A stretch of 64,000 bases of DNA from Sphingobacteriaceae bacterium (GTDB lineage Bacteria; Bacteroidota; Bacteroidia; Sphingobacteriales; Sphingobacteriaceae): NCBI GenBank assembly GCA_947458875.1, contig CANGZD010000004.1:1-64000 (forward strand), read 5' to 3'. Shown here piece after piece: positions 1-64,000 of the stretch (position 1 is the first letter of the stretch; the number at the start of each line of letters is the position of its first letter). A model generated the notes under the pieces. That model was given only the letters and a program-made list of their open reading frames with translations. It did no database searches and was not told the origin of the DNA. The position numbers and the translations under genes were made by a program.

Positions 1-60
1 CTACACACTCTTACTACACACTTTCACTTTTTTACTTTCCAAATCTATCCCAAATCTAGT

Positions 61-103
61 CCTGTATTCACTATTGACAATCTTTTAGTCAAATCAATAC
101 TGG
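61..103. repeat. Imperfect inverted repeat (hairpin) next to the tRNA half
   Basis: The arm at 61-78 (starts CCTGTATTC) and the arm at 88-103 (ends ATACTGG) are imperfect inverted copies around a short AT-rich loop. The repeat lies directly beyond the point where the tRNA-like sequence breaks off. Two short direct repeats lie further left: CCAAATCTA at 39-47 and 50-58, and CTACACACT at 1-9 and 14-22. It may be a terminator for metG or part of an attachment-site region; neither is proven. There is no T-run of terminator type on the metG strand. Confidence 0.45.
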
Positions 104-107
104 AACC

Positions 108-146
108 TTTAGGAAACGCCTATTCTATCCGTTGAACTATGAGACC
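108..146 (-). pseudogene. 5' half of a tRNA-Arg(CCT) gene, truncated after the anticodon loop
   Basis: Read on the minus strand from 146, the sequence gives the acceptor 5' strand GGTCTCA, a D arm (GTTC/GAAT around AACGGATA), an anticodon stem 5' strand GGCGT and the loop TTCCTAA with anticodon CCT. This is the form of bacterial tRNA-Arg(CCU). The following bases (AGGTT) do not rebuild the anticodon stem, and neither a T arm nor the acceptor complement TGAGACC occurs before the window edge at base 1. It starts 8 nt downstream of the metG stop codon on the same strand. It may be a tRNA disrupted by an integrated element, or an att remnant. Sequence left of base 1 would decide. Confidence 0.6.
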
Positions 147-154
147 AAATGGAA

Positions 155-2206
155 CTACCTGACGGTGCTGCCATTATTCATGGCCACTGTTGGGCTAACA
201 AAACTCAATTTCCCTTCGGCATTTTCGGCCATCAGGATCATGCCTTGTGAAAGGATGCCTTTAATTTCTCTCGGCTCCAGGTTCACCAAAATACTTACCT
301 GCTGACCAATGATGGCTTCGGGTTCGTAATGTTCGGCAATACCCGACACTACTGTACGCTGGTCTAATCCGGTATCGATGGTCAGTTTTAACAATTTTTG
401 AGTTTTGGCCACCTTTTCTGCTGCCAGAATGGTGCCAATACGGATATCCATGCCGGCAAATTGATCGTAATTGATGGCTGTTTTGGCCGGACTGATCTCA
501 GCGGCCGTATTATTTTGTTCCATACTGGCTTTCTTGGCGTTTAGTTTTTGTATTTGTAGCTCGATGGTTTCGTCTTCAATTTTTTGGAATAACAATTCAG
601 GCTGTTGCAAGGTGTGTCCATCCTCAAAAGCAAAGGATTCATCAAACTGATAGGTTTCCTTCAGGTTGAGCATACGGAATAATTTTTTTGCCGTACCTGG
701 AAGAAATGGCTGCATCAAGGTGGCCAAATGGCCGATGATGTAGAGGCATTCATGCAAAACCTCACGGGTGGCTTCCGGATCGTCCTTGAAGGTTTTCCAA
801 GGTTCTTGTTCGGTGAGGTAGCGGTTACCTATACGGGCCACTTCCATCATCGTCTGCTGTGCCTGACGGAATTTGTAGGATTCGAAACTGGCACCTAATT
901 CATCGTAGGCCTTGCTAATTTCAGTATGAAGGGATGGGTTTTTTAATCCGGGTGCAATAACGGTAATCTTACCCTCAAAATATTTATGCATCAGCACCAT
1001 TACCCGGTTTACAAAATTTCCAAGAATGGCTACCAGTTCATTATTTACCCGAGCCTGGTAATCTTTCCAGGTGAATTCGCTGTCGGCAGTTTCAGGAGCA
1101 ATTGCTGTCAAGTAATAACGGAGTTCATCTACTTTATCCGGGAAATCTTCCAGGTATTCGTGCATTTCGATGCTCCATCCACGTGAAGTCGACATTTTAT
1201 CGCCCTCCAAATTCATGAACTCGTTGGCCGGGACATTATCTGGCAAAATGAATTCGCCATGGGCATGCAGCATAATCGGGAAAATGATGCAATGGAAAAC
1301 AATATTGTCTTTACCGATAAAGTGGACCAGTTTGGTTTCTCTATCCTTCCAATACAATTCCCAATCCTTGCCATGATCTAAAGCCCATTGCTTGGTAGCC
1401 GAAATGTAGCCAATTGGGGCATCGAACCAAACGTATAGTTTTTTTCCTTCGGCACCTTCGGCGGGTACATCAATGCCCCAATCCAAGTCGCGGGTAATGG
1501 CCCGGGCGGCCAGTCCACCATCGATCCAGCTTTTACACTGTCCGTACACATTGGCACGCCAGTCGTGCTGGTGCCCCTTCAAGATCCATTCTTTCAACCA
1601 GTTTTCGTAACGGTCCATGGGCAGGTACCAATGTTTAGTAGCCTTGAGTACCGGTTTATTTCCTGTAAGGGTAGATTTGGGATTGATCAGTTCATTTGGG
1701 CTGAGTGCCGATCCGCATTTTTCACACTGATCGCCATAGGCGCCTTCAAAACTACATTTGGGGCAGGTTCCGACAATGTAACGGTCGGCCAGAAAGGTGT
1801 TTGCCTCTGCATCGTAATATTGCTCGGATTCTTCGATGGTGAATACCTCTTTTTTATCCAGTATCCTGAAGAAATCCTGAGCGGTTTCGTGATGAATTGC
1901 TTCGCTGGTACGGTGGTAGATATCGAAAGAGATCCCCAGTTTCTCGAAGCTTTCTTTATTTAGTACGTGATATTTGTCGATGATCGCCTTTGGCGTGGAG
2001 CCCTCTTTCATGGCCTGATTCGGAATGGCGGTACCATGCTCATCAGATCCGCATACAAAAACCACTTCCTTGCCCGATAAACGCAGGTAACGCACATACA
2101 AATCGGCAGGTATGTAGGCACCCGCCAAGTGACCGATGTGCTTAGGACCATTGGCATAAGGTAGTGCTGCCGTAATGGTATAACGTTTAAATTTATCTGC
2201 GTTCAA
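155..2206 (-). CDS. metG: Methionyl-tRNA synthetase (long, zinc-binding form with C-terminal tRNA-binding domain)
   Basis: This cytoplasmic class I synthetase charges tRNA-Met with methionine. The HIGH signature is at residues 23-26, a CPKC...CEKC zinc knuckle lies near residues 148-166, and KMSTS is at 337-341. The last hundred residues form the EMAPII/Arc1-like OB-fold tRNA-binding domain (around DIRIGTILAAE). At 683 aa it has the usual length for this two-domain form. The only start that keeps the conserved N-terminus (FKRYTITAALPYANG) is a TTG at 2206; no in-frame ATG lies upstream. A consensus -7 element is found about 30 nt upstream of that codon. It is divergent from the LD-carboxypeptidase gene. 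Confidence 0.97.
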   Translation of the reverse strand: MNADKFKRYTITAALPYANGPKHIGHLAGAYIPADLYVRYLRLSGKEVVFVCGSDEHGTAIPNQAMKEGSTPKAIIDKYHVLNKESFEKLGISFDIYHRTSEAIHHETAQDFFRILDKKEVFTIEESEQYYDAEANTFLADRYIVGTCPKCSFEGAYGDQCEKCGSALSPNELINPKSTLTGNKPVLKATKHWYLPMDRYENWLKEWILKGHQHDWRANVYGQCKSWIDGGLAARAITRDLDWGIDVPAEGAEGKKLYVWFDAPIGYISATKQWALDHGKDWELYWKDRETKLVHFIGKDNIVFHCIIFPIMLHAHGEFILPDNVPANEFMNLEGDKMSTSRGWSIEMHEYLEDFPDKVDELRYYLTAIAPETADSEFTWKDYQARVNNELVAILGNFVNRVMVLMHKYFEGKITVIAPGLKNPSLHTEISKAYDELGASFESYKFRQAQQTMMEVARIGNRYLTEQEPWKTFKDDPEATREVLHECLYIIGHLATLMQPFLPGTAKKLFRMLNLKETYQFDESFAFEDGHTLQQPELLFQKIEDETIELQIQKLNAKKASMEQNNTAAEISPAKTAINYDQFAGMDIRIGTILAAEKVAKTQKLLKLTIDTGLDQRTVVSGIAEHYEPEAIIGQQVSILVNLEPREIKGILSQGMILMAENAEGKLSFVSPTVAMNNGSTVR

Positions 2207-2237
2207 GGCTATACTGTTTGCTTGTTTTTGTAATTTG

Positions 2238-2245
2238 CAAAGATA
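2238..2245 (-). promoter_or_regulatory. -7 promoter element of metG (TATCTTTG)
   Basis: On the minus strand the sequence is TATCTTTG, a perfect match to the Bacteroidota -7 consensus TAnnTTTG. It gives a leader of about 25 nt before the TTG start of metG. No clear TTG -33 element is visible upstream, so the upstream half of the promoter is weak. Confidence 0.55.
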
Positions 2246-2253
2246 ATTTAAAA

Positions 2254-3156
2254 ATGATGATCTGCCCCCCCTATCTTAAAAAAGGCGACAAAGTAGCTAT
2301 TACTTGTCCGGCAAAAAAATTACCACATGGTATTGATGATGCGGTAGGTTTGTTGGAAAGCTGGGGCTTGGAGGTAGTGTTGGGCGAAACGGTTACTGCC
2401 CAGCACCATCAGTTTGCCGGATCAGATGAATTGAGGACCAAAGACCTGCAGCGGTTTTTGGATGACCTGGATATCAAAGCGATTTTTGCCGCCCGGGGCG
2501 GATATGGGACTGTTCGTATCATCGATCGCCTGGAATTTAGCGTCCTGAAAAAATCGCCTAAATGGATTGTGGGGTTCAGTGATATCACCATACTGCATGC
2601 ACACTTACAGGCAGTGTTAAATATGTGTTCCGTTCACGGACAAATGCCATTAACTATTCCGGATGGCAGCAAGCCATCTTTGGAAAGTTTAAGAATGGCT
2701 CTGTTCGGGGAGGCAAACTCTTATCAATTTAATAGTGAAGAACCGGGCAGAGATGGTGAAGCAACTGGAGAGCTGATTGGTGGTAATTTATCTTTAATGG
2801 TCAATCTGAATGGTTCGGTTTCTGATCCGGATTACCGGGATAAAATTTTATTTCTGGAGGATGTGGGCGAACATTTGTATGCCATCGACCGCCTATTTTG
2901 GAACTTGAAACGTTCGGGGAAACTGGCTCAAATCAAAGGGCTAATCATTGGTGGATTTACCGAATTGAAAGATTTTGATCCGCCATTTGGACAGGATGTA
3001 AGAGAGATTGTATTGGATCTAGTGAAAGAATATGATTACCCGGTCTGCTTTGATTTCCCGGCAGGACATGTTTCGGATAACCGGGCATTGATTATGGGAA
3101 AAGAAGTAAATTTAATAGTTAATCAACACAAAGTTCAACTTCATTATTGCAATTAA
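2254..3156 (+). CDS. LD-carboxypeptidase, peptidase family S66 (LdcA/MccF type)
   Basis: S66 serine peptidases cut the L-Lys(or mDAP)-D-Ala bond of murein tetrapeptides during cell-wall recycling; the MccF branch hydrolyses microcin C-type amides. The nucleophile motif GFSD places Ser at residue 109. The surroundings AARGGYGT and the C-terminal FPAGHVSDN segment with the catalytic His fit the family, as does the length of 300 aa. I chose the ATG at 2254 (MMICPPYL); upstream in-frame codons would run into the metG promoter. There is no signal peptide, so a cytoplasmic recycling role is the likely one. The DoxX gene starts 1 nt after the stop codon, so the two are probably co-transcribed. Confidence 0.9.
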   Translation: MMICPPYLKKGDKVAITCPAKKLPHGIDDAVGLLESWGLEVVLGETVTAQHHQFAGSDELRTKDLQRFLDDLDIKAIFAARGGYGTVRIIDRLEFSVLKKSPKWIVGFSDITILHAHLQAVLNMCSVHGQMPLTIPDGSKPSLESLRMALFGEANSYQFNSEEPGRDGEATGELIGGNLSLMVNLNGSVSDPDYRDKILFLEDVGEHLYAIDRLFWNLKRSGKLAQIKGLIIGGFTELKDFDPPFGQDVREIVLDLVKEYDYPVCFDFPAGHVSDNRALIMGKEVNLIVNQHKVQLHYCN

Positions 3157-3157
3157 T

Positions 3158-3565
3158 ATGGCTTTATTATCCAATTTAGGCAAATACAAAGATTTTGGCC
3201 TTCTACTCATGCGTGCCGGCATTGGTGCTTTATTTATGGTTTATGGCTACCCCAAATTATTGGGTGGCCCACCCATGTGGACGCAAATTGGCGGTTCGAT
3301 GAAAAACATCGGGGTGGACTTTTATCCGGTTTTCTGGGGGCTGATGGCCGCCGTTACCGAAACTTTCGGTGGGTTTTTGCTCATCCTGGGTTTGGCTTTC
3401 AGACCGGTGAACCTTTTGCTGGCCTTTACCATGTTCATTGCGGCGCTTTACCATTACAAAGCCGGCGACGGTTTTCAGGGTTATTCGCGTGCGCTCGAGG
3501 CGGGGATTGTTTTTTTGGCACTGATCTTTATCGGTCCAGGGAAGTATAGTGTGGATAAGAAATAA
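3158..3565 (+). CDS. DoxX family integral membrane protein
   Basis: This 135-aa protein has four predicted hydrophobic segments and the DoxX-family opening GxLLMRAGIGALFMVYGYPKL. Family members are small inner-membrane proteins sometimes tied to thiosulfate or quinone redox chemistry or oxidative stress; the function here is not defined. It follows the LD-carboxypeptidase gene with a 1-nt gap and is followed by a strong terminator, so it is the last gene of a two-gene unit. Confidence 0.85.
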   Translation: MALLSNLGKYKDFGLLLMRAGIGALFMVYGYPKLLGGPPMWTQIGGSMKNIGVDFYPVFWGLMAAVTETFGGFLLILGLAFRPVNLLLAFTMFIAALYHYKAGDGFQGYSRALEAGIVFLALIFIGPGKYSVDKK

Positions 3566-3594
3566 AAAAACCCCGCCATCGCGGGGTTTTTTTA
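3566..3594 (+). terminator. Intrinsic terminator after the DoxX gene (bidirectional)
   Basis: The stem CCCCGC/GCGGGG with loop CATC is flanked by A7 on the left and T7 on the right. It can stop transcription in both directions and separates the DoxX gene from the convergent DUF1735 lipoprotein gene. Confidence 0.9.
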
Positions 3595-3597
3595 TAA

Positions 3598-4554
3598 TTA
3601 TTTTATTCTTTCCCACTTTTCGTAAAACTCTCTTGCAGCACCGGGATTTCCGTATGCATAATGAAGCCAGAATGTTTTTGTTACTGGATCGTAGATGTTG
3701 TTATATTTTGATGAAACCCATTCGCCTTGTCCAATTTTTGCACCATAATTTACGTCAGCCAATAATTGATTAGTTCCTGAGGGGTTATCGGAAGAAAGTA
3801 AAGCGAAGGTCCCGGGTGTACTTCCTAAATTAACACCGTTAATTAATGTGTTTTGGGCTGATACGTCAAATTTAAAATAATACCCAGCAGCATATAAATC
3901 ACCTAATGGAGCATACATGGTAATTGGGCCCAGGGTAGTTAGGTCCTTCGTCTCTTCAATAGGACGGGGTGCTGTGGGATGAAAGCAAAATCCAGTGACT
4001 TTATACGTGGCATGCCATTCATTTTTTACCGAAATAGTGATTAGTTCCTGATCAAAATTTCCACTTATTGCATATTGATCTTTATCAATATCGGTTATTT
4101 TAAAAAATATGGCATAGGTTTTCACCGGGTCGAGCGTACTTGGATTTATATTTACCTTCAAGTAGGCATCCTTACTACCTTTAGGAATGGTAACTTCTAG
4201 CGCATTAGGTAGCTGATATAAATCAGGCGTCAATAATTCGTATTTAGTTCCATGTTCGGTATTGTAGTCATCAATAACCGTTTGACTTTCATCTAAGTTG
4301 AGTGTTACTTTGATATCTTCATTAGCAGGATTCTCCGCAGATAAATGAACCTTGAGGAAGTCTAAACTCACTAATTCGTTTTTTGATTCCAATGATACTC
4401 CTCTAGGTTCAGCACTTTTTCGGGGTATTTCAATGATTTTATACTGATTAAGATTAATCATCCCATATTTTTGGTTTTCAACATTCTCATCCTTAAGACA
4501 AGAGGATAAGCTCCATAGGAGTATGAAGCCTAAAATTTGATATACTGTTTTCAT
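3598..4554 (-). CDS. DUF1735 (BT_3987-like N-terminal domain) surface lipoprotein of a SusCD locus
   Basis: The protein has 318 aa, a lipoprotein signal peptide with lipobox LSSC (Cys about 19), then an Ig-like DUF1735 domain to about residue 180, recognised by the pattern of VTLNLDES, a TKYELL segment and a VTIPKGSKDAYLKV strand. The C-terminal half is probably a second beta-rich domain of the DUF4361 kind. Proteins of this type sit on the cell surface beside SusC/SusD and are thought to help bind glycan or glycopeptide ligands. It is the last gene of the susC-susD-like unit. No glycoside hydrolase is fused to it or lies next to it. Confidence 0.75.
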   Translation of the reverse strand: MKTVYQILGFILLWSLSSCLKDENVENQKYGMINLNQYKIIEIPRKSAEPRGVSLESKNELVSLDFLKVHLSAENPANEDIKVTLNLDESQTVIDDYNTEHGTKYELLTPDLYQLPNALEVTIPKGSKDAYLKVNINPSTLDPVKTYAIFFKITDIDKDQYAISGNFDQELITISVKNEWHATYKVTGFCFHPTAPRPIEETKDLTTLGPITMYAPLGDLYAAGYYFKFDVSAQNTLINGVNLGSTPGTFALLSSDNPSGTNQLLADVNYGAKIGQGEWVSSKYNNIYDPVTKTFWLHYAYGNPGAAREFYEKWERIK

Positions 4555-4580
4555 AACAACTATTTTTAGTTTAAATGGAT

Positions 4581-6092
4581 TTAGTTATCCCAAAAAATCT
4601 TTGAGGTTTGTGGATTTATATTTCCCTCGGCAGTTACATTAGCAGAGTTATAATTGTATTCATTTTGCGGATACTGCAATCTGAGCGGTACTACATTAGA
4701 GCCCTTGGATGGTGATAATGAAAGTGGCAGATCAGTTGGTACCCCCAGCCTTCTATAATCTACATACGCTTCAAAATTATTGACCCCCGTAAGTGCCATA
4801 TACTTTTGCATCACAATCAGTTCAATTTTATTGGGTGCCATATCATAGTCTACAAACGGGGTGCCCTGTGTTAGATAATCATCTGCTGCATTGGCTTCTG
4901 TAACACCTAGCCATAAAAAGGATTCTTTAACCGCATTTTCATAGGCCGTTTTTGAGTTTCCAGCTAACCATCCACGCTCAACAGCTTCTGCTTGTAAAAA
5001 CATACTTTCAATACTGGTAAACAACCACTGTGCTTGCGTATTGGATTTAGCCAAGCCGGGCCCAGAAACTGCTGAGGAATTGTTCTCTTTAGGAGCAGAG
5101 TTCGGGATATACTCACCAAAATTGTATCCATAATATAAACTCGCATCATTTACCGGGGGTATCGGACTGGCTGCGGCACTAAATACATACTTATATCTAA
5201 CATCATTATTACCCCTGTATTTATTCAACACATAGTTATTGGCTCTATTATAGGCATCAACTGGGGCACCCAGTTCATTGGTCTTGTAAGTATTCCAAAA
5301 TGGATTTTGTTGATCTTTGATGGTAGCATAAGCTGGCTGTACACTAGCACTTTCTCCTGTACTCAAAAAACCAGAAGCATCGTTAGTAATTAAGGTTAAC
5401 TGTGCGGTAGGAGGGGTTGCGCCAAAAAGCTGGGACTGCCTTAGCAATAATTTCAATCGTTGTGAATTGACCAGTTTTCTCCATTTTGTTAAATCTCCTT
5501 TAAACATGATGTCTGCTTGTACGATACTAGGGTCCGCATCTGCATCCATTGTTTTAAAGGTTTGAGCTGCCTCTTCCAATTTAACAAGCAGATCATTATA
5601 AATATCTTGGCCCTTATCGTATGCCGGTAAAATGTTGTTACCCACGTCAAATGCTTTACTGTAGGGAATATTATTGTATTGGTCAACTAAGTACATAAAT
5701 CCAATAGATTTAAGCACTTTGGCTGCTGCCACATAAAACGGTTGTTCAGAAATCTCCGCTTTTTTTTCCATGGTATTTACATCAAACAATATATCATACC
5801 AGCCAGCCCATTGCCCGGATTGATAACCTGTAGTGATATTGTAGGACTCTTGTTCATTATTAGGTCCATATGTGCCCGATCTGGCCCAATAGCCCATCCA
5901 ATGAGCTGAGTAATCATAATTAACAGCCATTCTGGAAGCTGTTGCATGAAGCGTTCTTGGTAAGATCAATTGTGGGGTAATAGATTCTTCGGTAGGCAGG
6001 TTGGGATTTTTATTAATATCGAAGAAATCGTCTTTACACGCTGTTAGCCCAAATGTGACTAAAGAGAGTATAATGTATATTATCTTTTTCAT
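4581..6092 (-). CDS. SusD/RagB-family nutrient-binding lipoprotein (SusD-like_2 type)
   Basis: This outer-membrane lipoprotein captures substrate for the SusC-type channel encoded just upstream (6128-9235). The lipobox is LTAC (Cys19), followed by the CKDDFFDINKNPN start typical of this SusD branch. The TPR-like core includes a segment with WKPLNSQRLKLLLR-like helices, and the C-terminus ends in PLRLQYPQNE...SKIFWDN. The length of 503 aa is normal. The gap to susC is about 35 nt. The C-terminal segment is clearly related to the relic at 14300-14577. Its ligand cannot be told from sequence. Confidence 0.9.
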   Translation of the reverse strand: MKKIIYIILSLVTFGLTACKDDFFDINKNPNLPTEESITPQLILPRTLHATASRMAVNYDYSAHWMGYWARSGTYGPNNEQESYNITTGYQSGQWAGWYDILFDVNTMEKKAEISEQPFYVAAAKVLKSIGFMYLVDQYNNIPYSKAFDVGNNILPAYDKGQDIYNDLLVKLEEAAQTFKTMDADADPSIVQADIMFKGDLTKWRKLVNSQRLKLLLRQSQLFGATPPTAQLTLITNDASGFLSTGESASVQPAYATIKDQQNPFWNTYKTNELGAPVDAYNRANNYVLNKYRGNNDVRYKYVFSAAASPIPPVNDASLYYGYNFGEYIPNSAPKENNSSAVSGPGLAKSNTQAQWLFTSIESMFLQAEAVERGWLAGNSKTAYENAVKESFLWLGVTEANAADDYLTQGTPFVDYDMAPNKIELIVMQKYMALTGVNNFEAYVDYRRLGVPTDLPLSLSPSKGSNVVPLRLQYPQNEYNYNSANVTAEGNINPQTSKIFWDN

Positions 6093-6127
6093 CTTGTTTC
6101 GATTTTTTATTTAACCGTTTTACAGAC

Positions 6128-9100
6128 TCAGAATGTTAGGTTTAGATTTAAACCATAGATCCGAGTTGGGGGATTAATTGTTGAATTACTGATACCGAAA
6201 GTGTTTCCTGTTGATATAAAGTTGAAATCTGGATCGGTATAAACGTTTGTTTTAGGCAACCATAGGGCAATATTTCTGCCGGTCAAAGCAATACTAGCTT
6301 TTTTGATGATTTGCTGTTTTCCTAAAAATTTATCTGGAAGGTCGTAATTGATAGAAATCTCTCTTAATCTCCATGCTGCTGCACTGGTTATAAAATTGGT
6401 AGCAACGCTCCGATAAACACCCGTGTAGAAATTCTCTACACTATTAACAGTGATATTTGTATTAGGGGTATAGGTGCCATTCCCGTTATCAATTACAGAA
6501 TTTGGGAAAACGAACTTTTCTCTGTTGTTTTCAGCAGTCGCAGCAGAAACACCTGTCCAAGCCATCGCATTACCAATATCATGGTAAGCATGGTGTCCCC
6601 CTTTATACTCCATTAGTGCTGAAAAGGTTAATCCTTTCCAAGATAATGAGGGGTTTATTCCAATAATCCAAGTTGGCAGGGTTCTTCCAAAAACCGTCAA
6701 TGTTGGGTTTTGAGTTGGCAATCCTGTCACGGCATCAACAATTACATGTCCTTCAGGATCTCTTACATAATCTGTTGCCTTTATTACAAATGCAGGCAAG
6801 CCTTTTATAGCATAATTTGATGCATAGGTATATCCACCAACAGCAACTTCATTAAGGTTTTCATAAACACTGCTGATCTTACTGTCATTAAAAGAGGCAT
6901 TGGTCCTCAAGTCAAAGCTTACATTTCTCCATTTGAATAGTGGAGTAAGTTTCAGATCTAATTCAACGCCTTTGTTTACAAATGCGGCAGCATTGATATA
7001 AGAACTGGTATAACCAGTAGCAGCAGAAATACTGATCGGAATAATCTGATTATCGTTGTTTTGATTATAGAAAGTTGCCTCCAAACTGAATCTATCATTC
7101 AGAAAAGCGGTTTCTATACCTAATTCAGTACTTTCAATAAACTCAGGTTCTAGGTTGGGGTCGTAGGTTACATTGTTAGCTGTAAATCCAGGTAGCGTTC
7201 CATAAGGAAAACCGTTGGTTTGAGAAAAAGTTGCCGCCAATTGGTATGGATCAATATCAGCGTTACCCGTCTTATTCCAAGCTCCTCTTAATTTTAAATA
7301 GGATAAAATATTACTACCTTTTAATCCATTTATAGCATCTGATAAAACTAAAGAACCGCTAACACCTGGATAATAGAATGAATTCTTATCTAATGCTAAA
7401 ACTGATGTTCTGTCATTTCTTAAAGTAAATTCTACATTTGCCCATCCTTTGAAGTTCAAACCGGCACTTCCATAAATGGAGAATAATCGAGTTTGTTCTA
7501 ATGGTGAGGATCCTGTTAACTGCCCGACACGGTTAGAAACATCAAATAATTCTGGTACAACAAGACTACTAACACCCACTTTAGAATCCCTGGCCTCAAT
7601 TTCACGTACATATGTTCCTAACAAACCAGATATTTTAAAATTCTCGTTTAGGGTCTTATTTACACTTGCAAATAGTTCGGAAGAGAGTCTTGTGCTTTTA
7701 TATGATCTTTCTTCTACAAATCCTGGTATTAAATTTGCACCACGATCTATACCAAAAGCATTTGGAACTTCTCCCTTGGAAGTTCTTCGCTCTGTAATCG
7801 TCCTATTATTTAGGGCGGCTTTATAATTAAATGTTAGCCAATCGTTTGCTTTAAAAATTAATTCCAGATTAGTTAATAAATCTTCTCTAGCGCCCTTCTT
7901 TCTCCAATTATCCAAAGCAAAATAGGGGTTCAGTCCATAGTGGTTGAAGTAGTTGTTGTACAGAGAGAATGGATCAGAATTAAAATCGCCGTATTTGGTT
8001 AATGGGATTTGAGCTGGTGTGTTGAAAATTAAGTTCATTAAACCTTGATTTAGCCCAACATTATTGGCTGTATTCCAGTCGGCCATTGATACATCATCAA
8101 ATATGTTATAGTTCTGCTGAACATAATTGGTGTTTAAGCCAATGGTGAATTTCCCGTATTCTCTAGAAGTGTTCAGACGGATACCCGTTCTTCTATTTGC
8201 GTCATCTGGAACAATCCCTTTGATATTTACATCTTGTGCGCTCAAAAAGAATCCTTTTGAGCTAAACGAAAAGTCGTTCTGTATAGTTACTCCTGTATCA
8301 AAAAACTCTTTTCTTGAGTTATTAGGACTATAGGGTACTGTTTGCTCAGAACCATCTGGTAGCGCATCACCAATAATTACATTGGAACCATCAAATGCGG
8401 GGCCCCAAGACCAATTTTCATAGGGTATGTATTCGCCTCCTCCTCCACTTCCAAATTTTTCCTGAAACTTGGGAAAAAATGAAATGTTCTGAAACTGTGT
8501 GCTTGTTCCGAAAGAAATCTGAGGCTTATCGTCTTTAGTTCCTTTTTTCGTGGTGACCAAGATTACACCATTTCGGGCATCAGGACCGTAAATTGCTGCT
8601 GCAGATGCTCCTTTTAGTACAGACACATTTTCGACATCATTTGGATTGATCGATGATAAAAAACTAAGATCAGCTGGTATACCATCTAATACCAAAAGTG
8701 GGTTGTTATTACCGGTAAGTGACCTGATTCCCCTCAGATTCATTTTAACATTTTCAAATACACCGTTATTAACACTGGTTACATTTAATCCGGATACCTT
8801 ACCTTGAAGTCCATTAGCGACATTCACTGCGTTTGCCCTTGTCACTACGTCATTAGAAACAGTTGTAGCAGCATATCCTAAATCTCTCTTTTGGCGCTCA
8901 ATACCTAATGCGCCAATAACCACCTCTCCGAGCATTTTAGCATCCTGCCTCAACACTACATTCATTGGTCCATCAACAATGCTGAGCGTTTGTGTGGTGT
9001 AACCTAAAAAAGAAAACTGTAACTGGATGAATCCTTCGGGCACCCGGATGCTGAACATTCCTTCGGCATTGGTTTGTGTAGCCTGTGTGCTACCTACTAC

Positions 9101-9235
9101 TTTCACGGTTACGCCCGGTATGGGCAATTTGTCGTCTGCGGCACTGACCTTGCCAGTGACCATCCTGTCTTGCGCATGGGCATTGAATGCCACAAGAAGC
9201 AAACAGCATAAACTTAAACGTAATAATTGTTTCAT
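6128..9235 (-). CDS. SusC/RagA-family TonB-linked outer-membrane transporter
   Basis: The 1035-aa protein forms a 22-strand beta-barrel that imports a SusD-bound ligand using TonB energy. The order is: signal peptide ending AHAQ, carboxypeptidase-regulatory-like domain (about 25-100), plug domain with the family motifs VVIGALGIERQKRDLGYA and NPLLVLDGIPAD, the SVLKGASAAAIYGP segment, then the barrel ending in the aromatic NLNLTF. There is no STN signalling domain, so anti-sigma-factor signalling is unlikely. By eye the DNA of this gene and of the two genes after it is more AT-rich than the other SusC pair. Two dyad sequences precede it. Confidence 0.95.
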   Translation of the reverse strand: MKQLLRLSLCCLLLVAFNAHAQDRMVTGKVSAADDKLPIPGVTVKVVGSTQATQTNAEGMFSIRVPEGFIQLQFSFLGYTTQTLSIVDGPMNVVLRQDAKMLGEVVIGALGIERQKRDLGYAATTVSNDVVTRANAVNVANGLQGKVSGLNVTSVNNGVFENVKMNLRGIRSLTGNNNPLLVLDGIPADLSFLSSINPNDVENVSVLKGASAAAIYGPDARNGVILVTTKKGTKDDKPQISFGTSTQFQNISFFPKFQEKFGSGGGGEYIPYENWSWGPAFDGSNVIIGDALPDGSEQTVPYSPNNSRKEFFDTGVTIQNDFSFSSKGFFLSAQDVNIKGIVPDDANRRTGIRLNTSREYGKFTIGLNTNYVQQNYNIFDDVSMADWNTANNVGLNQGLMNLIFNTPAQIPLTKYGDFNSDPFSLYNNYFNHYGLNPYFALDNWRKKGAREDLLTNLELIFKANDWLTFNYKAALNNRTITERRTSKGEVPNAFGIDRGANLIPGFVEERSYKSTRLSSELFASVNKTLNENFKISGLLGTYVREIEARDSKVGVSSLVVPELFDVSNRVGQLTGSSPLEQTRLFSIYGSAGLNFKGWANVEFTLRNDRTSVLALDKNSFYYPGVSGSLVLSDAINGLKGSNILSYLKLRGAWNKTGNADIDPYQLAATFSQTNGFPYGTLPGFTANNVTYDPNLEPEFIESTELGIETAFLNDRFSLEATFYNQNNDNQIIPISISAATGYTSSYINAAAFVNKGVELDLKLTPLFKWRNVSFDLRTNASFNDSKISSVYENLNEVAVGGYTYASNYAIKGLPAFVIKATDYVRDPEGHVIVDAVTGLPTQNPTLTVFGRTLPTWIIGINPSLSWKGLTFSALMEYKGGHHAYHDIGNAMAWTGVSAATAENNREKFVFPNSVIDNGNGTYTPNTNITVNSVENFYTGVYRSVATNFITSAAAWRLREISINYDLPDKFLGKQQIIKKASIALTGRNIALWLPKTNVYTDPDFNFISTGNTFGISNSTINPPTRIYGLNLNLTF

Positions 9236-9255
9236 AAATCGATAATTGTTTGGAT

Positions 9256-9300
9256 AATTTTGATTTAAAGTTAATATATAATTAATTTAAAATCAAAATT
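9256..9300 (-). promoter_or_regulatory. Long AT-rich inverted repeat upstream of the second susC
   Basis: Arms 9256-9275 and 9281-9300 match at 18 of 20 positions around a 5-nt loop. The repeat ends about 20 nt before the start codon of the susC at 6128-9235. It could be an operator or an RNA hairpin in the leader. AT-richness raises the chance of coincidence, but the length of the match argues against that. Confidence 0.5.
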
Positions 9301-9318
9301 ATTCGTACGATTTAATTT

Positions 9319-9344
9319 TTATCACATTAAAGCACATGTGGTAA
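9319..9344 (-). promoter_or_regulatory. Dyad symmetry upstream of the second susC
   Basis: TTATCACAT (9319-9327) and ATGTGGTAA (9336-9344) are inverted copies with one mismatch and an 8-nt spacer. This is the size and shape of a dimeric regulator site. No regulator gene of the SARP, HTCS or sigma/anti-sigma type is present nearby. Confidence 0.4.
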
Positions 9345-9396
9345 TTAAAGATTAATTGAGGGTAAATTGCAACAGGGAAAGTAAAATTTAGGGCAT

Positions 9397-9431
9397 AAAA
9401 AAAGCCTCCCGAAATTCGGGAGGCTTTTTTT
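9397..9431 (-). terminator. Intrinsic terminator after the first susC-susD pair
   Basis: GCCTCCCGAA/TTCGGGAGGC with A- and T-runs on both sides forms a strong, symmetric terminator. It closes the susC-susD unit at 9449-14059, so the second pair must have its own promoter between about 9240 and 9395. Confidence 0.9.
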
Positions 9432-9448
9432 ATTAAAGCTAATGGATA

Positions 9449-10891
9449 TTAATATCCTGTGTTTTGCTCACATAATTTATTAACCAATAATTCAGCAATA
9501 GAAATTGGCCAAACGTATTGATTAGCAGCAGGTGCAATAGCTGCCACTGTTCCTTTTGCAGGGAAGGAAGAACCGGTACGAGTAATATCAGAAGTTCTGA
9601 AACCTTCGCCCAATAATTCAATTCTTCTCTCGGTTAAGATCAAATTCACTAATTCATCTTTAGTTGCAGGAGCGAAATCGGCGATGTTCGCATCTGAACG
9701 TTTACGAATTGCGTTCAGGATCGCTAATGCACGAGTATCTACCGTAGTTCCTTGAGCATTTCTGGCCAAAGCTTCTGCCAAATTCAACATTACTTCAGCG
9801 TAACGGATCACTGGGTTCCAGTCTGCTGCGTTGTTTGGATTTGGCCATTTTCTCAAATAGGTTTTTCCACTGCTCACCACTAAGAAGCTTCTTCTAGCAT
9901 CTTGAGCGGTCCAACCAGCATTGGCGGCAATACCATTGGTAGTATTTACGGTAAATTCACCGCCACCATTAGGTCCAGGGTTATAGTACCAGCCTAAACC
10001 ATTTTGAGTACCCGGGGTGTTTAATGCGGTAAATGGCATTGAGAAAATCACCTCGGAGTTGGTATAATTGGTGAATACAGTTGCAATAGATGCGTTTAAA
10101 GCGTTAGCAGGAGCCATTGAAGAAGTCCATGGAGCTGCATTAGGAACTAATTTATTCGCTTCAGTAATCACATTTCCGTACTGCGCCATGTTTAAATACA
10201 CTCTAGTCTTTAAGGCAATAGCAGTGCTTTTGTGAGCACGTGTAACTCTTAAAGTAGCATCAGCGTAGTTAGCAGGCAAATCAGCTTCAGCTTCGTTCAA
10301 ATCTTTTACGATTTGAGTGTACACTTCTGCTACCGTAGAGCGAGCCTTATTGTCGTCGCCACTTGAAGTTTGTGGAGTTAAACGTAAAACAACACCTAGT
10401 TTGTTACCAGCACCATCAGTAAATGGTCTGGCATACATTTGCAGCAGCATAAAGTAAGCAGTTGCACGAACAAACTTCGCTTCAGCAATGAACTGTGCTT
10501 TAGATGCAGCACTGATTGGCGATTTGCTGATACCATCAATTACAACGTTAGCTCTGTTGATGGTTGCATACGCACTTGACCAGAAACTTTGTACTTCGTT
10601 GGCACTTGCAGTTAAATTGTGTTGCCAGGTTAACCAGGCAGTTACTGCGTTATTGGTTTCATTGATAAATTCCTCACCACGTACATCTTGGTATACCTGG
10701 TAACGACCTGCGTACAATTGACCCGCCTTCAGTTGGGTATACACGCCATTCACTTGCTGCAAACATCTTGCTTCATCACTAAAAGCAACTGCTTCTGAAA
10801 GGGATGTTTGAGGGATAGGTTCTAACTTCTCTTTGTTACAAGCTACAAAAACGCTTGCAACGAGCAGAAGTGATAATATTTTAATTTTCAT
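9449..10891 (-). CDS. SusD/RagB-family nutrient-binding outer-membrane lipoprotein
   Basis: The 480-aa protein has a lipobox FVAC (Cys18), a SusD-like N-terminal part (EKLEPIPQTSLSEA, then FWSSAYATINRANVVID), TPR helices and the C-terminal SusD domain with RKRSDANIADF, LILTERRIELLGEGFR and a final WPI...QNTGY. It pairs with the SusC at 10910-14059, which is 18 nt upstream. It belongs to the classic RagB branch and so differs from the SusD-like_2 protein at 4581-6092. The substrate is unknown. Confidence 0.93.
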   Translation of the reverse strand: MKIKILSLLLVASVFVACNKEKLEPIPQTSLSEAVAFSDEARCLQQVNGVYTQLKAGQLYAGRYQVYQDVRGEEFINETNNAVTAWLTWQHNLTASANEVQSFWSSAYATINRANVVIDGISKSPISAASKAQFIAEAKFVRATAYFMLLQMYARPFTDGAGNKLGVVLRLTPQTSSGDDNKARSTVAEVYTQIVKDLNEAEADLPANYADATLRVTRAHKSTAIALKTRVYLNMAQYGNVITEANKLVPNAAPWTSSMAPANALNASIATVFTNYTNSEVIFSMPFTALNTPGTQNGLGWYYNPGPNGGGEFTVNTTNGIAANAGWTAQDARRSFLVVSSGKTYLRKWPNPNNAADWNPVIRYAEVMLNLAEALARNAQGTTVDTRALAILNAIRKRSDANIADFAPATKDELVNLILTERRIELLGEGFRTSDITRTGSSFPAKGTVAAIAPAANQYVWPISIAELLVNKLCEQNTGY

Positions 10892-10909
10892 AACTATCTA
10901 TTTTTTTAA

Positions 10910-13900
10910 TTAAAATCCTACGTTAATACCGAAATTGAAGCTTCTGGCCTGTGGAACAGAGTTTCTGTCTACACTTGGTGCACCATTGATGTTTCCGTTA
11001 GATGAAATCTCTGGATCAAATCCGGTGTAATTAGTCAGGGTGAAAGCATTCATGGCTTGTGCATAAACACGAAGACTGCTGATGCCTACCTTGCTCAATA
11101 CTGATTTAGGTAAGGTATAACCTAATGTTACGTTACGTAATTTTAAGAAATCACCTTTCTCTACGTTTTCGCTAATTACCACACCAGACCCATTAGAGAT
11201 GTTATCACCAAATACCACACGTGGGATATTGGTAATATCACCTGGTTTTTGCCAACGATTATTGAATACTTCTGTTGAGTTGTTCCATACACGCATGTCT
11301 CTTAAACCGGCTTTGGTACCATTGTAAACATAGTTACCACCAGAGAAGAAGAATAACATGTTCAGATCAAAGTTTTTGTATCTGAAAGTATTTTCCCAAC
11401 CACCAGTCCAAGTTGGTAAAGCAGGACCGATAATTACACCGTCGTTCGCCTGATCAGCTACACGAGGAGCAACTGCACCGGTTGCAACCAAGGTCCATCT
11501 GGAAGCAGCAGGAGCAGCATGGTTGTATTGTACCGCAGTACCATCACGATAGAAGAATATACGCTGACCATTTGCAGGGTTAACGCCACCGGTACGTACC
11601 GCATAGAAACTACCGATTGATTGACCTACACGGATCATGCTTGGACGCTCCAAACCTGAAGTAGCGATCTGAATATCAGCACCACCTGCAGCTAAGGAAG
11701 TCACCTCATTCTTCAAGGTAGTGATGTTGAAGTTAGAATTCCAGCTGAAGTTGCTGTTACGAATGATCGATGCATTTAAGGTAAATTCAAAACCTCTGTT
11801 GTTCATGCTACCTACGTTCTGAAGGATAGAGTTACCCGGAATACCTTTTGAAGGCGCCTGTGGCTCATCTAAAATCAGGTTATCAATATTATTATTGTAG
11901 TAGGTTGCTTCAAAATTGATTCTTCCATTCAAGAATCCCATTTCTAAACCAATGTCGGTTTTCTTACTGGTTTCCCATTGTAGGTTTCTGTTACCAGCTT
12001 GAGAGTAACCCAAAGTTGGAGCAGCACCATATAAACCACTGCTAAAGAAGCTCCAGAAAGCAAAATCATTGATACCTTGATTGTTACCAACAATACCGTA
12101 GCTACCTCTTACTTTTAAATTAGAGAATACTTTATCTAAGCCGGCTTTAGTGAAGAAATCTTCCTGACTAACTACCCAGCCCGCTGAAGCACCCCAGAAG
12201 TTACCCCATTTGTTATCTGGAGAAAATGCAGAGTAACCGTCGCGACGACCGTTTAATGATAATAAATATTTCTTCTTGTAATCATAGTTTACACGACCAA
12301 AGAACGAGGTTAGGTAGTTTTCACCTAAAGAGTTACCAAAAGGAACAATGGTATTGAAACCACCCTGAAACTCATCGTAGAAAGGATCGGTTACTCCCTG
12401 ACGGTTGGCACCCCATCCTTCGGAAGTAGTGTATTGCTGCTCATTACCCACTAAGGCAGAGAGATTATGGCTTCCGAAACTTTTCATGTAATTCAATACA
12501 TTAGTCCAGTTTGTTCTGTTAAGCGTAGAAATAGAGTTGAATGCAGAACCGCCGTTTGCTACACCATCACCATGCAAGGCATTTTGGAATGCTTTGTTTA
12601 CGGTGTTTAAATGATCGATGCCATAGGTGGTTCTGAAGGTCAAACCATCAACAATGTTCACATTTGCATAAACGTTGGCAATGGTACGCTCAGTTAGAGA
12701 GGTAAAAAGATTTCTATCTAACAATAACTGTGGGTTGGTAAAGGTAACTGCTGTTTTATTAGCACCACCTCCAATAATGTTTGATACCGTATTGATATTG
12801 TAGTCACCGTTATTTAAAAAAACAGGTACGTTTGGTGCCAAAGCAAATCCCAATCGTGCAATACCGGAGCTGGCAAAAGCACCACCCGGAACAGAGCCTG
12901 AGTTTACACCCTGGTTATCTGAATTAGCATATTGGAATTTACCACCAACTGTAATGGTTTTGTTCACCTTATGATCCAAATTCATGGTGGCATTTAAACG
13001 CTTGAAATCGTTCATCCTAATCATACCCTGCTGTTTAGAATAACCTGCAGAGAAATAATAATTGGTTTTATCGTTCGCACCAGACACACTTAAATTGTGG
13101 TTTTGTGAAGATCCGGTTCTGTAAACAACATCATACCAATTGGTATTCGTCGGATTTCCATTATTATCTAGATATGGATAAAAACCTCTGGTAGTACCAT
13201 CTGGTGGAGTTCCAGCATTAACTAAAGCTTCATTTTTAACGGTTTCGAATTGACGACCGTCCATTACATCAACGAGGTTAAATGGATTTGTGAAACCCAT
13301 CCAAGTGTCATAGCTCACTTTTGTCTGACCTTGTTTACCTTTTTTGGTAGTAATCAATAATACACCGGCAGCAGCTCTTGATCCGTAGATTGCAGCAGCG
13401 GCAGCATCTTTTAATACTTCCACACTTTCAATATCTGCTGGGTTAATATCACCCAAAACGTTATTGGCCACGTTACCGTTACCGAAGTCTCCTGAGAAAG
13501 TAGGAACACCATCAATTACAACCAATGGAAAAGAACTTAAGCTGATCGAGTTAACACCACGTACACGAATTACCGGAGGGTTGTTTACCACGCCGTTAGG
13601 AATCGTGATGTTTACACCGGCAGCACGGCCTGATAATGCCTGGTCAAAACTTTGTACTGGCATATCTTTCACCTTGTCACCACCGATAGAAGCAACACTA
13701 CCCGTTAAATCTTTCTTGCTTACAGTACCGTAACCTACCACTACAACTTCAGAAAGTTGTTGGGCATCTGATACTAAAGAAACATTCAAGTTTGTAGCAT
13801 TAGCTACATTTACGGTTTGAGAAACAAAACCTACAAAAGAGAAGGTTAAGGCATTCTGACCTTGTGCTAATTTGATGGTGAATTTACCATCTGCTCCGGT

Positions 13901-14059
13901 TTGTGTACCAACTTTGGCACCTTTCACCAAAACACTTACACCAGGAAGCGGCAAACCATCTTCCTTGGCTTTTACAGTACCCGTTACAGTTCGATCTTGC
14001 GCAATTGCTGTAGCAGCAACAAGGAGCATGATGAACAAACTTTGTAAGAGTTTTTTCAT
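10910..14059 (-). CDS. SusC/RagA-family TonB-linked outer-membrane transporter
   Basis: The 1049-aa protein has a signal peptide ending ATAIAQ, a carboxypeptidase-regulatory-like domain (about 22-100), the plug motif VVVGYGTVSKKDLTGSVAS, the DGVPTFSG and DAAAAAIYGSRAAAGVLL segments, and a barrel that closes with FNFGINVGF. It imports the ligand bound by the SusD at 9449-10891. There is no STN domain. The codon use looks more GC-rich and regular than that of the second SusC, which suggests separate origins for the two pairs. The upstream leader holds a dyad, and the next element on this strand is a susD relic. Confidence 0.95.
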   Translation of the reverse strand: MKKLLQSLFIMLLVAATAIAQDRTVTGTVKAKEDGLPLPGVSVLVKGAKVGTQTGADGKFTIKLAQGQNALTFSFVGFVSQTVNVANATNLNVSLVSDAQQLSEVVVVGYGTVSKKDLTGSVASIGGDKVKDMPVQSFDQALSGRAAGVNITIPNGVVNNPPVIRVRGVNSISLSSFPLVVIDGVPTFSGDFGNGNVANNVLGDINPADIESVEVLKDAAAAAIYGSRAAAGVLLITTKKGKQGQTKVSYDTWMGFTNPFNLVDVMDGRQFETVKNEALVNAGTPPDGTTRGFYPYLDNNGNPTNTNWYDVVYRTGSSQNHNLSVSGANDKTNYYFSAGYSKQQGMIRMNDFKRLNATMNLDHKVNKTITVGGKFQYANSDNQGVNSGSVPGGAFASSGIARLGFALAPNVPVFLNNGDYNINTVSNIIGGGANKTAVTFTNPQLLLDRNLFTSLTERTIANVYANVNIVDGLTFRTTYGIDHLNTVNKAFQNALHGDGVANGGSAFNSISTLNRTNWTNVLNYMKSFGSHNLSALVGNEQQYTTSEGWGANRQGVTDPFYDEFQGGFNTIVPFGNSLGENYLTSFFGRVNYDYKKKYLLSLNGRRDGYSAFSPDNKWGNFWGASAGWVVSQEDFFTKAGLDKVFSNLKVRGSYGIVGNNQGINDFAFWSFFSSGLYGAAPTLGYSQAGNRNLQWETSKKTDIGLEMGFLNGRINFEATYYNNNIDNLILDEPQAPSKGIPGNSILQNVGSMNNRGFEFTLNASIIRNSNFSWNSNFNITTLKNEVTSLAAGGADIQIATSGLERPSMIRVGQSIGSFYAVRTGGVNPANGQRIFFYRDGTAVQYNHAAPAASRWTLVATGAVAPRVADQANDGVIIGPALPTWTGGWENTFRYKNFDLNMLFFFSGGNYVYNGTKAGLRDMRVWNNSTEVFNNRWQKPGDITNIPRVVFGDNISNGSGVVISENVEKGDFLKLRNVTLGYTLPKSVLSKVGISSLRVYAQAMNAFTLTNYTGFDPEISSNGNINGAPSVDRNSVPQARSFNFGINVGF

Positions 14060-14172
14060 ACGATTTTTAATTAAGTTAAATGTTAATTATTGATTGTTTA
14101 TCACGCTAAATATCTGCATGATTAATGTCATCACAAAATAATTTTAAACATATTTTGATGTTAAAAACACAA

Positions 14173-14215
14173 AGTGTTGAAAAACAAGTGTTTAGCAATA
14201 TTTGTTATCAACACT
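14173..14215 (-). promoter_or_regulatory. Widely spaced dyad in the leader of the first susC
   Basis: AGTGTTGA (14173-14180) and TCAACACT (14208-14215) are perfect inverted copies 27 nt apart, and a further AGTGTT lies at 14187-14192. They sit 115-160 nt before the susC start. The rest of 14060-14299 is AT-rich with no gene and no clear -7 element. Confidence 0.35.
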
Positions 14216-14299
14216 ATTGTGTAGTATTATCACGAGCCTTTCCTCATAAATTCTCAGGATTCATATTACCTATACTTATCGGGTATGTTTACTAAATTA

Positions 14300-14577
14300 T
14301 TATTGTTTATACCAAAAAATCCGGGTATCGGTCTTATCTCCTCCAATGGCCGCTGCGGCTGCTTCCTGATTTATACTGTTCAAATTTTGTTCATCAACCG
14401 GATAGGTCAAACGCAATGGAATGGGCTTATCGTTACCGGCCGGAGGGGTCAAAGCAGGAACATATAATCTCCTCTCTGTCCGATCGGAAACCGTATCACT
14501 TACGGCGGTTTCTTAAGCCCAAACGCCATAAAAAGCGCATAAAATGAACAAAAAAAGGATAATCCTGATTTTTTCAT
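14300..14577 (-). pseudogene. Decayed susD-like gene: signal peptide fused to C-terminal tail
   Basis: The minus strand starts with ATG at 14577 and MKKSGLSFF, then loses frame in an A7/T7 run at 14550-14556; one extra base would continue as a signal peptide LFILCAFYGVWA, followed by an in-frame TAA at 14513-14515. The rest of that frame (14512 to stop at 14300) encodes RRLYVPAL, PIPLRLTYPVDEQNLNS and TDTRIFWYKQ. This matches the C-terminus of the SusD-like protein at 4581-6092 (RRLGVP, VPLRLQYP, NSAN, TSKIFWDN). About 400 internal codons are missing, so the gene is dead by deletion, frameshift and stop. Its susC partner would have been upstream and is gone. Confidence 0.8.
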
Positions 14578-14769
14578 AGATAGTTCGTTTAAGAGTAAAA
14601 GATCTTGGCTTAGATGTAGGTTAAATTTCCTGAGCAAGAAACTCTTATCCAACTATACGCAATTGCAAATTTTATAATATATTGATAATCAGTTACTTTT
14701 TTTATAACCGATGGCGATGATGACACAATATTTTGTATGGGAAATACAGAATGAAAAATAATATACTAC

Positions 14770-14811
14770 TATGTATTGCATATTACCAAATAATACATAT
14801 ATCTTTGTATT
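14770..14811 (+). promoter_or_regulatory. padR promoter with overlapping dyad half-sites
   Basis: TTG at 14776-14778, 21 nt, then TATCTTTG at 14800-14807 is a full Bacteroidota promoter, only 4 nt from the ATG. Three half-sites overlap it: TATGTATT (14770-14777), AATACATA (14792-14799) and TGTATT (14806-14811). PadR proteins bind ATGT/ACAT-type dyads, so autorepression is the natural reading; this is inference. Confidence 0.6.
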
Positions 14812-15189
14812 ATGATAATCGAGAATACACAAACCCAAATGAGGAAGGGGATCTTGGAATACTGCATCCTCTCTATCATTTCCCGAGGGGAAATATATGC
14901 CTCAGATATCATCAATGAGCTGAAGAAAGCCCGGCTTTTGGTGGTTGAGGGTACCTTGTACCCACTTTTAACCCGTTTAAAGAACAACGGATTGTTGAGC
15001 TACAACTGGGTAGAATCAAACTCGGGGCCACCACGAAAGTATTACCAGCTGAGCCCGGAAGGATTGTTGGTTTTGCAACAGCTGGATAAAACCTGGGCAG
15101 AATTGGCATTTGCGGTAAATACCTCGCTTGCCGAACGAAACATCGAAGCAAACAACCCTGCTGAATCATCTAAAAAATCTAAGAAGTAA
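14812..15189 (+). CDS. PadR family transcriptional regulator
   Basis: The 125-aa protein is a winged-helix PadR repressor: MRKGILEYCILSIISRGEIYASDII forms the first helices, then VVEGTLYPLLTRLKNNGLLSYNW is the family's recognition region, with GPPRKYYQLSPEG as the wing. The short C-terminus (AESSKKSKK) replaces the long dimerisation helix of PadR-s1 and fits the short s2 group. The PspC gene starts 4 nt after its stop codon, a pairing common in Bacteroidota, so the two probably form an autoregulated envelope-stress unit. Confidence 0.93.
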   Translation: MIIENTQTQMRKGILEYCILSIISRGEIYASDIINELKKARLLVVEGTLYPLLTRLKNNGLLSYNWVESNSGPPRKYYQLSPEGLLVLQQLDKTWAELAFAVNTSLAERNIEANNPAESSKKSKK

Positions 15190-15193
15190 AGTC

Positions 15194-16792
15194 ATGAATA
15201 AGACCATTATTATCAATATCAACGGCATTGTATTTCACATTGAAGAAGATGCCTACGAGGTGCTCATCCAATATATGAATGAGATCAAACAACACTTCGG
15301 TTTTTCGGCCGACAGTTATGAGATTGTAAACGACATTGAAAACCGCCTGGCCGAAATGTTTGCAGAAAGACTTGCAGCATCAGGAAAAGAGGTGATCGTA
15401 TTAGCCGAGGTGCAAGAGGTGATTGCACAAATGGGTAAACCCAGCGATTTTGAAGTAACTACCGAAGCCGAAGAACCTGGTTATCACTACAGCCGTAGTG
15501 AAAAAAAGCTATTTCGCGATACGGAGGATCGGATCATTGGCGGGGTATGTGCCGGAATAGGCCATTATTTTGATGTGGAACCCCGCTGGATCAGGATTGC
15601 CACTATTTTATTATTCCTGTTTTTCGGAACCGGTATTTTCTTGTACTTGTTGTTGTGGATTGTGATGCCGAAAGCGGTAACACGTGCCGACAGAATGGCC
15701 ATGAAAGGGGAAGCGCCCAACTTGCAAAATTTTAAAAAGAATTTTGAAGAAGAGATGGCCAATGTAAAGGAAAATCTCAATAAAGCCCAAGAAGAAGTAA
15801 AACCTTTCTTCCAGCGCTTAGGCCGTTTTATTGAACAGCTTTTCAGTCATCTGGGAAAATTTTTAGGAACGTTTGGCAAGCTTATCTTGAAGTTGATAGG
15901 CGCATTCATTGTGGGCATAGGCTTAATTATACTTTTTGGCTTTTTTGTGGCACTCTTGGCGATCCTGGGCATCTGGAACGGGCAAGAATTGCCAATTTTC
16001 CCCTTCAATATCGTGAATACGGAAGACCAGGTTGCTTTATATGTAAGTGCTTTCCTGGTAGTGGTAATCCCATTGGTTTCCTTGATTTTGTTTTCCATCC
16101 GTGTGATTTTTAATCGGCCAAAACTGAACAATAACATCTCCTATAGTTTATTGGTGGCCTGGTTAATTGCCTTGAGTTTCGGTCTATATTTTGGATTCAA
16201 AACTGGTGGTGAGTTTAAGCAGGAAGCCCGCTTTTCGCAAACGGTAATACTGCCTAGCAAACCCAGCTATTACCTCGAATTGAACAGCGAGAAATACCTG
16301 AGTGCCGAAGACAGTCTGAAATTGGGACTGCGCTCCCAAAATTTTAAAGGTAAAATCATGGTCAACTATGGTGATATTCCCGACAACTTTGAGCTGAGCA
16401 TTGAAAAGGGTGAAACGGAATCAGCCAGTTTAGAAATTGAATACAAAGCAAAGGGACCCAATTTCCAGCAAGCATTAGATGCTGCCAAGAAAATACAATA
16501 TCGTTACCTGCAGCAAGATTCCAGCCTGGTATTCGACCCCATGGCCTACATCAAGTCTGATGAACGCTGGCGAGATCAAAGAGTGAAGGTGGTATTAACA
16601 GTGCCTTTGAATACCAGGCTCATCATAAATCCGCGATTAAACCGTTATCTCAATAATTATAACTTGTATGATTGCAAAGCAGAGGGCGAAGATGATGACA
16701 AACCTGCTGAATGGATCATGAAAAACGAGGGTTTAGTTTGCGCCAATGATTCACTTTATCAGAAAAATCAACTCAAAAAAGGTTTACGCTAA
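15194..16792 (+). CDS. PspC domain membrane protein
   Basis: The 532-aa protein starts at ATG 15194 (MNKTIIININGIVFHIEEDA). The N-terminal part is cytoplasmic. A PspC domain follows (around residues 115-165: LFRDTEDRIIGGVCAGIGHYF, then a membrane helix ending LLLWIVMPKA). Further membrane helices lie around 230-270, 285-315 and 320-340, and a periplasmic C-terminal domain follows. PspC domains sense envelope stress in the phage-shock response of other bacteria; the partner PadR suggests transcriptional control in response to the envelope. The terminator at 16811-16841 closes the pair. Confidence 0.9.
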   Translation: MNKTIIININGIVFHIEEDAYEVLIQYMNEIKQHFGFSADSYEIVNDIENRLAEMFAERLAASGKEVIVLAEVQEVIAQMGKPSDFEVTTEAEEPGYHYSRSEKKLFRDTEDRIIGGVCAGIGHYFDVEPRWIRIATILLFLFFGTGIFLYLLLWIVMPKAVTRADRMAMKGEAPNLQNFKKNFEEEMANVKENLNKAQEEVKPFFQRLGRFIEQLFSHLGKFLGTFGKLILKLIGAFIVGIGLIILFGFFVALLAILGIWNGQELPIFPFNIVNTEDQVALYVSAFLVVVIPLVSLILFSIRVIFNRPKLNNNISYSLLVAWLIALSFGLYFGFKTGGEFKQEARFSQTVILPSKPSYYLELNSEKYLSAEDSLKLGLRSQNFKGKIMVNYGDIPDNFELSIEKGETESASLEIEYKAKGPNFQQALDAAKKIQYRYLQQDSSLVFDPMAYIKSDERWRDQRVKVVLTVPLNTRLIINPRLNRYLNNYNLYDCKAEGEDDDKPAEWIMKNEGLVCANDSLYQKNQLKKGLR

Positions 16793-16810
16793 ACAATCAA
16801 ATAGCAATTA

Positions 16811-16841
16811 AAGCCTGTTCTGTAATGGAACGGGCTTTTTT
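16811..16841 (+). terminator. Intrinsic terminator after the PspC gene
   Basis: AAGCCTGTTC (16811-16820) pairs with GAACGGGCTT (16828-16837) with one G-T pair, followed by a T-rich tract. It ends the padR-pspC unit 11 nt before the next start codon. Confidence 0.85.
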
Positions 16842-16852
16842 ATTTTCTAGAT

Positions 16853-17863
16853 ATGGATAAATGGATCAAATGGACGGGTTGGACCCTATTCTCTATATTG
16901 GCATTGGGCATGGGCGTTCTATTATATGCCAGATACCACCCCAACCTGCTTGTCAGATTGATAGGACCCTATGGCTATGCAGGCCAGTTAGTTGGGATTC
17001 ACCATGATGGTAGCGTACAATTGTTGATTGAAGAGTTAATTGATAATGACCATGGGATCGGTGTAGAAGGGGGTGCTGGTTTCAGCGTACAATTGAAAAA
17101 ACTGGCCATCGTCCGTCTGAAAAAGCAAAGTATTCAAAAAATCGGTGTAGCGAGCAATACCAAAATATTGGCTTTAATGGGAGAAGTGATCTGGATCTTT
17201 GAAGAAAAAACTGGTTTAAAAGCAATTTCAGCTGTAGATGGGCACAAATTAGTAGATTGGGATAAACTGATCGCACTCAATCCCCACCTGAAAAATAAAG
17301 TGATCAATTCGATGGTATATCTACAAATTCGGGGGGATGGATGCTGCTTCGTATTGGAAGATTTAGAAGGTAATTTTTGGAGATTTAATAAGCAATTTAA
17401 AACCTATCAAACTCAGCAAATCTGCCAATCGGAACGCAAAAAATATCCGTTACTCAGCAGTCAAATCAGGCAGTCAAAAAGAGAGTTGCCGTTTAGTTTA
17501 AAAGAACCCTACCACACCTTAAAAAGCAAGGAGAAAGTTTTTAAACTCATTAATGCTGCCTTTTTAATGGATCAGTATGCTGGTTTGGCCATTCAACCTT
17601 TGAACCGGGAAGCTTATCTGATCATTCATTATAAAAATAAACTGAACGAAGGATTCAGGCTGACTCAAATCGATAAAAAGGGAGAAGTAATCTGGCAAAA
17701 AAATTATGATCCATTGCTCAACCGTAAAGGCGAAACATTTCTGTTAGCCGGAGCCTACGCTTTAGAAAATATACTCTGTTTGATATTGGATACCAATAAA
17801 GGCACCCGGGTGGTGTGGATACAGATGAACGACGGCAGGGTATTAAAAAACGAAAGGATTTAG
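16853..17863 (+). CDS. Unrecognised membrane-anchored protein
   Basis: I do not recognise a family. The 336-aa protein has one N-terminal membrane helix (about residues 9-27, TLFSILALGMGVLLYA), then a long soluble part rich in beta-type segments such as IVRLKKQSIQKIGVASNTKILALMG and EKTGLKAISAVDGHKL. The alternation of short strands and the final VVWIQMNDGRVLKNERI look like a WD/PQQ-like repeat fold, but no repeat is strict enough to name it. It stands alone: a terminator lies just upstream and a convergent terminator covers its stop codon. The start codon is 11 nt downstream of the pspC terminator. Confidence 0.7.
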   Translation: MDKWIKWTGWTLFSILALGMGVLLYARYHPNLLVRLIGPYGYAGQLVGIHHDGSVQLLIEELIDNDHGIGVEGGAGFSVQLKKLAIVRLKKQSIQKIGVASNTKILALMGEVIWIFEEKTGLKAISAVDGHKLVDWDKLIALNPHLKNKVINSMVYLQIRGDGCCFVLEDLEGNFWRFNKQFKTYQTQQICQSERKKYPLLSSQIRQSKRELPFSLKEPYHTLKSKEKVFKLINAAFLMDQYAGLAIQPLNREAYLIIHYKNKLNEGFRLTQIDKKGEVIWQKNYDPLLNRKGETFLLAGAYALENILCLILDTNKGTRVVWIQMNDGRVLKNERI

Positions 17864-17886
17864 AAATATTCCTAAATCCTTTCGTT
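17849..17886 (-). terminator. Intrinsic terminator of the M14 peptidase gene
   Basis: A perfect 15-bp stem (17849-17863 with 17872-17886, arm AACGAAAGGATTTAG) is followed on the minus strand by a T-run. Its left arm includes the stop codon of the convergent gene at 16853-17863, so one hairpin serves both mRNAs. Confidence 0.88.
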
Positions 17887-17906
17887 GAAATCATTGTTGG
17901 CGGCAT

Positions 17907-20408
17907 TTATTGTCCAACCATGAAAATAGCATTACTGAACAGGAGCTTTCCGTTTTCCCAGAAGCCACGGAAGAGCGGATTATCAGCCATGTAAACCACG
18001 GTGCCGCGTCCCATGTCCTGGACACCAAACACGAGGCCGTCTGTTAGCTTTTGTTTAGATTTTACACCCGCAAAGCCTGTGAGGTAATTATTCTTTTTAA
18101 ATACACCTACATTCCAGCCTTTATCCAAGTAGTTGTACACTTTATCATCTAATTTTAAGGTATAATAAAAACCAGGGTAACCGTAGCCCAGCGGGTGGGT
18201 CTGATCTAAATCAACACGATAAATGGCTCCCGGAATATTTTCTGTCAAACCATCTCGCTCACGATTGCCATAAACCTTAAGTTTAGCATAAGTGTTCTTT
18301 TCTTGATCGGCTTTAGCGCTTGCTTCCTCTTTATTTTTTAATTCGAACTGCTTGCTGCCAGCCAATTTATTTAGAGCACCCTCCATGGCAATGAGTCGGC
18401 CACCCGATCTAACCCAAGCCTGCACCTGGTCTAAGTCTAAGTTCGGGTAATCGCCATCCGGCAAGATCATTACATTGAAATCATTCCAGTTAAATCTGTT
18501 CAAATCAACGTATCGAACCAAGCTAATGGGGTGGTGAATTTGTTTTTCGAAAAAATGCCAAATCTGGCCAACTTGTTGTGAAGAAGTTTGCTCACCAGTC
18601 AGCAAAACGATCTTTGGGTTTTTGAGGTAATGAATAGAAGAAGAGCCCAAATCTGGTCCTTTGTCGGCAAACCCGGTACTGATCGGGTTTAAGCCTACAC
18701 CGGCAGCATTGGCCAACTCCTGAATGGTTTCATCGAAACGAACTCCCAGACCTCCATTGCTTGTTCTGGCAATAATTAATGAACCCGGTAAGAATTTTTT
18801 ACCCGAGGACTCAAATTCAGTATCCGAGAAACGGACTTTGATTTTTTTCTTCAGCAAAGCAGTCAAAAATTTGACATCGGCCAGAGAATTCCATTCTGCA
18901 ACATAAGCCACCGGGCGTTCCATTTTAGGTTTTTTCAACTGAGGAGCTAAAGTATTGTAAGCTGGCTTTAAGGTCTCTATGCTTGCATAAGACTGAATGC
19001 CATGGGCATAAGGCAAAGACCAAGCAGTGATATCGTAAGTATTAGAGTCTGAGACAAATGTTACCGGCTCAAATAAAACTTTTAACAATACTGATTTAGG
19101 CTGATAAGCGCTGATGACCATATCATTTCGCTGAATATTGAATTTTTCAGTTTTTCCGCTGAAATAATTAAATCCGCTGGCAGATTTGGCAGCACCGTAA
19201 CCATAGACAATGCCATTGCGATCCAATAAAGCAGCCAGGTTTTGTAGCTTTTTCTGGTTATCTCCTTTGATCACATAAGTTTTGTAAATACCAGAAGGAT
19301 TGTTTTTACTCTGATCAAAAAACTTTTGGAACTCAGTAATTAGGCGATCAGCATTGGCCGAAACGGTCTCCACCGTAGCGATACCGGTGGTGTGGTGATG
19401 CGTCACTCGGGCCTTGAGTGTAAGTGTATCTTCTTCAGAATTGATCACCGCCAAACCACCTCCAATACCTCCTTGCTCGTAAGTCATACCGATGGAGCCA
19501 TTGTAGGTAGGATAAGTATCCCCATAGGAGGGATAAAGTAAATCGAAGCGTTCGCGGGTAAAATACATCCATCCTTTTTCATCAAAGTATCGAGCATTGT
19601 TTTTACCTACGATTACCTGAAAATCTCTTTGCCAAGAGGTAATATCTTGATGAACCGGTTCTGCCGCCGGTGCAAAATAATAAGGCGAATCAAACCCTTG
19701 TTCATGGAAATCTACATGCACTTGCGGTAACCATTGATTGTATAAAGCAATGCGTTGCTGGGTTTCCTTTTGGGTTTGCCAGGCCCAATCGCGGTTCAAA
19801 TCGAAATAATAATGATTGGTTCGGCCACCCGGCCACGGTTCGGCATGTTCACGGGTATAACGCAAAGGATCTGGGTTTTCATTATGAATTGGATTATAAA
19901 AATTAACATAACGCTCCCTTCCATCCGGATTGATGCAGGGATCTAAAACCACTACCGTGTTTTTTAACCAGTTTTGCGTGCGGGCATTCGCCGGATTTAC
20001 CAAATCATACAAGGTTTGCATGGCAGCCTCGGTTGAAGTGGGCTCGTTTCCGTGTACGTTATAACTTAACCAGGCAATTACCGGCTGTTTCTTATCGGCC
20101 GTGCCGTTTTGCAAACCTGCTAATCGTAAATTATTAAGCCTGATTTCATCCAGTCGATTCATGTTTTCGGGACTGGCAATAAAAGCAACGAGCAAAGTTC
20201 TTCCCTCGGTGGTTTTGCCGTACTCCTGTAATTTCACATTTTTAGCTACCCCACTGATGTATCGAAAATAGTCGAGTACCCGATAATGAGGAGTGTAATG
20301 TTCTCCTAAAGCATATCCCAGAAATTTTTCAGGAGTTTGAATTTCTTGCGCCCAAACACCAATGTGCGTCAACATCAGGACCAGGGCTAAATAAATGGTG
20401 CGTTTCAT
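17907..20408 (-). CDS. Secreted M14 family zinc carboxypeptidase
   Basis: The 833-aa protein has a signal peptide ending GVWAQ and a carboxypeptidase A-type domain in the first half. The HGNE motif (zinc His and Glu) is in the stretch SYNVHGNEPTSTEAAM, and the third zinc ligand His is in VHVDFHEQG; INPDGRERY is the substrate-binding segment. The C-terminal half looks like the class I amidotransferase-like domain often attached to these enzymes in Bacteroidota (MILPDGDYPNLD). It probably trims peptides in the periplasm or outside the cell for nutrition. It is transcribed alone. Confidence 0.9.
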   Translation of the reverse strand: MKRTIYLALVLMLTHIGVWAQEIQTPEKFLGYALGEHYTPHYRVLDYFRYISGVAKNVKLQEYGKTTEGRTLLVAFIASPENMNRLDEIRLNNLRLAGLQNGTADKKQPVIAWLSYNVHGNEPTSTEAAMQTLYDLVNPANARTQNWLKNTVVVLDPCINPDGRERYVNFYNPIHNENPDPLRYTREHAEPWPGGRTNHYYFDLNRDWAWQTQKETQQRIALYNQWLPQVHVDFHEQGFDSPYYFAPAAEPVHQDITSWQRDFQVIVGKNNARYFDEKGWMYFTRERFDLLYPSYGDTYPTYNGSIGMTYEQGGIGGGLAVINSEEDTLTLKARVTHHHTTGIATVETVSANADRLITEFQKFFDQSKNNPSGIYKTYVIKGDNQKKLQNLAALLDRNGIVYGYGAAKSASGFNYFSGKTEKFNIQRNDMVISAYQPKSVLLKVLFEPVTFVSDSNTYDITAWSLPYAHGIQSYASIETLKPAYNTLAPQLKKPKMERPVAYVAEWNSLADVKFLTALLKKKIKVRFSDTEFESSGKKFLPGSLIIARTSNGGLGVRFDETIQELANAAGVGLNPISTGFADKGPDLGSSSIHYLKNPKIVLLTGEQTSSQQVGQIWHFFEKQIHHPISLVRYVDLNRFNWNDFNVMILPDGDYPNLDLDQVQAWVRSGGRLIAMEGALNKLAGSKQFELKNKEEASAKADQEKNTYAKLKVYGNRERDGLTENIPGAIYRVDLDQTHPLGYGYPGFYYTLKLDDKVYNYLDKGWNVGVFKKNNYLTGFAGVKSKQKLTDGLVFGVQDMGRGTVVYMADNPLFRGFWENGKLLFSNAIFMVGQ

Positions 20409-20464
20409 ACAGCTAATCTAATTGATTTTTAAACTCAAAAAAACATTCAGCATAATTGTTACCA

Positions 20465-20496
20465 TTTGGTAGATTGTTTGCCTAAGCTTATACTTG
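20465..20496 (+). promoter_or_regulatory. Promoter of murF
   Basis: TTTG at 20465-20468, 20 nt, then TATACTTG at 20489-20496 (one mismatch to TAnnTTTG). Only 6 nt separate it from the ATG at 20503, so the mRNA should be leaderless or nearly so. Confidence 0.55.
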
Positions 20497-20502
20497 TACA
20501 TC

Positions 20503-21816
20503 ATGGTTTCTACAGCACAGCTTTACGAGTTCTATTCAAAGCACCCCATTGTTTGTACCGATACCCGCAACATTAGCCCGGGTTGTATTTTTTTCGCCCT
20601 AAAAGGCGAGAATTTCGACGGTAACCATTTCGCCAAACAAGCTTTAGAGGCTGGTGCAGCTTATGCTGTAGTTGACTCTCCTAAGGAAGCCGATGAACGG
20701 TTTTTGGTGGTGCTTGATGTTTTAACTGCGCTTCAGGATCTTGCCAGGATGCACCGACAGCAATTGCAGATTCCGGTTATTGGGATCACGGGCAGTAATG
20801 GGAAAACTACCACTAAAGAATTGCTTTATGCTGTTTTAAGTCAGCATTACCGAACTTTTGCCACCACTGGCAACCTGAATAATCACATCGGGGTGCCCTT
20901 GAGTGTGCTGGCCATCAAGCACGATGTTGAAATTGCCATCATTGAAATGGGCGCCAATCATCAAAAAGAAATTGCGCTTTTATCCTCTATATCGCAACCC
21001 AGTCATGGTCTTATCACCAATATCGGCAAAGCACATCTGGAAGGTTTTGGCGGGCTTGAAGGTGTAAAGATTGGAAAAGGGGAGCTGTATGAATTTTTAG
21101 CCGGTCATCATGGAATCACCTTCATCAACCGCGATAGTTCCGATTTGATGGAGATGAGCGAACGTCATCGATTAAAGCAAACTGTTTTTTATGGTAAAGG
21201 CGAACAGAATGAAGTGTTTGGCGAGATCTTATCTGTTAGCCCCTTTTTAGAGATTGCTTGGCAAAGCCGGCTTAAAGAATTGGGCGGTAAGAAATTTAGC
21301 GTTCAAACTCATTTAACAGGTGCTTATAACCTCGACAATATACTTGCCTCCATTGCAGTGGGTGTTTTCTTCGGATTAAGGCCTGAGGAAATCAATGCCG
21401 GATTAAATGGCTATGTACCCAGCAACAACCGTTCTCAAATAACAAAAACAGAAAAAAATACCCTCATTTGCGACTATTATAATGCCAATCCCAGCAGCAT
21501 GAATGTAGCATTGGATAACCTGCAAAAAATAGAATCTGCAAAAAAAGTGATCATTTTGGGTGATATGTTTGAGCTGGGTTCCGAATCGGCAGAAGAACAT
21601 CAGGAAATCATTAAAAAGGCACTAAAAACACCTGCAGAGCGTTATATTTTTATCGGTCAAGACTTTTTTGAACAAGGGAAAAATCAAAGAGCTGAGTTTT
21701 ATAAAAGTACCGAGGAGGCTTATCGGGCATTAGAAGCTACACCTGTTGTTCAGTCTACGGTGCTCATCAAGGGCTCCCGAGGAATGAAACTCGAAAAATT
21801 ACTGGAATTGCTTTAG
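20503..21816 (+). CDS. murF: UDP-N-acetylmuramoyl-tripeptide--D-alanyl-D-alanine ligase
   Basis: MurF adds D-Ala-D-Ala to UDP-MurNAc-tripeptide in the cytoplasm, the last soluble step of peptidoglycan precursor synthesis. The 437-aa protein has the Mur ligase N-terminal domain (TDTRNISPGCIFFALKGENFDG), the ATP loop GITGSNGKTTTKE, the NLNNHIGVPLS segment, the EMGANHQKEI Mg/substrate segment and the C-terminal domain with DYYNANPSSM and ILGDMFELG. I chose the ATG at 20503 over a TTG at 20494, which lies inside the promoter. Its stop codon overlaps the convergent gldH stop by 4 nt. Confidence 0.96.
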   Translation: MVSTAQLYEFYSKHPIVCTDTRNISPGCIFFALKGENFDGNHFAKQALEAGAAYAVVDSPKEADERFLVVLDVLTALQDLARMHRQQLQIPVIGITGSNGKTTTKELLYAVLSQHYRTFATTGNLNNHIGVPLSVLAIKHDVEIAIIEMGANHQKEIALLSSISQPSHGLITNIGKAHLEGFGGLEGVKIGKGELYEFLAGHHGITFINRDSSDLMEMSERHRLKQTVFYGKGEQNEVFGEILSVSPFLEIAWQSRLKELGGKKFSVQTHLTGAYNLDNILASIAVGVFFGLRPEEINAGLNGYVPSNNRSQITKTEKNTLICDYYNANPSSMNVALDNLQKIESAKKVIILGDMFELGSESAEEHQEIIKKALKTPAERYIFIGQDFFEQGKNQRAEFYKSTEEAYRALEATPVVQSTVLIKGSRGMKLEKLLELL

Positions 21817-22292
21817 TTTTTAGCCGAAACTTCTTCCACCCTCAAACCCACATCTGTTATTTCCTTCAGCGGGTTATCTCGCATGTTTTGTTCCAATTCA
21901 AAAATATAGGTGCCCTTTGCCGGGAATCGATGATTCAAATAAACAGGCAATTGATAGCTGTACAAATTGCCGGAACCGGTACCCAACCATTCCCCATCTG
22001 GATTAGCCAAACGGTATTCTTTTCTGAATTGTTTGATGCTTTTATCGGGGTTAATTTGGCGAATGCGGATGTAAATATTGGAGTATCGATAATCAGCGGT
22101 ATGCCGGAGATTGATAAATACGTGGTAAGGAACAGTCTGATTTTCGACTTTCACCGCCACCCGTACTTTTTTTAAGTAAGTCCAATTATTTTGTTCAATA
22201 GCTGCATACTCATCTACCAAAGCACCGGGATTTTTACATGCCGATAAAAAGAGGCCGATGAACAATACACAAGCTAAAGTTGGACGGAACAT
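21813..22292 (-). CDS. gldH: Gliding motility lipoprotein GldH
   Basis: The 159-aa protein has a lipobox LSAC (Cys19) and the single GldH domain (WTYLKKVRVAVKVENQTVPYHVFINLRHT). GldH is a lipoprotein needed for gliding in Flavobacterium johnsoniae, but it is also kept in many non-gliding Bacteroidota, so motility cannot be deduced. It is the third gene of a tight unit holB-ricT-gldH (gaps of 2 and 3 nt), an arrangement found widely in the phylum. Confidence 0.85.
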   Translation of the reverse strand: MFRPTLACVLFIGLFLSACKNPGALVDEYAAIEQNNWTYLKKVRVAVKVENQTVPYHVFINLRHTADYRYSNIYIRIRQINPDKSIKQFRKEYRLANPDGEWLGTGSGNLYSYQLPVYLNHRFPAKGTYIFELEQNMRDNPLKEITDVGLRVEEVSAKN

Positions 22293-22295
22293 GTA

Positions 22296-23543
22296 TTACT
22301 CTGATTTTGGTCGGTTATTGCGGCGATGATTCCTGCGGCGGTTTGATGATGCCGGTGCCTGAGACGGTGCAGCTTGAGGAGCTCCTTCAGCTATATTCGC
22401 TTTTGGCTTGGGTCGATGATTCCGTTTATTTTTATTGCGGCGGCGATTTCGATCATCCAAACGGGTCAAACTATCCTGGCCTACTACGTTTTCGTAGTCT
22501 AAGGTCTTAGATGGAACAACCGCTGCCAGTTCTGCAGCCATTTCGGCCAAATCTTCGGGTTTCTGGCCCTTTTTATTCATTTCCTTAATCTCCTTCACCC
22601 TGTCTACCTGAAGTGGAATCCAGTTTTCTTCATCCTGATAGCTGAACCACATCAGCTTTTTAAAAATATCCGTTTTTTGCAGCCTGGCCATCCCTTTTTC
22701 TGTTTCCAGTCGGTCTACCTGCTGTGGAATATCTTTGAGCGCATCCATGTAAGTATCGAGCTCGTAATTAAGACAACATTTTAACTTACCGCATTGGCCG
22801 GCTAACTTCAAAGTATTTAGAGAAAGATTCTGGTAACGGGCTGCCGCAGTTGAAACCGTTTTGAAATCGGTGAGCCAGGTAGAACAGCACAATTCGCGTC
22901 CGCAAGAACCAATGCCACCCAAGCGGCTGGCCTCTTGTCGCATTCCAATTTGGCGCATTTCAATCCTGATGCGAAATTTTTCGGCCATGCGCTTGATCAA
23001 TTCTCTAAAATCAACGCGACCTTCTGCGGTATAATAAAAAGTAGCTTTGGTTTTATCGCCTTGATAATCTACATCGCTCAGTTTCATTTCCAAGCCCAGA
23101 TCTTTAGCCAATACACGGGCTTTGTGCATGGTTTCAAACTCTGCCTCCTTGGCCAACTTCCACTTATCCACATCGGCAGGCGTTGCCTTGCGAAGTATTT
23201 TTTTGCTCACTTCATCCTGGCGGATGTTGCGCTTTTTCAATTGCATACGCACGAGCTCTCCGGTGAGCGATACGTGGCCTACATCGTATCCGCTGGAACC
23301 TGTTTCTACCACTACCAACTCACCTGATTCGAGGTATATATTTTCAGTGTTTAGGAAAAAATCTTTTCGGGAACCTTTGAATTTGATTTCTACAATTTCA
23401 AATGGTTTATAATTAGATGGCATATCCATGTGGGCCAACCAGTCATAAACATCTAATTTGCTGCAACCATTGGTAAGGCAGGCGCCATTGTTGTTACAGC
23501 CCGCCGGCGTACATCCACCAGACGAACAAGATCCACATCCCAT
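22296..23543 (-). CDS. ricT: PSP1/RicT (YaaT) family regulatory protein
   Basis: The 415-aa protein has a PSP1 domain (around residues 120-235), with the Cys-rich GSCGRELCCSTWL and CGKLKCCLNYE segments typical of RicT. In Bacillus, RicT acts with RicA and RicF as an Fe-S-containing complex that supports RNase Y processing; those partners are not visible here. The N-terminus carries six Cys in 27 residues (positions 3, 6, 11, 16, 22, 27). The C-terminus is a strongly basic Arg/Asn tail suited to RNA or ribosome binding. It lies 2 nt downstream of holB. Confidence 0.9.
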   Translation of the reverse strand: MGCGSCSSGGCTPAGCNNNGACLTNGCSKLDVYDWLAHMDMPSNYKPFEIVEIKFKGSRKDFFLNTENIYLESGELVVVETGSSGYDVGHVSLTGELVRMQLKKRNIRQDEVSKKILRKATPADVDKWKLAKEAEFETMHKARVLAKDLGLEMKLSDVDYQGDKTKATFYYTAEGRVDFRELIKRMAEKFRIRIEMRQIGMRQEASRLGGIGSCGRELCCSTWLTDFKTVSTAAARYQNLSLNTLKLAGQCGKLKCCLNYELDTYMDALKDIPQQVDRLETEKGMARLQKTDIFKKLMWFSYQDEENWIPLQVDRVKEIKEMNKKGQKPEDLAEMAAELAAVVPSKTLDYENVVGQDSLTRLDDRNRRRNKNKRNHRPKPKANIAEGAPQAAPSQAPASSNRRRNHRRNNRPKSE

Positions 23544-23545
23544 AA

Positions 23546-24691
23546 TTAACTAAATATATGTTGAGTCCCCGAGGGGAGCGTATTAAACTTTAAAATCTTA
23601 ACGAATTGTAAAGATACATCTAAAAATAAAATTTTAGGATTGGCATTCCGCTCAATGTGATAATGAGCCTTTTCCAGCTCCGCCACAATGGCTTCTGCCT
23701 TGGCTAAACTCAATACTTTTTGAGCAAAATTAATCGCAACTACCTGTTCGGCTTCCGGAAGCCTCACCAAATCTGATGCTCCCGAGAGTATCAGCAAGCA
23801 TTCTCTCAAGAAATGGATGCCGTAACGCAAAAATGCTTTTTGATTTTCTCTGCCCGATTTGGCAATGGTTTCAACAAAGTCGATCATGGCGTTGCCCTTG
23901 TCCCCAAAACAGATTCGCATCCAATCGGTAAATAACTGAAAATTATCATTCTCGAGGTCTTTCAGCAGGTTTTGTGCGATTTGTAAATTACCATCGCTCA
24001 AAAAAGCAATTTGTTTTGCCTTTTCGGGCGCTACCCCCAGCTCCAGCAAATGGGTTGCTACCACTTGATCTGGCAAGGCCGGCACTTTCACTAACTGCGT
24101 ACGTGATAAAATGGTACTGAGAATTTGTTCTTGATTTTGGGCCACCAGCAAAAACAAGGTTTTGTGCGGAGGCTCCTCTATGATTTTTAAAAGGGTATTG
24201 CCTTCTTTATCTAAATATTCTGGCAACCACATGATGAGGACTTTGTATTCGCCTTCAAATGGTTTTAAACTTAGTTTTTGTAAAATTTGATGACACTCAG
24301 CAATATTGATGTTGGCCTGCTTGTTTTCGGCATCCAAACTATTACGCCAAGCCTCCAGGCCGAGGTAAGGATTTCCTAAAAATGCTTCCCGCCATTCAGC
24401 AATAAAAGTTTGAGCCGTATCTTCTTTGTGTTTAGCAAAAAAAGGATAAGAAAAATGCAGGTCCGGATGGATGAGTTTTTGGTATTTACGACAGGAAGCA
24501 CATTCACCGCAACTATCCTGCGGGTCAGGATTTTCGCAAGAAATATATTGGGCATAGGCTACCGCCAAGGCCAAGCTGCCCGAACCTTCGGGACCCAGAA
24601 ATAACTGTGCATGACTGATCCTTCCGGATTGAACGGTTTCAATCAGCCTGCTTTTAATCTGATCCTGTCCTACAATTTCGCGGAACTGCAT
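23546..24691 (-). CDS. holB: DNA polymerase III delta' subunit
   Basis: This 381-aa AAA+ protein is part of the clamp loader of the replisome. A zinc module C...CGECASC lies near residues 60-75, and SRTQLVKV is the SRC-like arginine finger region. The P-loop reads GPEGSGSLALA, where the conserved Lys is missing; this fits delta', which does not hydrolyse ATP. I chose ATG 24691 (MQFREIVGQDQIK) over the upstream codons because this is where family similarity starts. It is the first gene of holB-ricT-gldH and diverges from ruvX with 44 nt between the starts. Confidence 0.92.
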   Translation of the reverse strand: MQFREIVGQDQIKSRLIETVQSGRISHAQLFLGPEGSGSLALAVAYAQYISCENPDPQDSCGECASCRKYQKLIHPDLHFSYPFFAKHKEDTAQTFIAEWREAFLGNPYLGLEAWRNSLDAENKQANINIAECHQILQKLSLKPFEGEYKVLIMWLPEYLDKEGNTLLKIIEEPPHKTLFLLVAQNQEQILSTILSRTQLVKVPALPDQVVATHLLELGVAPEKAKQIAFLSDGNLQIAQNLLKDLENDNFQLFTDWMRICFGDKGNAMIDFVETIAKSGRENQKAFLRYGIHFLRECLLILSGASDLVRLPEAEQVVAINFAQKVLSLAKAEAIVAELEKAHYHIERNANPKILFLDVSLQFVKILKFNTLPSGTQHIFS

Positions 24692-24735
24692 GCTGCAAAA
24701 TAAGGAAAATTGTGGGAGAATAAGCACCTTTGTAC

Positions 24736-25158
24736 ATGGCCCGCATCCTCGCTTTCGATTATGGAACTAAACGTATTGGTATTGCCGTAACCGATCCGCT
24801 TCAAATTATCGCCACCGGTTTAGATACCATCCACCCGAAAGACATCATGAACTTCTTGAAAAAGTATGTGGGACAGGAAACGGTAGAATTGTTCGTAGTG
24901 GGCGAACCCAGGCAAATGGATGGCAGCCAATCACAATCAGAGGTGCACATCAAAAATTTTATCAAGCAATTAAATAGGGAATTTCCAGAGATTGCGGTAG
25001 AGCGGATGGACGAGCGTTTCACCTCCAAAATGGCATCGGCCAGCATCGCTCAAAGCGGTTTGAAAAAGTCGGATCGTGAAAATAAAGAGCGGATAGATAC
25101 CGTATCTGCTACCATTATTCTGCAATCTTACCTCGAGAAAAAATCGCATGGTTTTTAA
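24736..25158 (+). CDS. ruvX: Putative Holliday junction resolvase / pre-16S rRNA nuclease YqgF
   Basis: The 140-aa RNase H-like protein has the motifs LAFDYGTKRIGIAVTD, VVGEPRQMDGS and DERFTSKMA. In E. coli YqgF matures the 5' end of 16S rRNA. The ATG at 24736 comes 4 nt after a -7-like sequence (CACCTTTG), so the leader is very short. The O-methyltransferase gene follows 49 nt later with its own -7 element. Confidence 0.93.
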   Translation: MARILAFDYGTKRIGIAVTDPLQIIATGLDTIHPKDIMNFLKKYVGQETVELFVVGEPRQMDGSQSQSEVHIKNFIKQLNREFPEIAVERMDERFTSKMASASIAQSGLKKSDRENKERIDTVSATIILQSYLEKKSHGF

Positions 25159-25195
25159 GCGATTGACTTGCGAAAAGGCTAATTTTCAAAATACT

Positions 25196-25203
25196 TAACT
25201 TTG
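25196..25203 (+). promoter_or_regulatory. -7 element of the O-methyltransferase gene (TAACTTTG)
   Basis: TAACTTTG matches TAnnTTTG perfectly and ends 4 nt before the ATG. No well-spaced TTG is present upstream (the nearest are 25 and 30 nt away), so the -33 half is uncertain. Confidence 0.5.
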
Positions 25204-25207
25204 TAAA

Positions 25208-25846
25208 ATGGATTTATTGGCCTCAGGATTGAATGATTACCTCGAACAACTCGCAGAGCCTGAATCTGCATTGCTTCAAAAAATAAACCGAGAAACTCAG
25301 CTCCAGGTACTGATGCCACGCATGCTTTCTGGGCATTACCAGGGTAGAGTTTTGAGTTTGCTAAGCAAAATGATACAGCCGAAATGTATTCTTGAAATTG
25401 GCACTTTTACCGGGTACGCTACACTTTGTCTGGCCGAAGGTTTGAATAGGGTTGGAATCATCCACACGATCGACATCAACGAAGAACTGGAAGACCGGGT
25501 GAGGGCTTATTTCGAGGAATCGAACCATAAAGAACAAATCCATTACCACATTGGTGATGCGCTGGAGATTCTACCTCAGTTAGATATCAAACCTGATTTA
25601 GTTTTTATTGATGCCGACAAGAAAAACAATGCGGTTTATTATGATATGATTTTTGATTGGCTCCATCCGGGAGCGGTAATTTTGATCGATAATGTGCTTT
25701 GGAGTGGAAAAGTATTGAAGGAAGAAAAAGTAGATAAAGACACTTTATTCATCATGGAGCTGAATGAGAAAATAAAGACAGACCCACGGGTAGAACAGGT
25801 GATGTTGCCTATCAGGGATGGTTTATGGATCATTAGAAAAAAATAA
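25208..25846 (+). CDS. Class I SAM-dependent O-methyltransferase (family 3, COMT-like)
   Basis: The 212-aa protein has the SAM-binding motif ILEIGTFTGYATLCLAEGL near residue 60, the metal-binding FIDADKKNN segment and the ILIDNVLWSGKV segment of the family. These enzymes methylate hydroxyls of catechol-like or other small substrates in a Mg-dependent way; the true substrate in Bacteroidota is unknown. The first glucosaminidase gene starts 4 nt after the stop, so the two may share a transcript. Confidence 0.92.
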   Translation: MDLLASGLNDYLEQLAEPESALLQKINRETQLQVLMPRMLSGHYQGRVLSLLSKMIQPKCILEIGTFTGYATLCLAEGLNRVGIIHTIDINEELEDRVRAYFEESNHKEQIHYHIGDALEILPQLDIKPDLVFIDADKKNNAVYYDMIFDWLHPGAVILIDNVLWSGKVLKEEKVDKDTLFIMELNEKIKTDPRVEQVMLPIRDGLWIIRKK

Positions 25847-25850
25847 AAGA

Positions 25851-26531
25851 ATGAAAAAAATCATTTTGCTTCTGTGCTGCTTTTTGGGGTCTGTAGCTAT
25901 CCGGGCACAGGTACAAGAGAATGATTATGTCAATAAATTTAAAGACCTGGCAATCAGACAAATGAATCAATTTGGAGTGCCGGCAAGTGTAATTTTGGGG
26001 GTGGCCATTCATGAATCGGCCAACGGAAAAAGTAAAATTGCCCGAAACCTGAATAACCATTTTGGAGTGAAAGGGAAAAACCAGGTAAAAACAATCCGAT
26101 CGGCTTACAAAAGTTATGATTCGGCAGCTGATTCTTATGCAGATTTCATCAGACTATTGAAAGAGAAACCTGGTTTTAGTAAATTATTTGAAAAATACAC
26201 CTCCTACAATCACTCGGCTTGGGTAAAGGGGATTCAAAGGGGCGGTTATGCTCAAAGCAGTACCTGGGCTTCACAGGTTTTGGGAATCATTCGGAAATAT
26301 CGGCTTGATCAATACGATAATCAGCCGCTGATTTTGACAGATTCGATGGTGAAGGATTCGTTAACAGCAAAAGAAATCAAGCCACAGCAAAGCAACAGGA
26401 TCTATCGGGTAAGAAAAGGAGATACGCTGTCTGGAATCGCCAAAAAATTAGGCCTGAGCGTAAAAACATTGATGAAGAAAAATAAACTTAAATCTGCCCA
26501 AATAAAACCCGGTCAAAAACTCAGCTATTAA
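25851..26531 (+). CDS. Exported GH73 glucosaminidase with C-terminal LysM domain
   Basis: The 226-aa protein has a signal peptide (MKKIILLLCCFLGSVAIRAQ), a mannosyl-glycoprotein endo-beta-N-acetylglucosaminidase-like domain (about 30-160) with candidate catalytic Glu55 in IHESANGKS and the conserved NNHFGVKG segment, and a LysM repeat at the C-terminus (IYRVRKGDTLSGIAKKLGL). It should cut peptidoglycan glycan strands in the periplasm. I chose ATG 25851, which begins the signal peptide. The second, lipoprotein copy follows 6 nt downstream. Confidence 0.92.
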   Translation: MKKIILLLCCFLGSVAIRAQVQENDYVNKFKDLAIRQMNQFGVPASVILGVAIHESANGKSKIARNLNNHFGVKGKNQVKTIRSAYKSYDSAADSYADFIRLLKEKPGFSKLFEKYTSYNHSAWVKGIQRGGYAQSSTWASQVLGIIRKYRLDQYDNQPLILTDSMVKDSLTAKEIKPQQSNRIYRVRKGDTLSGIAKKLGLSVKTLMKKNKLKSAQIKPGQKLSY

Positions 26532-26537
26532 CCCTAT

Positions 26538-27320
26538 ATGAAGAACATCATCACCTATTCCTGCCTCCTCCTCTTAGTTTTGAGTTCCTGTAAAACAAGA
26601 AAAAACACGGTTTTAAAAACAAATGCAGCATCAAGCAAACCAAAATATACCGCCGAAAGTTATATTGATCGGTTCAAAGACATTGCTCGTGCCGAGATGA
26701 AAACCCATGGTATTCCGGCGAGCATTAAATTAGCTCAGGCCTTGTTGGAATCGGGAAGTGGAAATAGCGATTTAGCCATGCAAGCGAATAATCATTTTGG
26801 CATTAAATGTAATATCGGTTGGAAGGGAAAAAGCATTTTGAAGGATGATGATGAGAAAGATGAGTGTTTTAGGGTATACGATCAACCAGAGGACTCTTTT
26901 AAAGATCATTCGGAGTTTTTGAAGAAAAAGCGATATGAAGCACTGTTTAAAATCGATAAAATGGACTATGTATCTTGGGCCAGAGGACTGAAAGAAGCAG
27001 GCTATGCGACCAATCCTAAATATCCAGAGTTATTAATTGGTATAATTGAAAGGTATCAGCTTCAACGCTTCGACGAGAAAAATTACGCCTGGGATCGCGT
27101 AAGAAGTACAGATGAACAGCCTGTACTCATAAAAGATGAAGTACAAAATGAGCCGGTAACTAAACCGGTTGCGGGATTAAAAATCTACGAGGTGAAGTCG
27201 GGAGATACGCTTTATTCCATTGCAGTCCGGTTCGGAATCAGTGTATTGGATCTGAAATCTATCAATAAGCTGAATCAAGAAACCGTTTACATAGGCCAGC
27301 TGCTGATTGTTTCAAAATGA
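26538..27320 (+). CDS. GH73 glucosaminidase-LysM lipoprotein (tandem paralogue)
   Basis: The 260-aa protein has a lipobox LSSC (Cys18), a glucosaminidase domain with candidate catalytic Glu71 in LLESGSGNS and NNHFGIKCN, and a C-terminal LysM (IYEVKSGDTLYSIAVRFGI). It has the same layout as the gene just before it but is lipid-anchored instead of freely exported. Likely roles are septum or growth-linked murein cutting. The pair probably arose by duplication and then split location. Confidence 0.92.
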   Translation: MKNIITYSCLLLLVLSSCKTRKNTVLKTNAASSKPKYTAESYIDRFKDIARAEMKTHGIPASIKLAQALLESGSGNSDLAMQANNHFGIKCNIGWKGKSILKDDDEKDECFRVYDQPEDSFKDHSEFLKKKRYEALFKIDKMDYVSWARGLKEAGYATNPKYPELLIGIIERYQLQRFDEKNYAWDRVRSTDEQPVLIKDEVQNEPVTKPVAGLKIYEVKSGDTLYSIAVRFGISVLDLKSINKLNQETVYIGQLLIVSK

Positions 27321-27380
27321 TCGTTAATTATTGTTAAAAAATGACCCTGAAATATAAAAAATCAGGTAATTTACGCCAAT

Positions 27381-28112
27381 TTGAAAAAGCTGTTTATATA
27401 TCTTTTACTGATGCTAAGTGCAGCTAAAATCTGCGCTCAGGAAAAAAATCTTAGAGGTCTTGTGTTTGACCTCGACAGCAAAATTCGCCTCACCCGGGTT
27501 TACATTTACAACACACGGACGGCCAACGGGTTTTACAATAATACCAAAGGAGAATTCAAAACCACCGCACAAAAGGGAGATATTTTAATTGCCAAATTGG
27601 AAGGCTTTAGGCCAGATACGGTGAAAGTAGGCGAAGAAAATGATCTGGTATTTTTTTTGAAAAGAAACAGTATTCGATTGAAAGAGGTGGTGATAAGAGA
27701 TACGTTAAATTCCCCTGCCAAACAATTAATCGAGATTAAAGAAAACTATAAAGACATTTACCGAAAGGGAAATGTTTCAGACATCTTCAGCTTTGGCAAT
27801 GGCGGCGCTGGTTTGAGTATAGATGCCTTATATAATGCACTTAGCCGGGAAGGTAAAAACGCCCGAAAATTGCAAAAGATCATCGATCGGGATTATAAGG
27901 AAACGGTGATCAATTACCGGTACACACCATTATTGGTTCAACAAGCGACCGGCTTAAGCGGCTTAAAGCTTAGAGATTTCATGCAGCAATACCGACCCTC
28001 TTATAATTTTATTTTGGTAGCTAATGATTATGAATTAGTTAGATTCATTCAGGTCAGCTATCAGCAATACCTTAAAAATCCGGCTGCATATCGTTTGCCC
28101 GCCTTAAAATAA
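27381..28112 (+). CDS. Exported protein with carboxypeptidase-regulatory-like domain
   Basis: The 243-aa protein starts at a TTG (27381), which is the only start that keeps the signal peptide MKKLFIYLLLMLSAAKICAQ. A CarboxypepD-reg-like Ig fold covers about residues 22-95 (LRGLVFDLDS, NTKGEFKTTAQKGD), as in the N-terminus of SusC proteins but with no plug or barrel after it. The C-terminal part (about 110-240) is of unknown function. A smaller protein of similar design lies at 33809-34447. It is probably periplasmic or on the outer-membrane inner face. Confidence 0.75.
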   Translation: MKKLFIYLLLMLSAAKICAQEKNLRGLVFDLDSKIRLTRVYIYNTRTANGFYNNTKGEFKTTAQKGDILIAKLEGFRPDTVKVGEENDLVFFLKRNSIRLKEVVIRDTLNSPAKQLIEIKENYKDIYRKGNVSDIFSFGNGGAGLSIDALYNALSREGKNARKLQKIIDRDYKETVINYRYTPLLVQQATGLSGLKLRDFMQQYRPSYNFILVANDYELVRFIQVSYQQYLKNPAAYRLPALK

Positions 28113-28244
28113 AAGATCGCTTTTTAAAAGCTAAAACTTTGATGTAAGCTAAAGAACCATTCATCAAACACTTTAATTGTAAGCAATGATAAATTTATGG
28201 CGATGAAGGTGCCTTATTTTAGAATCGTTTTGACAGATAAATGA

Positions 28245-28252
28245 TACCTTTG
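28245..28252 (+). promoter_or_regulatory. -7 element of ffh (TACCTTTG)
   Basis: TACCTTTG matches the TAnnTTTG consensus and gives a leader of about 30 nt before ffh. The rest of the 28113-28252 interval shows no gene, tRNA or clear hairpin. Confidence 0.5.
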
Positions 28253-28287
28253 TAGGCATTTTTACTGCAGTTTAGACCATTATTAAC

Positions 28288-29631
28288 ATGTTTCAGAATT
28301 TACAAGACAAACTCGACAGAGCCTTTAAGGTATTAAAGGGACAAGGGACCATCACCGAAATCAACGTGGCCGAAACCATGAAAGAAATTCGGAAAGCCCT
28401 ACTCGATGCCGACGTAAACTATAAAACCGCCAAAACTTTTACCGACGAGGTGAAGGAGAAAGCCTTGGGTCAGAATGTACTGACGGCGATTTCTCCAGGA
28501 CAGTTACTCACCAAAATTATGAACGATGAGCTCACCCAACTCATGGGGGGTGAAGCAGCAGATCTGAATTTAACCAGCAATCCGACAGTAATTCTGATAG
28601 CCGGATTGAACGGTGCCGGTAAAACCACGTTTTCAGCCAAATTGGCCAACTTCTTAAAAACCCAAAAAGGCAAAAAACCCTTATTAGTGGCCGGAGATGT
28701 TTATCGCCCCGCCGCCATTGACCAATTAGAGGTATTGGGCGAACAAACCGGAGTTGCAGTTTATACCGATCGCAATTCTAATGACCCCATCGGTATTGCC
28801 GAAGCGGGTATTGCCGAAGCAAAAAAGAATGGAAATAATGTAGTGATTGTCGATACAGCAGGTCGCTTAGCAGTAGATGAAGAAATGATGATTGAGATTG
28901 CTGCCGTGAAATCGGCCACCCAACCTCATGAAATTTTATTTGTGGTGGATGCGATGACCGGACAAGATGCGGTGAATACTGCCAAGGCTTTTAACGACCG
29001 TCTCGACTTTACCGGAGTAGTGCTCACCAAATTAGATGGTGATACTCGTGGTGGAGCAGCGCTTTCCATCAAATCGGTAGTAAATAAACCCATCAAATTT
29101 ATAGGTACCGGTGAAAAAATGGAGGCACTGGATGTATTTTATCCAGACCGGATGGCTTCTCGTATTTTAGGAATGGGCGACGTGGTTTCTCTTGTAGAGC
29201 GTGCCCAAATGCAGTTTGATGAGAAAGAAGCCGCCGAACTTCAAAAGAAAATCAGAAAAAATAAATTCGATTTCAACGATTTCCTCAATCAAATACAACA
29301 AATCAAAAAAATGGGGAACATGAAAGATTTAATGGGGATGATCCCGGGGGTAGGCAAGGCCATTAAAGATGTGGAGATTGATGACAATGCCTTTAAACCG
29401 GTGGAAGCCATCATCCGTTCCATGACTCCATTTGAACGTGAAAATCCGGATGCGATCAGCACCAGCCGCCGCACCCGAATTGCCAAAGGCTCAGGGACCA
29501 ATATCACCGAAGTAAATAAGCTCATCAAACAATTTGAGGATATGCGTAAAGTGATGAAACAGTTTTCTAACCCTGCCGCCGCCGCCAAAATGATGCGTGG
29601 TATGCCTCAAATGCCGCTCGGTAAGAGATAA
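28288..29631 (+). CDS. ffh: Signal recognition particle protein Ffh
   Basis: Ffh binds signal sequences on nascent chains and brings ribosomes to FtsY at the inner membrane. The 447-aa protein has the N domain, the GTPase P-loop AGLNGAGKTTFSAKLA, DTAGRL, TKLDGDTRGG and the Met-rich M domain from about residue 300, ending in MMRGMPQMPLGKR. The length is normal. A strong terminator follows, which ends exactly at the start codon of yifB. Confidence 0.97.
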   Translation: MFQNLQDKLDRAFKVLKGQGTITEINVAETMKEIRKALLDADVNYKTAKTFTDEVKEKALGQNVLTAISPGQLLTKIMNDELTQLMGGEAADLNLTSNPTVILIAGLNGAGKTTFSAKLANFLKTQKGKKPLLVAGDVYRPAAIDQLEVLGEQTGVAVYTDRNSNDPIGIAEAGIAEAKKNGNNVVIVDTAGRLAVDEEMMIEIAAVKSATQPHEILFVVDAMTGQDAVNTAKAFNDRLDFTGVVLTKLDGDTRGGAALSIKSVVNKPIKFIGTGEKMEALDVFYPDRMASRILGMGDVVSLVERAQMQFDEKEAAELQKKIRKNKFDFNDFLNQIQQIKKMGNMKDLMGMIPGVGKAIKDVEIDDNAFKPVEAIIRSMTPFERENPDAISTSRRTRIAKGSGTNITEVNKLIKQFEDMRKVMKQFSNPAAAAKMMRGMPQMPLGKR

Positions 29632-29655
29632 GCATTCAGAACACAATAAAACCTC

Positions 29656-29689
29656 AACCATATCAGTTTTATACTGATATGGTTTTTTT
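29656..29689 (+). terminator. Intrinsic terminator of ffh abutting the yifB start codon
   Basis: AACCATATCAG (29656-29666) and CTGATATGGTT (29674-29684) form a perfect 11-bp stem followed by a T-run that ends at 29689, one base before the yifB ATG. No ribosome-binding site fits between hairpin and start codon. Confidence 0.85.
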
Positions 29690-31228
29690 ATGCTCGTAAA
29701 AACCTTTAGTAGTGCCGTCTACGGCATTCAGGCCATCGGTATTACCATTGAAGTAAACATCAGCCCCGGTACCAAATATTATGTGGTAGGCCTACCCGAT
29801 AATGCAGTAAAAGAAAGTCTGCACAGGGTAGAGAGCGCCATTCAAAGTGCCGGATACCGTATGCCTCGGCAAAAAATTGTGGTCAATCTGGCCCCGGCCG
29901 ACATCCGAAAGGAGGGTTCGTCTTATGATTTAGCTATCGCGATTGGAATTTTGGCTGCATCGGGACAAATTGATGGAGATCAATTGAGCGATTATTTAAT
30001 CATGGGCGAGCTTTCGCTCGATGGTGGACTGCAAGGTATTAAAGGGGCGTTGCCGATCGCTATACAGGGTCGGCAAGAAAAATTTAAAGGCCTATTCCTG
30101 CCCCAACAAAATGCCCGGGAAGCAGCAATAGTTAGCGACTTAGTGGTTTACGGCATCAGCGATTTAAGTGAGTTGGCCAATTTCTTCAATAACAAATTCC
30201 AACCGGAACGCATCCAAATAGATACCCGACAAGAATTTTTAAAGAACATCAATGCTTACGAGAACGATTTTGCAGACGTAAAAGGGCAGGAAAATATCAA
30301 AAGAGCCTTGGAAATCGCCGCGGCGGGTGGCCACAATGCCATTCTGATCGGACCACCCGGGGCGGGTAAAACCATGCTGGCCAAACGGCTTCCCACCATT
30401 TTACCACCCTTAAACCTATACGAAGCGCTGGAAACCACTAAAATTCATTCGGTGGCGGGGAAACTGTCTGCCGCCGATGCGCTGATGACCACCCGGCCAT
30501 TCCGTTCACCGCACCACACGGTGAGTGATGTGGCCCTGGTGGGTGGGGGTATTCACCCTCAGCCCGGAGAAATCTCCTTGGCACACAATGGAGTGCTGTT
30601 TCTCGACGAATTACCGGAATTTAAACGGGCAGTTCTGGAAGTGATGCGACAGCCGCTGGAAGAAAGACGGGTTACCATTTCCAGAGCCAAGTTTTCTGTC
30701 GATTATCCAGCAAGTTTTATGCTGGTGGCCTCCATGAATCCTTGTCCCTGTGGTTTTTACAATCATCCCGAAAAAGAATGCCTTTGTGCCCCGGGCATAG
30801 TACAAAAATACCTGAGCCGTGTTTCCGGTCCGCTATTAGACCGTATCGACTTGCACGTTGAAGTGACACCGGTCAATTTCAATGAGCTGGTATCGGAGAT
30901 CCCGGCCGAAAAAAGTGAGCATATTCGAAAGCGAGTGATTCATGCAAGGAGCATTCAGGAAGAAAGATTCCGTGAAAAAGTGAACGTCTATTGCAATGCC
31001 CAAATGAGCCCACAAGCCGTAAGGAGTATTTGTAGAATTGATGTGGCCGGACAAACCCTGCTTAAACAGGCCATGGAAAAATTAGGTTTATCTGCAAGGG
31101 CTTACGACCGGATTTTGAAAGTAGCCCGTACCATTGCTGATCTGGCCGGCAAAGAAGAAATCGCCATTGAACATCTAGCCGAAGCAATCCATTACCGCAG
31201 CCTCGATCGGGATGGTTGGGCGGGTTAA
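29690..31228 (+). CDS. yifB: YifB family Mg-chelatase-like AAA+ ATPase (ComM homologue)
   Basis: The 512-aa protein has the N-terminal ChlI-like domain ([33 protein letters not shown]), a central AAA+ core with P-loop [15 protein letters not shown] and Walker [11 protein letters not shown], the CPCGFYNHP Cys-rich loop, and a C-terminal Mg-chelatase domain. ComM in Vibrio is a branch-migration helicase used in natural transformation, but the family is wide and its role here is unproven. The start codon directly follows the ffh terminator T-run. Confidence 0.94.
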
Positions 31229-31272
31229 ATATCCGCTTACTCAAAAAGCTAAATGAATCGTAAATTCACTGC

Positions 31273-31917
31273 ATGAAAAAATCAATCCTCTTCCTGCTTT
31301 TAGCCACTGCAGTGTTTGCCTGTGATGCCCAAACTAAAAAGTCTGCAGCCGGCATACAAAAGGTAAATCTCAATCCGCCGAAAGGTAAAGCAATTGCCGC
31401 ATTTGCCGAAGGTTGCTTCTGGTGTTCAGAGAAAATTTTTGAATCGATAAATGGGATTGATTCAGTGATTGCGGGTTATGCCGGAGGAAATAAGGCTTAC
31501 CCTACCTATGAGGAAGTGAGCACCGAGACCACTGGGCATGCCGAGTCGGTATTGGTATATTATCAGCCGCAAAAAATTAGCTATCGCGAATTACTGAAGA
31601 TATTTTTCACTTCTCACGATCCAACCACCAAAGATCAACAAGGGCCAGATGTGGGTTCTTCCTACCGCAGTGTTATTTTTTATCGGAACGCCGAAGAAAA
31701 ACAAAGGGCTGAGCTGGCCATTAAAGAATTAAGCCGAACCGGTCAGTTCAGGAAACCGATCGTAACCGAGTTAAAAGAATTAAAAGTGTTTTGGCGGGCA
31801 GAGGAATACCATCAGGATTTCGCAAAAAAGAATCCCAATCAATCTTACATCAGAAATGTATCCAACCCGAGATACGAGCAATTCAAGAAGAATTATAAAT
31901 CAGGTCAAAAGAAATAG
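31273..31917 (+). CDS. msrA: Exported peptide methionine sulfoxide reductase MsrA
   Basis: The 214-aa protein repairs methionine-S-sulfoxide. An N-terminal signal sequence (LFLLLATAVFAC, with a poor lipobox) points to the periplasm or outer membrane. The catalytic segment is FAEGCFWCSEKIFE, where the common GCFWG is GCFWC, a variant known in part of the family. GYAGG, TGHAESV and QYRS-like SSYRSVIFY segments follow. A periplasmic MsrA would need electrons across the membrane; dsbD at 46220-48208 is a candidate source, by inference only. Confidence 0.93.
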   Translation: MKKSILFLLLATAVFACDAQTKKSAAGIQKVNLNPPKGKAIAAFAEGCFWCSEKIFESINGIDSVIAGYAGGNKAYPTYEEVSTETTGHAESVLVYYQPQKISYRELLKIFFTSHDPTTKDQQGPDVGSSYRSVIFYRNAEEKQRAELAIKELSRTGQFRKPIVTELKELKVFWRAEEYHQDFAKKNPNQSYIRNVSNPRYEQFKKNYKSGQKK

Positions 31918-31968
31918 CTAAGCAGCTTGCTCGTAAAAGAGGTAAGAAACGGTGTGGCGATAAAAATG

Positions 31969-31976
31969 TAGTTTTG
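31969..31976 (+). promoter_or_regulatory. -7 element of the M16 peptidase gene (TAGTTTTG)
   Basis: TAGTTTTG matches TAnnTTTG and ends 6 nt before the chosen ATG at 31983. The -33 half is not evident. Confidence 0.45.
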
Positions 31977-31982
31977 CATGGC

Positions 31983-33215
31983 ATGGATCATTCAATACAT
32001 ACCCTCTCTAACGGTATTCGAATTTTATTAAAACCACACCCATCAGCTATTGCCCATGCTTGCATTTTAATTAATTCGGGTTCGAGGGATGAAGAAGATG
32101 GTAAGGACGGCCTAGCACACTTAATAGAACATCTGCTGTTCAAGAAGACTGAAAGAAGAAATACCGCCCAAATTTTAAACCGTCTTGAATTGGTTGGAGC
32201 TGACCTGAATGCCTATACTACCAAAGAATATACTTGCATTCATGCTTCCTTTTTAAACCAATACCTCGAGCGTTCGCTCGATTTGTTCGAGGATCTTATT
32301 TTTCATTCCTTATTTCCGGAAGAAGAAATACAAAAAGAAAAAGAAGTCATTTTAGATGAAATTGCCTCATATCTGGACCAGCCGGAAGAAGCCATTCAAG
32401 ATGATTTTGAAGGTTTCTTGTTTGAAAATCATGCCTTGGGAAGGAATATTTTGGGAACCCCGGAAAGTGTAACGGGTTTAAGCAGAAAGGATATCCTTGA
32501 TTTCATTAGCTCAAACTATCGAACCGATGAAATGGTGATCGGCATTATTGGTCAGTACGATTTTAACAAGATAATCTCGCTTTGCGAAAAGATATTTGGA
32601 GTCATCCCAGCAAGCAAAACCACAAAAAATCGAGAAAAACCAGGTCGATATCAATCAAAAATTAAAAGGGAACGTAAATCCATCCATCAGAGCCATTCCG
32701 TAATGGGGAATAGAGCTTACAGTATTCACCATGCCGAAAGAGAAGGCCTTTTATTGCTGAATAATTTACTGGGCGGTATGGGAATGAGTTCGCGATTAAA
32801 CCTGGAGATCAGAGAGAAGCATGGCATTGCGTACACAATCGAGTCGAGCTTTATTCCGTTGAGCGATACGGGAATGTTTTCTATTTACATGGGTACCGAT
32901 GCCGAAAAAATGGATAAAGCAATCCGCTTGGTTGATAAAGAACTGAAAAAACTCCGGGAGGTAAAAATGGGGTCATTGCAGCTCCAACGTGCCAAACAAA
33001 AATTCATCGGACAAATAGCCCTGGCTGAAGAAAACTTCCTGAATTTGATCATTTCTCTTTCCAAAAGCCTGCTCGACTATGGCAGTATCGATCCTTTGGA
33101 AGTCTTGTTTGAAAAGATAAACCGGGTAAGTGAAGCACAGATCTTGAGCATTGCCAATGAGGTTTTTGACCCAAAAGAATTAAGCATCTTGGTGTTTGAA
33201 CCAGAGGGCAACTAG
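31983..33215 (+). CDS. M16 family (insulinase-like) zinc peptidase
   Basis: The 410-aa protein has the inverted zinc motif HLIEH at residues 46-50, with the distal Glu in KEVILDEIASYLDQPEE, and the second half carries the M16C-like domain. It resembles processing-peptidase-like proteins of bacteria. There is no signal peptide, so it is probably cytoplasmic. I chose ATG 31983 (MDHSIHTLSNGIRILLKP) because upstream codons overlap the -7 element. def follows 23 nt later with its own promoter box. Confidence 0.92.
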   Translation: MDHSIHTLSNGIRILLKPHPSAIAHACILINSGSRDEEDGKDGLAHLIEHLLFKKTERRNTAQILNRLELVGADLNAYTTKEYTCIHASFLNQYLERSLDLFEDLIFHSLFPEEEIQKEKEVILDEIASYLDQPEEAIQDDFEGFLFENHALGRNILGTPESVTGLSRKDILDFISSNYRTDEMVIGIIGQYDFNKIISLCEKIFGVIPASKTTKNREKPGRYQSKIKRERKSIHQSHSVMGNRAYSIHHAEREGLLLLNNLLGGMGMSSRLNLEIREKHGIAYTIESSFIPLSDTGMFSIYMGTDAEKMDKAIRLVDKELKKLREVKMGSLQLQRAKQKFIGQIALAEENFLNLIISLSKSLLDYGSIDPLEVLFEKINRVSEAQILSIANEVFDPKELSILVFEPEGN

Positions 33216-33226
33216 CTTCAAAATCG

Positions 33227-33234
33227 TATGTTTG
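33227..33234 (+). promoter_or_regulatory. -7 element of def (TATGTTTG)
   Basis: TATGTTTG is a perfect consensus match and lies 4 nt from the ATG at 33239. It overlaps no coding sequence but sits 11 nt after the stop codon of the M16 gene. Confidence 0.55.
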
Positions 33235-33238
33235 TATT

Positions 33239-33808
33239 ATGAAATTGCCAATTGTTGCCTACGGCGATCCGGTATTAAAAAAAGTTGCCGCCGAAATCAC
33301 ACCCGATTATCCGGAAATCAAAGTACTCATCGACGATATGTTCGAAACCATGTACCATGCACAGGGAGTTGGCTTGGCAGCACCTCAGATAGGTTTATCC
33401 ATTCGTTTGTTTGTAATTGATGCTTCGCCCTTTGAAGAAGAAGACGCCCAATTGAAAGACTTCAAGAAGGTGTTCATCAATGCGGTAATTACCGAAGAAA
33501 ATGGAGAAAAATGGGCATTCAATGAGGGTTGTTTGAGTATTCCGGATATACGTGAAGATGTCAGCAGATCAGAAAACCTCACAATCAAATACCAGGATGA
33601 GAACTGGAATTGGCACGAAGAAAGCTATCATGGTTTGGCAGCCCGCGTTATTCAACACGAATACGATCACATTGAAGGAAAACTACTAACCGATAGACTA
33701 AGTCCGCTGCGTAAAGCCATGCTTAAAAACAGGCTGGAAGCAATTAGTAAAGGATTGGTGAAGGTAGATTACAAGATGAAGTTTCCGGCTCAGCGCAAAA
33801 AGCGTTAA
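33239..33808 (+). CDS. def: Peptide deformylase
   Basis: This metal enzyme removes the formyl group from nascent proteins. The 189-aa protein carries all three motifs: GVGLAAPQIG, EGCLSIP and HEYDH at residues 140-144. The length is normal. Its stop codon touches the stop codon of the convergent gene at 33809-34447, without a terminator between them. Confidence 0.97.
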   Translation: MKLPIVAYGDPVLKKVAAEITPDYPEIKVLIDDMFETMYHAQGVGLAAPQIGLSIRLFVIDASPFEEEDAQLKDFKKVFINAVITEENGEKWAFNEGCLSIPDIREDVSRSENLTIKYQDENWNWHEESYHGLAARVIQHEYDHIEGKLLTDRLSPLRKAMLKNRLEAISKGLVKVDYKMKFPAQRKKR

Positions 33809-34447
33809 TCAATTATTTTTCTTCTTATCGCCTTGCATAATCTGCTGAATAAAGGCACCCCAGGCAAAAGGGTTGAGTAGCGGATTGGCATAACGCTGAT
33901 TAAAGTTACGGTTGATCATGTTGATGTGACTGTTCCTGAAATTCATGGACTGCAATTCCTGCCCATCTCTTGGTAGCGTTTGCGCCAAACTCACAATACT
34001 TGAATTGGAGACATTTTTTTTAGCAATGGCAAGGTCATCATCCGCAATTTTCATCGTTAAAAATTCTTTTTTGAATTCATCCTCACTGGCCCAAGGATAT
34101 ACCCTCACCATCGGTAAACTCACAATTTCTTGTCTCATTTTAACCAAAACGGTGTATTTATCATCCGGAAGATTTTTAGGGATGGTGAGTGACTGTTTGC
34201 CAAAACCTACTGCACTAAAACTCAATGTATCGCCTTCGTGAGCTACAAAAGAAAAATATCCCTTATAATTGGCCACATAAGCCGATTTTTTATCAACCGT
34301 TTCATTGGTAATGGTCACATAGGGCACAACAATGTTGCTATCGCGATTAATGATGATGCCGGAAAACTGTACCAGCTTGCCCAGTGGTTTTTGAGCAAAA
34401 GCCACCGAACTAATCAGGAGGAGTAATATGGTTAACCGAATTTTCAT
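33809..34447 (-). CDS. Exported protein with carboxypeptidase-regulatory-like domain
   Basis: The 212-aa protein has a signal peptide (LTILLLLISSVAFAQ) and a CarboxypepD-reg-like domain at about 25-115 (SGIIINRDSNIVVPYVTITNE, ANYKGYFSFVAHEGDTLSF). The C-terminal part is Asn/Met-rich, with FRNSHINMINRNFNQRYANP, and is unlike the C-terminus of the related gene at 27381-28112. The function is unknown. I chose ATG 34447 over the TTG just upstream. Confidence 0.75.
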   Translation of the reverse strand: MKIRLTILLLLISSVAFAQKPLGKLVQFSGIIINRDSNIVVPYVTITNETVDKKSAYVANYKGYFSFVAHEGDTLSFSAVGFGKQSLTIPKNLPDDKYTVLVKMRQEIVSLPMVRVYPWASEDEFKKEFLTMKIADDDLAIAKKNVSNSSIVSLAQTLPRDGQELQSMNFRNSHINMINRNFNQRYANPLLNPFAWGAFIQQIMQGDKKKNN

Positions 34448-34493
34448 CAATTCGAAAGTAAATAAAAATGAACCCTGTGTGTGTTAAATAATG

Positions 34494-34772
34494 TTAATTG
34501 AACCGATTCGGCATCACCGCATTCGGATCATTCATGTCGGTCAGGTTAATGGCCTCCACGCCAGTAATTTCTGGAACTGCCTTTTTAATGGCCTCCTCAA
34601 TCCCAGCTTTTAAGGTCATGATACTCATCGGACACGATCCGCAAGATCCCAAAAGTTTCAATTTTACAATATAATCTGGGGTAATCTCCTCAATAGAAAC
34701 ATTGCCGCCATCTGCTTCCAGATAAGGCCTAATGGTGTCTAATGCAGTTTCAACCCTTTGTAATAATTCCAT
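34494..34772 (-). CDS. NifU C-terminal (Nfu) domain Fe-S carrier
   Basis: The 92-aa protein is a single Nfu domain with the cluster-binding CGSCPMS motif and the family's LEADGGNVSIEEI segment. Nfu proteins carry and deliver 4Fe-4S clusters. It lies 11 nt downstream of mrp, another Fe-S assembly ATPase, so the two form a small Fe-S maturation unit. Confidence 0.95.
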   Translation of the reverse strand: MELLQRVETALDTIRPYLEADGGNVSIEEITPDYIVKLKLLGSCGSCPMSIMTLKAGIEEAIKKAVPEITGVEAINLTDMNDPNAVMPNRFN

Positions 34773-34783
34773 AGCTAAAGGTA

Positions 34784-35860
34784 CTAATTTTTAAAGTTTT
34801 GGTTTTCAGCATTGTGTATGGCCACCTGTTGTGCTACATGCTGTGCTAATTCAACAAATGCAAGCGACATGGGGTTTTCTGATTCCAAAATAACTGGTTT
34901 TCCTGCATCTCCGGCCTCGCTGATACTTTTCACCAAGGGAATTTCACCCAAGAACGGCAAACCAAATTCCTGCGCCAATTGTTGGCCGCCACCTGTTCCA
35001 AAAATATAATATTTGTTTTGCGGAAGTTCTGCGGGAGTAAAATAAGCCATATTTTCTACTACTCCCAAAACCGGTACATTGATGGCGTTCATCATGAACA
35101 TCCCTATTCCTTTGCGGGCATCGGCCAGCGCTACTTGTTGAGGAGTAGTTACAATGACTGCCCCTGCAATTGGATAAGTTTGGGTTAGGGTGATGTGAAT
35201 ATCGCCCGTTCCGGGTGGTAAATCTACCACCAAATAATCCAATTCGCCCCAATTGGCGTCATTGAATAATTGTTTTACTGCAGTAGAAACCATGGGGCCA
35301 CGCCAAGGCACCGGCTGGTTGGGGTCTGTAAAAAAACCTATGGAAAGGAGTTTTATACCAAATTTACTAATGGGTTCTATCTGTGTTTGTCCGTTAGGCA
35401 GTTCAGTAGCTTTTGGACGGGCACCTTCTAAACCAAACATAATTGGAATAGAAGGGCCATAAATATCGGCATCTATTAAACCCACACTAGCTCCGGTTTG
35501 GGCCAGGCCCAAAGCCAGATTTACGGCAACCGTCGATTTTCCAACACCCCCCTTGCCGCTGGCTATCGCGATGATATTTTTCACGTTAGGTAAAGGTTGA
35601 TTCGCCTGAGTGGTGACCCTGGAAGTCATGTTGATGTCCACCTCAAGTTCCTTGCTTACAAAATGAGCAATGGCATTCCGGCAGGCATTTTCGATCATCG
35701 ATTTTAAAGGACAGGCCGGCGTAGTTAACACCACAGAAAAGCTGAGCTTATTCCCATCTATCTGAATATCCTCAATCATGTTCAAAGTAACCAGATCCTT
35801 TTTCAAATCCGGGTCTTCCACATGGCTGAGGGCTTTTAAAACCTGTTCCTTGCTGATCAT
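34784..35860 (-). CDS. Mrp/ApbC family Fe-S cluster assembly ATPase
   Basis: The 358-aa protein has an N-terminal DUF59 (MIP18-like) domain (residues 1-85, with CPLKSM), followed by the P-loop ATPase domain with IASGKGGVGKSTVAVNLALGL and LIDADIYGPSIP. It belongs to the ParA/MinD superfamily and carries or loads Fe-S clusters. The gene is divergent from the GT51 gene, with about 110 nt between the starts if ATG 35972 is used for the latter. Confidence 0.95.
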   Translation of the reverse strand: MISKEQVLKALSHVEDPDLKKDLVTLNMIEDIQIDGNKLSFSVVLTTPACPLKSMIENACRNAIAHFVSKELEVDINMTSRVTTQANQPLPNVKNIIAIASGKGGVGKSTVAVNLALGLAQTGASVGLIDADIYGPSIPIMFGLEGARPKATELPNGQTQIEPISKFGIKLLSIGFFTDPNQPVPWRGPMVSTAVKQLFNDANWGELDYLVVDLPPGTGDIHITLTQTYPIAGAVIVTTPQQVALADARKGIGMFMMNAINVPVLGVVENMAYFTPAELPQNKYYIFGTGGGQQLAQEFGLPFLGEIPLVKSISEAGDAGKPVILESENPMSLAFVELAQHVAQQVAIHNAENQNFKN

Positions 35861-35971
35861 TGGGTGTTCCGTCTAATTTTATCAAAAATACCATTCTATT
35901 GGGGCTTCGGGTTTTTTTATGAGGCTTTTTACAGATATTTGACGGGGAATAGAGAATTATCAATCGGCATC

Positions 35972-38047
35972 ATGCTGCAAAAAGTACGTCAATTTTATCT
36001 GCAACATCGGGAACGCATTCAATGGTATACCCGAATAACAGCCTGGGTAGCACTTTTTATCGCCCTGTTGTCTTTAGTGGCCGCTATTCTCGTTTACAGC
36101 CAGCGGGAAGTCATCTTACAAAGTGTCATCAAAAAAGCGATTGGTAAAGCTAAGAATGATTATCAGATCGATTTAAAAATTGAGCAAGCCCGTTTTTCGG
36201 GATTTAGAACGCTTGCTATCGAACGCATCAGTGCAGTTCCAGAAAATCGCGATAGCCTTTTATTGATCGAAAAAATGGAGGTCAGCGTGCAGATCTTCCC
36301 ACTTTTATTAGGGAAGGTAAAGCTAGCAGAATTGAATATGGAGCGTGGTTTCCTCCAATTGGTAAAAAAAGACAGTCTGAGAAATTATGACTTCCTTTTC
36401 CGAAAGAAACAAAATACCGGTCAAAAAAATCAACTGGATTTAGCGGGCTTGGGAAACAGGTTGTTAAATACCGTATTCTACAAAATTCCGGAAGACCTGG
36501 ATGTGAAAAATTTTGACCTGAAATGGGTGGAAGATACCACCAGTCTTAATTTTCAATTGAAAGAAGTATTGATTGATGACGGAGCGGTCTCCTCTACTAT
36601 TTTGGTAAACAAAAATGAGGCCACCTGGCATGTGGATGGCGAGGTAGAGCCCGATGACCGGCAATTGGATTTAGATATTTATGCCGACGGGGGAAGGGTA
36701 GAATTGCCTTACCTGGAAAAAAAGTGGGGGCTTAAACTCCATTTCGATCGCTTAAGTACCCGAATGGAAGACGTGAGCTATTTTGCGGGTAAATTGAAGA
36801 TCAATGGCTATTGGTCTGCTAAAAATTTACTAATCAAACATCCAAAAATAGCCGCCAAAGAGGTGCTGGTGCCCGATGCCTATTTAGACGCCCGAATGGT
36901 AGTTGGGGATAATTACATGGAATTGGATGAAGCTTCTGTGATCCATCTGAAGGAAATTGAAATGAATCCCTTTCTGCGTTATACCCTGAAGCCGCATAAA
37001 ATTTATGAATTGGGTTTACATACCGATGAGTTGCCCGCACAAGCTGTTTTTAACTCTTTCCCTACAGGTTTGTTCGAAACACTTGAAGGTATCCGGGTGC
37101 AAGGAAAACTACAGTATGATTTAGATTTTTACCTGGATGAAACCAAACCAGAAGAGGTGAAATTTAGCTCTGAGCTTCGTCAGGAAGATTTTAAGATTCT
37201 GAAGTTCGGAAAAACGAATCTCAGCAAAATCAATAGCGATTTTATTTATACACCCTATGAGTACGGGAAACCGATGCGTGATCTGCTAATTGGAAGTTCA
37301 AATCCAAATTTTGTACCGCTCGATCAAATTTCTCCATTCTTAAAAAACGCGGTCCTTACTGCCGAAGATCCTTCCTTTTTTGGTCATCGGGGTTTTGTAG
37401 AAGAAGCGATTCGAAAATCAATCGCAACTAATTTCAAACGCAAGGCATTTAAAAGAGGCGCCAGTACCATTTCCATGCAGCTGGTTAAAAATGTATACCT
37501 CAGCCGTCAAAAAACTTTGGCCCGTAAAATAGAGGAAATGCTGATCGTATGGCTAATTGAGCACAACAGACTCTCCTCCAAAAGCCGGATGTTCGAGGTT
37601 TATCTCAACTTAATAGAATGGGGACCCAATGTGTACGGAATTGCTGAGGCATCCCGTCATTACTTTGACAAACATCCCTCCGAGTTGAATCTGGGAGAGA
37701 GTATTTATTTAGCAAGCATCGTTCCGAGGCCTAAATCTTCACTTTACTTTTTTGAATATCAGGGAAATTTGAGAGCCAGCATGTTAGGTTATTTTAACAG
37801 CATTGGCGGCTTGATGGCTCGTCGCGGATTGGCTCCGGCCGACAGTACCGGCTATGGGTTTTATGATGTTCGGTTAAAAGAGGATTTGAGATACCTGCTT
37901 TCCAGACCCGATTCGCTGATACTCGACAGCCTGATGGAAGGTAACAATTCGGATCTTGGAGAGCTTTTGATGGAGCCACTCATCAAAAAAAGCAAGGCAG
38001 ACAGCATGGCATTACATCAGCCAAAAAAACTCAGATTTCTTCCTTAA
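35972..38047 (+). CDS. GT51 glycosyltransferase (monofunctional transglycosylase) with long N-terminal domain
   Basis: The 691-aa protein has an N-terminal membrane helix (about residues 22-42), a large AsmA/DUF748-like beta-rich region (about 60-430, e.g. VQIFPLLLGKVKLAELNMERG), and a C-terminal GT51 domain. GT51 motifs are present: EDPSFFGHRGF with the catalytic Glu465, GASTISMQL at 496-504 and the EVYLNLIEWGPNVYGIAEA segment. There is no transpeptidase domain. It polymerises lipid II into glycan strands in the periplasm. I chose ATG 35972; the GTG at 35864 would leave 3 nt to the divergent mrp start. hpt follows with 1 nt between. Confidence 0.88.
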   Translation: MLQKVRQFYLQHRERIQWYTRITAWVALFIALLSLVAAILVYSQREVILQSVIKKAIGKAKNDYQIDLKIEQARFSGFRTLAIERISAVPENRDSLLLIEKMEVSVQIFPLLLGKVKLAELNMERGFLQLVKKDSLRNYDFLFRKKQNTGQKNQLDLAGLGNRLLNTVFYKIPEDLDVKNFDLKWVEDTTSLNFQLKEVLIDDGAVSSTILVNKNEATWHVDGEVEPDDRQLDLDIYADGGRVELPYLEKKWGLKLHFDRLSTRMEDVSYFAGKLKINGYWSAKNLLIKHPKIAAKEVLVPDAYLDARMVVGDNYMELDEASVIHLKEIEMNPFLRYTLKPHKIYELGLHTDELPAQAVFNSFPTGLFETLEGIRVQGKLQYDLDFYLDETKPEEVKFSSELRQEDFKILKFGKTNLSKINSDFIYTPYEYGKPMRDLLIGSSNPNFVPLDQISPFLKNAVLTAEDPSFFGHRGFVEEAIRKSIATNFKRKAFKRGASTISMQLVKNVYLSRQKTLARKIEEMLIVWLIEHNRLSSKSRMFEVYLNLIEWGPNVYGIAEASRHYFDKHPSELNLGESIYLASIVPRPKSSLYFFEYQGNLRASMLGYFNSIGGLMARRGLAPADSTGYGFYDVRLKEDLRYLLSRPDSLILDSLMEGNNSDLGELLMEPLIKKSKADSMALHQPKKLRFLP

Positions 38048-38048
38048 A

Positions 38049-38588
38049 ATGCAGATAAAAATCGACGATAAAACATTCGAACCCTACCTGCTGAAGTCCA
38101 AAATTGAAGCCCGGGTGGCAGCAATTGGACAGCAAATCAAAATCGATTATAAAGATAAGCAACCTGTATTTCTAGGGGTGTTGAGTGGGAGTTTCTTTTT
38201 TATGGCCGATTTATTGAAACAAACAGCGCTGGATGTAGAAATTAGTTTTGTAAAACTGGCCTCCTATGAAGGAGTGAGAAGTAGCGGAAAAATGGAGTTA
38301 CAACTCAGTATCCATACCGATTTAAAGAATCGAGATGTGATTATTGTAGAAGATATTGTAGATACCGGACACACTTTGAAATGCTTGTTGGATCTGATCT
38401 ATCAAGAAAAACCCGCTTCAGTACGAGTTTGCAGCTTGCTTTACAAACCAGCCGCCTGTCAGGTTCAATTCGATGAGCTTCACTACATCGGCTTTGAAAT
38501 ACCGAATGAATTTGTGTTAGGATACGGCCTCGATTACAATGATAAGGGACGAAATCTACGCGATATTTATCGACTGGCGTCCATTTAG
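38049..38588 (+). CDS. hpt: Hypoxanthine phosphoribosyltransferase
   Basis: This purine salvage enzyme turns hypoxanthine or guanine and PRPP into IMP or GMP. The 179-aa protein has the PRPP loop VIIVEDIVDTGHTL and the LGVLSGSFFFMADL segment. It starts 1 nt after the GT51 gene stop and precedes psd by 27 nt. Confidence 0.95.
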   Translation: MQIKIDDKTFEPYLLKSKIEARVAAIGQQIKIDYKDKQPVFLGVLSGSFFFMADLLKQTALDVEISFVKLASYEGVRSSGKMELQLSIHTDLKNRDVIIVEDIVDTGHTLKCLLDLIYQEKPASVRVCSLLYKPAACQVQFDELHYIGFEIPNEFVLGYGLDYNDKGRNLRDIYRLASI

Positions 38589-38615
38589 GATTTTTTTAGC
38601 AATTTTGTAAGCTGT

Positions 38616-39293
38616 ATGACTAAAATGACACTCCACAAGGAAGGAACCACTACCATTGCCTTGACCATACTTTTTATCTTTCTGCTCAATGCATTGGTAC
38701 AGTTTTTCCTGCCCGAATATACCTGGCTGCGTTGGCTAATTTACCTGCTCTCGGCCGGATTATTTTACATCGTAATCCAGTTTTTCCGCAATCCGATTTT
38801 TGAAACCATTAAAGGAGAAAACCTGGTGATCTGCCCTGCTGATGGTAAGGTGGTGGTGATTGAAGAAACAGAGGAAACGGAGTTTTTGAAAGATAAACGT
38901 ATACAAATTTCCGTTTTCATGTCGCCGTTTAATGTGCATGTTAACCGCAATCCCGTTGGCGGATTGGTGAAATATTTTAAGTATCACCCAGGTAAGTACC
39001 TGGTGGCCTGGGATCCGAAATCATCTACCGAAAATGAAAGAACAACGGTGGTGGTAGAAAATAAAGCCGGCATCCCGGTGCTTTTTCGTCAAATTGCAGG
39101 CGCACTGGCCCGCCGGATTGTATGGTACCTTAAAGAGGGGGATACCGTAAAACAAAGTGAGGAGTTCGGTTTTATCAAATTTGGGTCGAGGGTAGATGTT
39201 TTCTTACCTTTGGGTACCGATATTAAAGTACAACTCGGAGAGGTTGTTAAAGGTGGTAAAACCATATTAGCAGAATTAAAAACTATAAAATAA
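38616..39293 (+). CDS. psd: Phosphatidylserine decarboxylase proenzyme
   Basis: The enzyme makes phosphatidylethanolamine at the inner membrane. The 225-aa protein belongs to the short archaeal/Bacteroidota-type Psd: two N-terminal membrane segments (about 10-50), the SVFMSPFNVHVNRNP segment, and an FGSR processing site near the C-terminus, where Ser becomes the pyruvoyl group. An ATG at 38625 in the same frame is possible as a start. A -7-like sequence (CAATTTTG) lies 8 nt before 38616. The Cys-rich protein gene follows 8 nt later. Confidence 0.95.
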   Translation: MTKMTLHKEGTTTIALTILFIFLLNALVQFFLPEYTWLRWLIYLLSAGLFYIVIQFFRNPIFETIKGENLVICPADGKVVVIEETEETEFLKDKRIQISVFMSPFNVHVNRNPVGGLVKYFKYHPGKYLVAWDPKSSTENERTTVVVENKAGIPVLFRQIAGALARRIVWYLKEGDTVKQSEEFGFIKFGSRVDVFLPLGTDIKVQLGEVVKGGKTILAELKTIK

Positions 39294-39301
39294 ATATCAT
39301 C

Positions 39302-39499
39302 ATGAAAAAATTATTATTCGTACTGGCATTCGCTGCTTCAGTAGCAACTCTATCAGCTCAAACTCAGGAACCTGCACAAGAACCTAAAAAAGAAGCTTGC
39401 TGCAAAAAAATGGCCGAGCGAAAAGAAGGTCAAAAAATGAAATGTAGCAAAGATTGCGCTATGCCATGCTGCAATAAAAAAACTAAAAAATCAGCATAA
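39302..39499 (+). CDS. Small exported Cys-rich protein (first of a tandem pair)
   Basis: The 65-aa protein has a signal peptide ending SAQTQ, so the mature protein is about 45 residues, Lys-rich, with paired Cys motifs: EACCKK, CSKDC and MPCCNKK. I recognise no family. The repeated Cys-Cys-Lys pattern and export suggest metal binding or disulfide chemistry in the periplasm, as inference. It begins 8 nt after psd and is followed by a terminator. The paralogue at 39669-39863 shares the EACCKK segment and the signal peptide style. Confidence 0.65.
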   Translation: MKKLLFVLAFAASVATLSAQTQEPAQEPKKEACCKKMAERKEGQKMKCSKDCAMPCCNKKTKKSA

Positions 39500-39515
39500 G
39501 CTGTCATCAATCATA

Positions 39516-39549
39516 ACAAAGCCTTCTGAAAATTCAGGAGGCTTTGTTA
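39516..39549 (+). terminator. Intrinsic terminator after the first Cys-rich gene
   Basis: A 15-bp stem (39516-39530 with 39533-39547, one G-T pair, core ACAAAGCC) has A- and T-rich flanks. Its symmetry makes it bidirectional. The remaining sequence up to 39668 holds the promoter region of the second Cys-rich gene but no other gene. Confidence 0.8.
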
Positions 39550-39668
39550 TAGGTATTCAATCCAAATTGATTACTTTTACATGAACATATTGAGCACCTG
39601 ATTAAATACTTTAAGCGCTCAAGTACCGTTCTATAATTTAAGTTGTTTAAGTAAAATCAAAATAAAAA

Positions 39669-39863
39669 ATGAAAAAAACCATTTTAGTATTCGCATTGGC
39701 TGCATCGGTATTGGCAGTGACTGCACAAGCTCAGGAACCTAAACAAGAGGTAAAAAAAGAAGCCTGCTGCAAAAAAGAAGGTGAAAAAGCTGGTTGTGAA
39801 AAAGATTCTAAAAAAGCCTGCTGCCAGAAAAAAATGGCCGATGCTAAAAAGAAAAAAGCATAA
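39669..39863 (+). CDS. Small exported Cys-rich protein (second of a tandem pair)
   Basis: The 64-aa protein has a signal peptide ending TAQAQ, then EACCKKEGEKAGCEKDSKKACCQKK, i.e. two Cys pairs and one single Cys among many Lys residues. It has its own upstream region of about 120 nt after the terminator of the first copy, so both are separately transcribed. No family is recognised; the design recalls small periplasmic metal-binding proteins. The C-terminus is poly-basic. Confidence 0.65.
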   Translation: MKKTILVFALAASVLAVTAQAQEPKQEVKKEACCKKEGEKAGCEKDSKKACCQKKMADAKKKKA

Positions 39864-39878
39864 GGTTTTAATCACCCA

Positions 39879-39912
39879 AAAAAGCCTCTCCGAATCGGAG
39901 AGGCTTTTTTTA
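39879..39912. terminator. Bidirectional terminator between the Cys-rich gene and the dehydrogenase gene
   Basis: AAAAGCCTCTCCGA and TCGGAGAGGCTTTT are near-perfect inverted copies, with T-runs on both strands. It serves the convergent genes ending at 39863 and 39910. Confidence 0.9.
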
Positions 39913-41136
39913 TACCAACTGTTTCAATGCGATTTCAAACGCCCGTTCAGATAGTCTTGTTTTATCTGATGATAGCTGATGCGTTTTCTGCAATGCATTC
40001 TTAATGATTTCAGATGCATCATTGAAGATGGCCGCATCGCTCATTTCTACATTCTTACCCATCAGGTATGCAAAAACCCGGGCCATACCGCAATTTGAAA
40101 TAAAGTCGGGGATAACTGCTACTTGCTGATCGGCATATTCCATGGTCGGACCAAAAAAGATCTCCGGATCGGCAAAAGGCACATTGGCACCGCAAGCAAT
40201 TACTTCTAAGCCAGAAGTGGCCATTTGTTGCACCTGCTCACGACTCACCAAACGAGAAGCGGCAGCGGGAACAAAAATTTCAGCACCCATTTGCCAGATT
40301 TGCTGATTGATTTGTTCAAAAGGAATGAGATTAGCTGCTACCAGTGTATTCCCCTCCCGATTTAAGAATAAAGCACGAATTTCTTCGAAAGTAAATCCAT
40401 CTGGATTTAACAATCCTCCCACACGATCAATGATCCCCACTACTTTTACACCTTGCTGAGCCAGGTAAAAAGCGGCGGCGGCGCCTACATTTCCCCAGCC
40501 TTGAATAATAGCTTTCTTGCCCTTAATGTCTCCACCATAAATAGAATAAAAATGCCTGATAGATTCAGAAACACCATAACCGGTAATCATATCGGCCACC
40601 ACATATTTCCTTGTAACATCGGGCGAAAAAGACGCATCTTCCAACACCTTCGACACGCCATAACGCAATTGACCTATCTGGTGGATTCGCTCATTTTCAC
40701 GAGCTGCGTAGTGCCCATTGATCACTCCCTCCTGCGGATGCCACAAACCATAATTCTCTGTGATTGGGATGACCTCGTGTATCTCATCCACATTTAAATC
40801 GCCTCCGGTACCGTAATAGTTTTTAAGCAAGGGAATGACTGCCTTGTACCAACGCTCCAATACTCCCCGTTTACGTGGATCGGACGGATCGAAATTGATA
40901 CCCGATTTGGCCCCGCCAATAGCCGGACCTGAAACGGTAAACTTCACTTCCATGGTTTTTGCCAACGACTCTACCTCTCGTTTGTCGAGGCCTTTACGCA
41001 TACGCGTACCGCCACCGGCAGCACCGCCTCTTAACGAATTAATGACCACCCAGCCTTCGGCCTCCGTTTCGGGGTCTTTCCATTCGAAAACTACTTCTGG
41101 ACGTTTTTCTTCAAATTGTTTTAGCAGGTTTTTCAT
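39910..41136 (-). CDS. Glu/Leu/Phe/Val dehydrogenase
   Basis: The 408-aa protein belongs to the amino-acid dehydrogenase superfamily, which interconverts an amino acid and its 2-oxo acid with NAD(P). The catalytic Lys is in GPAIGGAKSGINFDPSD near residue 95, after the GGAAGGGTRM segment, and the Rossmann domain carries IQGWGNVGAAAAFYL. Whether glutamate or a branched-chain amino acid is the substrate cannot be read from the sequence. I chose ATG 41136 (MKNLLKQFEEKRPEVVFEW), since upstream codons run into the rplS terminator. Confidence 0.93.
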   Translation of the reverse strand: MKNLLKQFEEKRPEVVFEWKDPETEAEGWVVINSLRGGAAGGGTRMRKGLDKREVESLAKTMEVKFTVSGPAIGGAKSGINFDPSDPRKRGVLERWYKAVIPLLKNYYGTGGDLNVDEIHEVIPITENYGLWHPQEGVINGHYAARENERIHQIGQLRYGVSKVLEDASFSPDVTRKYVVADMITGYGVSESIRHFYSIYGGDIKGKKAIIQGWGNVGAAAAFYLAQQGVKVVGIIDRVGGLLNPDGFTFEEIRALFLNREGNTLVAANLIPFEQINQQIWQMGAEIFVPAAASRLVSREQVQQMATSGLEVIACGANVPFADPEIFFGPTMEYADQQVAVIPDFISNCGMARVFAYLMGKNVEMSDAAIFNDASEIIKNALQKTHQLSSDKTRLSERAFEIALKQLV

Positions 41137-41153
41137 GTGGAATTTGATTAAAC

Positions 41154-41189
41154 AAAAAAGCCTCCCCAAATAATCGGAGAGGCTTTTTG
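41154..41189 (-). terminator. Intrinsic terminator after rplS
   Basis: AAAAAGCCTC (41155-41164) and GAGGCTTTTT (41179-41188) form a stem with flanking A/T runs. It lies between the end of rplS and the start of the dehydrogenase gene on the same strand. Confidence 0.8.
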
Positions 41190-41202
41190 TAGATATTTTG
41201 AA

Positions 41203-41550
41203 TTAAACTCTTTTAGTTTTGATACGAGCAGCTTTACCAGTTAAAGCTCTCATGTAGAACAACTTCGCTCTACGAACTTTACCATAGCTCATTACATCAA
41301 TTTTCTCAATATTTGGAGAATTGATCGGGAAAATACGCTCTACACCAACTCCGTTAGACATTTTACGAACAGTAAAAGTTTCGTTCGCCCCTACGCTGTT
41401 ACGTTGAATCACAACGCCTTGGTAGATTTGCACACGCTCTTTGTTTCCTTCGCGAATTTTATAATGTACAGCAATGGTATCACCCGCCTTAAATGCAGGG
41501 CTTGCGTTTCTAACGATTGCCTGTTCTTCTACAAATTTTACTAAATCCAT
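41203..41550 (-). CDS. rplS: 50S ribosomal protein L19
   Basis: The 115-aa protein has the L19 signature segments [16 protein letters not shown] and [13 protein letters not shown] and a basic C-terminus ending RIKTKRV. It lies at the 30S-50S interface. In most bacteria it is the last gene of rpsP-rimM-trmD-rplS; here a pair of small HTH-like genes separates it from trmD, and a leader hairpin lies upstream. Confidence 0.98.
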
Positions 41551-41568
41551 GATTTTAAGCTCTTAACA

Positions 41569-41592
41569 CGATTTTTGAGCCTGCAAAAATCG
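41569..41592 (-). promoter_or_regulatory. Perfect hairpin in the rplS leader
   Basis: CGATTTTTG (41569-41577) and CAAAAATCG (41584-41592) form a perfect 9-bp stem with a 6-nt loop, about 20-45 nt upstream of the rplS start codon. No T-run terminator follows, so it may be a leader RNA structure, for instance for feedback control by L19. L19 leader RNAs are known in Firmicutes; I cannot say it belongs to any described class. Confidence 0.45.
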
Positions 41593-41657
41593 GACTGCAA
41601 TTTTAGGCAATAATTTTGAATATTAAAAGGAATTTAAAAATTTTCCACATTTTAATT

Positions 41658-41927
41658 TCAAAGGTGTTTGTATTCCTGTAAAAGCTCACTGATGTGCTTA
41701 CATTTTACCTGCACATTTTGCAAGCCACCTGGCCTAACCCCGAAAATTTGCTCTAATTGCAACATTTTCTGATAGGGAATATCGCGGCTTTCCTCTGCCC
41801 TGATACTCCGGTAATTAAAAAAAGTGTTGGGAGAAATATTCAGCACCATAGGAATTATTTTCAGTGCTTTTTTATAGTCCTTCATCGGCAAATTTGCCAA
41901 CATTTCATTAATACAATACTTATACAT
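41658..41927 (-). CDS. Small HTH-like protein, divergent from the next gene
   Basis: The 89-aa protein has no recognised family name. Its helix-rich middle, FFNYRSIRAEESRDIPYQKML and IFGVRPGGL, lines up with the HTH part of the gene at 42064-42426 (IKYQDLILLSRKLQVHPGELF). It looks like a degenerate XRE-type DNA-binding domain with no further domain. An ATG at 41903 (MLANLPMKDY) is an alternative start. It lies between rplS and trmD, with its promoter facing that of the divergent gene across 136 nt. Confidence 0.6.
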   Translation of the reverse strand: MYKYCINEMLANLPMKDYKKALKIIPMVLNISPNTFFNYRSIRAEESRDIPYQKMLQLEQIFGVRPGGLQNVQVKCKHISELLQEYKHL

Positions 41928-42001
41928 AAGTTAAATTTTATAGATTTAAAGAAAAATTTGTATATTTTATCAAAATATTGAGCACTTTAAAATTAGTTTA
42001 G

Positions 42002-42035
42002 TAATTGTTACGAATAAAAATAAGCATTACAATTA
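42002..42035. promoter_or_regulatory. Dyad between the two divergent small HTH-like genes
   Basis: TAATTGT (42002-42008) and ACAATTA (42029-42035) are inverted copies 20 nt apart in the shared 136-nt upstream region. They could be the operator of one or both HTH-like proteins. No consensus -7 box was identified for either gene. Confidence 0.35.
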
Positions 42036-42063
42036 ATATATTCTACTTTATACTTAAATTTTT

Positions 42064-42426
42064 ATGTACCTAAAAGAAACCGTAGATAAACTATTAAAAA
42101 AACACAACCGATCGCTGAGTTGGCTGGCTTCCGAAATGGGAAAGTCATTTGATGGGCTGAAGCTTAGCTTGGTGAAAGGCTCCATCAAATATCAGGACCT
42201 AATCCTGCTTTCGAGAAAATTACAAGTACATCCCGGGGAACTCTTTGAAAGTGATCATACCGGCTATTCGCCCGAGGAATGGAGAAATGTATTGCAAGAG
42301 GGAGAAGCGCAATACAACAATGTTAAAAAGGAGTTATCTTCTTGTAAAGAATTGAACGAAGCGCTCAGGAATCAACTGAAAGATAAAGAGCGGATCATTG
42401 ATTTACTGAATCAGGATAAACCTTGA
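42064..42426 (+). CDS. Small HTH-like protein with C-terminal coiled coil
   Basis: The 120-aa protein has an XRE-like HTH in the first 60 residues (LSWLASEMGKSFDGLKLSLVK, IKYQDLILLSRKLQVHPGELF) and a coiled-coil tail (about 75-118: NNVKKELSSCKELNEALRNQLKDKERIIDLLNQ), which would dimerise it. It is convergent with trmD (11 nt between the stops) and divergent from the small gene at 41658-41927. A role as a local regulator is inferred from the fold only. Confidence 0.65.
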   Translation: MYLKETVDKLLKKHNRSLSWLASEMGKSFDGLKLSLVKGSIKYQDLILLSRKLQVHPGELFESDHTGYSPEEWRNVLQEGEAQYNNVKKELSSCKELNEALRNQLKDKERIIDLLNQDKP

Positions 42427-42437
42427 ACAAAAAGGTA

Positions 42438-43115
42438 TTAATCGCTCAATAAATCGGGACGACGGGTACTGGTACGCTCCAATGCTTGTTCGTGCCGCCA
42501 TTCATCAATTGCTTTTTGATTGCCGCTTAGCAATATATCCGGCACCGAATGGCCCTCCCATTCAGCAGGTCGGGTGTAAACCGGTGCATCTAATAAATCG
42601 TCTTGAAAAGAATCAGAAAGTGCAGAGGTTTCATCAGATAAAACGCCTGGTATCAGACGAACGACTGCATCAACCAATACCGCAGCAGGCAATTCTCCCC
42701 CTGAAAGCACATAATCACCAATAGATATTTCCCGGGTCACATAAATATCTCTGATGCGCTGATCGATACCCTTGTAATGACCACATAATATGAGGATATT
42801 TTGATGAGAGACGAGGTGATTGGCGATTGGCTGGTTTAATCGCTCCCCATCGGGACTCATAAAGATGATTTCGTCGTAATGACGTTCTTTTTTAAGGGCT
42901 TCAATGCAATTGGCAAAGGGTTGAATGGTCATCACCATGCCACTGCCACCACCGTAAGGATAATCATCCACGCTTTTGTGCTTATTATCTGCATAATCAC
43001 GCAGGTTGTGCACATGGATCTCGGCCAGCCCCTTCTGTTGTGCCCGCTGTAAAATTGAATGGGCGAAAGGGCCTTCGAGTAAGCCGGGTAAAACAGTGAC
43101 GATATCGAAACGCAT
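42438..43115 (-). CDS. trmD: tRNA (guanine-N1-)-methyltransferase
   Basis: TrmD makes m1G37 next to the anticodon of several tRNAs and so prevents frameshifting. The 225-aa SPOUT enzyme has [21 protein letters not shown] and [14 protein letters not shown], which form the trefoil-knot SAM site. I chose ATG 43115 ([12 protein letters not shown]). It lies 15 nt downstream of the HTH gene at 43131, so it may be read from the promoter of that module. Confidence 0.97.
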
Positions 43116-43130
43116 GGCCAAATTTACACT

Positions 43131-43331
43131 TTAATCTTCCACTTCAAGTTCAAAAATATCTTCTACCGGCTTATCGAAATAACGAGCAAATTTAAGTGCC
43201 AATACAGTTGAGGGCACGTATTTGCCCGTTTCAATGGTATTAATTGTCTGACGACTTACTCCAATGGCTTCGGCCAGCTCTGCCTGGGTAATGTTCTTGA
43301 TGGCACGTTGCACTTTGATGGTGTTTTTCAT
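43131..43331 (-). CDS. Small XRE-family HTH transcriptional regulator
   Basis: The 66-aa protein is a single HTH_3 domain (ITQAELAEAIGVSRQTINTIETGKY) followed by a short acidic tail. Such minimal regulators usually sit beside a small membrane protein gene, as here (gap 3 nt). It probably represses the promoter of the module, where a perfect dyad lies between the -33 and -7 boxes. It comes directly before trmD. Confidence 0.88.
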   Translation of the reverse strand: MKNTIKVQRAIKNITQAELAEAIGVSRQTINTIETGKYVPSTVLALKFARYFDKPVEDIFELEVED

Positions 43332-43334
43332 AGT

Positions 43335-43772
43335 TTAATCTTGGTTTTGGATATAAATCATCGCCCTGAAACGAATGATGAATAATAACAACACACTAAA
43401 CATATTATAAACCATGATATCAAAAAAAGCAGTATTGTGTACCACCAGGATCTGCAAAATTAACACGGCATAATTTAAATATACCGCGAACTGTAGAGAT
43501 TCTAAACGCAGGTTAGAAATCCACTCATCTTCTATCTTTTCTTTTGAAAAAGCAATAAACAATAGACTGATAATGAGTCCGATACTTGCTATTTCATCGG
43601 TAAAATTCAGGGTATCGCTATCAAACAAGCTTTTTTGAATAATCAAATCGAATTCTAAAAAACTAAATCGAAAATCAGCATACATACAAGCTAAACCTAA
43701 TACCAAGGAAGGGATAAAGATCATCCAACCAATACGACGATAGTGGTGTGGAAATAAGAATTTGTTTTTCAT
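43335..43772 (-). CDS. Small multi-pass membrane protein paired with an XRE regulator
   Basis: The 145-aa protein has about four hydrophobic segments (near residues 12-32, 55-75, 95-112 and 118-135) and no recognised domain. It recalls the DUF2178-like membrane partners of small HTH regulators, but I cannot confirm that. I chose ATG 43772; a TTG lies just upstream. It is the first gene of an HTH module placed between rimM and trmD, with a clear promoter of its own. Confidence 0.7.
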   Translation of the reverse strand: MKNKFLFPHHYRRIGWMIFIPSLVLGLACMYADFRFSFLEFDLIIQKSLFDSDTLNFTDEIASIGLIISLLFIAFSKEKIEDEWISNLRLESLQFAVYLNYAVLILQILVVHNTAFFDIMVYNMFSVLLLFIIRFRAMIYIQNQD

Positions 43773-43792
43773 AATTGTCAACTTTATTTTAA

Positions 43793-43825
43793 CAAATGTA
43801 AAACATAATTGACATTATGTACAAA
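43793..43825 (-). promoter_or_regulatory. Promoter of the membrane protein-HTH module, with a dyad in its spacer
   Basis: On the minus strand TTTG (43822-43825), 21 nt, then TACATTTG (43793-43800) is a full consensus promoter. Its spacer holds the perfect dyad ACATAAT-TGAC-ATTATGT (43803-43820). A related sequence, ATAATTGTCA, recurs at 43771-43780 across the start codon and matches ATAATTGACA (43805-43814) at 9 of 10 bases. Confidence 0.65.
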
Positions 43826-43830
43826 TTTTT

Positions 43831-44358
43831 TTACGAATTAAGATACAAATCGATCAAACCATCGGGCAAATTGACATGCAAAACACCCTTCAATGTGTCT
43901 ATCTCTTTAATAAAATCATCATTGAGCGGGAAAAGGATTTCACGGAATTGATGCGGTACCACCGCCACATATTGCTGTGGGTATTCGTGTATATCGACGA
44001 TTTCACCTAATTCGCCACGCTGCTCATCCAAAACCATAAAACCCTTGAGGTCGGTAATTAAAAATTCATCGGGATCTCTTTGAGGTTTTTTTGCATTGGG
44101 TAGGTACACTTTTTTTCGGACCAGTTTTTCGGCCTTCTCAATCACATCCACATCTTCGAGATAAATATTGGCTGTCTGGTTGGGCTGAAATGCGCATTCG
44201 CTCACGAAATAGGGAACCAGCTTCCCATTCATCTCGAGAAAAATGGTGTCCAGATCCAGGTCTTGGGGGTCAGGGTATTCGAAGAATACCTGCACTTCAC
44301 CCTTCAGACCCTTGGTCTTGGTAATATAACCCACATAAAAGCTATCCTCTATTTTCAT
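43831..44358 (-). CDS. rimM: Ribosome maturation factor RimM
   Basis: RimM binds the 30S head through S19 and helps late assembly. The 175-aa protein has the N-terminal RimM domain (FYVGYITKTKGLKGEVQVFFEYPD) and a C-terminal PRC-barrel domain. I chose ATG 44358 (MKIEDSFYVG), which agrees with the family start. It follows rpsP by 71 nt. Confidence 0.95.
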   Translation of the reverse strand: MKIEDSFYVGYITKTKGLKGEVQVFFEYPDPQDLDLDTIFLEMNGKLVPYFVSECAFQPNQTANIYLEDVDVIEKAEKLVRKKVYLPNAKKPQRDPDEFLITDLKGFMVLDEQRGELGEIVDIHEYPQQYVAVVPHQFREILFPLNDDFIKEIDTLKGVLHVNLPDGLIDLYLNS

Positions 44359-44429
44359 CTGGCCTTTAAACAAAAATGTCATCCCAAAGATAGCTCCAGG
44401 ATGACACTTAATTATCGTTTGCTCAAGAA

Positions 44430-45113
44430 TTACTCAGCAGCAGCTTCGTCAGCAGCGCCTTCTTCGGCAGCTGGAGCTTCCTCTGCAGCAGGGGCCTCTT
44501 CAACAGGGGCTTCTTCAGTAGCAGGGGCCTCTTCAACCGGAGCTTCGGCAGGAGCCTCAGCAGCAATTTCTTCTGCAGCAGCTTCTGCTACTACTTCAGC
44601 ACCTTCTTCGGTAGCTGGCGCTTCTTCAGCCGCTGGTTCTTCAACCTCGGCAGGAGCAGCATACTTAGCTTCGATAGCCGCAGCTTTTGCTTCTTTGCGT
44701 TTAGCTTCAGCAGCAAGTGCTTCTTTCTTCGCTTTATCTTTATTTTGAGTCAAATTATCAACCTTACCGGTGATTTTTGCCTCTTTAGCGCTCAACCATG
44801 CAGCGAATTTCTCTTCCGCTTGCTCAGCAGTTAAAGCACCTTTTTTAACACCACCCTGTAAGTGTTTTTTGTACAAAATACCTTTGTACGACAGGATAGC
44901 ACGACAAGTATCTGTAGGCTGGGCACCTTTGTTCATCCAGTCTAAAGCTTTGTCGAAATTTAAGTCGATGGTTGCCGGGTTGGTGTTAGGGTTGTAAGAA
45001 CCAATCCGCTCAATGAATTTACCGTCTCTCGGAGCACGTGAATCCGCCACCACTACGTGATAAAAAGGTCTTCCCTTTTTACCGAATCTTTGCAATCTGA
45101 TTTTAGTTGCCAT
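44430..45113 (-). CDS. rpsP: 30S ribosomal protein S16 with long Ala/Glu-rich C-terminal extension
   Basis: S16 binds 16S rRNA in the 30S body. The core (residues 1 to about 85) has the classic opening [25 protein letters not shown]. Then comes a Lys/Ala-rich helical linker (85-150) and a low-complexity acidic tail of Ala, Glu, Pro and Val to residue 227. Canonical S16 is about 80-90 aa; extensions of this kind are known in Bacteroidota but their function is not. It is the first gene of the ribosomal group here, with a -7 element 58 nt upstream. Confidence 0.97.
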
Positions 45114-45170
45114 GTTTTAATTTAATTTATGTATTCAACATATCTCCCGGAGTCTCCTACTGCGGGGCTG

Positions 45171-45178
45171 CAAAGATA
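45171..45178 (-). promoter_or_regulatory. -7 element of rpsP (TATCTTTG)
   Basis: On the minus strand TATCTTTG matches TAnnTTTG exactly. It leaves a leader of about 50 nt, which contains a small GGAG/CTCC hairpin and a CCCGC...CGGG pairing. This may be a regulatory leader for the ribosomal operon, but no described class is recognised. Confidence 0.5.
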
Positions 45179-45242
45179 GCAATTAATCAGAATTAAAAAA
45201 CAGAAAATGAAGGTTTTACCTCCCGGTATGAAAGGCAAAGCC

Positions 45243-46217
45243 TTAGAGAGAAAGTATTTCTACGATCTTGAGCAGATTAGGATTTACTTCAGCAATGTGC
45301 TTAATGGCCTTTTTGAATGGGGTAAAGTGGATATTATTATTGATTAAACCCACCATTTCTCCTTTTCTTCCTTCCAATAAGGCCTCTACTGCAGCTACCC
45401 CAACCCGGCTTGCTAAAACACGATCCATGCACGATGGGCTGCCACCGCGTTGCATGTGGCCCAGGATAGAAACACGGGTATCGATATTGGGAAACTTTTC
45501 TTTCACTGCATCGGCTACCTGCATGGCACCGACATCATCTCCCTCTGCAACAATGATAATTTTAGAGGACTTATCTTTACGTCCGTACTCTAATCGCTCT
45601 AAGAGATGAGGTAAATCTGTTTTGGTTTCGGGGATTAGAATGGCCTCTGCACCCGAACCGATTCCGCTTCGCAAAGCAATTAATCCAGAATCGCGGCCCA
45701 TTACCTCTACAATGAATAACCGATCGTGTGATTCGGCGGTGTCGCGAATCTTATCTACCGCATCTACCACTGTATTGAGGGCGGTATCATAACCAATGGT
45801 ATAATCTGTCCCAACTAAATCGTTATCAATGGTACCTGGTAGGCCCATGATGGGTACATTAAATTCATCGATGAAAACACTAGCACCAGTAAAGGTACCG
45901 TCGCCTCCCACACCAATGAGTGCATCAATCTGATGCTTTTTTACTTGTTCATAAGCTTTTTTACGACCTTCTGGGGTTCTAAACTCGGCACTGCGGGCAG
46001 TCTTTAAAATAGTTCCTCCTCGTTGTATGATGTTGGCCACCGATTTACGGTCCATCGGGATGATCTCTCCATTAATTAAACCCTCATAACCCCGCATTAT
46101 TCCCACAACTTCTAGATTATGATACAAGCCACAACGCACCACTGCACGAATGGCGGCATTCATTCCTGGTGAATCGCCCCCAGAGGTAAACACTCCGATT
46201 TTTTTGATGGCACTCAT
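45243..46217 (-). CDS. pfkA: ATP-dependent 6-phosphofructokinase
   Basis: PfkA phosphorylates fructose 6-phosphate in glycolysis. The 324-aa protein has the ATP site GGDSPGMNAAIRA, the GVGGDGTFTGA segment with the Gly that marks the ATP-dependent type, and GTIDNDLVGTDYTIGYDTAL with the catalytic Asp. It is the last gene of birA-dsbD-pfkA; dsbD ends 2 nt upstream. Confidence 0.97.
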   Translation of the reverse strand: MSAIKKIGVFTSGGDSPGMNAAIRAVVRCGLYHNLEVVGIMRGYEGLINGEIIPMDRKSVANIIQRGGTILKTARSAEFRTPEGRKKAYEQVKKHQIDALIGVGGDGTFTGASVFIDEFNVPIMGLPGTIDNDLVGTDYTIGYDTALNTVVDAVDKIRDTAESHDRLFIVEVMGRDSGLIALRSGIGSGAEAILIPETKTDLPHLLERLEYGRKDKSSKIIIVAEGDDVGAMQVADAVKEKFPNIDTRVSILGHMQRGGSPSCMDRVLASRVGVAAVEALLEGRKGEMVGLINNNIHFTPFKKAIKHIAEVNPNLLKIVEILSL

Positions 46218-46219
46218 AC

Positions 46220-48208
46220 TTATTGTTCTTTTGACACTAACTTTCCGCTATCTAAAAAACGGATATAATTGTTAATATCCAAATTAAAAGCTTCCGCTGG
46301 CACCAATTGTTTACCATCGGCGTTCACAATAACATAGTAGGGCTGCGAATTTGTTTTAAAAGTAGAGGCCTGAAAATCGCTCCATTTTTGGCCTATCGTC
46401 CGGATTTTTTTTCCACTGAAGCTTGAAATGTATTGTTCTGATTCGGGTAGTTCAGTTTTATCATCCACATAAAGTGAAATCAATACATAATCTTCTTTCA
46501 GGCGTTTCAATACCTGAGGGTCTGCCCAAACGGTTGCCTCCATTTTTCGGCAATTGGTGCAGCTCCAGCCGGTAAAGTCGAGCAAAACGGGTTTATTTTG
46601 CTGTTTGGCATAGGCCAGCCCTTCTTCGTAGTCGTAAAAGGCATCTAAACCATAAGGAGCATGGAACAAGTTGGCGTACTTTTTATTTTGGTTGCTTTTT
46701 TCTGTGGTGGAAGCGCCCGAAAAGTTGGTTAAGTCAAAATCCTGGGTAGTTTGAGGCGGCAACCAAGCGTTGATTCCTTTTAGCGGGGCTCCCCACAATC
46801 CCGGAATCATGTAAATAGTGAACGACCAAACTAGCATGGCAAAAAATAATCGTGGCAAGGAAATAAAACCAAGTTCGCTATCGTGAGATAATTTGATTTT
46901 TCCCAACAGGTACATTCCCCAGAAAGCAAAAATCACGATCCAGATGATCAGGAAAATATCGCGGTTCAGGATGCCCCAGTGGTAGGCAAGATCCACATTG
47001 GATAAAAATTTAAATGCCAGGGCCAACTCCAGGAAACCTAAGGAAACCTTTACGGTGTTGAGCCAACCGCCTGATTTTGGCATTTCCTTTAACCAGGATG
47101 GGAAAATAGCAAAAAGTGTAAATGGAATAGCCAAAGCGGCAGAGAAACCAAACATACCCATGGCCGGACCAAGGTAAGCCCCATTGGAAACGGCATCTAC
47201 CAAGAGGGTGCCAATAATAGGACCTGTGCAGGAGAAAGAGACCAAGGCCAAAGTAAAGGCCATGAAAAACAAACCAATCAAGCCGCTTCGGTTAGATTGA
47301 GCATCCATTTTATTGACCAGCGCACTTGGTAAAGTAATTTCGAAAGCTCCCAAAAACGAAATGGCAAAAACCACCAGCAAGGCAAAAAACAACAAATTGA
47401 AGGTGGCACTACTGGCTGCTTCATTGAGTGCAGACGTACCGAATAGCAAGGTAATGGCTAAGCCAAGCGCCACATAGATTAAAATAATTGATAACCCGTA
47501 GATGATGGCACTTTGAATACCCTTAGATTTTGAACCAGATTTCTTGGTAAAATAAGAAACCGTGAGGGGAATCATAGGATAGATACAAGGCATGAAGAAC
47601 GCCGCCAAACCTCCTAAAAACCCAGCTATAAAGATGGTCCAAAGAGAATCATTGCTACTTTTGGATTGGTTGGCATCAAGTGCTGCAGGCTTTATTTGGG
47701 TTTGAGCGCTGGTGTCGCTGCCGGTATTTTCTGAAACGATTCCGGCATCTTGCAACTTGTTGGTATCTACAGCAATGGAAAATTCTACTTCGGTGGGTGG
47801 CAAACACTTTTTATCGTTACAAACCATGAACTCCAAAACTCCATTGATGGTGGTTTTGGGGTTTTTAAGCTTGATTTTTTGCGTAAAAGTAACCGCATCC
47901 TGGTGCCAGGCAATCTGCATTCCAAAATTAGGATCAAAAGCCTTAACTGCTTTAGGGCTTTCGCTCACTTTTCCGATCAATTCATAATCGGCCGAAGGAC
48001 TAAATTTAAAAGAGGTCGGGATGGGGCCGCCATCTTCAATAAATTGAGAATACACGTGCCAGCCCTTATCAATCTTAGCTTTGATCAGGAGGTTGACTTC
48101 CGTATCGGAAAGTTTTTGGGCAGAAAAGGACCATTTAACGGGCTCTTCAATCTGAGCAAAAAGCGTCAAACTCTGTAGTAACAGTAAAAACGTAAGGAGT
48201 TTTTTCAT
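46220..48208 (-). CDS. dsbD: DsbD-type thiol:disulfide interchange protein
   Basis: The 662-aa protein moves electrons from cytoplasmic thioredoxin to the periplasm. The order is: signal peptide, an N-terminal DsbD-alpha-like Ig domain (about 20-150, with VCNDKKCLPPTEVEF), about eight membrane helices with FFMPCIYPMIPLTVSYF, and a C-terminal thioredoxin domain with GWSCTNCRKME near residue 550. It can keep periplasmic reductases supplied, possibly including the exported MsrA at 31273-31917 (inference). Confidence 0.95.
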   Translation of the reverse strand: MKKLLTFLLLLQSLTLFAQIEEPVKWSFSAQKLSDTEVNLLIKAKIDKGWHVYSQFIEDGGPIPTSFKFSPSADYELIGKVSESPKAVKAFDPNFGMQIAWHQDAVTFTQKIKLKNPKTTINGVLEFMVCNDKKCLPPTEVEFSIAVDTNKLQDAGIVSENTGSDTSAQTQIKPAALDANQSKSSNDSLWTIFIAGFLGGLAAFFMPCIYPMIPLTVSYFTKKSGSKSKGIQSAIIYGLSIILIYVALGLAITLLFGTSALNEAASSATFNLLFFALLVVFAISFLGAFEITLPSALVNKMDAQSNRSGLIGLFFMAFTLALVSFSCTGPIIGTLLVDAVSNGAYLGPAMGMFGFSAALAIPFTLFAIFPSWLKEMPKSGGWLNTVKVSLGFLELALAFKFLSNVDLAYHWGILNRDIFLIIWIVIFAFWGMYLLGKIKLSHDSELGFISLPRLFFAMLVWSFTIYMIPGLWGAPLKGINAWLPPQTTQDFDLTNFSGASTTEKSNQNKKYANLFHAPYGLDAFYDYEEGLAYAKQQNKPVLLDFTGWSCTNCRKMEATVWADPQVLKRLKEDYVLISLYVDDKTELPESEQYISSFSGKKIRTIGQKWSDFQASTFKTNSQPYYVIVNADGKQLVPAEAFNLDINNYIRFLDSGKLVSKEQ

Positions 48209-48214
48209 TGTATA

Positions 48215-49009
48215 TTAATCTGTAATAAATGTTATTTCTTTAAATCCAAATTCTTGATCACCTCCGTTGATATTCACACAAAGCGATCCACTGGGACTAA
48301 TTCTGGTAATTTTTCCGGATTTTATTTCACCATTAACTCCAAAATTAGCTTCCGTTTCAAACCGGTAAAGTGCCTGGATATAATCGCGATGAAGTGTTTC
48401 ATTTTTTCCGGCTTTGAGAGCCAGGTAACGAACTTCAACCGCTTTGCAAAGGTCGTCTAATAGCAGATTTAAATCACAATCTGTTTGTAAAATATTTTTG
48501 ATAGAAATGGCCATTGGAAGATCGCTCGGAAAAATAAGCTGATTGACATTTAGTCCGATACCAATAATGGCGTGTTTCCAACTGTTCCCCTGCAGGATGT
48601 TTTCAATCAGCACACCTGCAATTTTTTGATCTCCAAAAAGGATGTCGTTAGGCCATTTGATTTTTAATTCTGGGCCCAACATGGGATTTAAAACATCCCA
48701 TAGAGCCAAACTAATAGCCTTATTCAAATCGAACTGCTGATGAATTCCGATGAATTTGGGGTTCAAGAGGATACTAAAGGTCAAATTCAGACCAGCCTCA
48801 GAGAACCAGGCATTGCCCATCTGCCCTCTTCCGGCAAACTGATCATCTGCCATAATTACAGTACCTTCCGGAAATGGCTCGGATTTTGACAATAAGTCTT
48901 TAAGATAGGAGTTGGTGGAGGCTACAGCAGAAAGTTTAACCAAATTTTGACCGACAAATAATCTTAGAAAATTGTTATTTTGCAATGGGTAAAGCCTCCT
49001 ACTTAGCAT
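48215..49009 (-). CDS. birA: Biotin--[acetyl-CoA-carboxylase] ligase
   Basis: BirA activates biotin and attaches it to carboxyl-carrier proteins. The 264-aa protein has the catalytic loop AGRGQMGNAWFS, the KWPNDILFGDQKIAGVLIE segment and a short C-terminal domain. There is no N-terminal HTH, so it is the monofunctional type and not the repressor. I chose ATG 49009 over a TTG at 49015. It diverges from rsfS with only 21 nt between the starts. Confidence 0.95.
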   Translation of the reverse strand: MLSRRLYPLQNNNFLRLFVGQNLVKLSAVASTNSYLKDLLSKSEPFPEGTVIMADDQFAGRGQMGNAWFSEAGLNLTFSILLNPKFIGIHQQFDLNKAISLALWDVLNPMLGPELKIKWPNDILFGDQKIAGVLIENILQGNSWKHAIIGIGLNVNQLIFPSDLPMAISIKNILQTDCDLNLLLDDLCKAVEVRYLALKAGKNETLHRDYIQALYRFETEANFGVNGEIKSGKITRISPSGSLCVNINGGDQEFGFKEITFITD

Positions 49010-49030
49010 ATCCAAAACTAAATTTTTTTA

Positions 49031-49405
49031 ATGGTAAAAAATAAAGCTGTCCAAGAGTCCACCCAAATTTCGGAAATCGTGATCCATGGAATTCAGGAAA
49101 AGAAGGGAAATGAAATTGTTCGTTTAGATCTCAGAAATATTAACAGTTCAGTAGCCGATTATTACGTAGTTTGCCACGCAACATCTTCCACACAAGTTAA
49201 GGCAATTGCTCAAAGCGTGGAAGAGGAAATATATAAAGCATTTAAACTCGACCCTTGGAGAAAAGAGGGTCTACAGCACGGTGAATGGGTTTTGTTGGAT
49301 TATGTGGATGTGGTAGTTCATATTTTTAAAACAGAGAAAAGAGCTTATTACGGCATAGAAGAACTTTGGGGCGATGCCGAAATTCAGGCCTACCAAAGTG
49401 CCTAA
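49031..49405 (+). CDS. rsfS: Ribosome silencing factor RsfS
   Basis: RsfS binds L14 and keeps the subunits apart when nutrients are low. The 124-aa protein has the family segments VRLDLRNINSSVADYYVVCHA, EGLQHGEWVLLDYVDVVVHIF and YYGIEELWGDAE. It is followed by ftsH after 35 nt, an order common in Bacteroidota. Confidence 0.96.
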   Translation: MVKNKAVQESTQISEIVIHGIQEKKGNEIVRLDLRNINSSVADYYVVCHATSSTQVKAIAQSVEEEIYKAFKLDPWRKEGLQHGEWVLLDYVDVVVHIFKTEKRAYYGIEELWGDAEIQAYQSA

Positions 49406-49440
49406 TCCCCTTAATTTTAATCAGACTGCAAAAATTGATA

Positions 49441-51549
49441 ATGAAAGAAAATAAATCAAGTTCCCCTAGATCGATGAAGAAAATTCCAGGAAAGAAAATC
49501 GTTCCTAAGCCACCCAAATTCAATATTATGTGGCTTTATGCAGCAATTATTCTGGGGCTTTTTGTAGTTCAGTATTTATTCAGCGGGAGTACTGCTAAAC
49601 AAATTTCCTATCAGAAATTTGAAAACGAGTTGTTGAGACCGCGTGATGTAGAGAAACTGGTAGCCTATAAAAATCAAGACTTATTGACGGTAGAGGTATA
49701 TATTAAAAAGGATCGACTCAACCAGCCTAAATACGCTGAATTTAAAGAAAAAAACACCTTTGCAAGCTCTGCTGCTAATACTCCTCAATATTATTTTACG
49801 GAAGGATCTGATGCAAGTTTACAGGCTAAACTGAGAGAAGCAGAAAAAGATTTACCTGCACAGCAACGCACACCACTCATTTTCGAATCGAGAGAAAGTC
49901 CATGGGCCGGCTGGTTCATGTCTTTTATTTTACCGGTACTCTTGTTGATTGGTTTTTGGGTGTTCATCATGCGCAGAATGGGCGGTGGTGCCGGCGGTGG
50001 TGGTGGTGGACAGATTTTCAATATTGGTAAATCGAAAGCTACCCTGTTTGACAAAGAATCACAGGTAAACATCACTTTTAACGATGTAGCTGGCTTAGAA
50101 GAAGCGAAACAAGAAGTTATGGAAATTGTAGATTTCCTTCGCAATCCTAAAAAATACACGAATCTGGGTGGTAAAATTCCTAAGGGAGCCCTTTTGGTTG
50201 GTTCACCCGGAACTGGAAAAACCCTGATGGCCAAAGCCGTAGCCGGTGAGGCTCAAGTTCCCTTCTTCTCCCTATCAGGTTCTGATTTTGTGGAAATGTT
50301 TGTAGGGGTAGGTGCTTCGAGGGTAAGAGACTTATTTAAACAAGCTAAAGACAAGGCACCTTGTATCATTTTTATTGATGAGATCGATGCGATTGGCCGT
50401 GCCCGCGGTAAAAACAACATCATGGGTGGCAACGATGAACGTGAAAACACCCTCAACCAATTACTGGTAGAAATGGATGGTTTCGGAACCGATTCAGGTA
50501 TCATCATCTTGGCAGCTACCAACCGACCGGATGTACTGGACAGTGCGCTCTTACGTCCGGGTCGTTTCGATCGTCAGATCTCCATTGATAAACCCGATTT
50601 AAAAGGCCGTGAACAGATCTTTAAAGTTCACCTGAAGCCACTTAAACTAGCCAAAGAAGTAGATCCTAAAAAATTGTCGGCCCAAACCCCTGGTTTTGCC
50701 GGTGCCGAAATTGCGAATGTTTGTAATGAAGCAGCCCTGATCGCAGCCCGTAGAGATAAAGAAGCAGTAGACATGCAAGATTTTCAGGATGCCATCGACC
50801 GGGTAATTGGTGGTTTAGAAAAGAAAAATAAAATCATCTCTCCCGAAGAAAAACGAATTGTGGCCTATCATGAGGCCGGACACGCCATTGCTGGCTGGTT
50901 CTTGGAACATGCCGACCCGTTGGTGAAGGTTTCTATCGTACCTCGTGGAGTGGCTGCTTTGGGTTATGCTCAATACTTGCCTAAAGAACAGTTTTTGTAC
51001 ACCACCGAGCAGTTAACAGATGGTATGTGTATGACCATGGGCGGACGAGTAGCAGAGGATATTGTGTTTGGTAAGATTTCGACGGGTGCACAAAACGACC
51101 TGGAGCGCATTACCAAATTATCTTATGCCATGGTGACCATTTATGGCATGAACGGTAAAGTGGGTAATGTATCTTTTAATGATACCCAGGGCGAATACCA
51201 GTTCAACAAGCCTTATTCGGATAAAACCGCCGAATTGATTGATGAGGAAGTGCGGAACTTGATACAATCGGTGTATGATAAAACCAAAATGCTCTTAACT
51301 GAAAAGCGGGAAGGTTTAGAAAAATTGGCTCAAAAACTCCTGGAAAAAGAGATTTTGTTCCAAAGCGATCTAGAAGAAATTCTGGGTAAGCGCCCGTTCG
51401 AGCACCGCACCACCTACGATGAGTTTGTAAATGGAGAAGGGGACGAGGCTAAAAAAACAAGCAGATCTCGTAAGAAAAAAGAAGTAGAACATGAGGGTAT
51501 GGTTGATCATAACATCGATTTGCCCGAAAACCGTTCATCTCAAGATTAA
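49441..51549 (+). CDS. ftsH: ATP-dependent zinc metalloprotease FtsH
   Basis: FtsH is a membrane AAA+ protease that destroys misfolded membrane proteins and some regulators. The 702-aa protein has two N-terminal membrane helices (about 30-50 and 160-180), a periplasmic domain between them, the P-loop GSPGTGKT at 254-261, the second region of homology around [15 protein letters not shown], and the zinc motif HEAGH at 477-481. I chose ATG 49441 (MKENKSSS); the open frame continues upstream inside rsfS. Confidence 0.97.
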
Positions 51550-51590
51550 TTACAATTGCCGGGCAAATAAGTACCGGAATTGAATAAGAC

Positions 51591-52235
51591 ATGAAAGAGA
51601 CTACCGCAAAGGAGAGAATGCTGAAGAAGATCCGCAAGGCCCTGCTGGATAAAAGGGATAATCCGTATCCCCATCTGGAAGATGCTCCCCTTTATCACCA
51701 AAATGAGGAGTTTCTGGAAGTGTTGTTTGCCGAACAGTTGACTGCCGTTGCTGGAAATTTCTTGTATTGTGAAGACGATTTTCAGTTCATTGAAAATTTA
51801 ATTGAATTGGCTGAAGACAGAAAGTGGCGTAAAATTTACTGCTGGGAGTCCAAACTGCAGGAAATGCTTACACATTTCGAATATCCCTTCATTGGCAACG
51901 ACCATGATTTCCTGAATGCCGAAGTGGGCATTACCCTTTGTGAAGCCCTCATTGCCCGCAATGGCAGCATCTTGGTTTCAAATGCCGAGGCCGCAGGCCG
52001 CAGGCTAAGCATTTATCCAGATACCCACATTGTTTTAGCCTTTACTTCACAGTTGGTTTTAGACCTAAAAGATGGATTTACCCGTTTAAAAGAAAAATAC
52101 GGCAACCGGCTTCCATCCATGATCACTACCATTACCGGGCCCAGCCGTACGGCCGATATTGAAAAAACACTCGTTCTGGGTGCCCACGGTCCAAAAGAAC
52201 TATTTGTCTTTTTAATTGATGATTTAGCAAGCTGA
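51591..52235 (+). CDS. LUD (LutC/YkgG) domain protein
   Basis: The 214-aa protein carries the lactate-utilisation LutC-like domain, seen in VGITLCEALIARNGSILVSNAEAAGRR and ITGPSRTADIEKTLVLGAHGPKELF. In Bacillus LutC works with the Fe-S proteins LutA and LutB in lactate oxidation. Those partners are absent here, and the gene follows ftsH as in many Bacteroidota, so its role may differ. Confidence 0.88.
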   Translation: MKETTAKERMLKKIRKALLDKRDNPYPHLEDAPLYHQNEEFLEVLFAEQLTAVAGNFLYCEDDFQFIENLIELAEDRKWRKIYCWESKLQEMLTHFEYPFIGNDHDFLNAEVGITLCEALIARNGSILVSNAEAAGRRLSIYPDTHIVLAFTSQLVLDLKDGFTRLKEKYGNRLPSMITTITGPSRTADIEKTLVLGAHGPKELFVFLIDDLAS

Positions 52236-52244
52236 TTTTGATAT

Positions 52245-52265
52245 TTTACTAAATTTATTAGTAAA
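52245..52265. promoter_or_regulatory. Hairpin before the radical SAM gene
   Basis: TTTACTAA (52245-52252) and TTAGTAAA (52258-52265) form a perfect 8-bp stem with a 5-nt loop, 8 nt before the GTG start. It can be an operator, an RNA structure over the start region, or a weak terminator for the upstream gene; no T-run follows. Confidence 0.4.
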
Positions 52266-52273
52266 TTAGGGCT

Positions 52274-53344
52274 GTGTCACGCATCGAAAATCCAGATTTT
52301 TTTAAAGGACGTGGAGCTCAGGTTAACACGCACAATCAATTTCTGAAAAGGAAATATGTGGTGGAGCACACAGAAGGGATCGATGAGAATTTGATCGAAG
52401 ATAGCAAAACACAGATTTTCGAAGAGTACCCGAAAAGCATCGTCAGCGAATCCAAAAGCCCAGATATTCCAAGCCCTTACTCCATTAATCCTTACCAAGG
52501 ATGCGAACATGGCTGCCTGTACTGTTACGCACGAAATTCTCATGAATATTACGGATTTAGTGCCGGCTTAGATTTTGAGCGGAAAATCATGGTGAAGCGC
52601 AATGCCGCTATACTTTTAGAAGCGTTTTTAAACAAGAGAAATTACCAGCCGCAAACCATTTTAATGTCTGGGAACACCGATTGTTACCAGCCGCAGGAAC
52701 GAAAGTTAAAAATAACCCGTTCGCTTTTAGAGGTATTCTTAAAATACCGACACCCAGTTAGCATCATTAGCAAAAACACACTGATGGAAAGAGACCTGGA
52801 TTTACTCTCAGAATTAGCTTCGATGGATCTGGTGCATGTTTCGCTGAGCATCACCACACAAAATGAAGAATTGCGACGCAAGTTGGAACCACGAACAGTA
52901 ACTGCTAAAAGCCGGTTTATATTAATGGAAAAACTAGCCATAGCAAATGTGCCGGTTCGCTTGATGATGGCGCCCATTATCCCGGGGCTTACCGATTCAG
53001 AGATCCCCAACATGATCAAAACCGCAGCCAATGCCGGAGCCAGCGATGCAGCCTTTACCATTGTACGTTTAAATGGAGCAATAGCTGAGGTTTTTACCGA
53101 TTGGATACAAAAAGCCTATCCTGATAGGGCCGAGAAAGTATTGCATGCCATTGCCTCCTGTCATGGTGGTAAACTCAACGACAGCAGATGGGGCACCCGA
53201 ATGAGTGGTGAAGGGAGAGTGGCCGATAGTATACATCAACTTTTTCACATTGCCAAAAAGCGATATTTAGCAGATCGGCAGATGCGGCCTTACGATTTTA
53301 GTCACTTTAATACCCTGCTTGGCAAACAACTAAATTTGTTTTAA
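52274..53344 (+). CDS. Radical SAM protein of the PA0069 / SplB-like family
   Basis: The 356-aa protein has the radical SAM cluster motif CEHGCLYC near residue 80, with the following YARNSHEYYG and KIMVKRNA segments of this family and the C-terminal PYDF...F end. Related proteins include spore photoproduct lyase relatives; the reaction of PA0069-type members is not established to my knowledge. The start is a GTG, and no in-frame ATG lies nearby. The gene stands alone between the ftsH unit and the KAS III gene. Confidence 0.9.
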   Translation: MSRIENPDFFKGRGAQVNTHNQFLKRKYVVEHTEGIDENLIEDSKTQIFEEYPKSIVSESKSPDIPSPYSINPYQGCEHGCLYCYARNSHEYYGFSAGLDFERKIMVKRNAAILLEAFLNKRNYQPQTILMSGNTDCYQPQERKLKITRSLLEVFLKYRHPVSIISKNTLMERDLDLLSELASMDLVHVSLSITTQNEELRRKLEPRTVTAKSRFILMEKLAIANVPVRLMMAPIIPGLTDSEIPNMIKTAANAGASDAAFTIVRLNGAIAEVFTDWIQKAYPDRAEKVLHAIASCHGGKLNDSRWGTRMSGEGRVADSIHQLFHIAKKRYLADRQMRPYDFSHFNTLLGKQLNLF

Positions 53345-53418
53345 AGTTCTGATTGTGGTAGTTTAGATAAATCTACACTATTAAAAACCATCCGGTTTTA
53401 AATTTTTAAAGCAATTAA

Positions 53419-54492
53419 ATGAGCAACATCCGTTCGATTATTGTGGGTACGGGCAGTTATTTACCCAAAAGAATTGTTGAAAACAAAGACTTCTTGAACC
53501 ATCTTTTTTTTGAGAAAGACGGTCAGCCGATTTTACGTGATAACGCAGAAATCATTAGTAAATTCCAAGACATCACCGAAATTGAAGAAAGACGTTATGC
53601 CGAAGATGACCAGTTGGCTTCTGATCTGGGTTACCTTGCGGCTAAAGATGCCCTGGAAAGTTCGGGCATAGACCCCGAAAGTTTAGACTATATCATCGCA
53701 GCACACAATTTTGGTGATATCACTGCCGGCGATACCCATGTGCAGATCATGCCAAGTTTGGCTGCCAAGATCAAGCACAAATTAGGTATACAAAATGCCG
53801 ATTGTGTGGCTTATGATTTGCCATTCGGTTGTCCGGGATGGGTACAAGGCATTATTCAGGCAGATTATTTCATCAGATCGGGCGATGCAAAACGAATTTT
53901 GGTGGTGGGCTGCGAAACCCTTTCGAGGGTGAACGATCCTCATGATCGCGACAGCATGATTTTTGCAGATGGTGCAGGCGCTACCATTTTGGAGGGGAAA
54001 GTTGATACCAATGCGGGTATCTTGGCTCACAAAACACAATCGCACACTTTCAAAGAAGCTCATTATTTATATTGCGGACCTTCCAGCAATCCGGCTTTTG
54101 ATAAAAATGAGTTATTCATCAAAATGGAGGGGCGAAAAATTTATGAGTACGCAATTAGCAATGTTCCGCTGGTGATAAAAGAAGCCATTGACAGAGCGGG
54201 TCTGGACATTTCAGATATCCGTAAGATTTTGGTCCACCAGGCCAATGGCAAAATGGACGAGGCGATTGCCAAACGCTTGTTTAAGCTTTATAACCTCAGC
54301 GATATGCCCGAAGGTACCATCCCTATGACGATAGCTAAATTGGGTAACAGCTCAGTGGCTACCGTGCCCACCATGCTGGATCTCATCCTGAAAAACAATA
54401 TGGAAACTCACGAACTCAATCCGGGGGATGTGGTAGTGTTTGCTTCGGTTGGTGCAGGGATGAATATCAATGCAGTGGTTTACCGGTTTTAA
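53419..54492 (+). CDS. Beta-ketoacyl-ACP synthase III-like protein (KAS III family)
   Basis: The 357-aa thiolase-fold enzyme condenses an acyl-CoA or acyl group with malonyl-ACP. The catalytic triad is present: Cys138 in PFGCPGWVQG, His in ILVHQANGKMDE and Asn in LGNSSVATVP. An inserted segment after residue 20 (FFEKDGQPILRDNAEIISKFQ) makes it longer than housekeeping FabH (about 320 aa), so it may be a specialised KAS III used for branched or aromatic acyl starters rather than the main FabH. A terminator follows. Confidence 0.9.
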   Translation: MSNIRSIIVGTGSYLPKRIVENKDFLNHLFFEKDGQPILRDNAEIISKFQDITEIEERRYAEDDQLASDLGYLAAKDALESSGIDPESLDYIIAAHNFGDITAGDTHVQIMPSLAAKIKHKLGIQNADCVAYDLPFGCPGWVQGIIQADYFIRSGDAKRILVVGCETLSRVNDPHDRDSMIFADGAGATILEGKVDTNAGILAHKTQSHTFKEAHYLYCGPSSNPAFDKNELFIKMEGRKIYEYAISNVPLVIKEAIDRAGLDISDIRKILVHQANGKMDEAIAKRLFKLYNLSDMPEGTIPMTIAKLGNSSVATVPTMLDLILKNNMETHELNPGDVVVFASVGAGMNINAVVYRF

Positions 54493-54525
54493 GACCACAC
54501 GCCTCACATAAACTCAAAATACTAC

Positions 54526-54558
54526 AAAAAAAGCCCCGAAGAAATTCGGGGCTTTGTA
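54526..54558. terminator. Bidirectional terminator between the KAS III gene and the zinc-ribbon gene
   Basis: AAGCCCCGAA (54531-54540) and TTCGGGGCTT (54545-54554) form a perfect 10-bp stem with loop GAAA. A-runs on the left and T-rich sequence on the right let it serve both convergent units. Confidence 0.9.
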
Positions 54559-54572
54559 TTTTTTAGAAATGA

Positions 54573-55316
54573 TTATGCTTCTTCTTTAATTCCGGCAATG
54601 GCTTCATCCACCAAAATACGTCCGCAATGTTCGCAAACGATTACTTTCTTGTGCTGACGGATGTCCAACTGACGCTGAGGCGGAATTTGGTTGAAACAAC
54701 CAGAGCAAGAATCACGCTGAATGGTTACCACACCCAGGCCGTTTTTAGCGTTACCGCGTAAACGGTGGTAAGCAATTAACAAGCGTTCTTCAATCTTGCT
54801 TTCTGCTTTAATTGCTTTGGCAGTTAAATCTTCTTCTTCTTTCTGGGTTTCGGCAGTGATCACATCCAACTCAGATTTTTTCTGCTCCAAATCCTTTTTG
54901 CGATCTTCTAAATCAGCTACCGCTTTTTCGTAAACCTCGGTTTTGTTGGTGATGTCAAAACCGTATTCTTTGATCTTCTTTTCAGATACCTGGATATCTA
55001 AACCTTGGATTTCGATTTCTTTTGAGATGGCCTCATATTCACGATTGTTTTTTACCTCGTTGAGTTGAGTCTCGTATTTTTTGATGGCTGCGGTAGCCTC
55101 TTTGATGTTATTTTTACGAGTGACGATTTCATCTTCTAAATCATCTAACTCGGCTTTAATTTTTTGAATACGGGTTTCTAAACCGGCTACTTCATCTTCC
55201 AAATCTGACACTTCAACTGGAAGCTCACCACGAATCTGACGAATCTTATCAATTTGGGTATGGATAGATTGCAGTTCGTACAGGGCCTGCAATTTTTGTT
55301 CTACGGTTTGTTCCAT
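54573..55316 (-). CDS. Coiled-coil protein with C4-type zinc ribbon (DUF164)
   Basis: The 247-aa protein is nearly all coiled coil (about 5-185) followed by a zinc ribbon with SCSGC and CEHCG (about 200-240). It is a homologue of the Helicobacter HP0958/CdsZ family, in which a chaperone or RNA-binding role was described. In Bacteroidota it is usually encoded next to the Nif3-like protein, as here; its start codon overlaps the nif3-like stop (TAATG). Confidence 0.88.
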   Translation of the reverse strand: MEQTVEQKLQALYELQSIHTQIDKIRQIRGELPVEVSDLEDEVAGLETRIQKIKAELDDLEDEIVTRKNNIKEATAAIKKYETQLNEVKNNREYEAISKEIEIQGLDIQVSEKKIKEYGFDITNKTEVYEKAVADLEDRKKDLEQKKSELDVITAETQKEEEDLTAKAIKAESKIEERLLIAYHRLRGNAKNGLGVVTIQRDSCSGCFNQIPPQRQLDIRQHKKVIVCEHCGRILVDEAIAGIKEEA

Positions 55317-56413
55317 TAAGTTAAATATTTAACGGGGTTTGTATTTTGTTCTGTTAAATGGAGTGCAAAGTTAGGAAATTTTTTGCTAATAGTTTCAAAT
55401 AAAAGCTTTTGCGTAAACTGTTCGCTTTCATAATGGCCCACATCGGCAATGATAATTTGCCCGTCTGCATCAAAAAATTCATGGTATTTATAATCGGCAG
55501 TAATAAAAATGTCTGCTTTTGCTCTTAGGGCCTGGGGCAAGAGGAAACTGCCGGAACCACCACAGAGAGCTACTCTTTTGATTTTTTTCGCCCTCAATTC
55601 AGTATGTCTGATCATGGCACAGCCTAATTGATCTTTAAGCATATGCAAAAATTCTAATTCATTTTGCGCTTCGGATAACTCTCCCAACATGCCCGAGCCA
55701 ATTTCGCGGTGTGGATTATCTAAACTAAAAAGTTCATAGGGCACCTCTTCATAAGGGTGCGCCTCTATTAAATGTCTAACAAGCTCTGCCTCACGATCTG
55801 AGGTATAAACCGCCTCTATCCGGACCTCATTTTCCTGGTGCCTTTCACCAATTTTTCCAACAAATGGATTCGCACCAACTCCTGCCTTAAAGGTTCCGGT
55901 ACCCTGGGTATTAAAACTGCACTCCGTGTAGTTTCCAACTTCTCCGGCTCCGGCGCTAAAAATGGCCTGCCTTACCTTTTCTGCTTGTTCAAGCGGGCAG
56001 TAGGTGATCAGCTTTTTAAATATCGCGGGCTTGGTTGACAGGATTTGAAGTTGGGTGAGCCCGATTTTTTCTGCCAGTGCTTGGTTCACCCCATCAAATA
56101 CATTATCGTAATTGGTATGAATGGCATAAATGGCCAAATCATGTTTAATGGCTTTCATCACCACACGCTCCACATAATTTTTACCATTGAACTTTTTCAA
56201 GCCTTTAAAAACAATGGGGTGGTGTGAAATGATGAGTTGGCAACCCTTGCTGATGGCTTCATCCACTACCGCTTCGGTGCAGTCTAATGAAATCAATGCC
56301 GAATTAATTTCCTGATCAGCCCGGCCCACAATTAAGCCGGCATTATCATACTCTTCCTGAAAAGCAAGCGGGGCAATACTTTCTAAAAAGCTGGTAAGTT
56401 CGTTTAACTTCAT
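55316..56413 (-). CDS. Nif3-like dinuclear metal centre protein
   Basis: The 365-aa protein has the NIF3 metal-binding segments: YDNAGLIVG, IISHHPIVFKG with the His pair, and IHTNYDNV. The typical insertion domain (about 130-225, including the CutA-like AEKVRQAIFSAGAGEVGNYTECSFNT) is present, and the C-terminal ITADYKYHEFFDA...IADVGHYESEQF segment carries further metal ligands. It has been annotated as GTP cyclohydrolase I type 2 in some databases, without strong support. Its partner gene overlaps it by 1 nt. Confidence 0.92.
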   Translation of the reverse strand: MKLNELTSFLESIAPLAFQEEYDNAGLIVGRADQEINSALISLDCTEAVVDEAISKGCQLIISHHPIVFKGLKKFNGKNYVERVVMKAIKHDLAIYAIHTNYDNVFDGVNQALAEKIGLTQLQILSTKPAIFKKLITYCPLEQAEKVRQAIFSAGAGEVGNYTECSFNTQGTGTFKAGVGANPFVGKIGERHQENEVRIEAVYTSDREAELVRHLIEAHPYEEVPYELFSLDNPHREIGSGMLGELSEAQNELEFLHMLKDQLGCAMIRHTELRAKKIKRVALCGGSGSFLLPQALRAKADIFITADYKYHEFFDADGQIIIADVGHYESEQFTQKLLFETISKKFPNFALHLTEQNTNPVKYLT

Positions 56414-56417
56414 TTGT

Positions 56418-56774
56418 TTACTTCAATATTCTGGCCATCTGAGCAGCGTCTATAGCTACCTTACGGTTGTACTCCATGGTAAGGGATTTGTGGTTTATTA
56501 AGTCCACAATTGTACCAATAACACATAAACCACCAGTAAACAAATACAGCAAACCCATGCCGATTTGGCCAAGAACTATGCGCTGTACCCCCGCAATGAT
56601 TACAAAGCCCAGAAGGGTAAACAATAAAATATCTTGTGGGTCTTTTCGCTTGTTTCCGTAAATAAGCACAAAATTCTTGGTCTGCTCTTCGTTGAAACCG
56701 TTAGTGAGTTGTTCTAAAAACTGCAATTCTTCTGCGGTAACCCCTCGAAGCTGCATTAATAATTGTTGGTTCAT
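56418..56774 (-). CDS. TM2-like small membrane protein
   Basis: The 118-aa protein has a soluble N-terminal 45 residues and then two membrane helices (about 52-72 and 75-97) with the GMGLLYLFTGGLCVIGTIVD pattern of the TM2 domain. I chose ATG 56774 (MNQQLLMQLRG); an upstream frame continues but overlaps the next gene. It lies 4 nt before the nif3-like gene and 8 nt after the DUF2752 gene. The function is unknown. Confidence 0.78.
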   Translation of the reverse strand: MNQQLLMQLRGVTAEELQFLEQLTNGFNEEQTKNFVLIYGNKRKDPQDILLFTLLGFVIIAGVQRIVLGQIGMGLLYLFTGGLCVIGTIVDLINHKSLTMEYNRKVAIDAAQMARILK

Positions 56775-56782
56775 GTTTAAGC

Positions 56783-57073
56783 TTAGTTTATTGATTTTAA
56801 AGATAAAATAAATTGCCGGCTTAGCTGGATAGTCCTGTAGGAGATGATGAGCAATGCCGGGATGGCCAGCCAATGTTGGCGCAAAGATTGCGAGAAATTG
56901 CCATGCAACAAATGAACAATTGAGCGGCCCAGTCCGCAGCCTGGACACCAGGTCCAACCTAAATTGGCCAATGGGCAAATACTGAAGTGCTGTTCTCCCG
57001 GCTTAGTAGTTGCCAATAATAGCAGTGCAAGTATCCAGAAAAAAAGCTCGAAAGGGGGTAGCGCTCTAATCAT
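56783..57073 (-). CDS. DUF2752 membrane protein
   Basis: The 96-aa protein has the DUF2752 signature WCPGCGLGRSIVHLLHG near residues 42-58 between hydrophobic helices. The function of the family is unknown; the Cys-x-x-Cys pair could bind metal. It starts directly at the stop codon of the DUF4199 gene. Confidence 0.82.
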   Translation of the reverse strand: MIRALPPFELFFWILALLLLATTKPGEQHFSICPLANLGWTWCPGCGLGRSIVHLLHGNFSQSLRQHWLAIPALLIISYRTIQLSRQFILSLKSIN

Positions 57074-57511
57074 CTACAAATTTCGCGGACTATTCATCAA
57101 CAATAAAGATACTACTAAAACCAGCAAAATACCCATCACACCCAGCGCTGAAATCCGCTGCATATAATCGATTTTTAAAACCGTAGAACCTGTATACCTG
57201 AAATAAATACTCAATGTTGCCATGTATAAAAATCCGCCAATGAGTAAGATTTTAAAACCTTGCATAATTGCCTGGAAGAAGCTCATCTTGTTTTTAAAAT
57301 GAGTTTTTCGGTAGTTTTTTATGCCAAAGTACAGGCCAGTAAATGGAATCCAAACCGACAGGTATTCCATCCAATGAATGTATGTGGGGCCCGCCTTCCC
57401 GGTTTGATATACTCCCAGGTAATGCATCAACATGATCCAAAGACCGCTCAGCAAGCCTATTAAAAAACCAAATTTGAATGCATTGTTCATTTCGGTGTCT
57501 GTTTCACTCAT
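57074..57511 (-). CDS. DUF4199 membrane protein
   Basis: The 145-aa protein has four membrane segments and the FGIKNYRKTHFKNKMSFFQA motif typical of DUF4199. I chose ATG 57511 (MSETDTEMNNAFKFG). It is the first gene of a five-gene minus-strand unit (DUF4199, DUF2752, TM2, Nif3-like, zinc ribbon) and diverges from mfd. Confidence 0.8.
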   Translation of the reverse strand: MSETDTEMNNAFKFGFLIGLLSGLWIMLMHYLGVYQTGKAGPTYIHWMEYLSVWIPFTGLYFGIKNYRKTHFKNKMSFFQAIMQGFKILLIGGFLYMATLSIYFRYTGSTVLKIDYMQRISALGVMGILLVLVVSLLLMNSPRNL

Positions 57512-57564
57512 CTGAATAACAGCAAATAAGTGTTCCTGTTTATAAAAATTGAAGAGTAGCATGG

Positions 57565-57572
57565 TATATTTG
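57565..57572 (+). promoter_or_regulatory. -7 element of mfd (TATATTTG)
   Basis: TATATTTG is a perfect TAnnTTTG match, 17 nt before the GTG start of mfd. A purine-rich AGGATAGG overlaps the ribosome-binding position, which supports the GTG as start. Confidence 0.55.
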
Positions 57573-57589
57573 CTGCGAAATCAGGATAG

Positions 57590-60500
57590 GTGAACATTAG
57601 GGAAATTATTCATCGCTACAAAGATGACCCAAGGACCACCCGCTTAGCTCAGGCGCTCAATTCGGGGAAAAATCCAAGGGTACATGTGAAGGGTCTCGTC
57701 GGGTCGAGTGACGCGATGCTGGCGGTAGCTTTGTATTTTCTGCAGCACAAATCGGCTTTATTTATCCTACCCGACCGAGAAGAAGCCTCTTATTTTCTGA
57801 GCGATTTAGAAAACCTGCTCGAAAAGGAAGTCTTGTTTTTTCCATCTTCTTTCAGAAAAGCTTTTGATTTTACACAGCCCGACAGCAGCATGGTTTTGCA
57901 ACGTGCTGAAGTGTTGAACGAGCTCAACCACACATCGGCTTATGGCAGGCTATTGGTAACCTATCCTGAAGCGCTTGCTGAAAAGGTAATCGACCGATCG
58001 GCATTAGAGAAAAATACCCTCGAAATTGCCCGGGGAAATAAGCTGGACATTGATTTTGTGGCTGAGTTTTTGACTGACTATGATTTCGATCGGGTTGATT
58101 TTGTTTACGCTCCGGGGCAGTTTGCCATCAGAGGCGGGATTGTCGATATTTTTTCGTTTTCACACCAGCGACCCTACCGGATAGAGTTTTTTGGCGATTA
58201 CATTGAAAGTATACGCGATTTTGAGATCGAAGATCAATTGTCGGTTGAACAGTTCGAAAACATCACCATCATTCCGAATGTACAATCCAAATCTTTAGGT
58301 GAACAGCGGATATCGCTGCTCGAATACATCGATTCAGATTGTCAGATTTGGATGAAAGATGTTCAACTCACCCTCGATCTCATAGAAAAGGGTTACCAAA
58401 AAAGCGGAGAACTTTGGAAAGCGCTCCCTGAAAAAGATAAACAGCAAAATCCCGAATGGCTTGATCCTAAATATCAATTTATCGACCAAAAACTTTTTGC
58501 CGATCAGCTCAACGATTTTGGATTGGTGGAATTTGGGAAACAATTTTTTTACACGGCTACCGAAACCATTCGTGCCGACATCAGTCCTCAACCATCCTTC
58601 AATAAAGACTTTGGTTTGCTGATCCATAACCTTAAAAAAAACGAGTCAGAAAAAGTAGAGAATTACATTTTTACCGATTCAGCCAAACAAGCGGAGCGCC
58701 TTTACAGCATTTTTGAAGACATAGATAAGAGCGTTCGATTTACGCCGGTTCACCTTTCACTTAGAGAGGGTTTTATAGACCGTGATCAGCAACTGGCTTG
58801 CTATACCGATCATCAAATTTTTGATCGTTATTACAAATACAAAACCAAAAAGGGTTATGTACGCTCTCAGGCTTTAACACTGAAAGAATTAAGAGATCTC
58901 AAACCCGGCGATTACATCACCCACATAGATCATGGTGTGGGAAAATATGCGGGTTTGGAAAAAGTGGAGGTGAACGGAAAAACGCAGGAGATGATCCGTT
59001 TGGTTTATGCCGATAACGACCTACTGTATGTGAACATCAACTCCCTGAACCGCATCGCCAAATTCTCGGGCAAAGAGGGTTCGGTTCCTAAAATGAATAA
59101 ACTGGGTACCGATACCTGGGATAAACTAAAGCGTTCTACCAAAAAGAAGGTAAAAGACATTGCCCGCGACCTGATCAAACTTTATGCCCAACGTAAGGCA
59201 CAGGAAGGAAACGCCTTCAATCCAGACACTTATTTGCAAACCGAATTGGAGGCTTCGTTTATTTATGAGGATACTCCTGATCAGGAAAAAGCAACCGCCG
59301 ATGTAAAGAAAGACATGGAAGCGCCGCACCCCATGGACCGTTTGATTTGCGGAGATGTGGGTTTCGGGAAAACAGAAGTAGCTATTCGTGCTGCATTTAA
59401 AGCCGTGGCCGATGGCAAGCAGGTAGCGGTGCTGGTGCCAACCACCATCCTGGCCTTGCAACATTTCAAAACTTTCAGTTCAAGGCTAACAGATTTTCCA
59501 TGCAACATCGATTACATTAACCGCTTTAAAACACCCGCACAAATAAAGGAAAGCCTTCAAAAACTAGCCGACGGAAAAGTAGATATCATTATTGGAACCC
59601 ACCGTTTGGTGAGTAAAGATGTGAAATTTAAAGACTTGGGTTTACTGATTATTGATGAGGAACAAAAGTTTGGGGTGGGCGTTAAAGAAAAGTTGAAACA
59701 ATTCAGGGTGAATGTAGATACGCTAACCCTTACGGCAACACCTATTCCCAGAACACTCCATTTCTCACTGATGGGAGCAAGGGACTTGAGCATCATCAGT
59801 ACGCCACCGCCAAATCGACAGCCGGTTTTAACCGAATTGCATGTTTTTAACGAAAGTTTAATAAAAGAGGCCGTAGAATATGAGCTGGCTCGTGGCGGTC
59901 AGGTATTTTTTATTCACAACCGGGTACAAGACCTATCACAATTAGGAGGACTCATTCAAAAATTGGTGCCGGCGGCTCGTGTGGGGATTGCTCATGGACA
60001 GCTAGAGGGCGAGGCCCTGGAAGATGTGATGTTGAAGTTTGTAAATGCGGAGTCTGATGTACTGGTGGCTACCACTATCATTGAGGCAGGCCTGGATATT
60101 CCTAACGCAAATACGATCATCATCAATCATGCCCACATGTTCGGACTGAGTGACTTGCATCAGATGCGGGGCCGGGTAGGTAGATCGAACAAAAAAGCTT
60201 ATTGCTATTTACTCAGCCCGCCTTTGTCTACCCTGACGGGTGAAGCAAGAAAGCGCTTAAGTGCAATTGAAGAGTTTTCTGAGCTGGGTAGCGGTTTCAA
60301 TGTAGCCATGCGAGATCTGGATATCCGCGGAAGCGGTAACCTTTTAGGTGCAGAGCAAAGTGGATTTATTGCCGAGATTGGTTTTGAGATGTATCATAAA
60401 ATATTGGATGAAGCCATTCAGGAGTTGAAAGAAGATGAATTCAAGGGATTGTTTAAAGAAGAAGAAGAACATGGTTTTGTGAATTTTACTCAAATTGACA

Positions 60501-60964
60501 CCGATCAAGAGGGTTTGATTCCGGATGAATATGTGACCAGTATTGCTGAGCGTTATAATTTATACAGCGAGCTTTCTAAACTGGAAAACGAAGATGGCTT
60601 AAAGCGATTTGAAGCACAGCTGAACGACCGATTCGGACCGATTCCTGAACCAGTGAAAGGTTTGTTCAATAGTCTGCGGCTGCAATGGTTGGGGAAAAGT
60701 CTTGGAATGGAAAAAATATCCTTAAAAAAACAAACACTGCGGGCTTATTTCGTGAGTGATCAGCAATCGCCATATTTTGAATCGGAGGTGTTTGGACGAA
60801 TTTTAAATTATGTACAGCAGCACCCAAGAGATTGTAACCTGAAAGAGGTAAAAAACACCTTGAGAATTGCGTTTGATGAAGTACAAGACCTGGAGCAGGC
60901 AATTGCTGTTCTGAATGAGCTGATACCCCAACCGATTATTGCTCAGCCAGCTGAAAAACAATAG
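57590..60964 (+). CDS. mfd: Transcription-repair coupling factor
   Basis: Mfd frees stalled RNA polymerase from DNA lesions and recruits UvrA. The 1124-aa protein has the UvrB-like N-terminal region (residues 1 to about 300), the RNA polymerase interaction (CarD-like) domain around GDYITHIDHGVGKYAGLE, the helicase core with P-loop GDVGFGKT at 588-595 and DEEQ, the RecG-like TRG motif region, and a C-terminal TRCF domain. It starts with GTG. Its 3' end overlaps the convergent TonB-family gene by 29 nt. Confidence 0.96.
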   Translation: MNIREIIHRYKDDPRTTRLAQALNSGKNPRVHVKGLVGSSDAMLAVALYFLQHKSALFILPDREEASYFLSDLENLLEKEVLFFPSSFRKAFDFTQPDSSMVLQRAEVLNELNHTSAYGRLLVTYPEALAEKVIDRSALEKNTLEIARGNKLDIDFVAEFLTDYDFDRVDFVYAPGQFAIRGGIVDIFSFSHQRPYRIEFFGDYIESIRDFEIEDQLSVEQFENITIIPNVQSKSLGEQRISLLEYIDSDCQIWMKDVQLTLDLIEKGYQKSGELWKALPEKDKQQNPEWLDPKYQFIDQKLFADQLNDFGLVEFGKQFFYTATETIRADISPQPSFNKDFGLLIHNLKKNESEKVENYIFTDSAKQAERLYSIFEDIDKSVRFTPVHLSLREGFIDRDQQLACYTDHQIFDRYYKYKTKKGYVRSQALTLKELRDLKPGDYITHIDHGVGKYAGLEKVEVNGKTQEMIRLVYADNDLLYVNINSLNRIAKFSGKEGSVPKMNKLGTDTWDKLKRSTKKKVKDIARDLIKLYAQRKAQEGNAFNPDTYLQTELEASFIYEDTPDQEKATADVKKDMEAPHPMDRLICGDVGFGKTEVAIRAAFKAVADGKQVAVLVPTTILALQHFKTFSSRLTDFPCNIDYINRFKTPAQIKESLQKLADGKVDIIIGTHRLVSKDVKFKDLGLLIIDEEQKFGVGVKEKLKQFRVNVDTLTLTATPIPRTLHFSLMGARDLSIISTPPPNRQPVLTELHVFNESLIKEAVEYELARGGQVFFIHNRVQDLSQLGGLIQKLVPAARVGIAHGQLEGEALEDVMLKFVNAESDVLVATTIIEAGLDIPNANTIIINHAHMFGLSDLHQMRGRVGRSNKKAYCYLLSPPLSTLTGEARKRLSAIEEFSELGSGFNVAMRDLDIRGSGNLLGAEQSGFIAEIGFEMYHKILDEAIQELKEDEFKGLFKEEEEHGFVNFTQIDTDQEGLIPDEYVTSIAERYNLYSELSKLENEDGLKRFEAQLNDRFGPIPEPVKGLFNSLRLQWLGKSLGMEKISLKKQTLRAYFVSDQQSPYFESEVFGRILNYVQQHPRDCNLKEVKNTLRIAFDEVQDLEQAIAVLNELIPQPIIAQPAEKQ

Positions 60965-61967
60965 GAAGCACAAAACTACTTCTCACGGGTTTAGCATCCA
61001 GCATACCGGGTTTCCATGGAGGAGAGTTTCGCATCACACGAAGTGCCTCTTCGTCACAACCCGAACCAATGCCTCGGACAATTTTTATATTGCTGAGCTG
61101 TCCATTGGTTTCTACCACAAAAGCCACGAATACCTTTCCCTGCACACCCAAATCCCTGGCTTTACCGGGATATTTCATATTCTTTCGCAAAAACTGGGAA
61201 AGCTTTTTGTTTCCGCCGGCAAATTCAGGTGGCGTATCTAAAAGACCTGAGCTGTAAACTTGATTTTCGCTGGCCTCAACCGGTGTATTCACCACGGGTT
61301 CTGGTTTAGCCGGATTTGGTGTATTAGTAGTTGAATTGTTTGGGGTTTGATTGGGTATCGCTACAATCACTAAATTTCGGATTTCCAACTCCCTCAACAC
61401 GCTGATTTTTCCCTCCGGATTGATGACCATTTCTAAAAGTACCTCTGCCGATTCACGGGCACTCTTTGAGGGTTTGAAATAGCTTTGTCGAGTCCAGAAA
61501 TTGGCATAAATACTGTCATTTCTGCGATCAAATTGAAGGGTGTACACCAACCAGCTCAATTCCAGCTCCCTGTAATCTGCCATTCGGGCCAAATGAACTT
61601 GTTTTAAACGCTGATAAGTGAGCTGATGATAATTGTAATAAGTCTCCGTGATGGGGTCAAAATAGCTGGGCGGATCGAAATATCCTTTTTTCTGATCTAC
61701 AAAAAAAGCTTCAATGAATTTAATAAGAGAGAATTTTACCTCTTCCTCATTCATGGCAGCGCTTTCAGTCAACAGTTCGGAAGAGTCTTCCTGAACCACG
61801 GTTACCGGTGCAGTCGCCGGGCTGAACGCCCTACGAATATCTTCCATAAAAATACTCAGCAAAATGAGGATCAATATAATTCCACCCATGATCAGGGCGA
61901 ATCTAAAGACCGATCGGTCGGGAGTGATTTCGGGTTCTAATTCGTTTGGTAATTCGGGTTCCAACAC
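60936..61967 (-). CDS. TonB family protein (C-terminal TonB domain)
   Basis: The 343-aa protein has a cytoplasmic N-terminus, one membrane helix (about residues 24-43, LIMGGIILILILLSIF), a periplasmic stretch with a Pro/Asn-rich linker, and a C-terminal TonB domain with GVQGKVFVAFVVETNGQ and CDEEALRVMRNSPPW. It could energise SusC-type transporters such as the two here, though other TonB copies are likely elsewhere. The start is a GTG at 61967; no ATG fits until residue 27. Confidence 0.88.
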   Translation of the reverse strand: MLEPELPNELEPEITPDRSVFRFALIMGGIILILILLSIFMEDIRRAFSPATAPVTVVQEDSSELLTESAAMNEEEVKFSLIKFIEAFFVDQKKGYFDPPSYFDPITETYYNYHQLTYQRLKQVHLARMADYRELELSWLVYTLQFDRRNDSIYANFWTRQSYFKPSKSARESAEVLLEMVINPEGKISVLRELEIRNLVIVAIPNQTPNNSTTNTPNPAKPEPVVNTPVEASENQVYSSGLLDTPPEFAGGNKKLSQFLRKNMKYPGKARDLGVQGKVFVAFVVETNGQLSNIKIVRGIGSGCDEEALRVMRNSPPWKPGMLDAKPVRSSFVLPIVFQLAEQ

Positions 61968-61973
61968 TTTGCT

Positions 61974-62780
61974 TTATACGATATCTTTAAACAACAAAAA
62001 CAAATAAACTGCCGGTGCGGCAAAAAACAAACTATCAAATCGATCTAACAAACCACCATGACCCGGTAAAAGGCCTCCGGAATCTTTGGTGCCAAGGCTT
62101 CTTTTTAACATCGATTCGGAAAGATCGCCATAGGTACCGGCCACGCTACAAATGAACGCCACAATGAGCCAATTTGTTGGATTTATTTCTTTAAAATAAT
62201 TGCTGAGGAGAAATCCTGTCAATAAAGAAAATAACAAACCTCCGGCAAAACCCTCCCATGATTTTTTGGGAGAATGGCGTTCAAATAATCGGTGTTTGCC
62301 AAATTTAACACCTATAACGTAGGCGCCCGAATCATTAGCCCAAATCAAGAGCAGCAAGCCCAAGGGTACTTGGTAGCTGTAATCACCCGAAAGAAAAGCG
62401 AGCGCATAAAAAAAGCAAAAGGGCAGAACTACGTACACCGGACCAAAGACAGTGTAGGCAATATTTTGAAATGGCAACTCGCTTTTACGATAAAGCTCCT
62501 GAAAATAAATGAAGAGGATGATCGGAAACAGGAGCAAGAGGTTGTTGGCTTCAAAACCCTCCTTCACGCTTGCGATTGCCATCAAATACACCATTAATCC
62601 TAGAAATAAGCCAGCTCCCTTAGTAAGTTCACGTTTTTCCGATTCTAAAAGCCGGTAAAACTCTAAGAGACAAGCAGCGCTGAGCAACCAATAAAAAAAG
62701 GTAAAAATTGCTGACCCAAAAAAGAAAGAAGACAGCATGATAGCGGCAAAAAAGAAAGCGGTTACAGCCCGTTTTTTCAT
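61974..62780 (-). CDS. cdsA: Phosphatidate cytidylyltransferase
   Basis: CdsA makes CDP-diacylglycerol from phosphatidic acid and CTP in the inner membrane. The 268-aa protein has about eight membrane helices and the family signature around WANDSGAYVIGVKFGKHR and the C-terminal GLLPGHGGLLDRFDSLFF. It overlaps the DUF2007 stop codon by 4 nt (ATGA). With psd at 38616, the window holds two steps of phosphatidylethanolamine synthesis. Confidence 0.95.
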   Translation of the reverse strand: MKKRAVTAFFFAAIMLSSFFFGSAIFTFFYWLLSAACLLEFYRLLESEKRELTKGAGLFLGLMVYLMAIASVKEGFEANNLLLLFPIILFIYFQELYRKSELPFQNIAYTVFGPVYVVLPFCFFYALAFLSGDYSYQVPLGLLLLIWANDSGAYVIGVKFGKHRLFERHSPKKSWEGFAGGLLFSLLTGFLLSNYFKEINPTNWLIVAFICSVAGTYGDLSESMLKRSLGTKDSGGLLPGHGGLLDRFDSLFFAAPAVYLFLLFKDIV

Positions 62781-62986
62781 GTATTATTTAGTTGTTGATG
62801 AATGAGGGTTTTTGCAGTAGTCCAATCGGCTTGGTGTACCAATATCGACACTTCTCCAAATTGATAAGAGGAGTCTTTCTGATTCAAAACAACCGCCTCA
62901 ATTTGATTCGCCACTAAAACTTGCTTCAAGAGTTCTGCTTTGAATTGATCGTTACTACTATAAACTTTTTGCCAGCTCGGTTCCAT
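62777..62986 (-). CDS. DUF2007 domain protein
   Basis: The 69-aa protein is a single DUF2007 domain (KVYSSNDQFKAELLKQVLVAN), sometimes called a putative signal-transducing protein. It has no signal peptide or membrane segment. It is between the CPBP protease gene (2 nt) and cdsA (4-nt overlap), so translation is probably coupled. The role is unknown. Confidence 0.85.
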   Translation of the reverse strand: MEPSWQKVYSSNDQFKAELLKQVLVANQIEAVVLNQKDSSYQFGEVSILVHQADWTTAKTLIHQQLNNT

Positions 62987-62988
62987 TG

Positions 62989-63897
62989 CTAATTTGTGTA
63001 AAGGATTGTTTTTTTTGCTTTGGCGTACTGGTAAAATATCAATAATCCGACAAATGTTAGTAACAAATTGATGAAATATAAATACAGCGGACCTTGGGGA
63101 GCACTTTCCAAAGCATCTGTCGAAAGCCCCTGTTGCTGATAGCTATAAGCTAGCACGATGATGCCGGCATTGTTCATAAAATGGGCCAGTATCGGTATCC
63201 ACAAGCTATTGCTCCACACCAGCAGGTAACCAAACATGCCGCCCAACAACATGCGGGGTAAAAACCCATAAAACTGTAAGTGGATGGCGCTGAAAATGAT
63301 GGCACTGATCCAAATCCCCCAATGGTAATTGTTGAATAAGCGGGTGAAGAGGGGTTGTATGCTGCCGCGGAATATCATTTCTTCGCCAAGTGCGGGTAAA
63401 AGGGCGAGCATTAACAGGTTAATTATCAGGTCGCCTATACCATTCATGGTGGTTAATTGTTTAACCAATTGTAGGGTTTCTTCTTCTTTTTGGCGCATCC
63501 AGTCTTCCAAAGTTTTCAAAAAATCTGGTAGTTGCATTTGTTTGTTCAACTGGATGACCCATTCGAGTGGTGCGGAAGAAGAAATGACAACCGCAATAGT
63601 TAAAATAAGATAAACAGGAAGGAGCCGGGTGTTGAGTTTTAAATATTGAGGGGCCGAAATCGAGGAAAACCGGGGGAAAAACCAAGCGGGTGCTATAAAC
63701 GTGCCAATGGAAAGACTGCTTTGTAAGATCCGTAAAAAACCAATATGATCTGGGTTGGAGATGTATTCGAAACCATAAATTAAACCAGCAATCATCACGC
63801 CCAACATCCCAAAAATGGCCGATCCGCCTATCATCAGCAAAATCAAAATAGCAAATAAATACAAAGGATGACGTTGTGGTGGCCTGATTTCAGACAT
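62989..63897 (-). CDS. CPBP family intramembrane glutamic endopeptidase
   Basis: The 302-aa multi-pass membrane protein has the CPBP motifs: LGEEMIFRG (EExxxR), FSAIHLQFYGFLPRMLLG with the second-motif His, and LAHFMNNA (HxxxN). Members are Abi/CAAX-type proteases; their targets in bacteria are mostly unknown. I chose ATG 63897 (MSEIRPPQRHPLY) because similarity begins there. It is the first gene of the CPBP-DUF2007-cdsA-tonB unit. Confidence 0.88.
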   Translation of the reverse strand: MSEIRPPQRHPLYLFAILILLMIGGSAIFGMLGVMIAGLIYGFEYISNPDHIGFLRILQSSLSIGTFIAPAWFFPRFSSISAPQYLKLNTRLLPVYLILTIAVVISSSAPLEWVIQLNKQMQLPDFLKTLEDWMRQKEEETLQLVKQLTTMNGIGDLIINLLMLALLPALGEEMIFRGSIQPLFTRLFNNYHWGIWISAIIFSAIHLQFYGFLPRMLLGGMFGYLLVWSNSLWIPILAHFMNNAGIIVLAYSYQQQGLSTDALESAPQGPLYLYFINLLLTFVGLLIFYQYAKAKKTILYTN

Positions 63898-63914
63898 GAT
63901 CTGTTGATATTTCT

Positions 63915-63922
63915 TAATTTTG
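63915..63922 (+). promoter_or_regulatory. -7 element of dusB (TAATTTTG)
   Basis: TAATTTTG matches TAnnTTTG and gives a leader of about 32 nt to the ATG at 63960. The -33 half is not evident. Confidence 0.4.
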
Positions 63923-63959
63923 TCTATTGAAAACAAAAATAGCGAATTGATTTAGCTAA

Positions 63960-64000
63960 ATGTCGGTTAAGATTGGAAATATAGATTTAGGAGAATTTCC
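63960..64000 (+). CDS. dusB: tRNA-dihydrouridine synthase, 5' end only
   Basis: The last 41 nt encode MSVKIGNIDLGEF, which is the start of DusB proteins of Bacteroidota as I know them. DusB reduces uridines to dihydrouridine in tRNA D-loops. The gene runs out of the window, so only 13 codons are seen and the call rests on this short segment. Confidence 0.65.
   Translation, partial: MSVKIGNIDLGEF

Follow-up and report, generated by a model that had tools for sequence, protein, structure and literature searches.

The 64,000-nucleotide stretch analysed here (the window) begins at the first base of contig C4 of G000, the Bacteroidota MAG studied here, and at this edge a member of an element family is integrated in the host genome. 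The explanation that best fits the locus, at a probability of roughly 0.8, is that an element with a lambda-type tyrosine recombinase, using a 10-bp core, entered a tRNA-Arg(CCT) gene at its anticodon loop, this being the one such gene found in G000, and replaces that tRNA with one of its own. G000 (1.74 Mb in 43 contigs, 88% complete) was taken as a MAG throughout.

Junctions at the split tRNA-Arg(CCT) gene

Read on the minus strand, the 5′ half of the tRNA gene continues into the anticodon loop at 116-108, and likeness to a tRNA ends from position 107 downward (Table 1). ARAGORN called no tRNA in the window, and the fold of the 71-146 region was equalled or bettered by 114 of 200 shuffles; a refolded functional tRNA was ruled out on these two results. 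An Rfam search of window 1-3000 returned three matches, each under its gathering score. An earlier note, made from the letters of the window alone, had described the tRNA as correct down to the anticodon loop and broken off past it. The break was borne out by the sister genome G004, which is intact at the same place, and the 5′ half is real, except that two bases of its 5′ anticodon stem (GC) differ from the AA of G004. The direct repeats described in the same place are also real, with CTACACACT at 1 and 14 and CCAAATCTA at 39 and 50. The hairpin reported next to the break (approximately 59-105) is weak, 5 of 200 shuffles of the window sequence folding as well; for the counterpart in locus L111 32 of 200 shuffles did so, which ruled out a conserved structure. 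The same hairpin sequence was found identical in locus L084.

Table 1. Coordinates of features at the edge of the window.
Feature	Position in window	Strand	Basis
Right end of integrated element	1..107	-	Window 1-109 matches L084 and L111; host flanks unrelated
Arm-type site pair CTACACACT, putative integrase-binding sites	1-9 and 14-22	-	Inverted relative to pair near G000:C8:77-96
10-bp core GTTTCCTAAA, at both junctions, in tRNA anticodon loop	108..117	-	Longest direct match between junctions
Orphan 5′ half of host tRNA-Arg(CCT), without its 3′ half	117..146	-	Fits intact G004 tRNA when joined
metG (methionyl-tRNA synthetase), host gene upstream of tRNA	155..2212 (limits approximate)	-	NCBIfam PRK00133, E 2.7e-251

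The missing 3′ half, with the TGAGACC that the note had predicted for it, was found at the end of a second G000 contig (C8:152-192), where it starts at the anticodon loop and is accompanied by a matching core and mirror-image arms. In G004 an intact tRNA-Arg(CCT) directly adjoins metG, and the downstream flank of this tRNA matches the end of C8. Joining the window flank to C8 (from 152 on) at the core gave the G004 tRNA with the exception of the two anticodon-stem bases, GC for AA. Since CACC, CGCC or CTCC stands at this point in other left and right ends, the change can be read as attP bases retained where the strands are exchanged. An intact tRNA-Arg(CCT) was present near metG in all five sister genomes examined (G001-G005); among the 27 tRNAs of G000 there was no intact copy, the Arg anticodons being TCT, ACG and CCG.

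The longest direct match between the C4 and C8 ends consists of the 10 bases of the core. Beyond it lie 107 bases of foreign DNA in C4 and about 150 in C8, and each foreign end contains paired copies of GTGTGTAG that are inverted in orientation relative to those of the other end. Exact arm 8-mers occur twice per element end; in 500 shuffles they averaged 0.024 and 0.002 and never exceeded 1. Inverted matching between the element ends extends to at most 11 bp, a length reached by 7 of 500 shuffles. Neither G000 junction encodes a tRNA according to ARAGORN and to folds compared with shuffles. Judged from its sequence, the layout is that of an attL/attR pair of a lambda-type tyrosine-recombinase element. 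The proposal that the window edge is a junction with an integrated element is upheld by the second contig end, with its 3′ half, identical core and mirror-image arms. The other possibility raised at the time, the scar of a lost element, is contradicted, since each junction runs into element DNA and the element is thus still present. The contig ends at window base 1 because the body of the element is missing from the bin, probably as the assembly breaks on copies that are nearly identical in several species.

Further observations were made in the host genomes. In the sister genome G005 (contig C1, locus L013), a GIY-YIG-like ORF at 567-890, named by reading, has an intact tRNA-Arg(CCT) on one side and a second, degraded tRNA 5′ half adjoining metG on the other, as if another element had used the site. 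Contigs C6, C7, C11, C26, C29, C30 and C32 of G000 have ends within about 60 bases of a tRNA gene, and these may mark other elements integrated in the genome, or places where the assembly broke at a conserved tRNA.

Related element ends and element-borne tRNAs

An exact paired-arm scan of genome_contigs returned 63 stretches. In four of these (L084, L086, L111 and L144) the arms adjoin a tRNA-Arg(CCT) that is intact, and another core lies close by; four (L089, L092, L106 and L110) have a C8-type end in which arms 64-75 bp from the core are followed by an orphan tRNA 3′ half; L082 has the C8-type layout with a mutated core. The rest of the 63 stretches, many of them from Lachnospiraceae or tandem arrays, were not placed in the element family. 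The G000 left end recurs in four other loci and the right end in two, and the MAGs bearing these ends are titled Cytophagaceae, Sediminibacterium, Bacteroidetes, Chitinophagaceae and Spirosoma. Window 1-109 is identical at 106 of 109 positions to L084 (Chitinophagaceae MAG) and at 99 of 109 to L111 (Spirosoma MAG), and the host flanks past the core are unrelated (56/115 and 56/123, respectively). For the C8 end the identities were 131/155 (L089), 136/157 (L110), 137/155 (L092) and 113/165 (L106).

An attP query of 399 family genomes returned 96 at E <= 0.1, and of the 19 loci examined besides G000 only that of G103, which by its length of 6679 and by sequence is on the same contig as L086, has both arms and core. 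The right-end query of 394 genomes from the family of G401 matched only G401 itself and G858. Exact DNA patterns gave 0, 0 and 0 matches in viral_contigs, and a looser arm pattern matched two contigs there, with no core in the stretches examined. When the element ends were compared with phages by blastn, all 19 matches to the window end fell within the tRNA part, as did nearly all of the 17 matches to the C8 end; a plasmid search with the element ends produced no match. A search for a single contig that spans a complete autonomous element from end to end found none.

In L084 and L111 the arms are followed, 28 bp further on, by an intact tRNA-Arg(CCT) that ARAGORN and Rfam accept (65.8 and 65.5 bits). 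The distance from arm to core is 107 in these two loci and the window alike. DNA past the 3′ end of the tRNA, including a terminator-like stretch, is common to L111, L144 and L086 (L084 ends there), and the tRNA is therefore internal to the element. The element-borne tRNAs (n = 4) share 66-71 of 73 bases where both are 73 bases long and 67-70 of 76 in comparisons with that of L086, and at most 60 identities with the five host tRNAs. The window contig stops at the arm, just before the position that the tRNA occupies in relatives. We predict that the G000 element carries the same tRNA-Arg(CCT); no element-borne tRNA was present in the bin of this 88% complete MAG.

Copies of tRNA-Arg(CCT) were counted in nine genomes by an exact pattern from its 3′ part, which misses divergent copies and was applied to MAGs that are incomplete: G004 had one match, intact; G000, G400 and G404 one each, all broken; and G405 two, both broken, so that broken copies only were found in three of the seven other element-bearing MAGs (G400, G404 and G405), as in G000. 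By the same pattern G401 and G402 had one match each, element-borne and the sole copy found, G399 had three (element-borne, restored and displaced) and G403 also had three (restored beside metG, displaced and element-borne). The host tRNA is restored in the relatives G399 and G403. A right-end 3′ half rebuilds the host tRNA in L144, as its second tRNA, and in G403:C12, the G403 copy lying beside metG like the window. The right end of L190 is of the restoring type; it has a terminator-like stretch, and no whole tRNA precedes it. On the evidence of L190, L144 and G403:C12, restoring and replacing ends therefore occur within one element family, and the arms alone do not tell the element type.

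Several occurrences of cores and arms were recorded separately. A further core lies outside any tRNA, between two arm sets, at L144 1300 and L086 6574. The same arm sequence, AGTGTGTAGTAGGTGTGTAG, has a tRNA-Met or tRNA-Lys no more than about 100 bp away in L102, L112 and L115, which are betaproteobacterial (Burkholderiales, Polynucleobacter), and in L112 an integrase-like ORF, by reading, precedes the arm. L083, L096, L117, L121 and L125 bear the titles Roseburia, Lachnospiraceae, Agathobacter or Lachnoclostridium. Each of them has an ORF 3-171 bp from the paired arm in which a regular expression detected a tyrosine-recombinase motif; the arm sequence is therefore common to integrases of other phyla.

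Genes of the element family

In MAGs of other Bacteroidota families the left end opens into a conserved module that encodes a ParB/methylase-like protein, a short ParB-like protein, a 497-aa tyrosine recombinase, a Rep-like protein and a serine resolvase. The left ends of L106 and L089 have the same gene order, with proteins of about 248, 172-201, 509-522 and 112-120 aa and the 497-aa tyrosine recombinase. The 509-522-aa protein matches N6_N4_Mtase in L106 (3.9e-8) and weakly matches ParB in PHROGs, with no Pfam match for the L110 copy; the 112-120-aa protein is ParB-like by reading. Domains of the recombinase are Phage_integrase (1.6e-18), Arm-DNA-bind_5 and SAM. The next genes in G400 and G405 encode a DUF6291-like protein (whose L106 counterpart is Rep-like), a small protein and the serine resolvase (PF00239, 1.1e-23 and 6.4e-24, respectively).

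Full-length copies of the recombinase occur in G399, G400 and G405, with 100, 76 and 97% identity to the query, and the G404 copy is truncated where its contig ends. In G399 and G400 the gene follows the same left end as in G000, and in G405 it belongs to a related element. The integrase gene that the earlier note proposed to look for was not recovered: no member of this recombinase family is in the G000 bin, it is present in the same element family elsewhere, and G000 has just two PF00589 genes, both located elsewhere in the genome and distant. With the recombinase as query, none of 395 genomes of the class matched at E <= 1e-60, although the element-bearing genomes do match it. In viral_contigs it had no relatives, and its alignment retrieved one distant relative there.

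A PHROGs search with six element proteins returned integrase, replication and ParB families, with a weak tail-fibre match (0.0015) on the Rep-like protein. Phage structural genes were not recognised in the partial element stretches read. PADLOC, run on seven proteins, reported only type II methyltransferase matches, on the ParB/methylase protein. On contig G403:C112, genes for a membrane protein (by reading), two NAD-dependent epimerases and a family 2 glycosyltransferase, together with the tRNA, lie between a left end (1887) and an end of the right type (near 6574). There is no recombinase between the two ends, and the region would represent a complete cassette; the contig stops at 6679. As a separate observation, the Sediminibacterium MAG G405 has several left ends (L167 6602-6720, L169 and L175), one of them with a decayed core and tRNA 3′ half; they adjoin cell-wall and polysaccharide genes, by reading, and look like stacked elements.

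Competing explanations and known systems

In the reading that we prefer, the recombinase, which we infer from the relatives to be the agent of integration, would cut in via the short core of the anticodon loop and part the two tRNA halves. The host 5′ half remains at the right junction, in the window, and the 3′ half has moved to the left junction, in C8; a whole tRNA-Arg(CCT) with its own terminator-like stretch, placed just within the right end of the element as in the relatives, would take over AGG decoding. Replacement of the tRNA is evident from sequence in the relatives and would extend to G000. By owning a tRNA the element would make its own loss costly and could permit itself a short core, and the host cell probably depends on it for the tRNA that was broken.

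Arg(TCT) might read AGG by wobble. As this tRNA is present in G000, the lost tRNA-Arg(CCT) may be a gene that need not be essential, and G000 has no intact CCT tRNA; both facts would suit an element that had merely inactivated a dispensable tRNA, with wobble covering AGG and no replacement in G000. We regard this as unlikely, as the same right end in L084 and L111 leads 28 bp on to an intact tRNA-Arg(CCT), just past the place where the window contig stops. It could also be argued that the element ends of another species were joined to the tRNA halves of G000 during assembly, given that the 43-contig genome looks like a metagenome assembly and that a MAG from a different family has an element end identical at 106 of 109 bases. 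Such a chimera is very improbable: the junctions share 10 bp only, which should be under the usual assembly k-mer, and two independent contigs have complementary junctions with the same core, their element ends differing from each other as those of attL and attR should. Group I introns occur in bacterial tRNA genes, and the break at the anticodon loop is where one might be sought. We give this explanation next to no weight, because RF00028 had no match in G000 (it had matches in 4 of 14 control genomes) and because an intron would have neither a core repeated at the two junctions nor arm sites on its flanks.

Integration with replacement of the tRNA resembles the tRNA-dependent lysogeny of actinobacteriophages (Guerrero-Bustamante and Hatfull 2024, PMC10865867). 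Both have attB in a tRNA gene, a core of about 10 bp and, at the junctions (here those of G000), no tRNA rebuilt; an element tRNA whose isotype is that of the target (in the present case in the relatives L084, L111, L144 and L086); and a tyrosine integrase with an arm-binding domain (here in relatives) and paired arm sites flanking the core. Unlike that system, the hosts are Bacteroidota and the target is tRNA-Arg(CCT), no phage structural gene was recognised in the stretches read, and polysaccharide genes lie beside the tRNA-bearing end in one relative. Closely related phages in the same paper likewise differ in rebuilding the tRNA or not, and its Discussion calls for study of how prevalent the system is beyond actinobacteriophages, naming Lj965 of Lactobacillus johnsonii. 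Islander-type tDNA islands, in the account consulted from PMC4383910, share a tyrosine integrase, a split at the anticodon sub-site and a displaced 3′ fragment that marks one end; in that type the target gene is restored by definition, whereas neither G000 junction restores it and those of the relatives G399 and G403 do. Tycheposons, from part of PMC10872708, are alike in border tRNA, tyrosine recombinase, cargo and aquatic bacteria, a likeness by description. Substitution of a tRNA after phage integration in Sinorhizobium is reported in PMC11476347, and PMC12429752 is a further Sinorhizobium paper. Of 18 papers citing PMC10865867, none of the 15 listed was titled on Bacteroidota. Within this limited literature search the Bacteroidota element family looks new; the principle is already known.

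A broader scenario, offered tentatively and with the odds somewhat against it, is that non-phage elements of aquatic Bacteroidota hold their hosts hostage for tRNA-Arg(CCU) by breaking the only gene and supplying their own. Repeated integration would then stack islands, some beside metG, with surface-polysaccharide genes, and integrase-less cassettes (compare G403:C112) would be moved in trans; the coexistence of restoring and replacing right ends would show how one strategy becomes the other.

The locus and its relatives point to tRNA-dependent integration in another phylum, in elements that are so far not recognisable as phages and whose ends are near-unchanged across families. If this is true, possession of a tRNA can make an integrated element hard to lose, and a tRNA missing from a MAG may flag a hidden element. 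The presence of restoring and replacing ends in one family would make their evolutionary order, left open in PMC10865867, testable by phylogeny.
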